Source: a virus. Taken from it: 34,525 nt of DNA. A program made the translations under genes and the position numbers. Positions 1-34,525 of this stretch are shown here, piece after piece. The stretch covers positions 1 through 34,525 of IMG/VR virus record IMGVR_UViG_3300027763_000141, one strand, 5' to 3'. Under the pieces are notes generated by a model. It saw only the letters and a list, made by a program, of their open reading frames with translations, ran no database searches and had not been told where the DNA came from. Positions within the stretch are counted from its first letter, which is position 1. Each line of letters opens with the position of its first letter.

Positions 1-2
1 TT

Positions 3-629
3 ACCGCGATTGAGAACTACACCGAAAGCTCTGAGGCGGTGTTTGTTGCTCAGATTCCAACGTTTGTTCAGCTTGCTGAAGAGCGCATCTACAATGCTGT
101 GCAGATTCCGGCTATTCGTCGTAACGTGACAGGTAACGTAACGACAGGGGATAAGTATCTGTCTTTGCCAACAGACTATCTGGCAACCTTTTCTTTAGCG
201 GTGGTGGATAGCGATGGAAACCAACAGTTCCTTCTGGATAAAGATGTTAACTTCATTCGTCAAGCGTATCCCAATCCTGTTGATTCAGGCTTACCAAAGT
301 ATTATGGACAGTTTGCACCGTATACGTTCATACTTGGGCCAACTCCTGACCAGAATTATCAAGTAGAGCTACACCTTTACTACTACCCCGAATCTATCGT
401 AGTTGCTGGCACTAGTTGGCTTGGTGATAATTTTGAATCTGCACTGCTTTACGGCGCTTTACGAGAAGCAGTCATTTTTCAAAAGGGTGAGCAAGACATG
501 GTGGCGTACTACCAAAAAATGTATGATGAATCTATGGCGCTGCTAAAAGACTTAGGCGACGGAAAAGAAAGACGTTCTGCTTATCGTGATGGTCAACTTA
601 AGTTGCCTATTCCGGGACCTACAAGATGA
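3..629 (+). CDS. Head-tail connector/adaptor-like virion protein, 5' end cut by the window
   Basis: The frame is open to the left edge. The bases before the GTG at 39 translate in frame as TAIENYTESSEA and run into FVAQIPTFVQLAEERIYNAV, so the GTG is an internal Val codon and the gene starts outside the window. About 208 residues are visible. The helical opening (LAEERIY), the central beta-rich part (LPTDYLA, YTFILGPTPDQNYQVELHLYYYP) and the helical end (ALLYGALREAVIF, then MYDESMALLKDL) resemble the small head-tail joining proteins of podoviruses (gp4-like adaptors), which sit between portal and tail. Its place just before the tail genes fits. The stop codon overlaps the next gene's start (ATGA at 626-629). 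The connector role is inferred from the fold pattern and position; it could be another small structural protein. Confidence 0.7.
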   Translation, partial: TAIENYTESSEAVFVAQIPTFVQLAEERIYNAVQIPAIRRNVTGNVTTGDKYLSLPTDYLATFSLAVVDSDGNQQFLLDKDVNFIRQAYPNPVDSGLPKYYGQFAPYTFILGPTPDQNYQVELHLYYYPESIVVAGTSWLGDNFESALLYGALREAVIFQKGEQDMVAYYQKMYDESMALLKDLGDGKERRSAYRDGQLKLPIPGPTR

Positions 630-1189
630 AAATAACTACACGCGAAGAAGCGCTACAACATAATTTAGTGCGGTATTACACAGGCAAGCCATGTAAAAAT
701 GGGCATAACGCTGAACGTTTTGCAAAACGTAGGCAATGTGTTGAGTGTAATCGTATAGCTGCTAATAAACGTGTTTTACAAAATCCAGAATTAAATCGTA
801 TTAAAGTAAAAAATTGGGCAGAAAAAAATCGAGAACGTGCTGCAATTTCTGCGCATAATAATTATTTAAAACGAAAAGCTAAGGATCACAAAAAAATATT
901 ACTGGCAAAAAGTAATTGGGTTCGTGACAACCCGCAGAAAGTTAATGCTGCAACAGCTAAATATAGAGCCACAAAATCAAAACGGACTCCAAGCTGGTTG
1001 AACGCTGTACAAAAAGCTGAAATTGATTTTACATATGAGTATTGCACAGCTTTGCGTCAATGCGGGCTTGATTATCATGTGGATCACATTGTTCCTCTTC
1101 GTGGCAAAACCGTTTCTGGTCTTCATGTACCGTGGAATTTACAAGTGATACCTTGTACTGATAATTTAGTAAAATCTAATAAATTTTAG
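626..1189 (+). CDS. HNH endonuclease, free-standing, with N-terminal zinc-binding motif
   Basis: This 187-aa basic protein has two recognisable parts. Residues 23-41 carry CKNGH...CVEC (C23, H27, C38, C41), a small zinc-binding motif common at the front of phage HNH proteins. Residues 151-185 form the HNH core: HVDHIVPL (D153, H154), then PWNLQVI (N171) and DNLVKSNK. The middle (about 45-125) is Lys/Arg/Asn rich and probably contacts DNA. Such enzymes nick or cut DNA and often act as homing endonucleases that spread between related phages. The gene is clearly more AT-rich than the tail genes on either side, which suggests separate acquisition. Its ATG overlaps the stop of the connector gene (ATGA), so its translation is probably coupled. 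The HNH call is firm; target and homing activity are unknown. Confidence 0.88.
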   Translation: MKITTREEALQHNLVRYYTGKPCKNGHNAERFAKRRQCVECNRIAANKRVLQNPELNRIKVKNWAEKNRERAAISAHNNYLKRKAKDHKKILLAKSNWVRDNPQKVNAATAKYRATKSKRTPSWLNAVQKAEIDFTYEYCTALRQCGLDYHVDHIVPLRGKTVSGLHVPWNLQVIPCTDNLVKSNKF

Positions 1190-1198
1190 GAGCCTATT

Positions 1199-1648
1199 AT
1201 GGCAATCACGCAAGCAATGGCTACATCGTTTAAGGTTGAAATCCTTGACGGAATTCACAATTTTGGGGTTGGCGTTGTTCGTGCGTCAACTGCCGCCGAC
1301 ACATTTAAGATTGCTCTGTACACCTCAGCAGCAACGCTTGATGCAACGACCACTGCTTACACGACCTCTGGTGAGGTTGTCGGTACTGGCTACACCGCAG
1401 GTGGTAATACGCTGGCTGTGTCGGTTGTTCCTGTATCGTCAGGCACTACAGCTTACTTGTCGTTCACAAACAGCTCGTGGTCAACAGCGACGATTACTGC
1501 TCGTGGCGCAATGATCTACAACAGCACACAAGGTAACAAGTGCGTGGCTGTGTTGGACTTTGGCGCTGACAAGGTATCGACTGCTGGTACGTTTACGATT
1601 GTGTTCCCAACTGCCGCAGCAGGCACAGCTATTATTCAGATTGCATAG
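1199..1648 (+). CDS. Small virion/tail protein of unknown function
   Basis: A 149-aa protein rich in Thr, Ala, Gly and Val with alternating hydrophobic residues (FKIALYTSAATLDA, TTAYLSFTNSSW, GTFTIVFPTAAAGTAIIQIA), as expected for an all-beta structural protein. The opening (MAITQAMATSFKVEILDGIHNF) followed by a segment built around FKIALYTS is a pattern I associate with small tail-region proteins in environmental phages. It has a good ribosome site (AGGAG at about 1189-1193) and lies directly upstream of the fibre-like genes. There are no catalytic motifs. A decoration or tail-fibre-associated role is inferred from composition and position only. Confidence 0.7.
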   Translation: MAITQAMATSFKVEILDGIHNFGVGVVRASTAADTFKIALYTSAATLDATTTAYTTSGEVVGTGYTAGGNTLAVSVVPVSSGTTAYLSFTNSSWSTATITARGAMIYNSTQGNKCVAVLDFGADKVSTAGTFTIVFPTAAAGTAIIQIA

Positions 1649-1657
1649 GTGGTCTAG

Positions 1658-2146
1658 ATGGCGTTAGTTCTAGCGGATCGCGTACAAGAAACAAGTGCTA
1701 CGACAGGCACGGGTACGCTCACGCTTGCTGGTGCTGTATTAGGCTATCAGACATTTGCTGCTGGCATTGGCTCGGGCAACACCTGCTACTACACAATCAC
1801 TAACGCTGCGGGTTCGTGGGAAGTTGGTATTGGCACAGTAGGCACTGGCACTTTAGCTAGAACAACCTTGCTCTCGTCATCTACAGGATCATTCATATCG
1901 TTTACCGGCACATTGAATGTGTTTGTCACTTACCCTGCAGGTCGAGCTGTCTACCAAGACGCTTCTACAGGTGTGGCTTACGCCCCTGAGTTTGCTGCGA
2001 GCAACGGCTTGATGTTGAGCAACGCTACGATCAACACTAGCTACACCTTCCCAACTGGCTACAACGCTGTGAGTGCAGGTCCTGTGACCGTGGCATCGGG
2101 GGTAGTAGTTACCGTACCATCAGGCTCAGTCTGGGCAATCGTTTAA
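1658..2146 (+). CDS. Tail-fibre-like protein with a shared C-terminal module
   Basis: A 162-aa beta-rich protein. The N-terminal 100 residues (RVQETSATTGTGTLTLAGA, GYQTFAAGIGSGNTCYYTI, SWEVGIGTVGTGTLARTTLL, SSSTGSFISFTGTLNVFVTYPAG) follow a module that recurs in phage tail-fibre and receptor-binding proteins. The last 30 residues (YTFPTGYNAVSAGPVT to VPSGSVWAIV) closely match the end of the next gene, so the two share a C-terminal domain. It starts 9 bases after the previous stop. The role in host attachment or fibre assembly is inferred from the module type; no receptor can be named. Confidence 0.72.
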   Translation: MALVLADRVQETSATTGTGTLTLAGAVLGYQTFAAGIGSGNTCYYTITNAAGSWEVGIGTVGTGTLARTTLLSSSTGSFISFTGTLNVFVTYPAGRAVYQDASTGVAYAPEFAASNGLMLSNATINTSYTFPTGYNAVSAGPVTVASGVVVTVPSGSVWAIV

Positions 2147-2156
2147 GGAAAATAAA

Positions 2157-2486
2157 ATGGCAGCTCCCGGATTTATTAGCGTAGTACCGTACAGCAGCAC
2201 AACACCCGGTGCGGTTCCGTCTGCTGGCAACATGGTGACTTCTGAGATTGCCGTTAACTCGGCTGATCGGTTGATGTACGTCAAAGGTCCGGCAGGCACA
2301 GTAGTCACAATTGGTAACGGCGCAACAGGTGCTGGTGGCGATCAAATCTTTGTGCAGAACGGGCAGACTGTAACGGCAAGCTATACACTACCTGTTGGGT
2401 ACAACGCTATGACAACCGGTCCTGTAGCTATCAATGCAGGCGTGGTCGTAACCATTCCTTCGGGAAGTGTCTGGGCGATTATCTAA
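2157..2486 (+). CDS. Small tail-fibre-like protein with the same C-terminal module
   Basis: A 109-aa protein. The N-terminal half (GFISVVPYSSTTPGAVPSAG, then SEIAVNSADRLMYVKGPAGTVV) looks like a short fibre-attachment segment. The C-terminal half (YTLPVGYNAMTTGPVA to IPSGSVWAII) is a near copy of the end of the upstream 162-aa protein. The ribosome site AAGGAA lies just before ATG 2157. Its stop overlaps the next gene's ATG (TAATG at 2484-2488), implying translational coupling. It is best read as one of a series of small tail-tip or fibre components with exchangeable modules. The exact function is unknown. Confidence 0.68.
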   Translation: MAAPGFISVVPYSSTTPGAVPSAGNMVTSEIAVNSADRLMYVKGPAGTVVTIGNGATGAGGDQIFVQNGQTVTASYTLPVGYNAMTTGPVAINAGVVVTIPSGSVWAII

Positions 2487-2731
2487 TGGGATTGCGACTT
2501 AAAGCCTTTGCGCTCGGTACGGTTGAGGTCAACCCTGTTGATACAGCATCTAACGTGTCTGTGAACGTGCAGGCTGCGAATGGTGTGTTGTCGTATGCAG
2601 ACTCGGCGACTGGTGGTTTGTTCTTGCCATCGGGCACAACGGCACAGCGTCCGACACCTGCGACAGGGCAGATGAGATTCAATACCACGACAGGTTCAGT
2701 CGAGGTTTATAACGGCACAAGCTGGGGATAA
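2486..2731 (+). CDS. Short tail-fibre N-terminal-module protein
   Basis: An 81-aa protein that ends in a widespread phage fibre motif: LPSGTTAQRPTPATGQMRFN followed by TTTGSVEVYNGTSWG. The same motif sits near the start of the three glycine-rich proteins downstream (2734, 3755 and 5558), where a long Gly-rich adhesin domain follows it. Here the protein stops right after the Trp, so it looks like the attachment module without the distal domain. It starts at a TAATG overlap and ends two bases before the next ATG. It may be a complete small structural protein or a relic of a shortened fibre gene; the intact start, stop and spacing favour a functional gene. Confidence 0.65.
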   Translation: MGLRLKAFALGTVEVNPVDTASNVSVNVQAANGVLSYADSATGGLFLPSGTTAQRPTPATGQMRFNTTTGSVEVYNGTSWG

Positions 2732-2733
2732 AT

Positions 2734-3744
2734 ATGGCTGGTTCAATTAAATTAAACGCACCCTCGGGCGGATCAGTCACACTGAACGCAGTGGACACCG
2801 CATCAAACTTTGTAATGTCTGTGCCTGCCGCTGCGGGTGTGCTGATTAACGCTGACTCTGCGACTGGTGCGGCACAACTTCCTGTTGGCACGACTGCTCA
2901 ACGCCCTGCTTCGCCTGTGACGGGGCAGACACGGTTTAATACAACAATTGGATTTTCAGAGGTTTATAACGGAACTTCATGGATTTCTGTTGGTGGATAT
3001 GCAATAAGTTATTTGGTTGTGGCAGGTGGCGGTGGCGGAGCATCAGGTGGTGGTGGCGGTGGTGGTGGTGGTGGTTTGTTAGCAGCGTCAAATGTTTATG
3101 TTGCTCCCGGAACAGCTTACACAATTACTATTGGCGCAGGGGGTGCAGCCGCAACAAATGGGGTCGATTCTTCAATAGCTGGTTATGTTACAGCCACTGG
3201 CGGCGGATCAGGAGGGTCTGCTCCTAGTACCAACGCTACAAGCGGCGGATCAGGTGGTGGTGGTAATCCAAAAACACCCTCATTCGCAGGTGGTGCAGGG
3301 GCATTTGGGCAAGGTTATGCTGGCGGAACGGCTTTATATAATAATGCTTCGGATGTAAGAGGCGGCGGTGGCGGTGGCTCTGGGGCTGTAGGTGTATCTG
3401 GTGCTTCTGGCGGTACTGGTGGTGCTGGCGCTACATCTTCAATTTCTGGTACATCAACTGCATATGCTGGTGGCGGCGGTGCAGGATCAGAAGCCAACGC
3501 AGCAGGTGCTGGTGGCGCTGGCGGGGGTGGAACTGGCGCACAATATCCTGCTACTACAAATACCGCAGGTGGCACGAATACGGGTGGTGGTGGTGGTGGC
3601 GGTTACACAATTGCTAGAGCAGGCGGCAGCGGCGTAGTCATCATCTCTTATGCTGGCTCACAACGTGGTACTGGCGGAACCGTAACTAGCTCAGGCGGCA
3701 ACACAATCCACACCTTCACCACATCTGGTACTTATACGGCGTAA
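2734..3744 (+). CDS. Glycine-rich tail adhesin-like protein, paralogue 1
   Basis: A 336-aa protein. The N-terminal part (1-90) holds the fibre-attachment motif LPVGTTAQRPASPVTGQTRF then EVYNGTSW. From about residue 92 it becomes extremely Gly-rich, opening with ISYLVVAGGGGGASGGGG and containing many GGSGGGG, GGAG and GGTG blocks. The C-terminus is GTGGTVTSSGGNTIHTFTTS GTYTA. This order (YLVVAGGGGGG, Gly blocks, IHTFTxSGTF) is typical of the phage glycine-rich domain family, which I compare with polyglycine type II helix bundles such as the S16-type gp38 adhesin. The likely job is receptor binding at the tail or fibre tip. It is followed by a paralogue. The GGT/GGC tracts (for example 3036-3077) are prone to slippage in multiples of three. 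Confidence 0.8.
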   Translation: MAGSIKLNAPSGGSVTLNAVDTASNFVMSVPAAAGVLINADSATGAAQLPVGTTAQRPASPVTGQTRFNTTIGFSEVYNGTSWISVGGYAISYLVVAGGGGGASGGGGGGGGGGLLAASNVYVAPGTAYTITIGAGGAAATNGVDSSIAGYVTATGGGSGGSAPSTNATSGGSGGGGNPKTPSFAGGAGAFGQGYAGGTALYNNASDVRGGGGGGSGAVGVSGASGGTGGAGATSSISGTSTAYAGGGGAGSEANAAGAGGAGGGGTGAQYPATTNTAGGTNTGGGGGGGYTIARAGGSGVVIISYAGSQRGTGGTVTSSGGNTIHTFTTSGTYTA

Positions 3745-3754
3745 AGGAAAGAAC

Positions 3755-4690
3755 ATGACAGCATATGTAGGCGGCACAACAGGGTTTGGCCCACCATCAT
3801 GGACAACAGCCGGTCGCCCCGGCAGTCCTGTGAACGGGCAATTGGGGTGGAATAGTACGCTTGGCGTTTTGGAAGTGTGGAACGGTGCAGCTTGGCAGAT
3901 TGTTGCTTCAACTGCATACACTGTTACTTATCTTGTTGTTGCTGGCGGAGCTGGTGGCGGCGGTGGTGGCGGTGGTGGTGGCGGTGCAGGGGGATTGTTA
4001 ACCGCATCAGGAACGTCCGTTTCTCCCGGAACTGCATACACAGTTACAGTCGGCGCTGGGGGCAGTGGCGGCACTCTTTCAGCACAAGGTGTAAGCGGTA
4101 CAAATTCTTCTTTTTCGACCTTTGCTACTTCTACTGGCGGTGGTGGTGGTTCAAGTAATGTTGGATCAGGCAATGGTATTGCTGGCGGGTCGGGAGGTGG
4201 AGCAGCAGGTTCAAGTGCATCATATACAGGCGGTGCAGGTACTGTTGGTCAGGGCAATGCCGGAGGCACTAATGGCGGCGGTAATTTTGGGGGCGTATAC
4301 CCCGCAGGTGGCGGCGGGGGTGCAGGTGCTGTGGGCGGAACTGGGTCAAGTAGCGGCGGTGCTGCGGGTGGAGTAGGTGTTACAAACACAATTTCAGGCA
4401 CATCACTTTATTATGCTGGTGGCGGTGGAGGTGGTGCATCTACCACTAGTGGCGGGGCAGGTGGTAATGGCGGCGGCGGAGCTGGGACTACAGGCGCTAC
4501 GGGTACTGCGGGTACTGTAAATACGGGCGGTGGCGGTGGCGGTGCAGCTACCACAGGCGGCGCAGGTGGCTCAGGCATAGTTGTTGTTGCATATGCTGGC
4601 ACAGTAGCTCGTGGTACAGGCGGCACAATTACCATCACAGGCGGAAACGTCATTCACACATTCACATCAAGCGGTACATTTACAGCTTAA
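3755..4690 (+). CDS. Glycine-rich tail adhesin-like protein, paralogue 2
   Basis: A 311-aa protein with the same plan as its neighbour. It has a short attachment module (TAGRPGSPVNGQLGWNSTLG, then EVWNGAAW) within residues 1-48, the entry motif TYLVVAGGAGGGGGGGGGGG at about residue 59, a body of Gly-Ala-Ser-Thr blocks, and the conserved end GTGGTITITGGNVIHTFTSS GTFTA. Gly-rich loops between conserved aromatic strands are the likely variable receptor-contact surface. It follows 2734-3744 with a 10-base gap and a GGAAAG ribosome site. Divergence between copies is spread through the Gly-rich body while both ends are conserved, as expected for duplicated adhesins under diversifying selection (inferred). 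Confidence 0.8.
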   Translation: MTAYVGGTTGFGPPSWTTAGRPGSPVNGQLGWNSTLGVLEVWNGAAWQIVASTAYTVTYLVVAGGAGGGGGGGGGGGAGGLLTASGTSVSPGTAYTVTVGAGGSGGTLSAQGVSGTNSSFSTFATSTGGGGGSSNVGSGNGIAGGSGGGAAGSSASYTGGAGTVGQGNAGGTNGGGNFGGVYPAGGGGGAGAVGGTGSSSGGAAGGVGVTNTISGTSLYYAGGGGGGASTTSGGAGGNGGGGAGTTGATGTAGTVNTGGGGGGAATTGGAGGSGIVVVAYAGTVARGTGGTITITGGNVIHTFTSSGTFTA

Positions 4691-4704
4691 TTAAGGAGAC
4701 CATC

Positions 4705-5187
4705 ATGGTCACGCAAGAGCGGCTCAAAGAGTTGTTTGACTACCAAGACGGTGCGTTGATTCGCCGTAAGGATGGTCGCTCTGCTGTGATTGCAATGGGT
4801 GTAAAACGCTATGAGCGGGTGTCGGTTGACGGTAAAATTCAAGCATTGCACCGCATGATTTACCTGTGGCATCATGGTCATTTGCCCAAGACGCTTGACC
4901 ATATTGATGGTAATAGGGCAAACAACAAGATTGAAAATTTGCGTGAAGCTACCCAGCAACAGAATTGTTTGAACCGTAAGCATCACTCAAACAGTAAATC
5001 GCCGTACAAGAATGTGTATTTACAACCGCCAACAAAGAACGCTGAGTGGAAACGCAATTGGGTTGTAAGCGTTAATGTTGCAGGCAAGCGTAAATACATT
5101 GGTTCGTTTGAAGATTTAGAGTTGGCAGACCTCGTTGCTACTGAGGCACGAGATAAATTTCAAGGGCAATTCGCCCGTCATTGTTAG
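4705..5187 (+). CDS. HNH endonuclease with AP2-like C-terminal domain
   Basis: A 160-aa protein. Residues 45-83 carry an HNH core of the HNH_3 type: ALHRMIYLWHHG (H49), then DHIDGNRANNKIENLREAT (D65, H66, N73, N78). Residues about 98-152 (YKNVYL, WVVSVNVAGKRKYIGSFED, A..VATEARDKF) match the three-strand AP2-like DNA-binding domain often fused to phage homing endonucleases. A strong AAGGAG site at 4694-4699 sets the ATG at 4705. The gene sits between fibre genes, separating glycine-rich paralogues 2 and 3, and is the second HNH gene within 4.1 kb. Family assignment is firm; cleavage site and mobility are not visible. Confidence 0.9.
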   Translation: MVTQERLKELFDYQDGALIRRKDGRSAVIAMGVKRYERVSVDGKIQALHRMIYLWHHGHLPKTLDHIDGNRANNKIENLREATQQQNCLNRKHHSNSKSPYKNVYLQPPTKNAEWKRNWVVSVNVAGKRKYIGSFEDLELADLVATEARDKFQGQFARHC

Positions 5188-5196
5188 GAGATTCAT

Positions 5197-5544
5197 ATGC
5201 ACTTCGCTAAAGTAGTTGATTCAAAAGTGGTTCAAGTCATCGTTGCTGAACCAGAATTTTTCACGACATTCGTTGACTCAAGCCCCGGCCAATGGATTCA
5301 GACCTCATACCGCACACACGGTAATCAACATCCTGAAGGTCGCCCATTGCGTGGCAACTATGCTGGGATTGGTTATCACTACGACCCCGTAGCAGACGTT
5401 TTCTACGCACCACAACCCTACGCATCATGGGTACTCAGCCCACACACAGCGTTATGGGAAGCGCCTGTTGCTATGCCTGCTGACGGTAAAGCGTATGAGT
5501 GGGACGAAGCCACGACTTCGTGGAAAGAATTGGTTGTTGCTTAA
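5197..5544 (+). CDS. Small conserved phage tail-region protein, function unknown
   Basis: A 115-aa protein starting MHFAKVVDSKVVQVIVAEPE, with a central block rich in His, Gly and Tyr (GNQHPEGRPLRGNYAGIGYH YD) and ending WEAPVAMPADGKAYEWDEAT TSW. I recognise this layout (HFAKV...VTQVIVA, RxNYAGIGYxYD, WEAPxxxPxDGKxYxWDE) as a small protein repeatedly encoded among tail-fibre genes of aquatic phages, but no biochemical function is known to me. Several conserved aromatics and acids suggest a compact fold rather than a fibre. The AGGAG site at 5185-5190 supports the start. It follows the AP2-HNH gene and precedes the third adhesin paralogue. Confidence 0.72.
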   Translation: MHFAKVVDSKVVQVIVAEPEFFTTFVDSSPGQWIQTSYRTHGNQHPEGRPLRGNYAGIGYHYDPVADVFYAPQPYASWVLSPHTALWEAPVAMPADGKAYEWDEATTSWKELVVA

Positions 5545-5557
5545 TTAAGGAAATATT

Positions 5558-6529
5558 ATGTCTCTCGACGTACAAGGTACAGACTATTTAAAACTGCCGG
5601 TAGGTACTACGGGTCAACGTCCGTCTGTTCCTGCGTCAGGCATGATTCGCCAAAACTCCACAACAGGTAATCCTGAATGGTATGACGCTACAACGTCATC
5701 GTGGCTGCAATTTAGTCAACCTGCTGGGTATACGGTTAACTACCTTGTTGTGGCGGGTGGTGGTGGTGGGGCTAATTTAAGTGGTGGCGGCGGTGCGGGT
5801 GGGTATTTAGCTTCAACAACTTCTTTGTCATCTGGCACGGCTTATTCAATTACGGTTGGCGCAGGTGGAGCGGGCGGAACGGCATCAGGAACCGTCCCTT
5901 TCAATGGGGTAAGTGGTTCAAATTCGTCGTTTGGCGCTATAGCTACTAGTATTGGCGGCGGTTATGGCGGTTCGCAAGCTGCTGGAGCTTCTGGCGGTTC
6001 CGGCGGCGGTGGCGGTGATTGGGCGGCTGGTGGCTACATAGGCGGTGCGGGAACTTCGGGGCAAGGTTTTGCTGGCGGCGCAGCTGCTGGTAATGATTCG
6101 GGCGGCGGCGGTGGTGGCGGGGCGGGTGCAGTGGGTGGAACAGGAACGTCTGCACAAGCTGGTAATGGTGGTGTAGGGGTATCTAATAGCATTTCAGGTT
6201 CTGCCGTGTTTTACGCAGGGGGCGGTGGTAGTGGACCGTGGCGTGGAACTTTTCCGGCGTGTCTACCGGGAAGCGGCGGTAACGGTGGTGGCGGTGGCGG
6301 GGGGCCGACAGCAGGATCAAACGGCGTTGCTGGAACTGCCAACACAGGCGGTGGCGGTGGCGGTGGAAGTCGCAATACTACTGCTCAAGTTGTAGGTGGA
6401 GGCGCAGGTGGCTCAGGCATCGTAATCATCAGCTACTTAGGCTCACAGCGTGGCACAGGCGGTACGGTGACTAGCTCAGGTGGCTACACAATCCATACCT
6501 TTACAAGTAGCTCGACATACAACGCTTAA
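5558..6529 (+). CDS. Glycine-rich tail adhesin-like protein, paralogue 3
   Basis: A 323-aa protein with the N-terminal attachment motif LPVGTTGQRPSVPASGMIRQ followed by a Trp-rich end (EWYDATTSSW), the entry motif VNYLVVAGGGGGANLSGGGG at about residue 61, a long Gly/Ser/Ala body and the end GTGGTVTSSGGYTIHTFTSS STYNA. Its last 60 codons are close to those of paralogue 1 also at DNA level (compare 3655-3740 with 6440-6522), suggesting a fairly recent duplication or gene conversion. The ribosome site AAGGAA precedes ATG 5558. The likely role is the same as for the other two. Having three such genes suggests a mixed or switchable set of adhesins (inferred). Confidence 0.8.
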   Translation: MSLDVQGTDYLKLPVGTTGQRPSVPASGMIRQNSTTGNPEWYDATTSSWLQFSQPAGYTVNYLVVAGGGGGANLSGGGGAGGYLASTTSLSSGTAYSITVGAGGAGGTASGTVPFNGVSGSNSSFGAIATSIGGGYGGSQAAGASGGSGGGGGDWAAGGYIGGAGTSGQGFAGGAAAGNDSGGGGGGGAGAVGGTGTSAQAGNGGVGVSNSISGSAVFYAGGGGSGPWRGTFPACLPGSGGNGGGGGGGPTAGSNGVAGTANTGGGGGGGSRNTTAQVVGGGAGGSGIVIISYLGSQRGTGGTVTSSGGYTIHTFTSSSTYNA

Positions 6530-6541
6530 TAACTTGCCTTG

Positions 6542-6573
6542 CAGCGGTGCTACTTTTGCCAGTAGTGCTGCTG
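6542..6573 (+). other. Hairpin in the 101-base gap between adhesin 3 and the repeat protein
   Basis: CAGCGGTGCTAC (6542-6553) can pair over 12 positions with GTAGTGCTGCTG (6562-6573) if three G-U wobbles are allowed in RNA; the loop is 8 bases. No T-run follows, so it is a weak candidate for a terminator and may instead be a processing or attenuation element. The rest of the gap (6530-6630) holds only the AGAGG ribosome site of the next gene; I see no gene or convincing promoter in it. Confidence 0.35.
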
Positions 6574-6630
6574 TGTAGTTTGTGGTTAATACCGTGGGCT
6601 ATTTTTGCAGTGTTTAAACAGAGGTAACGA

Positions 6631-7335
6631 ATGCTTGGCCTATTCCCTATTGCGGGAGCGCCGTTTGCTGATATAGGGGCATCGAGCGTATCTGTCTCTG
6701 TTACGGTAACTGGAGTTACTGGCACGGGGGTTTTAGGCACGGCTACGGTTACTGCTGGTGCTACGGTTAACGTTACAGGTGTCACGGGTACAGGCGTTTT
6801 AGGCACGGCTACGGTTACTGCTGGCGCTACGGTCAACGTCACAGGCGTGACAGGTACAGGCGTTTTAGGTACAGCCACAGTTATAGGCAATGCCAACGTT
6901 AGTCTTACCGGCGTAGTGGGTACTGGGGTATTAGGTACAGCCACGGTCACGGCAGGTGCAACAGTTAACGTCACAGGCGTTGTTGGCACTACAGCATTAG
7001 GCACAGCTACAGTTACTGCTGGAGCTACTGTAAATGCAACAAGTGTTGTTGGCACAGGGCAAGTAAACTCTGTTACGACCAATGCTGACGCTAATATTTA
7101 CCCAACTGGGGTCAGTGCAACAGGAAGTGTTGGTACAGTATCGGTTAATTTAAATCTTGATGTATTCGTAACAGGCGTTGTAGGTACAGGCAGGATTGGT
7201 ACGTTCTTTGTGTGGAGCGACATCGTTCCGATTCAGGCATCTAACTGGGTAGACATCAATGACACGAATGCTGAAACTTGGGCGGATATTACGCCAGCGC
7301 AGACAACAGATTGGCAAGATATTCTTGCCGCATAG
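6631..7335 (+). CDS. Tandem-repeat fibre-like protein
   Basis: A 234-aa protein. After a short N-terminal segment (MLGLFPIAGAPFADIGAS) it consists of seven complete 22-residue repeats plus a partial eighth, from V26 on. The consensus is VTGVTGTGVLGTATVTAGAT plus two residues. Copies 1, 2, 4 and 5 are nearly the same and copies 6-8 are degenerate. The C-terminus (SNWVDINDTNAETWADI, then WQDILAA) contains a W..I pattern repeated three times. The regular Gly/Val/Thr repeat predicts a beta-solenoid or stacked beta-sandwich fibre shaft. Similar repeat proteins occur in tail-fibre regions of environmental phages, which with the position supports a virion or fibre role. The exact function is not known. 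Confidence 0.72.
   Translation: MLGLFPIAGAPFADIGASSVSVSVTVTGVTGTGVLGTATVTAGATVNVTGVTGTGVLGTATVTAGATVNVTGVTGTGVLGTATVIGNANVSLTGVVGTGVLGTATVTAGATVNVTGVVGTTALGTATVTAGATVNATSVVGTGQVNSVTTNADANIYPTGVSATGSVGTVSVNLNLDVFVTGVVGTGRIGTFFVWSDIVPIQASNWVDINDTNAETWADITPAQTTDWQDILAA
6706..7167 (+). repeat. Seven 66-bp tandem repeats (in frame, 22 codons)
   Basis: Units start at 6706, 6772, 6838, 6904, 6970, 7036 and 7102, with a partial eighth from 7168. Each unit encodes 22 residues around the motif GVLGTATVTAGATVN. Units 1 and 2 are nearly identical in DNA, while later ones differ mostly at synonymous positions and then at the protein level. The 66-bp period keeps the frame, so copy number could vary by recombination without breaking the gene. 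Confidence 0.85.
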
Positions 7336-7344
7336 GAGCTAATA

Positions 7345-7770
7345 ATGCCCAGTACCTACAGTCCATCACTCAAGCTTGAACTCATTGCAGACGGTGAACA
7401 ACCCGGCACTTGGGGCCAGACAACCAACACAAACCTCGGTACGCTGCTTGAGCAAGCTATCACCGGCGTAGTAACCATTGTGATGACCAATGCCGATTAC
7501 ACGCTTACCGATTTAAACGGTCTGTCTGATGAGGCACGAAACGCTGTGCTTGTTGTGACTGGCACTAACGCTGCGTCAAGAAAAGTTGTTGCGCCGTTGG
7601 TGAACAAGCAATACATCATCATCAACAACACCACGGGCGGCTACCCAATTACGATTGGCGCAACCACAGGCACAGCAGTGACCATCGGCAACGGTGTGAC
7701 GCAAGTTGTTTACTGCAACGGCACAAACTTTACAGCGGTACTATCATCAATTTACGGGGGAACGTTTTGA
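7345..7770 (+). CDS. Small tail-fibre-associated protein
   Basis: A 141-aa protein with the opening STYSPSLKLELIADGEQPGT WGQTTNTNLGTLLEQAI, followed by TLTDLNGLSDEARNAVLVVT and a beta-rich C-terminal half (KQYIIINNTTGGYPITIG, GNGVTQVVYCNGTNFTAV). I know this architecture (LRLELI..G.q.GtWG.tTNtNLGtLiEqAI, then DEARN) as a very common protein in fibre regions of environmental phages, thought to form part of the fibre or tail tip. The AGGAG site at 7334-7338 supports the start. Its stop overlaps the TTG of the next gene. No enzymatic motif is seen. Confidence 0.78.
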   Translation: MPSTYSPSLKLELIADGEQPGTWGQTTNTNLGTLLEQAITGVVTIVMTNADYTLTDLNGLSDEARNAVLVVTGTNAASRKVVAPLVNKQYIIINNTTGGYPITIGATTGTAVTIGNGVTQVVYCNGTNFTAVLSSIYGGTF

Positions 7771-7970
7771 TTATCGAGAACCAAGCCACTGATGCGGAAG
7801 CCGCACACAAGATTGAAATCCTCTGTCCGTCATGCAATGCAAACGTGACGCAAGATGAGCTTGATAAAGCGCAGTGTTCAGACTGTGGTGCTGACTTAGC
7901 CGTACCAAAACAAAACGTTGAAATTCACGCAACGTCTGTTCCAGCGTTTGTTATTACATTCACGGGGTAG
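7767..7970 (+). CDS. Small zinc-ribbon protein
   Basis: A 67-aa protein with two CxxC knuckles, CPSC (C20, C23) and CSDC (C37, C40), separated by 13 residues, which is the classical zinc-ribbon pattern. It has no membrane segment or other domain. The start is a TTG that overlaps the upstream stop (TTGA at 7767-7770), with a G-run at 7756-7760 as a possible ribosome site. No ATG is available in frame before the ribbon, so the TTG is the likely start. It sits between the fibre genes and the lysis cassette. The role is unknown; it could bind nucleic acid or protein. Confidence 0.6.
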   Translation: MIIENQATDAEAAHKIEILCPSCNANVTQDELDKAQCSDCGADLAVPKQNVEIHATSVPAFVITFTG

Positions 7971-7973
7971 ATC

Positions 7974-8390
7974 ATGTTTCCACTGATGGACATTCTTGGT
8001 ATTGGCATGAAGGTGCTGGACAAGTTTTTTCCTGACCCTGAGCAGAAAGCCAAAGCGCAACTTGAACTCATGCAGATGCAGCAGAATGGCGAGCTTGCAA
8101 AAATGCAGGCTGATATGCAAGAGCAAGGCGAGCTTACCAAGCGTCAAGAAAACGACATGCGGTCTGACTCTTGGCTTTCCAAAAACATTCGCCCTATGAC
8201 CCTTATAGCGATCCTGACAGGCTACTTTGTGTTTGCCATGCTGTCAGCGTTTGATATTGAGACCAACAGCAAGTATGTTGAGCTGCTTGGTCAATGGGGC
8301 ATGTTGATTATGAGCTTCTACTTCGGTGGCAGAACGCTTGAGAAGATCATCGACATGAAAAGCAAAACACCTGATAAGAGCGATAAGTAA
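7974..8390 (+). CDS. Holin, 3TM/GTA-holin family
   Basis: A 138-aa protein. The first 60 residues are a short hydrophobic start (FPLMDILGIGMKVLDKFF) followed by a Gln/Met-rich amphipathic helix. The motif RSDSWLSKNIRPMTLIAI then leads into two clear membrane segments (about 74-94 and 103-118) and a charged tail. This order and the WLSKNIRPMTL signature match the holin family described for gene-transfer-agent release (3TM holins). It would form holes in the inner membrane so that the endolysin encoded two genes downstream reaches the cell wall. The next ATG overlaps its stop (TAATG at 8388-8392), as expected for a coupled lysis cassette. Confidence 0.85.
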   Translation: MFPLMDILGIGMKVLDKFFPDPEQKAKAQLELMQMQQNGELAKMQADMQEQGELTKRQENDMRSDSWLSKNIRPMTLIAILTGYFVFAMLSAFDIETNSKYVELLGQWGMLIMSFYFGGRTLEKIIDMKSKTPDKSDK

Positions 8391-9052
8391 TGGTGGCAGC
8401 TAAAAAACTTGCGGTTAAGCGAGCGCCAGTTAAGCGGGTTACAAAGCCTGCGTCCGTTAAAAACCCAGACTTTACCGACAAGGTTGTTGACCTCATCAAG
8501 TGGGTGGACAGCCCGTTCAAGTTGGTCTCAGTGGTACTGATTGCGTTTGTTGCGTTTGCTGGATACTTTGCTTGGGATTCACGGCAGGTTATTTTGGGTG
8601 CAATCAGCAGCAAGAAGACTGAACTCAAAGAGCCGTTGTTGGTCGAGGGTATTGCCAAATCTTTGATTTACGACCTAAGCGCAGATGTAGTGATTGTGAA
8701 CTCAGTCAATCTTCAGTCAAACAGCCGCACAACCATCTTAGCAATGAGCAATCAAGGTCGAGAGAAGTCTCTTGAAGGCGCAATCAATGCCTTGTTTACA
8801 AGCACTCCAGAACACAATAAAGCGGTCATTACGATGTTTCAGGGCGAGGTAGCCTGCGAACCGTTTGTGCCAAGTTCAAAACTCGGTGAGTACGCTATTA
8901 AGCACGGCGTGACGTATATGTGCCGTGGCTCAGTACCGCCAGAACAAGGCAGGTTTGTAGGCTATATAGCGGTGGGTTTTAAGATACCGCCCAAAGACAT
9001 TTCACAAACCAAAACTCGAATTAACCTAGCAAGTACGGAGATGAGTAAATGA
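8390..9052 (+). CDS. Single-pass membrane protein of the lysis cassette, function unknown
   Basis: A 220-aa protein with a very basic N-terminus (KKLAVKRAPVKRVTK), one strong membrane segment (about 44-61, FKLVSVVLIAFVAFAGYF) and a C-terminal domain of some 155 residues. Positive charges before the segment predict N-in/C-out topology, so the large domain would lie in the periplasm; it has two Cys (C156, C178) that could form a disulfide. It is coupled on both sides (TAATG with the holin, ATGA with the endolysin), so a lysis role is likely. Possible jobs include an antiholin-like regulator with a periplasmic sensor or a spanin-type partner, but I see no lipobox or coiled coil to decide. I do not recognise the family. 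Confidence 0.65.
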   Translation: MVAAKKLAVKRAPVKRVTKPASVKNPDFTDKVVDLIKWVDSPFKLVSVVLIAFVAFAGYFAWDSRQVILGAISSKKTELKEPLLVEGIAKSLIYDLSADVVIVNSVNLQSNSRTTILAMSNQGREKSLEGAINALFTSTPEHNKAVITMFQGEVACEPFVPSSKLGEYAIKHGVTYMCRGSVPPEQGRFVGYIAVGFKIPPKDISQTKTRINLASTEMSK

Positions 9053-9585
9053 TTGATAACTGGAAACTAGCTTTTGAACAGATGCTCAAAAGTGAAGGTG
9101 GCTTCACCGATGACGAGCGTGATAACGGTAACAAGTTACCAGACGGGCGTAAAGGTTCGACAATGCTTGGCGTGACTCAGTTCAACTGGGAGCAACATGT
9201 TGGGCATCAGGTCACACACGATCAAATGCGTAAGTTAACCTCTGCGGATGTTGAACCCCTGTATAAGAAAAAGTACTGGGATGTTGTGCGGGCGGACGAG
9301 CTGCCTTCTGGGATTGACTATTTGGTCTTTGACATGGGCGTGAACGCCGGTCCGGGGCGTTCTATTAAGCTGCTACAGACTGCTGTAGGTGTACCTGCTG
9401 ACGGTGGGTTTGGACCGATGACAATGGCTGCTGTGCAGGCTGCTGACCCTGTTAAGTTAATTGAAGACTTTAGCCAAGCCAAAGAAGCTTTTTATCGCAG
9501 TCTTGATACCTTCACCGTATACGGCACGGGCTGGCTTAATCGTGTTGCAGCAGTTAAACTAAAAGCATCTTCAATGGTGGCGTAA
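9049..9585 (+). CDS. Endolysin, GH108 N-acetylmuramidase-type
   Basis: A 178-aa protein. The N-terminal region (1-90) has the GH108 signature LKSEGGFTDD with E16 as the expected catalytic acid, followed by GSTMLGVTQFNW and LYKKKYWDVVRADELP. The C-terminal region (about 95-175) matches the peptidoglycan-binding-like half of this family (VFDMGVNAGPGRSIKLLQTA, then VPADGGFGPMTMAAV). It would cleave the glycan backbone of peptidoglycan. There is no signal peptide, so it depends on the upstream holin. The segment after the catalytic Glu (ERDNGNKLPDGRKG) is longer than the usual D-GG-T linker of the family. It overlaps the previous gene by ATGA and the next by TAATG. Confidence 0.9.
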   Translation: MIDNWKLAFEQMLKSEGGFTDDERDNGNKLPDGRKGSTMLGVTQFNWEQHVGHQVTHDQMRKLTSADVEPLYKKKYWDVVRADELPSGIDYLVFDMGVNAGPGRSIKLLQTAVGVPADGGFGPMTMAAVQAADPVKLIEDFSQAKEAFYRSLDTFTVYGTGWLNRVAAVKLKASSMVA

Positions 9586-10148
9586 TGAAAACAACTGTTA
9601 CTTTAGCCAGCGCAGTCATTTTGTTTTGGGTATCTGCCTTAGTTTCTACAATCCAAGCTCAAACAATTGCTATTTGCACGGGTGAATACGCCCTATGCGC
9701 AGCCTCAAGCACCTCGCTTACTGGCAACCTTATTAAGGTAAATGGCAAGACATTTAAAGAAGGCGTGGCTATTTGCCCGATCTTAAAAGGCGCAGCGGTT
9801 GCCAACATGGATTTAATGGGCGGTTCTTGCAATGCACCCAAAGGTAAGGTCTGGTCGCTTTTTGGTGTACCACCTGTAGCAAGTTATCCACAGGCTCCTA
9901 GTTGGGCAGTTGTTCCCGCTGTGTTTCGCAGCTTTACGGTTGGCACGACACCTGAAACAGGCATGAGCAATATGTGGTCATTCTTATGCGAACGACAGGC
10001 TAAGCCTGTAAACGGCGCAATGCTTGCTTCTTGCTACGGACCGGTCATGGAATCACCTTGGACTGGCAACCATGTTGTAGCGGGCGAAACAGCGTTTACA
10101 CAAGCTCCTGCGGGTGCGACATACCCTGTCGGCGGAAATTCCCCTTAA
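9585..10148 (+). CDS. Exported Cys-containing protein of unknown function
   Basis: A 187-aa protein with a clear Sec signal peptide (MKTT, then a hydrophobic stretch to about residue 22, probable cleavage after STIQA at residue 25). The mature part contains six cysteines (C31, C38, C64, C82, C135, C150), consistent with disulfides in the periplasm, and many Pro/Gly/Trp residues (KVWSLFGVPPVASYPQAPSW). It lacks a lipobox Cys right after the signal, so it is not an obvious lipoprotein or o-spanin. It is coupled to the endolysin (TAATG at 9583-9587) and may help lysis, alter the cell surface or act as a host-derived cargo gene. I do not recognise a named family. Confidence 0.65.
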   Translation: MKTTVTLASAVILFWVSALVSTIQAQTIAICTGEYALCAASSTSLTGNLIKVNGKTFKEGVAICPILKGAAVANMDLMGGSCNAPKGKVWSLFGVPPVASYPQAPSWAVVPAVFRSFTVGTTPETGMSNMWSFLCERQAKPVNGAMLASCYGPVMESPWTGNHVVAGETAFTQAPAGATYPVGGNSP

Positions 10149-10157
10149 GGTTTAAAT

Positions 10158-12287
10158 ATGCCATTACAGAAACTGACCTTTCGACCCGGTGTAAACCGTG
10201 AGGGTACTAACTACGCCAATGAGGGTGGTTGGTATGAATGCGATCACATTCGTTTTCGCTCGGGTCAGGTTGAAAAGATCGGCGGGTGGACTCGCTTATC
10301 CAACGGTTCGTATCTCGGCACAGCTCGGTCAATGTGGAACTGGATTAACCTTGAGGGTACAAACTACCTTGGGGTTGGCACAAATTTAAAGTATTACATT
10401 GAGTACGGTGGTGGTTACTACGACATCACCCCAATCAGAAAGACCGTAAACCCCATGCTGGGCGCTGTACCTCCTAGCACTGGCAACCCGTTGGCTACTG
10501 CGTACAGTACGCTCAATGGCGGTATCACAGCTACAGCAACATCTTTGGTGCTGACTTCTGGTGCGTCGTTCCAAAACTCGCCGGGCATTATCAAGATTGA
10601 TTCAGAGCAAATCTACTACACAGGCAAGTCAACCAACACCCTGACAGGGCTTGTGCGGGGTTACAACGGTACAACTGCGGCTACTCATGCTACGAGCGCA
10701 GCGGTAGGCTGCTCGACGGTTACCGTGACTGATGTTGCTAATGGTGTGGTTAAAAATGACTTTGTGACCTTTAGCGGGTTAACCGCTACAGGCGGGTTTA
10801 CAACGGGTCAGCTTAACGTTGAGCAGCAAGTCTTTAACGTCATTACTGTAGATAAGTACACATTCAATGTGGCGGGCGTGTTTTCTACTAGTGCGGTAAC
10901 CACTGGTGGCGGCACGGTTGGGATTGCTGCGTATCAAATCAATACAGGTTTGGACATTTACGTTATCGGCACAGGCTGGGGTGCGGGTGTCTGGGGTCGT
11001 GGCGGCTGGGGTAGTGCGTCTTCTACTCAAGCTGTTGGCGCTCAGTTACGCCTCTGGTCAAACGACAACTACGGTCAAGACTTAATTATTGCACCACGCA
11101 ACGGCGGTGTTTACTATTGGAAGAGTGCTGATGGGCTGACTACCCGTGCTAAGTTGCTAAATGATTTGTCAACAACAGAAGGTTACGCTGGTCAGTACGT
11201 TCCAAACAAGACGCTTGAGATTTCAGCATCGTCAATTCAACGGTTTGTTATTTGTTTTGGTGCAAACCCATATGTAAGCGGAACACCTAATTCCGCCTTT
11301 AACCCGATGCTGGTACGCTGGTCAGACCAAGCCAATCAGTACGACTGGGTTCCTGACCCAACCAATCAGGCGGGTGAGTTTGGGCTTTCGCACGGCTCAT
11401 CTATCGTTACTTACGTCAATACTCGCCAAGAGATTTTAATCTGGACTGACTCGGCGTTGTACTCAATGCAGTATGTTGGCGCACCGTATGTGTGGTCGTT
11501 CCAGCTTTTGATGGACAACATTTCCATCATGTCACCGAATTCAATCTACACAGTCAACAACGTGACCTACTGGATGGGCAATGGTAAGTTCTACCAATAC
11601 TCAGGTCGTGTTGACACGCTGGCTAGTTCGCTGCGTCAGTATGTCTTTGAGGACATCAACCAGAATCAGTCGTATCAAGTGTTTGCTGGCGGTAACGAGG
11701 GTTACAACGAGATTTGGTGGTTCTATTGCTCATTAAACTCAGACACCATCGACAGGTATGTCATTTACAACTACCTAGATAAAGTTTGGTATTACGGCAC
11801 AATGGCAAGGACTGCATGGCTTGATTCAGGTATTAGGGAATACCCTATGGCTACGGATTACAACAACCGTGTGCTGTACCACGAGTCTGACGTTAATGAC
11901 GTTGCTGGCACAACTTCACTGCCAATTGAGGCTTACATTCAGTCTTCTGACTTTGACATTGGTGACGGGCATAACTTCGGGTTTGTGTGGCGTATCTTGC
12001 CTGACGTTAACTTCAACGGCTCAAACATTGACCAGCCGTTTGTCACAATGACGGTCAAACCCCGTCAAAACTCAGGTACGCCATATGGGGTAGCAAATAT
12101 TCCTGAAGTGCAAAGTGCAAGCAACTACACAGCAGTTCGGGCATACAACGTGCAGCTTTTTGATGGGCAGGTGTACACCCGTCTGCGTGGTCGCCAGATG
12201 AGTTTTAGGATTGAGTCTGGAGAACTTGGTGTGCAATGGCAATTGGGAACTCCCAGAATTGATATTCGCAATGACGGGCGGCGTTGA
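10158..12287 (+). CDS. Large tail-tube/DNA-stabilisation-type structural protein
   Basis: A 709-aa protein opening with PLQKLTFRPGVNREGTNYAN, then GGWYECDHIRFRSGQVEKIG GWTRLSNG and NWINLEGTNYLGVGTNLKYY. This start (FxPGVxRExTxYxxEGGWYxxDxVRFRxGxPEKIGGW) is typical of a long beta-rich protein found in many podoviruses and related environmental phages, similar in type to P22 gp10-like packaged-DNA stabilisation proteins that close the tail channel. The body is rich in Trp, Tyr and Asn and ends LGVQWQLGTPRIDIRNDGRR. There are no transmembrane segments or catalytic motifs. Its position before the large internal virion proteins supports a tail-hub or tube role. The general class is well supported; the exact position in the virion is inferred. 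Confidence 0.78.
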   Translation: MPLQKLTFRPGVNREGTNYANEGGWYECDHIRFRSGQVEKIGGWTRLSNGSYLGTARSMWNWINLEGTNYLGVGTNLKYYIEYGGGYYDITPIRKTVNPMLGAVPPSTGNPLATAYSTLNGGITATATSLVLTSGASFQNSPGIIKIDSEQIYYTGKSTNTLTGLVRGYNGTTAATHATSAAVGCSTVTVTDVANGVVKNDFVTFSGLTATGGFTTGQLNVEQQVFNVITVDKYTFNVAGVFSTSAVTTGGGTVGIAAYQINTGLDIYVIGTGWGAGVWGRGGWGSASSTQAVGAQLRLWSNDNYGQDLIIAPRNGGVYYWKSADGLTTRAKLLNDLSTTEGYAGQYVPNKTLEISASSIQRFVICFGANPYVSGTPNSAFNPMLVRWSDQANQYDWVPDPTNQAGEFGLSHGSSIVTYVNTRQEILIWTDSALYSMQYVGAPYVWSFQLLMDNISIMSPNSIYTVNNVTYWMGNGKFYQYSGRVDTLASSLRQYVFEDINQNQSYQVFAGGNEGYNEIWWFYCSLNSDTIDRYVIYNYLDKVWYYGTMARTAWLDSGIREYPMATDYNNRVLYHESDVNDVAGTTSLPIEAYIQSSDFDIGDGHNFGFVWRILPDVNFNGSNIDQPFVTMTVKPRQNSGTPYGVANIPEVQSASNYTAVRAYNVQLFDGQVYTRLRGRQMSFRIESGELGVQWQLGTPRIDIRNDGRR

Positions 12288-12538
12288 TGAGTACCGGCAC
12301 AACACAATCCCCAAACTTGCCAACACCTCCTGTTGAGTATGAGCAACGTTACCTTGAGCAGTTAACAAACGTATTGCGTCTGTATTTTTCGCAGCTAGAT
12401 AATCCGGGATTTTCTGCAGCAAGTGGTTTAAACTTGAATATAGATAAACTCCCGACCCAAACCAGTCTTGCTGACCTACGGGTTGGCGATGTGTACCGTG
12501 ACACAACCGCCGGTAATGTCTTAAAGGTCAAAGTATGA
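12287..12538 (+). CDS. Small conserved phage protein
   Basis: An 83-aa protein starting at ATG 12287, which overlaps the upstream stop (TGATG); a TTG one codon earlier is in frame but less likely. The N-terminal half contains YEQRYLEQLTNVLRLYFSQL, an amphipathic helix pattern that recurs in small proteins encoded next to large virion genes of similar phages. The C-terminal half (LPTQTSLADLRVGDVYRDTT, then NVLKVKV) resembles a short strand-turn motif. It ends in an ATGA overlap with the 903-aa gene (12535-12538). A structural or chaperone-like role is only inferred. Confidence 0.68.
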   Translation: MSTGTTQSPNLPTPPVEYEQRYLEQLTNVLRLYFSQLDNPGFSAASGLNLNIDKLPTQTSLADLRVGDVYRDTTAGNVLKVKV

Positions 12539-15246
12539 GCTTAGATAAAGTAGCCCAGCATTTAGCCGCCCAAGGGCGCGGCACCGATTCCGTACTTGTG
12601 CACATGTCACCAAAAGAAGTTGGTGCGCTGCAACACATGGCTAAACAACACGGCGGTAGTCTGTCGATTAACCCGCAGACGGGGTTGCCTGAAGCTGGGT
12701 TCTTAGACGCTATTTTGCCTGTGGTTGCAGGTGCGGGCTTAGCAATGATCCCCGGCGTTGGTCCTCTTATGGCAGCGGGTATTGTCGGCGGTGGCACAGC
12801 ACTCCTTACTAAAGACCTGAACAAAGGCTTGATGGCAGGGCTTGGCGCGTTTGGTGGCGCGGGCTTGGCTGGTGGAATTATGAATGCTGGCGCAGCAGCG
12901 ATGGTGCCGGAAGTAACAGCAGCGGGGAATGCCGCGAGTACCGCATTTGGAGCAGGCACCGCCGCAGATGCAGTTAACTTCTTGACTCCAGAAAACTTTG
13001 CAAATCTGTCGCCTGAAACATTGCAGTCACTGCAGGGTTCAGTAAGTGGGGCAGCTAACCCAGCAGATGTTATTAGCGCAGCAGCTAAGGCAAACACGGC
13101 GGCAACTGCACCCACTGGTTGGGATGCTATGACCAAGGGGTTCCAAGCTACCAAGTTTGACACCAACTACCTTAAGAGCAACATGATGCCTATCGGTGCG
13201 GCGCTGGCTCCTGCGCTTATGGGTGGTAATTTGTTTGGTGGTAACTCTGCTCAACAACAGCAGACAGCCAACGCTGGGTATGTTCGACCATACACGTATA
13301 GCCAGACTCGCAATCCTAACTACACCGGTGCGGGCACACCGTACTTTAATCAGACAATGACTGCGGGAACACCGATTGCTTCAGGTGACTACGGTTCACA
13401 ACTCATGCCTATGGCTGCAGAAGGTGGCATCATGGGTACTCGTTACATGGCAGAGGGTGGTATTGCTGATGTGCCTGTTGATCCCGCTGCAACACCTACC
13501 GCGCCAGTTAAAAAACAACCTGTATTAGCTGATTATTTAGCCGCAACACGCACCGCGACTGCAAACGCAAGAAACATTGAAGTACCGCCGATGCAAGCAA
13601 ATAACGTTGTTGTGCCAAATATGCAAGCCCTGTATGTTAACCCACAACAGCAGTACACAGCGCCAGTTAATCAAGTGCCCCAAGCGGTCACGGACTACAA
13701 CAACATGTTGGGGCAACGCGCACAGCAAGAGTACGTTGTTCAACCGCAACTAGCAGCGATGGTTCCTCAGCATTTGCGCCCCGCGCCTGCTGCGCCCGCT
13801 GCACCTTTGCCAGCAAATGCCGATACAACGACTCAGTTGTTCCAAAAATATTTAGGACGCGCCCCAGACCAAACAGGTTTTGCAGCAAACGCAAACGCAA
13901 CACCGGATCAAATTACTTACGGGATCATGACTTCTCCTGAGTACATGGCTGCAAACCCTAATGCACCGGTTCCTGCAGCTCCTACCGCGTCTATTGCACC
14001 TGTCGGCGGTTTGCCCGCTGCGCCCGGTATGCTTCCTACTTATACATACAACCCAGCTACACGTAGTTACGCTACAGCTCCTGTACGAGCCATGCCAGTA
14101 CCGATGCCGAACTTAGCAGCGCAACAGCAACTATTACAAGATCAACAACGTGCCGGGTACAACGCTGACCAAGGTGGCGGTGGTGGCGGTGGCGGTGGCG
14201 GTGGTGGCGGTGGCGGCGGTGGCGGCGGATGCGTTGACCCCGATGTTTTAGTTTTAATGGCTAACGGCAAGCAGAAAAAAGCAGGAGAAATTTGCGTTGG
14301 TGATTTTGTTTACGCCCCTCATCAAGACACTCTTGAGTACGGAAACTTTGAAATACTTGCCGCAGACATTATTACGCAACCAAAGTTGCTGCTTAAGTTT
14401 GAAGATAGCAGCACTATAAAAGTGTCTGACACCCATAAATTTTTAATGGTCGATGACTCATGGAAACAAATGTTGCACATTAAACTTGGCGATGTTATTC
14501 GCGGTATTACTGATAACAAACGCATTGTTGGTATGGAATACATTGGTGAAGGTAGCGTGGTTAAATTTAATGTTGACCAAGCGCATACGTATGTTTCAGA
14601 GGGTCTTGTATCACACAACGACAAAAAAGAAGGCGGTTTAATTAACTACGCAGCAGGTGGTGGCATTGGCTCTAGCTACACTGGATTTGATGATCAAAAT
14701 AATGCTATTGATGGTATGGCACAGTTCAATCAAGGTCCTCAATACCCAATGCAAAAGCCGCAAAACTTTGCGTACGGCGGTGGCATTACTAACAGCCGCC
14801 AAGCTGCCGTGCAGTCGTATGCTGCAGCCGCACAAAAAAGCCCATCTGCTATGAAAGAGTTGATGGCTAAAGCACAGGGCGGTGACTACGATGCTATGAT
14901 CGCTTTGAACAGTTTACAAGGTACACCTAACCAAAACTACGCTGCGGGTGGCGGCATCTACGATCTTGGTGGCTATTCTGATGGCGGGCGTTTACTTAAA
15001 GGCCCCGGCGATGGAGTCAGCGATGATATTCCTGCTCAAATTGGTAATAAGCAGCCTGCTCGTCTTGCTGATGGTGAGTTTGTCGTTCCTGCTCGGATTG
15101 TTTCTGAACTGGGAAATGGGTCTACAGATGCCGGTGCTAAGCGACTGTATGCCATGATGGAACGTGTGCAAAGTGGGCGCAAGAAGTCTATCGGTAAAGA
15201 CAAAGTTGCAGTGGATTCTAAAGCCCGTAAACACTTGCCAGTATGA
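12535..15246 (+). CDS. 903-aa internal virion-type protein carrying an intein-like Hint domain
   Basis: Domains in order: N-terminal conserved region (1-50, SVLVHMSPKEVGALQHMAKQ); a Gly/Ala-rich hydrophobic region (about 60-130) that could be membrane-active; a Pro/Ala/Gln-rich linker; a DUF4214-like segment at about 430-475 (LFQKYLGRAPDQTGF); 19 consecutive glycines (547-565); a Hint domain from C566 to N695; and a 208-residue C-terminal part with NYAAGGG motifs and a conserved end (KQPARLADGEFVVPARIVSE). The last block is common in large virion proteins of related phages. The first and last parts suggest a structural or ejected protein. The Hint domain suggests self-cleavage or splicing, so the mature form may be two chains or a shorter protein. 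Start and stop overlap the neighbouring genes by ATGA. Confidence 0.8.
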   Translation: MSLDKVAQHLAAQGRGTDSVLVHMSPKEVGALQHMAKQHGGSLSINPQTGLPEAGFLDAILPVVAGAGLAMIPGVGPLMAAGIVGGGTALLTKDLNKGLMAGLGAFGGAGLAGGIMNAGAAAMVPEVTAAGNAASTAFGAGTAADAVNFLTPENFANLSPETLQSLQGSVSGAANPADVISAAAKANTAATAPTGWDAMTKGFQATKFDTNYLKSNMMPIGAALAPALMGGNLFGGNSAQQQQTANAGYVRPYTYSQTRNPNYTGAGTPYFNQTMTAGTPIASGDYGSQLMPMAAEGGIMGTRYMAEGGIADVPVDPAATPTAPVKKQPVLADYLAATRTATANARNIEVPPMQANNVVVPNMQALYVNPQQQYTAPVNQVPQAVTDYNNMLGQRAQQEYVVQPQLAAMVPQHLRPAPAAPAAPLPANADTTTQLFQKYLGRAPDQTGFAANANATPDQITYGIMTSPEYMAANPNAPVPAAPTASIAPVGGLPAAPGMLPTYTYNPATRSYATAPVRAMPVPMPNLAAQQQLLQDQQRAGYNADQGGGGGGGGGGGGGGGGGGGCVDPDVLVLMANGKQKKAGEICVGDFVYAPHQDTLEYGNFEILAADIITQPKLLLKFEDSSTIKVSDTHKFLMVDDSWKQMLHIKLGDVIRGITDNKRIVGMEYIGEGSVVKFNVDQAHTYVSEGLVSHNDKKEGGLINYAAGGGIGSSYTGFDDQNNAIDGMAQFNQGPQYPMQKPQNFAYGGGITNSRQAAVQSYAAAAQKSPSAMKELMAKAQGGDYDAMIALNSLQGTPNQNYAAGGGIYDLGGYSDGGRLLKGPGDGVSDDIPAQIGNKQPARLADGEFVVPARIVSELGNGSTDAGAKRLYAMMERVQSGRKKSIGKDKVAVDSKARKHLPV
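14173..14229 (+). repeat. GGN trinucleotide tract coding for 19 glycines
   Basis: Fifty-seven bases of GGT and GGC codons lead directly into the Cys codon that starts the Hint domain. The tract is an imperfect microsatellite, so slippage would change linker length in whole glycines without a frameshift. Confidence 0.85.
14230..14619 (+). other. Hint (intein/BIL-like) domain coding segment, 130 codons
   Basis: C566 starts the domain (CVDPDVLVLMANGKQKKAGE then ICVGDFVYA, block A type). The B-block-like motif is VSDTHKFLM and the C-terminal blocks are VVKFNVDQAHTYVSEGLVSH followed by N695. The residue after the terminal Asn is Asp, not Cys/Ser/Thr, and no homing endonuclease is inserted; the length is that of a minimal Hint fold. 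These traits fit a bacterial-intein-like (BIL) domain rather than a classical intein. Its likely reactions are N-terminal cleavage at C566 and Asn-driven cleavage at N695, with splicing uncertain. The motifs are seen directly; activity is inferred. Confidence 0.85.
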
Positions 15247-15650
15247 AGATACAGCACGTACCTGTTGCGTTTGCCGCACAAACTTGGGGTTTAGTTCAAG
15301 ATTTTTTAGCGGAATCGCAACAGTACGCTCAGGATGACTACACCCTAGACCAAATTCAAATGTACGTGTGTACAGGTCAGTGGTTATTGTTAGTTGCAAC
15401 AGATGACGCGCAAAAACTTTGTGGTGCGATGACGGTAGAGTTTGTCAACAAGCCAACAAAACGTGTTGCTTTTGTAACGGGCACGGGCGGTAAATTTATT
15501 ATTAACGAAGACACGTTTAAGCAGCTTGAAAATATTTGTCGAGCAAACGGCGCAACAACAATTGAGTGTGCAACAAGGGACTCGGTTGCCAAATTGTTAG
15601 TTCGCTTTGGGTTCACTGAAAAGTACATTATTTTAGGGGTATCAATATGA
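15243..15650 (+). CDS. GNAT-like small protein in the virion gene cluster
   Basis: A 135-aa protein. The pattern of an N-terminal helix pair (VQDFLAESQQYAQDDYTLDQ), strands (WLLLVATDD, LCGAMTVEFVNK, RVAFVTGTGGKFI), a helix (EDTFKQLENICRANGATTIE) and a final strand with RFGFTEKYIILGVSI resembles the GNAT acetyltransferase fold, in which the GF.. strand is typical. The usual acetyl-CoA loop (Q/RxxGxG/A) is not clear; TGTGGKFI is the nearest match, so it may have lost catalysis. Similar small proteins sit next to large internal virion proteins in podoviruses. It overlaps both neighbours by ATGA. GNAT fold is a moderate-confidence call; function is unknown. Confidence 0.5.
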   Translation: MKIQHVPVAFAAQTWGLVQDFLAESQQYAQDDYTLDQIQMYVCTGQWLLLVATDDAQKLCGAMTVEFVNKPTKRVAFVTGTGGKFIINEDTFKQLENICRANGATTIECATRDSVAKLLVRFGFTEKYIILGVSI

Positions 15651-18600
15651 GCGGCGGCGGCGGATCATCATCAGCACCAACTAACCAAACGGTTACAAGC
15701 ACAAGCATTCCTGAATACGCGCGGCCCTATGCTGAGAGCATGTTGGGGCAGACAAGTGCGCTAACCAACATTAATAACAACCCGTATCAGCCGTACCAAG
15801 GTCAGCAAATTGCTGGATTCTCACCCATGCAAGTGCAGGGCATGTCGGGTATTGCCAACCAACAGGTTGCACCACAACTTACAGATGCTTCTAATTTCGC
15901 GTTTCAGTCGGGCGCGGGCGGGCTTGGTGCATATCAAAACTCAGCAGCACTGCAAAATGCTTCACTAAACTACGGCTCTCAAGGCGCAAACTCTGCTGCG
16001 GTCAATGCTGCTCTAGCTAATACTTACGCAGGCGCAGGCGCACAAGGCGCTTTTGCTAATGCTGACCTCATCAATGCTTATGGTGGTGAAGCTTTTAAAT
16101 CAGGGCAATTAGGTCAACAACTTGGCGTTGAAGGTGGCGCTAAGTTTGGCAACATGGGTTCTGCATATGGCGCTCAAGGTGCGGACATTGGCACGGCAGG
16201 CGGGGCGTACTACGGCGGTCAAGGCATGAACTATGGCGCTCAAGGCGCTAATTTGGCTGGTGCTAACCTCGGGGTTGGCATGACGGGTATGCAAGCTGGT
16301 CTGGGCTACGGTCAGGGCGCACAAAATCCGTATGCGGTTCAAGGGTACATGAACCCTTACTTACAAGCATCGTTGCAGCCACAATTAGCTGAAATGCAAC
16401 GTCAGTATGGCATCTCGGGTGCACAGGGGCAGAGCAACGCAACTAAAGCAGGTGCGTTTGGTGGTAGCCGTGAAGCGTTAATCTTTGCGGAAAACCAGCG
16501 CAACAAGAATATCGCAATGAACCAAGCGATTGGTCAGGGTTACAACACTGCCTATGATGTTGCTAACAGAAACATGCAAGCTGCCGCCTCGCTGGGTATG
16601 CAAGGTGCAGGAGTTGGACTCGCAGGTTTACAAGGTGCTAACCAAAACTATTTGACTGGGCTTCAAGGCGCACAGACAGGTTTGCAAGGTGTTAATACGC
16701 AATTGGCGGGCACAGCACAGGGTATGCAAGGTGCTCAGGTCGGACTCGCTGGTGTTGACCGCCAGTTAGCGGGTACAGCACAGGGTATGCAAGGTGCTAG
16801 TCTTGGTATGCAAGGTGCTAACCAAGCCGGTCAGTTAATGATTGGTGGTGGTCAATTGGGTATGCAAGGCGCTCAGACAGCCGGTAACATGGGCATTGCT
16901 GGTGCAAACATTGGTATGCAAGGTGTTCAAGGCGCGGTGGGTGCAGGTCAGTACGGTTTGGCTGGGTTAGGTTTGGCAGGTTCGGCAGCTTCAACACTTG
17001 GCGCGTTAGGTCAGACTCAGTTTGGTCAACAACAAGCAATCAACCAAGCACAGATGCAAGCCGGTGCGCAGCAACAAGCGTTGCAACAGCAGGGTCTAAA
17101 CGTTGCCTACCAGCAGTACCAAGACCAGATGAACTACCCATACAAGCAGCTTGCGTTCCAGTCTGACATGATGCGCGGTTTACCAATGTCACAAGCCTCA
17201 CAAACTATGTACCAGAACACGGGTGCTATGGCTCCTCAGATATTGGGCGCGGGTCTTGCTGCTTATGGTGCAACGAATAAAAGCGCTAAGGAAGGCGGCT
17301 TGATGAGCTATGCCCGTGGCGGCGCGGTGCAGGGCTATGCTATGGGCGGTCAACCTGTTGTTGATCCTCGGGCGGTGGCGGCTACTAGCCCTGCTGCGTT
17401 ATCTAGTAAGTTGTCGCAGTTAACTGACGGGCAGTTACAAGCTTATGCTCGTACAGTAAAAGATGCGGTTGCACTTGCTGAAGTTAAAGCTGAGATGACA
17501 AGACGCGCTAGTGTGCGTCAACCTCAAGGCGAAATGCCAACACAGACGGTAGCTCAAGAAGTTGCTGGGCAAGGTGGTATTGCTGAGCAGCCCGTGATGG
17601 CGGCTGGCGGGGGGATTGTTGCGCTTGCTGGGGGTAGTAAAGATGCTACTGAAGACGATACGTTTGGTTCAGATGTCAGACTGGAAGATGTAAAAGAGAA
17701 AAAACCATCGTTAGAAGGTATGTTTGGTTTACGCGGCGCAAAAGTACCCCGTTCGCAAGTTATACCGGCACCGGCAAACGATAAAACGATGGCAAATTGG
17801 GATGCATCAGGGCGTGAAATAGCCCGAGATACCGAGTTGTTTGCTGAACGTCAAGGTGTGGCACAAGATCAACAAGCCCGGCAAATTCCAGAATTGGCAA
17901 ATTGGGATGCATCAGGGCGTGAAATAGCCCGAGATACTGAGTTGTTTGCCGAACGTCAAGCTATGGCACAAGATCAACAAAATCGTGCTGACACTGCCGC
18001 ACAAATGTATGCGGGCAACGCTCAAGAAGGTCCGGGGCAATACCCTAATTTAGGTGGCATCACCGCTATACCTCCTGTTGCTGGGGCTACTCCTGCCACT
18101 GGTGCTCCTGTTGGTGGTGGCATTATTCCTACTTCCGCTGTACCTCCTGCTGGGGGTGGTATTACTGATGTTGGTACTCCCGCTGGTGGTGCACCCCGTA
18201 CTGGTACTACTGCGCCTGTTAACGCTATTACACCTCGCACTCCCGGTGCTGGTGGGTTTGGTGCTGTGCCTACGGTTCCCGGTGTTGCCGGTGCTGGCGA
18301 CATATTTGGTTGGGGTACGTACGCAGCAAACGTAGCGAAAGCCGCAGAGTTTGATCCTGAAGACAAAGCTGTTCTTGCCGATTTGCAAAAACGTACTGAA
18401 CGTAAACTGCAACGTGCTGAAAAGCAAGAACGCGGTGTAATGAGCGAAGCCATGATTGCAGGGGGTATCGCAATGATGGGTGGCATGAACTTGTCAGATG
18501 GCATTAGGCGTTTAGCGGAAGCAGGCGGTAAGCAATACTTCTCATCACAAGCCGAAGCTCGCAAAGCCATTGAGAAAGCTGACGAAGCTCAAGATGCATT

Positions 18601-19225
18601 TAGTCAATACAAGTTGTCGCTCAAGCAAGGCAATAAAAAACTTGCTGCTGAGATGTATGGCAAGTACTTCAACACTGTTATGGACTTCCAAGGCAAGATT
18701 CAAGCTGCTGGTATCACTGCTGGTGCGTCTAGAGAGGCTACTGCGGAAGCCGCTAAGACTCGACTGCAAATTGCAGAAGATAACCGTACTCAACGTGCTC
18801 AAGAATTTGAGATTAACCAAGCTCGCTTGCGTAATGACATGACAATACGCGTTGCAGAACTAGAATCGCGTCGAGATGATGCCAGAGCGCAAAACGCATT
18901 AACGGCTTACAGAGGGTTTAATGAGTCAGCTACTCGGGTAGAAGCTCAAAAAACAGCAGCAATAAATGCGGCTCTTAAACCGTTTACAAGTCAGTACGAA
19001 ATGCTTAGTATGCAAGCTACTGGTCCAAAAGCAGACCCAAAAGCTAAAGAAGCATTTAGAGTTTTGCAAGCTCAAATAGCTGTCGAACGCGATAGAGCTA
19101 GTAAACCGTTTGATTTGCGTATACTAGAATTAGATGCTAACGCCGCAAAAGCTTTGGGTATGTCTACACTTTCAGGTAAAGGCGGTATTCCAACATACGA
19201 TCCAGCAACCCAAACTTGGAAGTAA
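15647..19225 (+). CDS. 1192-aa internal virion-type structural protein
   Basis: After SGGGGSSSAPTNQTVTSTSI and YARPYAESMLGQ, residues about 90-500 are Gly/Ala/Gln-rich with short irregular repeats around GMQGAxxGLAG and YGAQGA. A region with YARGGAVQGYAMGG and AAGGGIVALAGGS follows, then a Pro/Gly/Thr-rich linker (about 800-880), and a long charged, helical C-terminal third (LQKRTERKLQRAEKQERGVM, then a hydrophobic GGIAMMGGMNLSDG, then coiled-coil-like helices to the end). A 105-bp tandem duplication lies near residues 715-778. This layout matches large virion proteins that travel in the head or tail and may be ejected with the DNA. No enzyme motif is seen. It starts at an ATGA overlap. Confidence 0.75.
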   Translation: MSGGGGSSSAPTNQTVTSTSIPEYARPYAESMLGQTSALTNINNNPYQPYQGQQIAGFSPMQVQGMSGIANQQVAPQLTDASNFAFQSGAGGLGAYQNSAALQNASLNYGSQGANSAAVNAALANTYAGAGAQGAFANADLINAYGGEAFKSGQLGQQLGVEGGAKFGNMGSAYGAQGADIGTAGGAYYGGQGMNYGAQGANLAGANLGVGMTGMQAGLGYGQGAQNPYAVQGYMNPYLQASLQPQLAEMQRQYGISGAQGQSNATKAGAFGGSREALIFAENQRNKNIAMNQAIGQGYNTAYDVANRNMQAAASLGMQGAGVGLAGLQGANQNYLTGLQGAQTGLQGVNTQLAGTAQGMQGAQVGLAGVDRQLAGTAQGMQGASLGMQGANQAGQLMIGGGQLGMQGAQTAGNMGIAGANIGMQGVQGAVGAGQYGLAGLGLAGSAASTLGALGQTQFGQQQAINQAQMQAGAQQQALQQQGLNVAYQQYQDQMNYPYKQLAFQSDMMRGLPMSQASQTMYQNTGAMAPQILGAGLAAYGATNKSAKEGGLMSYARGGAVQGYAMGGQPVVDPRAVAATSPAALSSKLSQLTDGQLQAYARTVKDAVALAEVKAEMTRRASVRQPQGEMPTQTVAQEVAGQGGIAEQPVMAAGGGIVALAGGSKDATEDDTFGSDVRLEDVKEKKPSLEGMFGLRGAKVPRSQVIPAPANDKTMANWDASGREIARDTELFAERQGVAQDQQARQIPELANWDASGREIARDTELFAERQAMAQDQQNRADTAAQMYAGNAQEGPGQYPNLGGITAIPPVAGATPATGAPVGGGIIPTSAVPPAGGGITDVGTPAGGAPRTGTTAPVNAITPRTPGAGGFGAVPTVPGVAGAGDIFGWGTYAANVAKAAEFDPEDKAVLADLQKRTERKLQRAEKQERGVMSEAMIAGGIAMMGGMNLSDGIRRLAEAGGKQYFSSQAEARKAIEKADEAQDAFSQYKLSLKQGNKKLAAEMYGKYFNTVMDFQGKIQAAGITAGASREATAEAAKTRLQIAEDNRTQRAQEFEINQARLRNDMTIRVAELESRRDDARAQNALTAYRGFNESATRVEAQKTAAINAALKPFTSQYEMLSMQATGPKADPKAKEAFRVLQAQIAVERDRASKPFDLRILELDANAAKALGMSTLSGKGGIPTYDPATQTWK
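16600..16935 (+). repeat. Short degenerate repeats around GMQGA
   Basis: In-frame repeats with the core coding for GMQGA or GLQGA recur about every 7-14 codons. The clearest pair is a 63-bp direct repeat whose copies start near 16703 and 16766 and encode QLAGTAQGMQGA. This suggests local duplication in a Gly/Ala-rich stalk. Confidence 0.6.
17790..17980 (+). repeat. 105-bp tandem duplication inside the 1192-aa gene
   Basis: Two copies of about 85 bp, starting at 17790 and 17895, encode ANWDASGREIARDTELFAER followed by a near-identical AQDQQ segment. They differ at only a few bases, and the 105-bp period (35 codons) keeps the frame. The near identity suggests a recent duplication. Confidence 0.85.
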
Positions 19226-19233
19226 GGTAAGCC

Positions 19234-22200
19234 ATGCAGACTATTAACATCGAAGGCTTTGGGCCTATGAATTTTCCCGATGGGATGTCTCGGGACGATA
19301 TACAAAAAGCTATCGAAACAAATATTCTGCCATCGTTGCAATCTGAACCAGCACCAAATTCTCTTGCGGCTATGCGCAAAGCTCGTGAAGAAGAATCTAG
19401 GGCGATACAAGAAGCAGCAGAAAAAGCAGCGCAAGAGGCGGCAAAGCCCATTCCCGAAGGTGGGTTCTTAGCAGCAGCAAAATCTAGCGGGTATCAGCTT
19501 GCTGCGGATACTAAGCGGCTGGCTGGTCGTACCGGCATCATGGACACGGAGAAGGCTGAAGCTTCTGCTGCGGAAAGCGAACAAGCTGCGGCAAATACCT
19601 TTAAAGGTACTGAAGAAGGTTGGCTTGAAAACCCATGGCTTAAGTTTAAAGAACTTGCTGGGCAGTCTGCTGCCTATACACTAGCACCGCTTGCTGCAGG
19701 TGTGTTAGCTGGTACGGCTCCGGTAGCTGGTGCGCTTGGTCTTGGTACTGGTGTTGCTGCCGCTCTTGGTGCGGGTTTGGTATCGGGTGCACAATTTACA
19801 GGCTCTAACTTGTCTCGGCAAGTGCAAGAAAACGGTGTCAGACTAGCTGATACAGACATCATAGCTGCGGGTGCAGCAGCAGTTCCACAAGCGTTGTTAG
19901 ACGTTGTGTCATTTAGAATGATGCCCGGCATCAGCAGGATTTTTAAATCTGCAGGTAAAGAACTTACAGAAGAGCAGTTAAAGGCGATTGCACAACGCAA
20001 CTTATTAACTAACGTAGGCATGACCGGCGGTAAGGTTGCTGGTGTTGAAGGTCTTACTGAAGTAGGTCAGCAATTTCTTGAGCGTTTGCAAGCGGGTATC
20101 AGCACCATAGATGCCGGAGCGCGTGAAGAGTACCTAGACAGCCTGATCGGCGGTGCGGTGCTTGGCGGTGCGTTTGGTGGCGTAAGCGGTGCAGGCGCAA
20201 GAGGTCGTGCGCAACGTGAATTAAATGCTCGTGAAGCTAGAATCGCACAAGAAGAAGCCGCTAAAACAGAGTACAACCGACGGGTTGCTGGTGCAGAACA
20301 ACTCCCCCTGCTGCCTGATGAGATGCAAGGCCCCGCCGCGCCAGTAACAGCGCCGGCCCCCACCGCTGCTGAACCAGTAGAACCCACCGCTGCCGGTCCT
20401 GAATCGTTGCCTTTGGACTTTGGTGAGCGGCGTCAAGCAGAGTTAGAACAAACTTTCGGCTCTCAATCACCTGACTTGCTGGGCGATATTGTGCCGGAGC
20501 GCAGTGTTGCGCTTCAAGCTGACCCTGTAGAAATACGTACTAGAGAATTAACACAGGCGCTTATTGACGTAGGTGTACCACCCAAAGAAGCAGGTATTGC
20601 TGCTTATAAGCAAGCACGAAACGAACAACGCGATGATACGCTTGCAGAAATGCAAAGCGGTGCTGGTGCTGACTCTAGGCAGGGTGCACTCCAATTTGCG
20701 CCCGCTGCGCCCGCTCCAACTTTGCAAAACGCTCCTTTGACGCAAATGCAAAGCGAGATGGGGTACACCGCTGCTGAGCAACAACGCGAGGCACAAAAGC
20801 AGGCTGAATTAGATAAGATCGCTCAACAGTCAAGCATTCAGCGCGACCTGACCGATGCCCAAGGTGACTTGGCGGATGCTGGGTTATCCAAAGCGTCTCA
20901 AGGTGCTGCACCTATTTCACCGATTCAAGCCGGACAGCCAACACAACAACAACAGCTTGACTTGTTTTCACGTAAACAAACACCAGTACCCTCCCGGGCA
21001 GAGGGTATTCGGCAGGGTGTAGGTACACAGGTTAACGAGCAAGAATTGCCAGATGCTCAACCCAATACGCTCATAAATCAGGAGTCGGTTGATTGGTTGT
21101 TCTTACCAAATAATGCTGCGGTGCGTCAAAATATCTTGGGTAAAGACTTAGCAAAGCCTGCTGATCGTGCGTACGTTGCCAAACAACTTGAAGAGGCGCG
21201 TAAAGCTTTTGCCGCTCGCAGTGACCCACGTTCGCGCACCGCTGTAAAACGAATTAACGATATATTAAAACAACCGCCGTTTGCCCAGATTGATCTGCAA
21301 GGACCACGTGGTGGTACGTTTGCACCCTACCCACAACCAAAAACAACTCGTTTGTATCGGGCAGAAACTACTTCCAATACTCCCAAACCTAATATTCCTA
21401 GTTGGATTAAAGAATCTGATAACTACAAAAATACGTTAGCAGCGTCAAACCGGTGGTTTACTGATGACATCAACGAAGCTAATTGGTATTTAAAAAATGA
21501 GCACCCCAATGGGCGTTTGACGTACGTTGATGTTCCTACTGCGGAAGTAGAAAAATATCGCGTTTCTAATATGCAAAATAAAACTGGTGGCAAAGACGTA
21601 GGGGATAATCCCGCTGCATATTCGCGCAGACCAGAAAAAGAATTTTTTATACCTAGCGACCTTGCAAACGCACGTAAGGATTATGTTGGTGGTGCTAAAA
21701 AAGCAGCCAATACTCCTGCGACAAAAACTACGCCTAAAGCTGACATCGAAGCTGACGCTAAAGCTGAAGCCGCTAAGCAAAAAGCTACGCAAGAGCAAGC
21801 AGCTAAGCAAAAAGCTGATGTTGCAACTAAAGCCGCTAAGCAAAAAGCTGATGTTGCAACTAAAGCCGCTAAGCAAAAGGCTGATGCTGAAGCAGCAAAA
21901 CAACAGGCTGCGCAGGAAGAAGCGGAAGCCGAAGCCACGCCCAAAACTCCTGCGCCTGAAACCAAAACTACGCCTGAAACCAAAGCCGCACCCGAAGCCA
22001 AAGTTTTACCCAAAGGAGAGCAAGACAATAAACTCACCGCTGCCGAGCAAGAAGCTGAAGTTGCTAGGTTAAAAGCCAAGAATGATGCGGTAGCAAACTC
22101 TGCCATAGCGCACTTGGTAGCTCAATGGGGGCAACCTGCACCAGTAGCCGCAACAGGGGGTAAAGGTAAGGGTAAGAAGTTAAAGCTTGAAGAGGCATTA

Positions 22201-25200
22201 GACGGGGACCTACCCGACAACGTGCAGGCGCAATTACAAGCAGGCAATCTTACTGATGCGTTGAACACACTCGCTGCCCAAACCGGTGGCTTGACGGGGC
22301 GCATCCTCAAGTTGCTCATGCGTGGTGTAACAGATACCAAAGTCAAAGTTGTTGATAATTTAAAAGACGATGCGGGTAAGCCTATATCCGGCATGTTCGA
22401 CCCTGAAACCAACACAATTACGTTGGACTCAAAGACTGGGTTAAACAACCACACGTTAATTCATGAGACTGTGCACGGTGCGTTATCACACGTGCTGGAC
22501 AACGCAAACCATCCTGTTACCAAACAGCTTACGGCTCTGTTCAACAAGGTCAAGCCATCCCTTGATTCAGCTTACGGTGCAACAAGTGTGCAAGAGTTTG
22601 TTGCTGAGGCGTGGGGTAACCCAGAGTTTCGTACCAAGCTTGCCGGAATCAATCCCGATGGTACGGCGATTTCAGCATTACAAAAATTCACGAACATCAT
22701 AAAGAACTTTGTACGGCGTTTAATGGGTGCGGAACCCAAGGCTGTCGAATCAGCGTTCGACCAAGTTGACCGACTGATGGAAGCGGCTATCTCACCTGCC
22801 CCTGACTCGCGTGTAGGCGAAGCGTTGTACATGGCATCGGCTAATGGTACTGGCGCGGGTGTGATGAGCAATTTGATTGACGGTGTGATTAACAACATCC
22901 CATACACAAGCAATCAGGTTAAGAACGAGATACACCACGGCATTACTACTACGTTACCAAGAGGTGCGCAGGGCGCAATGCTGACTACTTTACCGTTGCC
23001 AGCCTTTGCTGAAGTTGCAAGTGTGGATAACACGTTGCCACAAGCCGCGCAGCTAAACAACATTGTGCAGAAACATGATGGTCGGTTAGACAAACGCCTA
23101 GAGGCAATTGAAGCGGTAAACGACCATGCGATCAAGTGGTGGAATAAGCAGTCGGATTCGGTTAAAACCAATTTTAAGGATGTGGCAAACACCGCTTCAC
23201 GTGCAGGGGTCGATCTGTTTAATATCGCAGGAGCACGTAAAGCATTTATGAAAGACCCTGCCGAACTTAAAGCGTTTGATGAGCTTGTGGATAAGTTTAA
23301 CAAATTAGATGCGCCTGCAAAAGTTGTGTACAAGGACATCCTTGATACATACAAACAGTTGCGTGATGATGGGGCAGCAAACTTAGGGGCGATGGTCAAA
23401 GATTCAATTACCGATCCCGCAACTTCAGCACACGCATCCAGCATCATTCAAAAACTGTTTACTCAGATGGGTAGCATCAAGGGTTACATACCTTTTGAGC
23501 GTAAGGGCGAGTATCGGTTGTCTTACGAGCTGCCTAACGCACCTACCCCTATCGTGCGGCAATTTGAAAATCCAAAGGATCGTGCAGACGCTATTGCAGA
23601 AGCCAAAGCAGAAGGGGCTATGCACATACAGGAGTTCTCAAAACTATCTGAGTTCAACTACAAGAACACCCCAGCCGGTTCGTTTATGAACACCATCGTG
23701 AATACGATGCAGATAAACAAAGTACCCCAAAACGTAATGGATAAGGTCATCGAGCAGTGGATTGACATGATGCCTGAGACCTCGTTCGCGCAGGGGTTCC
23801 GCAAGCGTAAAGGTACGCTCGGCTTTAACGAAGATGTGCTTGATGTGTTTAGTCGCAAGCCTTATACGTTTGCTCGGCAAGTTACGAACATGGAAACCGC
23901 CGGTCAGGTCCGTTCATTGTTAACAAAGGCACGTGAACATGTTAATGCGACTGGTGCAACGGAAGAGGGCCGCAAGTTCTTAGCAGAATTCCAACGCCGT
24001 GCTAGTTTTGCAATGAATCCTGATGTAGCAGAGTGGTCAAACTTGATGACTACCGCTACGTTCGGTATGACGTTGGGTGCAAACATCTCATCAGCCGCTG
24101 TCAACCTTACATCTATCCCTATCGTAATCGGTCCTTATCTTGCGGGGCAATACGGACCTGCGGCATCAACGCAAGCTATTTTTGCAGCGGGGGGCGCATT
24201 TTTAGGTAGTGGCACTACGCACATGGTGAATGGTAAGGAAGTGAGAGGTGGGTTCTCAATTGAAAATTATGACTTCAATGACCCCAACTTATCTCCTGAA
24301 AAACGTCGCTTGAAGACATTGGTTGAGCGCGGTAAAGAGACAGGGCAGTTTGGGCGTTCGCTTACCAAAGATATATTGGACACGAGCAAGGGTGGTAGCA
24401 AATTAGCGAAAGTCAATGCGTTCATGGGGTATTTGATGCACCATACCGAACGCATGAACCGGCAGGTGGCGTTGACCGCTGCGTACACCCTTGAGCTTGA
24501 TCGGCTGGACAACAACCCAAAACCCGCTGAGCGTGGGTTGTCAGGTCAAGAAAAAGAGAACCTAGCGTTTGACAAGGCTTTACGCACGACTGAACTGCTT
24601 AACGGTGGTACGTCTGCCATGGCTGCGCCAAGCATTGCCCAAGGCTCGATTGGGCGCATTGCGTTCATGTACAAACGTTACGGTGTCACACAGTACTACA
24701 TGTTGTACAAGACCGCAAAAGATGCGATGACCGGTGCTGATCCTGAAGTGCGTAAGCAAGCATGGAAGCAACTCGGTTGGGTGTCAGGCTCGGCTACGCT
24801 AATGGCAGGTGTGCGGGGCGCACCGCTGTATGGTGCAGTGCGATTGCTTTACGATATGTTCAAAGACGATGACGATGACAACTTCGATACTGTCATGCGT
24901 AAATTCGCAGGGGACACAGCGTACGGTGGCTTGTTCAACGCAGCAACGGGTCTTGAGATTGGCTCACGTGTGGGGCTGACCGACATGATCTTTAAACCAT
25001 CGCAGTCTTCGTCAGACAAGCAAACAGCTTTGGACATGGCAGTTGAGTTCGTTGGTGGGCCGGCATACGGTACGGCTAAACGCATGATACGTGGTGCTGA
25101 CCTGATCAACGAAGGACACTTCTCGCGCGGTCTTGAACAGATGCTTCCCGCTACGCTAGGCAATGCGCTTAAATCAACACGGTATGGTGCAGAGGGCGCT

Positions 25201-25602
25201 AACACTTTACGTGGTGACCCAATCACAAGCGAAATATCACCGTGGAACGTTGGTGCACAGGCGTTTGGTTTTGCCCCTGCGGAATACACTCGGCAACTTG
25301 AGATCAACGCAAACGAGAAGGCTATCAGTCGGTACGAGACAGAGCACCGTACCAAGATGCTGCGTGAGTTCTACATGGCTACAAGGCAGGGTGACTCGGA
25401 AGGTGCGTCAAAAGTTATGGAGCAGATTCAGAAGTGGAACGCTAAGCACCCGTACAAAGGTGTTGCTGTGACTGCCGAAACAATCCGCGCTTCAATGAAG
25501 CAGCATATGAAAGAGACGATGATGGCGCAGAGTGGTATCAGTATCAGCAAGGCGCGGATGCCTGAGTTTCTTAGAAGTATGCAAGAGTACGAGGGTAACT
25601 AA
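19234..25602 (+). CDS. 2122-aa polyvalent/internal virion protein with ART-like and zincin-like motifs
   Basis: The N-terminus carries FPDGMSRDDIQKAIE (14-28), a motif common at the front of phage virion and ejected proteins. A hydrophobic Gly/Ala-rich region (about 145-190) may insert in membranes. Residues about 705-815 look like an ADP-ribosyltransferase: LYRAE (R709), NRWFTDD (740-745), YVDVP and PEKEFFIP (E801, E803). A Lys/Ala-rich stalk with 11-residue repeats follows (about 850-935). Residues 1075-1127 hold a zincin motif, HETVH (H1077, E1078, H1081), with EFVAEAW downstream (E1121 or E1125 as possible third ligand). The remaining 1000 residues are helical and unassigned. This multi-domain order fits the polyvalent proteins delivered with phage DNA. 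Catalytic claims are motif-based inference. It is the last plus-strand gene. Confidence 0.8.
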   Translation: MQTINIEGFGPMNFPDGMSRDDIQKAIETNILPSLQSEPAPNSLAAMRKAREEESRAIQEAAEKAAQEAAKPIPEGGFLAAAKSSGYQLAADTKRLAGRTGIMDTEKAEASAAESEQAAANTFKGTEEGWLENPWLKFKELAGQSAAYTLAPLAAGVLAGTAPVAGALGLGTGVAAALGAGLVSGAQFTGSNLSRQVQENGVRLADTDIIAAGAAAVPQALLDVVSFRMMPGISRIFKSAGKELTEEQLKAIAQRNLLTNVGMTGGKVAGVEGLTEVGQQFLERLQAGISTIDAGAREEYLDSLIGGAVLGGAFGGVSGAGARGRAQRELNAREARIAQEEAAKTEYNRRVAGAEQLPLLPDEMQGPAAPVTAPAPTAAEPVEPTAAGPESLPLDFGERRQAELEQTFGSQSPDLLGDIVPERSVALQADPVEIRTRELTQALIDVGVPPKEAGIAAYKQARNEQRDDTLAEMQSGAGADSRQGALQFAPAAPAPTLQNAPLTQMQSEMGYTAAEQQREAQKQAELDKIAQQSSIQRDLTDAQGDLADAGLSKASQGAAPISPIQAGQPTQQQQLDLFSRKQTPVPSRAEGIRQGVGTQVNEQELPDAQPNTLINQESVDWLFLPNNAAVRQNILGKDLAKPADRAYVAKQLEEARKAFAARSDPRSRTAVKRINDILKQPPFAQIDLQGPRGGTFAPYPQPKTTRLYRAETTSNTPKPNIPSWIKESDNYKNTLAASNRWFTDDINEANWYLKNEHPNGRLTYVDVPTAEVEKYRVSNMQNKTGGKDVGDNPAAYSRRPEKEFFIPSDLANARKDYVGGAKKAANTPATKTTPKADIEADAKAEAAKQKATQEQAAKQKADVATKAAKQKADVATKAAKQKADAEAAKQQAAQEEAEAEATPKTPAPETKTTPETKAAPEAKVLPKGEQDNKLTAAEQEAEVARLKAKNDAVANSAIAHLVAQWGQPAPVAATGGKGKGKKLKLEEALDGDLPDNVQAQLQAGNLTDALNTLAAQTGGLTGRILKLLMRGVTDTKVKVVDNLKDDAGKPISGMFDPETNTITLDSKTGLNNHTLIHETVHGALSHVLDNANHPVTKQLTALFNKVKPSLDSAYGATSVQEFVAEAWGNPEFRTKLAGINPDGTAISALQKFTNIIKNFVRRLMGAEPKAVESAFDQVDRLMEAAISPAPDSRVGEALYMASANGTGAGVMSNLIDGVINNIPYTSNQVKNEIHHGITTTLPRGAQGAMLTTLPLPAFAEVASVDNTLPQAAQLNNIVQKHDGRLDKRLEAIEAVNDHAIKWWNKQSDSVKTNFKDVANTASRAGVDLFNIAGARKAFMKDPAELKAFDELVDKFNKLDAPAKVVYKDILDTYKQLRDDGAANLGAMVKDSITDPATSAHASSIIQKLFTQMGSIKGYIPFERKGEYRLSYELPNAPTPIVRQFENPKDRADAIAEAKAEGAMHIQEFSKLSEFNYKNTPAGSFMNTIVNTMQINKVPQNVMDKVIEQWIDMMPETSFAQGFRKRKGTLGFNEDVLDVFSRKPYTFARQVTNMETAGQVRSLLTKAREHVNATGATEEGRKFLAEFQRRASFAMNPDVAEWSNLMTTATFGMTLGANISSAAVNLTSIPIVIGPYLAGQYGPAASTQAIFAAGGAFLGSGTTHMVNGKEVRGGFSIENYDFNDPNLSPEKRRLKTLVERGKETGQFGRSLTKDILDTSKGGSKLAKVNAFMGYLMHHTERMNRQVALTAAYTLELDRLDNNPKPAERGLSGQEKENLAFDKALRTTELLNGGTSAMAAPSIAQGSIGRIAFMYKRYGVTQYYMLYKTAKDAMTGADPEVRKQAWKQLGWVSGSATLMAGVRGAPLYGAVRLLYDMFKDDDDDNFDTVMRKFAGDTAYGGLFNAATGLEIGSRVGLTDMIFKPSQSSSDKQTALDMAVEFVGGPAYGTAKRMIRGADLINEGHFSRGLEQMLPATLGNALKSTRYGAEGANTLRGDPITSEISPWNVGAQAFGFAPAEYTRQLEINANEKAISRYETEHRTKMLREFYMATRQGDSEGASKVMEQIQKWNAKHPYKGVAVTAETIRASMKQHMKETMMAQSGISISKARMPEFLRSMQEYEGN
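21802..21893 (+). repeat. 33-bp tandem repeats in the Lys/Ala stalk
   Basis: Two identical 33-bp units (21802-21834 and 21835-21867) encode AKQKADVATKA; a third, diverged copy follows from 21868. They extend an alanine-lysine helix between the ART-like and zincin-like regions of the 2122-aa protein. Confidence 0.8.
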
Positions 25603-25603
25603 C

Positions 25604-25631
25604 AAAAAAACCCCCACGGCTAAGGTGGGGG
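25604..25631 (-). terminator. Rho-independent terminator at the end of the replication operon
   Basis: CCCCCAC (25611-25617) pairs with GTGGGGG (25625-25631) around a 7-base loop. Read on the minus strand the stem is followed by seven T (the A-run 25604-25610), a textbook intrinsic terminator. On the plus strand no T-run follows, so it would stop the leftward replication transcript best, although the stem could also slow the converging structural transcript. The rest of the gap to 25686 holds only a weak 7-bp inverted repeat (25649-25655 with 25670-25676). Confidence 0.85.
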
Positions 25632-25686
25632 CAAGGGACAACTAAGGAGAACAAGCAACAAGAAAGCCACTTGTTCGTATATGCTA

Positions 25687-25953
25687 TCACACCATTCGCC
25701 AAAAGCGTACGCCCCAGCAATTGTTCTCAACCCGCTCACGTGACTCCAACCGCCAATTTCTGTCTTGCGCTATCAGATTCATCTGCATTTTGAGATTTTC
25801 TGTGTCGATAGCAGGGACAAAAACAGACATGTTGGGTTTAAAATTATCCCAGTCGATATGAATGTACACACCGTCTGGGCGTAATTCATTACTCTTGAGT
25901 CGGTTCTTCAAATAGTGTTGACGCTGTTGCGAGTGTCTGCTCTTTTCCTTCAT
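25687..25953 (-). CDS. Small protein overlapping the end of the primase-helicase gene, function unknown
   Basis: The 88-aa protein ends with GVRFWRMV and contains VYIHIDWDNFKPNMSVFVPA, a well-ordered alternation of hydrophobic and polar residues that looks like a real folded domain and lies mostly outside the larger gene. The ATG at 25953 is preceded by GGAG with a 7-base spacer, which is why I prefer it over the ATG at 25986. The first 22 codons overlap the 3' end of the primase-helicase in another frame and may be poorly conserved; a TTG near 25908 would be an alternative. It is the last gene before the terminator. Unknown family; perhaps a small accessory replication factor. Confidence 0.55.
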   Translation of the reverse strand: MKEKSRHSQQRQHYLKNRLKSNELRPDGVYIHIDWDNFKPNMSVFVPAIDTENLKMQMNLIAQDRNWRLESRERVENNCWGVRFWRMV

Positions 25954-28750
25954 CCATGAACTCCGTGAAGTCAAGCACCCATACATCGGTAGCAGGTAAA
26001 TTCACGTGCGTACCTTTGCCTAGTCGTATCTTGTCACGCTTGGCTTTAGTGCGACCTGATTTAAGACCATCTATCAATGCGGTGTAATTGATCTGCTGCT
26101 TAGCGCACCATGTCTTTAATGGTTTTGGCATCAAGTACATGGTCTTTACATCGTACTCGTAGCGGGCAACCAACGCTATGCGGGGTGTTGCTTCAGGTAG
26201 CACAGCCTTCTCGATGTTGTTGGCGTCTTTACGTAAGTCTTGCGTACTGGTGATGCGCAGCACGTTGTTGTAATTCTCAGCCAAGTAATCGGTCAAGATA
26301 CTTTCAACATCGCCGCCCATAAACTCCATGTCAGCCTTTGCTTGCTGCAGAACTTCAACAATCCATTTAAACATCGCAGCAATATCAAACGCAACAAGCC
26401 CAAGCTTCTTAGCAAGTATCAATCCTGCAATTGTGGTGGCTGCTTGCACAGACCAAAAACGGTTCTCGGCTTGCAAACCCGCTGCGGCATCAATGCGTTG
26501 CTGCGTTGCCAAGATAAGCTCTCTGGTTGACTCGACGTTGTTCATTACGTACTGAATAAACATCACACCCGCATGACCGTAGTGCTCTTTGATGTCGGCA
26601 CTAAACACATCGGTCTCGGTTTTAGTTGCAAACACCATCTTACGTGCACGATACGAAAGTACCCGTTGTGCTTCAGCTTTTGGTAACGCCTTGTACGATG
26701 AGATACGCTCAAGCATATCGGTGTTGCCTGTCGTACCTACTGTTAACTTCCACGGCGCACCACGAAAGCGTTCGGCGTTGCCTTTGGGTGACAAACGATT
26801 ACGTTGCAACCCGCTCGGAACCTGATACGCAAAATCACTCAGGTCTTTCGGTGCGGTGTTAGTCATCTCATCGCTATAGAACGGCAAGTTTTTGTAAATC
26901 TCAGCACGATTCATTTTCGAGTTGTACGTGTCACGCTCAAGCATCACTAGCACATCAGGGTTGCCCCATATAGATGCACCTGCGTACATAGCGGTGGTCT
27001 TACCCAAGCCTGTATCTTTGCTATGCAAGTGAAAGATTGAACCGTTGATCGGCATAAACTGCATCAGCACAGAGCCAAATCCAATACCGAACATGTACTG
27101 GTGCACTTCAAAACCGGGCTTGTTGTAAAAATCAATTGTCTTGCACCAATGCTCAAGCGTACCCTTCGGTACGAACGCTGGAAACAACCCTGCGGTATTG
27201 CTTGCAGGAGGGTTCACAGTAATGTTGTCTTTAAAGACTTCCATATTGCCGACAACAAACGATGTGAAGTTATCGTCTGTCCATCCGAACTGCCGACGGG
27301 CCTCGTCTGCTACGGTTGTCATCTGTAAATCGTTTACCCATGTGGTTACGTAGTTCATAAGTTCATCCATTTTCATAATAGCAACACCGTGCATGGACAT
27401 GTAGCGCCGGAACTCATCCTTTGCTGTAGCTGCTGCATACGGTATCGTAAATTCACGAACCCCATCTTTAGGCAAGTGCAATCTCATAACTAACGCTTCG
27501 CCTATTTCGGGGTCTCTTAACCTGCGCACGACATATAAATCGTGGTGATACACCGGTATTTCAATTTCACCATCATCGCTTTTGACTCGTTTGAATATGC
27601 CACCGTTCTTGCCACGCACGTAAGGCGTGGGGTACTTCGGTATTGTGTACTGCTGCGGTGGTGTATTCGGTAAGTCAGCAGAGATGTCCTCTACAATAAC
27701 TTCTTCCTCAGTCGTTGATAATTCCCGCCCTAAAGCAAGCGGGTTTGTAATCTTACCCCAGTGTTTGCAATCAGGGCAGATGTTTGGGTTGTACTTGTTA
27801 AACGTTTGGCAACTATAAGGTCCACGTATCTGCGATGCTTTGTACTCAGTTGAATCATACGAGTAATCAGGGTGCTGCGTTGAAATTTTATGTATAGCTT
27901 TGTCACGGTCTTCGCAAAACGCTGCGATTGACAACCCCGCCCGCCACATTGGTTCCGACATTGTGGTTTGATTTTCAGCAACCCACTTGATTTGTGCACA
28001 GCCCTCACCTGCGACTGTTTTGAGCATAATCGTTTTAAACTTGCTGACATAACTACCCATCAACTTCATCATGATGGGGTCAATTTCACGGGGTACATAC
28101 GAGCGTTTACGGGCTAACGGATTAACACCAAGCAAGTCCCGAAAGCTTTCAAAGGACACCGCCTGAGCAGGGTCACCAATAAACTTTACGATGTTAGCAG
28201 GTGTATCTTTATGGTTATGGGTCCCGGGAACACGTAGCACACGCGCCGAATCAGATGTTACTGCAGCATCAGCATACATACTATGGTCAACACATAATTC
28301 TTTCAATCGTTCCGCAACAGGCAACCATATATCACGAGCAACCGGTTCAGTTAAAGACCAGTACACATGAATGCCACGACCAGAATTAACCATCGTGGGG
28401 CGTGGCAGCTTAAGTTCTTTACAGAAGTTACGTAAGCCTTGCAGGGCCTCCGCCTGTGTTTCGTAATCTTTTGTTGCACCGCAATCCAAATCAAGAAAAA
28501 ATGATCGTAATTGTTTGACGTTGTTGTTACGCCGTGAACCTGACTCTTCAAACGTAGCTAATGCAAAGTACGCATTCATTGAATCCTGAATATCAAGCTC
28601 AAGTGCAGCGGCGACTGCTTCATCAAGATCGGTATAAAATTTTTGCTTTACAAGTGGGTCTCGCTTTTCACCGTGTAGTTCTTCAATACCTGTGATGCAG
28701 TAATACCCTTCATCACCAAGCATTGCTTCTAGAAATTCTTTTGTGTCCAT
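25889..28750 (-). CDS. Primase-polymerase (AEP-like) fused to DUF927-type helicase
   Basis: A 953-aa protein. The N-terminal third has primase-polymerase motifs: FFLDLDCG (84-91) as the acidic metal-binding motif and SGRGIHVYW (123-131) as the sxH-type motif, followed by DSARVLRVPGTHNHKD. A Cys cluster (CQTF, ICPDCKHWG) lies near 310-330. The C-terminal half is a DUF927-like ATPase with Walker A SKDTGLGKTT (about 576-585) and an acidic motif in LPFYSDEMTN. Such fusions lay primers and unwind DNA at the phage fork. Upstream is a putative SSB gene and downstream the terminator. The start ATG 28750 has a weak AAGG site. Fusion type is well supported; template and nucleotide preference are unknown. 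Confidence 0.85.
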   Translation of the reverse strand: MDTKEFLEAMLGDEGYYCITGIEELHGEKRDPLVKQKFYTDLDEAVAAALELDIQDSMNAYFALATFEESGSRRNNNVKQLRSFFLDLDCGATKDYETQAEALQGLRNFCKELKLPRPTMVNSGRGIHVYWSLTEPVARDIWLPVAERLKELCVDHSMYADAAVTSDSARVLRVPGTHNHKDTPANIVKFIGDPAQAVSFESFRDLLGVNPLARKRSYVPREIDPIMMKLMGSYVSKFKTIMLKTVAGEGCAQIKWVAENQTTMSEPMWRAGLSIAAFCEDRDKAIHKISTQHPDYSYDSTEYKASQIRGPYSCQTFNKYNPNICPDCKHWGKITNPLALGRELSTTEEEVIVEDISADLPNTPPQQYTIPKYPTPYVRGKNGGIFKRVKSDDGEIEIPVYHHDLYVVRRLRDPEIGEALVMRLHLPKDGVREFTIPYAAATAKDEFRRYMSMHGVAIMKMDELMNYVTTWVNDLQMTTVADEARRQFGWTDDNFTSFVVGNMEVFKDNITVNPPASNTAGLFPAFVPKGTLEHWCKTIDFYNKPGFEVHQYMFGIGFGSVLMQFMPINGSIFHLHSKDTGLGKTTAMYAGASIWGNPDVLVMLERDTYNSKMNRAEIYKNLPFYSDEMTNTAPKDLSDFAYQVPSGLQRNRLSPKGNAERFRGAPWKLTVGTTGNTDMLERISSYKALPKAEAQRVLSYRARKMVFATKTETDVFSADIKEHYGHAGVMFIQYVMNNVESTRELILATQQRIDAAAGLQAENRFWSVQAATTIAGLILAKKLGLVAFDIAAMFKWIVEVLQQAKADMEFMGGDVESILTDYLAENYNNVLRITSTQDLRKDANNIEKAVLPEATPRIALVARYEYDVKTMYLMPKPLKTWCAKQQINYTALIDGLKSGRTKAKRDKIRLGKGTHVNLPATDVWVLDFTEFMDEGKEQTLATASTLFEEPTQE

Positions 28751-28882
28751 GGCATCGCCTTGCTTGTTATTGTGGGTGGGGTGGGGCTACTCGCTGCACT
28801 AGCTAGTCGATTAACCGGTGACTATGTTTAACCAATTGCACATTACATGCTAGGTCTAGCATCCGCTTTTGCCCCGAACTAC
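28751..28882. other. 132-base gap with two palindromes
   Basis: The gap between the SSB-like gene and the primase-helicase has a 10-bp palindrome ACTAGCTAGT (28798-28807), a 7+7 inverted repeat ATGCTAG-GT-CTAGCAT (28847-28862) and two TTAACC copies between them. There is a G-rich run at 28772-28787. No coding sequence, convincing promoter or T-tailed terminator is seen. It could be an operator, a processing site or part of a replication origin. Confidence 0.4.
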
Positions 28883-29806
28883 TTAATCGTCCCATTCACC
28901 TACAATATCAGCAAGGTCAGCCTTACCTTCAACCGGTGCTGCTGCGGTCTTCTTTGCCATCTTCTTAGGCTCTTCGATAGGCTCTTCGGCAACGGCTTCA
29001 GCTTTCGGTGCTTCAAGCTTTGGCGCAGCTTTTGCTACGGGCTTCTCGAACAGCTCATCATCTTTCTTCGCGGCACCTACACCATCCATCTGTGAAACGG
29101 TAAGTGTGATCGCCTTGGCTGTGTCTTCGTGCTCACGCATCTCAAGAACAATCTCAATTTCCGCATCTTCAAGGCGGCGAATAGGTTTGAAGATCAACTT
29201 AGGTGTTGGGCTTGAAGTATCAAAACGCATCTCAGTCACAATCGCAGACGGTACTTCATTGTGAACTTTCAGGTGACGACCATATGCTTGTAACGGCATC
29301 TTGTTCTTGTCACCCGCACCAAAGATTGATGTCGATGGCAACGTCAACTGGTACACCTCACGCTTCTCAATCTCGCCTTCAAGCTGTACAGCCAAGCGTT
29401 GTTGGAAACGGCAAGCACGACCTTCACCCTGACCTGAGCCTTTGATGTTTTGCTTGCAATCCATGCAGCGGGCTGCTTGCTTGTTATCCTGCGGTACATC
29501 TTCGGCAGGAGTTTGCGTATCTGCTGACCAACATGTGGGCTTGGTTACTTCACCCTCTTGGTAGCTTCCGGCAAAATACATGCGGCTGATCGGTGCAGCA
29601 TCGACAATCACGATATTCATCGCACGGTCTTCGCTTACACGGTGCTCTTTACCATTGAGCAACTCACGGAACACACCACCCTTGATTGACAAGCGGCGGT
29701 TCTGTGAACCACTTCCTGCGCCACCGGACAGGGTATCCGATAAGCTACCTTTAAGCTTCTCAGCAAGGGCTGAGGATTTACCGCTAAACAGAGTCATTGA
29801 AGTCAT
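28883..29806 (-). CDS. Putative single-stranded DNA-binding protein
   Basis: A 307-aa protein. The N-terminal region has basic and Gly/Ser-rich stretches (GSGSQNRRLSIKGGVFRELL). A Cys set at C92, C114, C117 and C132 (TCWS, RCMDCKQ, ACRF) may bind zinc. A beta-rich core follows (REVYQLTLPSTSIFG, PSAIVTEMRFDT). The C-terminal 60 residues are an Ala/Pro/Lys linker ending in the acidic tip ADIVGEWDD. A flexible linker with an acidic, aromatic tip is the hallmark of phage and bacterial SSBs that recruit partners. The AAGGAG site (spacer 7) supports ATG 29806. Position beside the primase-helicase and in the same operon as a polymerase fits. The SSB call rests on architecture, not on a recognised family match. 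Confidence 0.6.
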   Translation of the reverse strand: MTSMTLFSGKSSALAEKLKGSLSDTLSGGAGSGSQNRRLSIKGGVFRELLNGKEHRVSEDRAMNIVIVDAAPISRMYFAGSYQEGEVTKPTCWSADTQTPAEDVPQDNKQAARCMDCKQNIKGSGQGEGRACRFQQRLAVQLEGEIEKREVYQLTLPSTSIFGAGDKNKMPLQAYGRHLKVHNEVPSAIVTEMRFDTSSPTPKLIFKPIRRLEDAEIEIVLEMREHEDTAKAITLTVSQMDGVGAAKKDDELFEKPVAKAAPKLEAPKAEAVAEEPIEEPKKMAKKTAAAPVEGKADLADIVGEWDD

Positions 29807-29817
29807 TGTCGTTCTCC

Positions 29818-30093
29818 TTATAGATCATGGTCGGGATTAAAATTCAGCTCAAGCTGAACAGGCACAGGAATGCTGCTGACTTCAACAACAGCATCCACAG
29901 GTTTCACTTCAGGGTCAGGGATTTTGGTCAACGCTGCAATAACCATCGGAATATTGAACCGATAAGTATTACCGACTTTGATGTACGTATGCTTAGGTAC
30001 TTTCCCTTGACGTATCCATCCACGAATACACGAGATAGACACGGTAAGTTGTTTTGCTAGTTCTTCAACTGGCACATATGGGGCTTCACTCAT
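29818..30093 (-). CDS. Excisionase/MerR-like helix-turn-helix DNA-binding protein
   Basis: A 91-aa protein. Residues 6-50 (VPVEELAKQLTVSISCIRGW, then IRQGKVPKHTYIKVGNTYRF) match the winged helix-turn-helix of excisionase-family proteins: helix, turn, recognition helix (SCIRGWIRQ), then a small wing ending YRF. The tail is acidic and Pro/Val-rich. It would bind specific DNA as a regulator, or as a recombination factor if an integrase exists elsewhere. Its ATG overlaps the upstream stop (TAATG) with AAGGAG inside the upstream gene. No integrase is in the window, so regulation of the replication operon is as likely as excision. Confidence 0.75.
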   Translation of the reverse strand: MSEAPYVPVEELAKQLTVSISCIRGWIRQGKVPKHTYIKVGNTYRFNIPMVIAALTKIPDPEVKPVDAVVEVSSIPVPVQLELNFNPDHDL

Positions 30094-30491
30094 TATTTTC
30101 TCCTTACGGTGACTGAATATTGACTCTCAACGTTGAGTCCGGGGGGTAGCAGTTCGGGGTGTTCCTCCAAAAATTGTTTTACGTTACCTTGGTGCAGCCG
30201 CTTCTCGAACAACTCAGGTGCTTGATGCTCGATGATGAACTTACCCATCGACTCCCAATCGTTTGTCCAATAGCTTTGTTTTGTCGTGCGAAAGAACAGC
30301 CCTTCGGTTGTACGCACGCTCTCGACATTGTGTTCTTTGCAGTGGTCTAGCAATGCACCTTTGATCTTGGTCATCTGATCCTTAAGTGCCTCTTCCTGCT
30401 GCTTGAACTGTTGCAGTAACTCATCATGCTTGCCGCGCATTTTGAGGTAAATCTTTACAAGTTTTTCTACGGGTATTTGTTGATCATTCAT
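30093..30491 (-). CDS. Coiled-coil phage protein in the replication operon, function unknown
   Basis: A 132-aa protein starting MNDQQIPVEKLVKIYLKMRG. A Gln/Lys/Glu-rich helix (about 20-50) should form a coiled coil. It is followed by VESVRTTEGLFFRTTKQSYW and a C-terminal part with PELLPPGLNVESQYSVTVRR. This plan (coiled coil, 'ESIRT..G..YR', 'PPGVN.....TVNVR' end) recurs in small proteins of phage replication modules. I chose ATG 30491 (GGAG with 6-base spacing) over the TTG at 30503, four codons upstream. It is the first gene after the promoter at 30518-30546. It might be a recombination or replication accessory factor; that is only inferred. Confidence 0.7.
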   Translation of the reverse strand: MNDQQIPVEKLVKIYLKMRGKHDELLQQFKQQEEALKDQMTKIKGALLDHCKEHNVESVRTTEGLFFRTTKQSYWTNDWESMGKFIIEHQAPELFEKRLHQGNVKQFLEEHPELLPPGLNVESQYSVTVRRK

Positions 30492-30517
30492 GATACTCTC
30501 CAAGTGTCAGAAACTTA

Positions 30518-30546
30518 ATTATAATGACATATTCTACGCTAGTCAA
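30518..30546 (-). promoter_or_regulatory. Near-consensus sigma70 promoter, leftward
   Basis: On the minus strand TTGACT (30546-30541) is followed after exactly 17 bases by a perfect TATAAT (30523-30518). The -35 differs from consensus at one base and overlaps the stop codon of the SNF2 gene. Transcription would start near 30511 and read the coiled-coil, HTH, SSB-like and primase-helicase genes to the terminator at 25604. It implies use of host RNA polymerase. Confidence 0.8.
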
Positions 30547-32077
30547 GTAGATTCTTATATAAATCTATAACTTTTGAGTGAATGTCTATTTTATTGTCAA
30601 GAAGTTGGTAAATATGACGTTCTACTGATGAGCCTTGTAACTGAACCACCGTTGTGGGGTGGCGTTGCCCTGACCTATGCACCCGTGCGTTTGCCTGAGC
30701 GTATGTCTCAAGAGACGGTACAGGTCCCCACCAAACTACCGTATCGGCAGCGGTTAACGTCACACCGTGTGCGGCTGACTGGGGCTGGATTATAAGAACT
30801 CGTGGGTCTTGCGTGGTTTGAAAACGGGTAAAAATATCGGTGCGCTTGTTGACTGGCACATCGCCTGAAATGATCTCGGCAGTAATCCCGTCAGCTTGCA
30901 GCTTGCCAGCCAAAATATTGATGACATGCTTGAAAGGCACGAACACCAGAACCTTTTGGTTGGTTTCATCAATAACTTCTTTTAGTGCGGCATACCGATT
31001 TTTAACGTCAAACTCAATCGTTTCACCTGTGTCGGAGTACACCGCACCACAAGATATTTGCAGGAGCTTGTTCATGTTCACTGCAGCGTTGACTGATGTA
31101 ATCGCTTCGCCTGCCGCCTCGATAATCATGCGGTTCTTGAGCAGGGCATAGTACCTCTGCTGCTGCTTGGTCAACTCGACTGTACGCTTGACGTACGTCA
31201 TCTCCGGCAGGTCAAGGCACTCGTCTTTCGTAAACCGAATAGCGGGTTGCAGGGCTTCAAATACAATCTGCGTGGCGTTCGGTCTAGGTATCCACCGGAA
31301 CTGACTGACCTTGTTCATGACCATCTCACGAAACGTGGACAAGAACCGTGGAACGGTAACGGGATTAACGAGCTTTGCCAAGCCGTACGCATCGACAGGC
31401 GACTGTGCTGCAGGGGTTCCGGTCAGCATCCACAACCATGTATCAGCTTTAACCAACCCATTTAGTACCTTCCACCGTTTTGACTGCGTGTTTTTGTATG
31501 CGTTGGCTTCATCGACCACAATTAAATCAAAATTTGCTTGTTCAATCTCATCGCGTACAATCTCAACACCGTCATAGTTGATGATGACAAACTCAGCATT
31601 ACCGTTAATGATCTGTCTGCGCTTCTCTGCGTTGCCGTATGCGATGTCTACTGTGCGGTGTATTGCAAACTTAAACAAGTCTGCCCGCCATGCAATGTCC
31701 ATGATTGACATAGGGCAAATCACTAACACCCGCCGGATTCGCTTCTCACGCATCAGGTAGTCTGCTGCCCATATGACGCTACCGGTCTTGCCTGTGCCTT
31801 GCTCATTGAAGCAAAAGGCCCGCTTGTGTAACGTGAGGAATGCAGAAGTTGTTCGTTGGTGATCAAAAGGCTTGTACTGCCCGGGCCAAGCGTAGTGCCC
31901 CAAAATAGGACTTGGTACATTGCGTATCTTCATGTTCTTGAGGACCTGCGCTTCATCAAGCCCCCACCGTACAAGTACTTTACCTTCACCAAGGTCTTTG
32001 CTCTTAGGTATGACTGTCGTGATCTTCTGCGGGTTACGCAGTCGCAACAGCAATGCCTTATTGTCAACAATTTCCAA
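30539..32077 (-). CDS. SNF2-type superfamily 2 helicase/ATPase
   Basis: A 512-aa protein with the ordered SF2 motifs: a Q-like region (YKPFDHQRTTSAFL), motif I (FNEQGTGKTG), Ia (RVLVICPMSIM), II as DEAN in LIVVDEANAYKN, III (WMLTGTPAAQ), then the second RecA lobe with VLVFVPFKHV, V (ALIIQPQSAAHGVTLT-like) and VI (QANARVHRSGQR). The DEAN box and HRSGQ motif are typical of SNF2-family phage helicases, which translocate on duplex DNA and may remodel forks or displace proteins. The frame is open to TTG 32104, but TTG 32077 has GGAG with a 6-base spacer and gives a natural start (MEIVDNKALLLRLRNPQKIT), so I chose it. The substrate is unknown. Confidence 0.88.
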   Translation of the reverse strand: MEIVDNKALLLRLRNPQKITTVIPKSKDLGEGKVLVRWGLDEAQVLKNMKIRNVPSPILGHYAWPGQYKPFDHQRTTSAFLTLHKRAFCFNEQGTGKTGSVIWAADYLMREKRIRRVLVICPMSIMDIAWRADLFKFAIHRTVDIAYGNAEKRRQIINGNAEFVIINYDGVEIVRDEIEQANFDLIVVDEANAYKNTQSKRWKVLNGLVKADTWLWMLTGTPAAQSPVDAYGLAKLVNPVTVPRFLSTFREMVMNKVSQFRWIPRPNATQIVFEALQPAIRFTKDECLDLPEMTYVKRTVELTKQQQRYYALLKNRMIIEAAGEAITSVNAAVNMNKLLQISCGAVYSDTGETIEFDVKNRYAALKEVIDETNQKVLVFVPFKHVINILAGKLQADGITAEIISGDVPVNKRTDIFTRFQTTQDPRVLIIQPQSAAHGVTLTAADTVVWWGPVPSLETYAQANARVHRSGQRHPTTVVQLQGSSVERHIYQLLDNKIDIHSKVIDLYKNLLD

Positions 32078-32149
32078 CTCATTCTCCGATGCCAAATCGA
32101 CCAAACACGGTGTGCATGGTCTTATTATTTTTGGTACTGCTAGTACTAC

Positions 32150-32452
32150 TTACTTCTTCTTGCGTTCGCGCTTACTAACTTCTGATACTAGGTTGCGCTT
32201 TGCATCACGTTTAAATGAGCGGTTTACATTCGCATCTTCAACACGTACCCCGTGCTTAATCGAGCCGCCTTTATCAATCGCTTTCACGTGCGCTGCGTCT
32301 TTACCATCACCCTTCTGCAGCTTGCCTTCTTTGACTAGCGTAGCACGACCTTTGTTGCGTTCGGCACGTTCTTTAATGTGTTCGGGCTTGCCGCCGTACA
32401 ACGCATACTCACGCTTGTAATTTCGATCTTCTTTCGGATTCTTGTACGCCAT
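32150..32452 (-). CDS. Small basic HNH-like protein of the replication module
   Basis: A 100-aa, strongly basic protein: MAYKNPKEDRNYKREYALYG, a Lys/Arg-rich middle, then DAAHVKAIDKGGS (H55), followed by DANVNRSFKRDAKR (N77) and a poly-Lys end. The spacing of H, the GG turn and the N-R-S-F segment resembles the reduced HNH fold of small phage proteins seen next to helicase and nuclease genes. It may nick DNA or simply bind it. The first catalytic His of HNH appears as Ala or Ala-His here (AAH rather than DH), so activity is doubtful. It lies between the SNF2 and PD-(D/E)XK genes with short gaps on both sides. Confidence 0.6.
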   Translation of the reverse strand: MAYKNPKEDRNYKREYALYGGKPEHIKERAERNKGRATLVKEGKLQKGDGKDAAHVKAIDKGGSIKHGVRVEDANVNRSFKRDAKRNLVSEVSKRERKKK

Positions 32453-32453
32453 G

Positions 32454-33122
32454 TTAACCCCTTCCGTTGTGCAAGCAACTCAGCACCGCACAATGTTTTT
32501 TACATAGACCACTTGGTTTTGGATTCCATACATCGGTGTCATAAGCAGCTTTCATGCGGTTGTACGACTTTAACCACTTTAACCACAGTCCGTCAACATC
32601 CTTGAGTACATAACGGTCTTTAATGAAATCGTTACTGATAACAAACAGCAACCCTGCACGGACATCTTCGACCAATGGGAAGTGCTTGAATATCGCAAGT
32701 GCCATTAACTCAAGCTGCCCCTTGTCTGCGTACTTCGCATTGCGACCTGTCTTGTAATCCACTACACGTGCGATGCCCGTATCATGATCCACAATTACCA
32801 AATCTGCAATACCCCGCCACCATGCTTCGGGTGCGTCAAAGGCACAGGGCTGCAAGTTCTCAGTCAACCCCATCTCGTATTCGCAATGCTTATCGCCCTT
32901 CATTTCATTGAGTTTATCAAGCACAGGCTTAGCAAACGCAAACTGTGGGGGTAGTGGTGTTGCATCACGGATGTACAACTCAGCAGCGGTGTGAAACTCC
33001 TTGCCGTATATCGTGGCATCAGTCGGGGGTTCCTCGTACTCCTTGAGGACTTTGATATGGTAGAACTGCTTGGGGCATGACTCAAACTTCTTCATCCCGC
33101 TGTACGACCACGCTTTAGACAT
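32454..33122 (-). CDS. PD-(D/E)XK nuclease with iron-sulfur-type cysteines (Cas4/RecB-like)
   Basis: A 222-aa protein. The N-terminal motif WSYSGMKKFESCPKQFYH (5-22) and YGKEFHTAAE (39-48) precede the nuclease core: GIADLVIVD (D107), VVDYKTGR (D122, K124) and KGQLELMAL (Q136, the QxxxY-like helix). Four cysteines, C16 plus C207, C211 and C216 (LCKKHCAVLSC), match the split 1+3 arrangement that holds a 4Fe-4S cluster in Cas4 and AddB-type nucleases. The likely role is exonuclease processing of DNA ends in replication or recombination, or degradation of host DNA. The ATG at 33122 overlaps the polymerase stop (TGATG). GTG and TTG codons just upstream are less likely starts. Confidence 0.87.
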   Translation of the reverse strand: MSKAWSYSGMKKFESCPKQFYHIKVLKEYEEPPTDATIYGKEFHTAAELYIRDATPLPPQFAFAKPVLDKLNEMKGDKHCEYEMGLTENLQPCAFDAPEAWWRGIADLVIVDHDTGIARVVDYKTGRNAKYADKGQLELMALAIFKHFPLVEDVRAGLLFVISNDFIKDRYVLKDVDGLWLKWLKSYNRMKAAYDTDVWNPKPSGLCKKHCAVLSCLHNGRG

Positions 33123-34525
33123 CAACACGCCCCATAATTATCACCCGAACCTGACTCGCAATTCAAGGGCAAGCCTTGCGCCCAGTCAGGTGTCCAACGC
33201 ATACACTCTTCAACAAATTGTGTTGCATCATTTACTTCTTCATCACGCACCACGCAAGCAATCGCATCATGCACCGTCAACACAACCTTGTAACGCTTGG
33301 CTATACGCAACATCTGCTCGGCAATGATGCAACGTGCTACTGCTTGACACACGTTCTCAATAATCTTACCCCCGTATATACGGGTGCGACCACGGCGAGT
33401 AGCATAACTAAACTCGATGCCCTTCTCACCTTGCTCAAATTCAAGACCATCATAGCGCATCATCAAGCCGGATGGAAGCCATATTCCTGCCATTTTAGGT
33501 TTAATTGTAAGCACACCGCTAGGCATACCAAGATTCATACCTTCACCGTTTACCATCCGAATAAGTGAGGTCTGTGCGTCTTGCCATAGCTGCACTATGT
33601 CATCATTTGTTTTACGGTAAATCTCAATGATCCTCCGGGCCTCAGCGAGTTCTATATCAAACCCAAACGTCTTAAGCTGTGCCTGAAACTTCAATGCGCC
33701 CATGCCGTACCCTGCACCAAGAATCGTTGTCTTACCGACAAAGCGTTGATCTTTGTTGATCTGATCTTCTGCCACACCGTAGATAGCCGATGCCATTTTT
33801 TTGTACACATCTTCCTTGTTGGCAAAGCCTTGTACCAAGTCAGCCTGCCCTGCAAGCCAAGCGAGAACGCGGGCTTCGATCTGTGCTGAATCAGCGTCTA
33901 TGATCTTATAGCCTGTTGGGGCAATAATGGATTGCTTGAGCTTGTTTGCATTAGCCCCACGGCTCGGCAAGTTCTGCAGGTTGATCTTGTCATCACCACC
34001 AAACCGCCCTGTATGCGCTGCGTAGTATCGAATCGGCACAGGCAATAACCCACGCTTGGCAATATCAATGAAGCGTTGGGTGCGGGTTTCTTCAAGCGTT
34101 GACTTCGTACCTAGTCGTGCAGCAACAAGAGTCTGCACCCTAATATCCTCATGGTCAGCAAGTGCTTTGAACCCTTCGTCGCTCTTGGCAAGTGCGAGTG
34201 CTTCTTTGCCTGTGGTCAGGCTTACCTTCATCGGCGGCTCAACCCCAAACGACTTGAGCAATTCGGCAAACTTCAAGTTTGACATCAGTACATCTTTGGT
34301 CACGCTTGCATCGCTGAGTAACTGTTCTTTGCGTTCACGAATATCATGCAAGTGGTGCTCAAGCAAGGGCAGGTTCAGGTCAAGCACAGGCTCAATGAAC
34401 ATACGCAGGGTCAAGTCGATTATGCGGAACTCTTGCTTCGGGAATCCTTTAGCCATGAGATGAAACAACTTGTGCGTAATTTCGACATCGTTGATGCAGT
34501 AGTCACCGTATTGTGACAAATCGGA
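33122..34525 (-). CDS. Family A DNA polymerase, N-terminus cut by the window
   Basis: The frame is open to the right edge; SDLSQYGDYCINDVEITHKL reads through the TTG at 34519, so that codon is internal. The visible part holds the Exo III motif (YGDYCINDVEIT) of the 3'-5' exonuclease, then YYAAHTGRFGGDDKINLQNL, motif A (DADSAQIEARVLAWLAG), motif B (RFVGKTTILGAGYG) and motif C (LTVHDAIACVV). It copies the phage genome at the fork. The residue equivalent to E. coli Phe762 is Leu (codon at 33719-33721). Motif C is HDA where E. coli has HDE. The stop overlaps the nuclease start. It is the most upstream gene visible on the minus-strand operon. Confidence 0.93.
   Translation of the reverse strand, partial: SDLSQYGDYCINDVEITHKLFHLMAKGFPKQEFRIIDLTLRMFIEPVLDLNLPLLEHHLHDIRERKEQLLSDASVTKDVLMSNLKFAELLKSFGVEPPMKVSLTTGKEALALAKSDEGFKALADHEDIRVQTLVAARLGTKSTLEETRTQRFIDIAKRGLLPVPIRYYAAHTGRFGGDDKINLQNLPSRGANANKLKQSIIAPTGYKIIDADSAQIEARVLAWLAGQADLVQGFANKEDVYKKMASAIYGVAEDQINKDQRFVGKTTILGAGYGMGALKFQAQLKTFGFDIELAEARRIIEIYRKTNDDIVQLWQDAQTSLIRMVNGEGMNLGMPSGVLTIKPKMAGIWLPSGLMMRYDGLEFEQGEKGIEFSYATRRGRTRIYGGKIIENVCQAVARCIIAEQMLRIAKRYKVVLTVHDAIACVVRDEEVNDATQFVEECMRWTPDWAQGLPLNCESGSGDNYGAC

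Follow-up and report, generated by a model that had tools for sequence, protein, structure and literature searches.

In this work, we have analysed a window of viral DNA, by which we mean the whole stretch of 34,525 nucleotides (IMG/VR record IMGVR_UViG_3300027763_000141, positions 1 to 34,525), which comes from a tailed phage that is podovirus-like as judged by marker gene. The reading that we favour, with a probability of about 0.7, is that it encodes a row of adhesins of the tail-fibre tip with slot-specific docking modules, and that the bodies of these adhesins are exchanged between phages by recombination. The paralogy of the adhesins, their predicted fold, the slot-specific N-terminal modules (N-modules), the replacement of bodies as blocks, the mobility of an HNH gene and the adjacency of a gene for a 115-aa protein were computed directly.

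Organization of the adhesin array

The genes and gene segments concerned are the following (position in the window, strand, feature).

2486-2731, +, slot 0 stub, 81 aa: N-module at aa 44-80, without a glycine-rich body; the ORF stops at the N-module
2734-3744, +, slot A adhesin, 336 aa: N-module at aa 46-83, Gly_rich_2 body at aa 92-306, end at aa 292-336
3755-4690, +, slot B adhesin, 311 aa: N-module at aa 10-47, body at aa 58-280, end at aa 266-311
4705-5187, +, HNH endonuclease gene, homing-type, between B and the 115-aa gene
5197-5544, +, phrog_7759 protein, 115 aa, probable chaperone of the adhesins (fibres), between B and C
5558-6529, +, slot C adhesin, 323 aa: N-module at aa 10-49, body at aa 61-293, end at aa 279-323
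5585-5704, +, slot C N-module (putative docking), conserved between phages
5738-6391, +, slot C exchanged body (putative), glycine motifs with variable segments
6424-6526, +, slot C conserved end, downstream edge of the putatively exchanged block

With A as query against the record, the search returned B (E=6e-56, 59% identity), C (E=1e-48, 59%) and the 81-aa gene (E=8e-24, 63%), a similarity far beyond chance; A, B and C are mutually paralogous at 57–60% aa identity. All three belong to the PF21722 (Gly_rich_2) family, with E values of 2.5e-16, 3.5e-16 and 1.9e-21 and scores of 60.8, 60.3 and 77.6 bits against a curated cut-off of 24.3, and all three match phrog_2295 (E from 6e-42 to 7e-50). 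Their glycine content is 29–36%, and their C-terminal ends are IHTFTTSGTYTA, IHTFTSSGTFTA and IHTFTSSSTYNA, respectively. The bodies differ chiefly in their loops: nine variable segments alternate with glycine motifs that are kept, and 70 of the 323 alignment columns hold glycine in at least 80% of the rows.

The first-pass annotation had described three glycine-rich paralogues with a shared N-terminal module, body and end, which search and profiles bear out, and it had seen only the attachment motif in the 81-aa gene at 2486, which is indeed an N-module-only stub. The motifs by which it recognized them are present in all three adhesins, with a different wording in B, which reads PPSWTTAGRP instead of LPxGTTxQRP, and YLVVAGGAGG instead of the entry motif YLVVAGGGGG. 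The two genes that separate B from C, for the HNH protein and the 115-aa protein, did not figure in that account.

Mosaic structure of the adhesin genes

Our comparisons argue that whole bodies have been swapped by recombination between related viruses, at times between slots B and C; in most cases a slot has exchanged with its counterpart in another phage. Among 306 same-slot pairs, which are not independent, N-modules are at least 85% identical in nucleotide sequence in 39, and in 33 of these 39 the bodies are below 65%; both ends reach at least 85% in 16 same-slot pairs, 14 of which have bodies at 59–67%. The same picture is seen in slot C of the window, where codons 1-60 are 97/97/85% identical in nucleotide sequence to those of the related array L092, and the end is 95–96% identical to that of L099 and 85–88% to that of L092; the body is 53–75% identical to those of same-slot relatives, with synonymous sites near random. 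When residues identical between pairs are pooled, the same codon is used at a frequency of 0.80 in the N-module, 0.43 in the body and 0.67 in the end, the random level being about 0.34. Near-random synonymous sites in the bodies beside conserved ends suggest that whole bodies were replaced by recombination, and the mosaic bodies between conserved ends that had been anticipated among relatives are thus found both in nucleotide identity and at synonymous sites.

A hold-out of 58 later adhesins was a low-power test, with a single one (1/58) having an N-module at least 80% identical in nucleotide sequence to that of a window slot, and this one agrees with the block pattern (N-module 80, body 64, end 84). 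The one contig retrieved in the slot A body search, L216, matches the window without a difference (100%) along 3466 nt; it is the same virus and is therefore uninformative on mosaicism.

Private modules and public bodies

For the slot analysis, 17 arrays out of 161 sequences were used, with slots assigned manually according to gene order and the offset of the N-module, and the slot result for the N-module is partly built in because these arrays were picked for sharing the gene order of the window. Within this chosen set, each gene position has an N-module of its own, but not a body of its own: the best match lies in the same slot for 60 of 63 N-modules, 27 of 47 bodies and 34 of 47 ends. On trees of 47 proteins, the fewest slot changes are 4 for the N-module, 14 for the body and 11 for the end, on a scale in which the least possible is 3 and the shuffled mean about 23–24. 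A single clade is rejected for the C bodies (p-AU 0.004) and for the B bodies (p-AU 0.002), in body trees whose branches are mostly weak (5 of 44 starred) and which retain some slot signal.

The C body of the window is nearest to the slot B body of L099 (76.5% aa; SH-aLRT of the grouping 97, starred), and its B body to the slot C body of L092 (74.6% aa; SH-aLRT 94). Other cross-slot groupings join L098 C with L108 B (99, starred) and L150 C with L151 B (88). Cross-slot exchange of bodies is rarer than same-slot exchange and is clear only for B versus C; the earlier suggestion that bodies cross between copies stands in the sense that some are shared across slots among phages. The 17 arrays carry from 2 to 4 glycine-rich bodies, and of 14 arrays with a slot 0, 11 have a stub there and three (L089, L096 and L151) a full adhesin, so that the predicted gain and loss of copies does occur among relatives; we looked for copies invariant in number and sequence among them, and this is not what we found.

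Predicted folds of the adhesins and of the 115-aa protein

The slot C model, built from 92 sequences (pLDDT 93.7, pTM 0.85), confidently predicts a body made of a beta-sandwich and a lattice of glycine motifs, as in Pam3 gp24 and the Bxb1 tail tip. Residues 55-294 have the Bxb1 tail tip (PDB 9d93) as their top structural match (Z 14.8, 180 residues, 3.2 Å) and also align with the Pam3 tail fibre gp24 (7yfw; Z 12.5, 170 residues, 2.7 Å), a fibre that was matched in the profile search as well (E=2e-4). The assignment of these proteins to the adhesin type is supported by this model and these matches. S16 gp38 (6F45), the best-studied adhesin of such type, is not among the Foldseek or VIA matches listed, nor is the lectin domain of Mtd among the structural matches of the C model. 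The modelled N-module of C (residues 11-54) aligns with the Mtd N-terminus (Z 4.5, 43 residues) and with residues 29-77 of CBA120 TSP4, which lie in its anchor region (Z 4.4); these matches to known anchors are small (42–49 residues, Z 4–6) and under the safe level of the tool. The 81-aa product of slot 0 matches PF18454 (Mtd_N) at E=0.0078 and 16.5 bits, under the cut-off of 26.3.

The 115-aa protein matches phrog_7759 (E=7.6e-26), whose members bear the annotation hypothetical in phages cultured on Pelagibacter, Methylophilales, Roseobacter and Synechococcus; the isolates HTVC025P and Melnitz are among those that have it next to glycine-rich genes. Its own sequence retrieved 77 viral loci, and in 65 of them the gene lies directly downstream of a glycine-rich gene. 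The family has 34 loci in genome_contigs, being directly downstream of an adhesin or fibre gene in 18 of 28. In its model (pLDDT 94.4), residues 1-72 align with residues 4-57 of Pam3 gp25 (7ypx_a; VIA Z 5.7, 53 residues, 2.1 Å), the sole chain with a Z of at least 2 among the 106 that VIA aligned to it. By Foldseek, the match to the gp25/TfaMu-type sandwich has E=1.3; when solved structures were searched with the profile of the 115-aa family, the one match was at chance level (E=1.7), and a Pfam search with 63 members gave no Pfam family over the cut-off and no relation to Tfa. Its position downstream of glycine-rich genes, together with Pam3 gp25 as sole structural neighbour, suggests that it is probably an adhesin chaperone. 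The C-terminal helical trimerisation domain is absent from the model, whose sole helix of at least 4 residues is 21-24, and hence the protein may act like Tfa but is not classed as Tfa. The closest locus in genome_contigs, L302 (96% aa), is on a MAG contig titled beta proteobacterium, which we take only as a host hint because phage contigs can be mis-binned; the stabilisation protein, a marker gene consulted on the prophage and host question, has 0 relatives in genome_contigs.

A mobile HNH gene at the junctions

The HNH protein (PF13392, E=4.5e-13; phrog_99, E=3.9e-48) is 97% identical in amino acid sequence in L099, at the same site. Its gene is missing at the junction of B and the 115-aa gene in L085, L092, L095, L096 and L098, and is found at other junctions elsewhere, with 15 copies at three junctions in 12 of the 17 arrays. 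Between the window and L099, nucleotide identity is 92–100% for the greater part of the gene and stays so into the end of B; in the B body it is 43–70%. This is a free-standing homing-type HNH gene that moves among junctions. Five of the 17 arrays have no HNH gene and are likewise mosaic, so that these genes are not required.

A model for the exchange of adhesin bodies

We propose that the N-terminal module would dock each adhesin at its own tail position, and probably trimerise it, and that the glycine-rich body would form a small beta-sandwich with a lattice of glycine motifs, whose variable loops at the far tip would touch the cell surface; the conserved C-terminal end would be the third part of each adhesin. 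The 115-aa protein most likely folds the glycine-rich bodies as their chaperone. Since each slot keeps its docking module and its end from phage to phage, phages that meet in a cell could recombine through these two parts and exchange a whole body, by which each slot would gain new binding specificities with its virion position unchanged. The junction HNH genes would probably assist by cutting and co-converting their surroundings, and body-less stubs such as slot 0 may be slots whose body has been lost or not yet received. We infer the presence of the adhesins in the virion, their docking, the chaperoning and an effect on host range, and receptor binding by the glycine-rich bodies is likewise predicted, from the fold and from other phages.

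A more detailed version of this model, which we hold tentatively and at somewhat under even odds, is a multi-slot platform of parallel glycine-rich adhesins with private docking and interchangeable bodies, in which the stubs would be empty slots, a phrog_7759-type chaperone would be shared, and B and C would trade more than A. Here B and C would trade bodies because both are clients of the shared chaperone, and A, away from the chaperone gene, would do so less; the chaperone would be of a kind without a name, a gp25-like sandwich that lacks the helical trimeriser. Each part belongs to a known kind, and it is the fixed-slot row, two members of which flank the gene of a probable folding helper, that is the less familiar arrangement. 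If true, environmental phages without retroelements or inversion switches could keep several binding specificities and renew each separately, the slot rule being a private docking end and a public body, and the array may be a modular way of changing the targets of phage adhesion. A function would also be offered for phrog_7759, a small gene adjoining glycine-rich genes in most viral loci examined.

The first-pass annotation took the three copies as a reservoir, new adhesins arising by gene conversion or recombination between conserved ends inside one genome, which we now consider unlikely. Conserved ends do exist in A, B and C, the B bodies of some phages group with the C bodies of others, and a few ends cross slots, as in L092, where B has a C-type end that is 79.6% identical in nucleotide sequence to that of C. 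However, in the 17 genomes paralogues of one genome are about as similar as different slots of other genomes (53.5 versus 52.6% in nucleotide sequence for the N-module, 61.0 versus 60.0% for the end), and an identity of at least 80% within a genome is reached by 0 of 91 N-module pairs and 1 of 46 end pairs, this one by rounding only (79.6%). The synonymous sites of the window paralogues are near random, the same codon being used at 68 of 171, 67 of 171 and 69 of 182 residues in the pairwise comparisons of A, B and C against 58.6, 59.4 and 62.6 expected. Gene conversion between paralogues of one genome has thus left no signal; in the window, A and C agree at 64 of 88 nt in their ends.

Slightly less probable again is that A, B and C are structural proteins, decorating neck, head or tail tube without binding a receptor. 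Some PHROGs matching the N-module are annotated as virion structural or as head and packaging, but the fold, the alternation of glycine motifs and variable loops and the turnover of bodies resemble host-range adhesins, as described for Pam3 gp24 (PMC9608196) and for haloarchaeal viruses (PMC8651126). We give even less credence to an arms race without block exchange, in which each body would diverge where it stands through rapid point mutation and diversifying selection. Variable loops between conserved glycine motifs would fit this, but bodies from different slots group together, and body synonymous sites are near random (0.43) against 0.67–0.80 in the ends of the same genes, a body-only loss of synonymous identity for which selection on amino acids alone is insufficient. 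A diversity-generating retroelement or an invertible cassette is very improbable in spite of the likeness of the N-module to the Mtd N-terminus (sub-cut-off in PF18454), for the entire body differs and not a short variable repeat, the reverse transcriptase PF00078 occurs in 0 of 12 related records (nine of at least 58 kb, all possibly fragments; the search control was positive in 3 of 14 genomes), and 0 inverted repeats of at least 16 nt are present in 2400-6600.

Likeness to known systems

We compare the array here with the closest known systems; in the open-licence PMC literature, neither tandem slots of glycine-rich adhesins nor phrog_7759 is treated in any paper that we found. The matched domain of Bxb1, a mycobacterial siphovirus, is of the glycine-rich 'brush' type and belongs to the tail tip complex. 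In T-even phages, work by Trojet in 2011 and Dunne in 2018 is said to have found that conserved glycine motifs of gp38 (S16 gp38) alternate with hypervariable segments, and gp38 reportedly sits as a single copy on the tip of gp37; the alternation is common to the window adhesins. Mtd, the target of the Bordetella phage (BPP-1) retroelement, has a small N-terminal domain with which the N-module of C aligns; our 12 related records contain no reverse transcriptase. Branched multi-tailspike complexes have enzymatic bodies and consist of tailspikes, in contrast to the glycine-rich adhesins of the window.

Virions that carry several receptor-binding proteins side by side are described for CBA120 (TSP1-4; PMC8825819), TSP4 being the one that aligns with the C N-module, and reportedly for Ackermannviridae (PMC11414711). 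According to PMC9608196, Pam3 gp24 has GGGGxGG motifs in a lattice, a variable distal tip and a TNF-like beta-sandwich, and the fibre and chaperone genes were cloned as a single gp24-gp25 segment. The C body aligns with gp24 and the 115-aa protein with gp25; Pam3 has one fibre protein with helical N-terminal docking, whereas here there are two to four bodies with slot-specific modules, and gp25 has the trimerising helices that the 115-aa protein lacks. In haloarchaeal hafunaviruses (PMC8651126), a glycine-rich adhesin that lies in a hypervariable region, with a small gene after it, tracks host range; these are archaeal myoviruses with one adhesin gene described there, and the window array has several.

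Organisation of the adhesin array

The window spans an entire virus record of 34.5 kb. Three genes in its tail region, A, B and C, code for glycine-rich adhesin-type paralogues that occupy successive positions (slots) of one array:

2486-2731, + strand, slot 0, 81-aa gene, tail region
2734-3744, + strand, gene A, paralogue of B and C, tail region
3755-4690, + strand, gene B, paralogue of A and C, tail region
4705-5187, + strand, HNH endonuclease gene, between B and C
5197-5544, + strand, 115-aa gene, between B and C
5558-6529, + strand, gene C, paralogue of A and B, tail region

The first-pass annotation had recognised three paralogues here, and our results bear this out: the proteins (311-336 aa, 29-36% glycine) are 57-60% identical in residues, and all match PF21722 and phrog_2295 in profile searches. 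The motifs it listed are correct, apart from the first one in B, which has diverged. As to the setting, the 709-aa protein encoded at 10158 is kin to stabilisation/structural proteins of DSL-LC04, CRP-901/902 (Roseobacter phages) and HTVC023P (Pelagibacter phage).

We gathered 160 related loci by a marker scan and an adhesin scan, and mapped neighbouring genes together with matches to three small profiles derived from the window: the N-terminal module (N-module), the Gly_rich_2 body and the conserved C-terminal end. In the 17 arrays compared (the window and 16 loci, with slots set by hand from gene order and N-module offset), the genes run 0 - A - B - 115-aa - C up to contig limits. Fourteen span slot 0 to C, and these hold two bodies (one array, L097, whose B is a stub, that is, an N-module without a Gly body), three (ten arrays) or four (L089, whose C extends past the contig edge, L096 and L151). 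Of these 14, 11 have a stub in slot 0 and 3 a full adhesin; additional stubs lie downstream of C in L006, L150 and L154, and slot A of L090 is split over two overlapping frames. Some relatives show another two-body solution, with tandem Gly_rich bodies within a single protein:

L024, 1043-4591, tandem Gly_rich bodies
L070, 4-1479, tandem Gly_rich bodies
L111, 10063-11646, tandem Gly_rich bodies
L132, 708-2261, tandem Gly_rich bodies

Exchange of adhesin bodies

Comparison of gene C between the window and L092 gave 97, 97 and 85% DNA identity over codons 1-60, 55-75% in the body and 85-100% over the last 43 codons, and the same codon was used at identical residues in 18/19 and 18/20 cases at the start, against 5/11 or 3/13 in body parts. 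The same high-low-high shape was seen in L099 C, L151 A and L090 B. Among 306 same-slot pairs, which overlap and are not independent tests, 39 had N-module DNA identity of at least 85%, and in 33 of these the body was below 65%; both ends reached at least 85% in 16 pairs, with bodies at 59-67% in 14 and at 91 and 77% in the other two. Pooled same-codon use was 0.80 for the N-module, 0.43 for the body and 0.67 for the end (random level about 0.34). Since amino-acid change alone cannot scramble synonymous sites, these alignments indicate that whole bodies have been replaced in single blocks.

The best match in another genome fell in the same slot for 27/47 bodies, 34/47 ends and 60/63 N-modules, the last figure being partly built in because slots were assigned using N-module offset. 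When the 47 full-length proteins were placed on trees, the slot label had to change 4 times in the N-module tree, 14 times in the body tree and 11 times in the end tree (minimum 3; about 23-24 with shuffled labels); bodies thus retain some slot signal, much less than N-modules. A single clade was rejected both for all C bodies (p-AU 0.004) and for all B bodies (p-AU 0.002). The body tree is weak overall (5/44 branches starred). Its clearest cross-slot groupings all pair a B body with a C body: L099 B groups with window C and L108 B with L098 C (both starred), and further pairs are L092 C with window B and L151 B with L150 C.

It had been proposed that the adhesins form a reservoir recombining through their conserved ends. 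Modular body exchange survives from that interpretation, but conversion inside one genome is not supported. Comparison of 3655-3740 with 6440-6522 gave no conversion signal (64/88 positions agree), same-codon use among the window paralogues (68/171, 67/171 and 69/182) is near the random expectation (58.6, 59.4 and 62.6), and within the 17 genomes the ends showed no excess similarity over different-slot ends in different genomes. Because a signal of gene conversion between paralogues of one genome is absent, we favour recombination between co-infecting phages as the likely route, acting in the same slot with occasional B/C transfer. Each element is already known by itself: Gly-rich adhesins, exchange of modules, and virions with more than one adhesin. 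Here they are combined in a variant with several Gly-rich slots in parallel, in which the probable docking ends are private to a slot, bodies are shared and stubs occur; we found no published description of it in the open-licence literature.

HNH endonucleases may contribute to body exchange. Twelve of the 17 arrays carry HNH genes, 15 copies in all: 4 ahead of B, 5 between B and the 115-aa gene, and 6 between the 115-aa gene and C. The other five arrays have none and are mosaic as well. The window and L099 HNH proteins are 97% identical; their DNA matches at 92-100% through most of the gene, and identity stays high into the end of gene B, whose body is only 43-70% identical. PMC2988022 describes such identity tracts as arising from free-standing T4 endonucleases through co-conversion. 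Upstream of the cluster, 626-1189 encodes a second, unrelated endonuclease VII-like protein (phrog_1035, E=1e-15), which may be mobile too, since its L006 relative (38% aa) is placed between other genes.

Predicted folds of adhesin C and the 115-aa protein

The model of C (pLDDT 93.7, pTM 0.85, alignment depth 92 sequences) aligned over residues 55-294 with a tail tip chain of mycobacteriophage Bxb1 (Z 14.8 over 180 residues at 3.2 A). Tail fibre gp24 of Pam3, a lake cyanophage, aligned at Z 12.5 (170 residues, 2.7 A), and the receptor kinases ALK and LTK came next through their glycine-rich domains (Z 5-6). In PMC9608196 the gp24 domain is presented as a Gly-motif lattice with a variable tip proposed as receptor binder; bodies of the window family interleave nine variable segments with conserved Gly motifs. 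The N-module (residues 11-54) gave short alignments with tailspikes TSP3 583-624 (Z 6.0) and TSP4 29-77 (Z 4.4) and with the Mtd N-terminus (Z 4.5), which suggests a role in docking or trimerisation; for TSP4, PMC8825819 puts the baseplate anchor within about the first eighty residues.

The 115-aa gene belongs to phrog_7759, a family of unknown function. A scan led by this family rather than by the adhesins gave 80 viral loci, 77 of them usable (two had too little upstream sequence and one no matching frame). With a fixed cut of 18% Gly and four GGG, the adjoining upstream gene was Gly-rich in 65/77 and the downstream one in 17/77; on genome contigs the upstream neighbour was Gly-rich in 18 of 28 usable loci (34 total). 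HTVC025P, CRP-143, Melnitz and MW202520 share this arrangement, and S-TIM4, where a ferrochelatase gene precedes phrog_7759, is a counter-example. The confident model (pLDDT 94.4) aligned with the Pam3 fibre chaperone gp25 (Z 5.7, 53 residues, 2.1 A), the only one of 106 solved chains to reach Z 2; Foldseek alone gave E=1.3. Unlike gp25, the protein has no helical trimeriser. We take it to be a probable adhesin chaperone that acts like Tfa, although we do not assign it to the Tfa family.

Against L006 and L151, DNA identity is 62-68% in 5197-5370 and 85-98% in 5371-5544, which points to an exchange border inside the 115-aa gene; its first half may therefore travel with the B body. In L302 (CAIUZV010000298.1), positions 1-2402 hold a mosaic array of B, the 115-aa gene and C that closely resembles the one in the window (115-aa, 96% aa); the contig is binned as uncultured beta proteobacterium, which hints weakly at a beta-proteobacterial host.

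Other genes of the tail and structural region

The 903-aa structural-region ORF at 12535-15246 carries, after a long glycine run, a segment (CVDPDVLVL...SHND) that we take to resemble a small intein or Hint domain; a Pfam search of the protein gave no match at E 0.01. The 234-aa protein encoded at 6631-7335 is built from VTGVTGTGVLGTATVTAGATVN-type repeats, had no match in Pfam or PHROG searches, yet L006, L090 and L151 conserve it at 88-94% aa. Next to the adhesins, the adjoining fibre-type genes 1658-2146 and 2157-2486 have a common module at their C-termini, YTxPxGYNAxxxGPVxxxxGVVVTxPSGSVWAI, whose matches lie at the distal end of very long PHROG proteins (phrog_34255; phrog_5342, tail fiber), and they make up another shared-end family.
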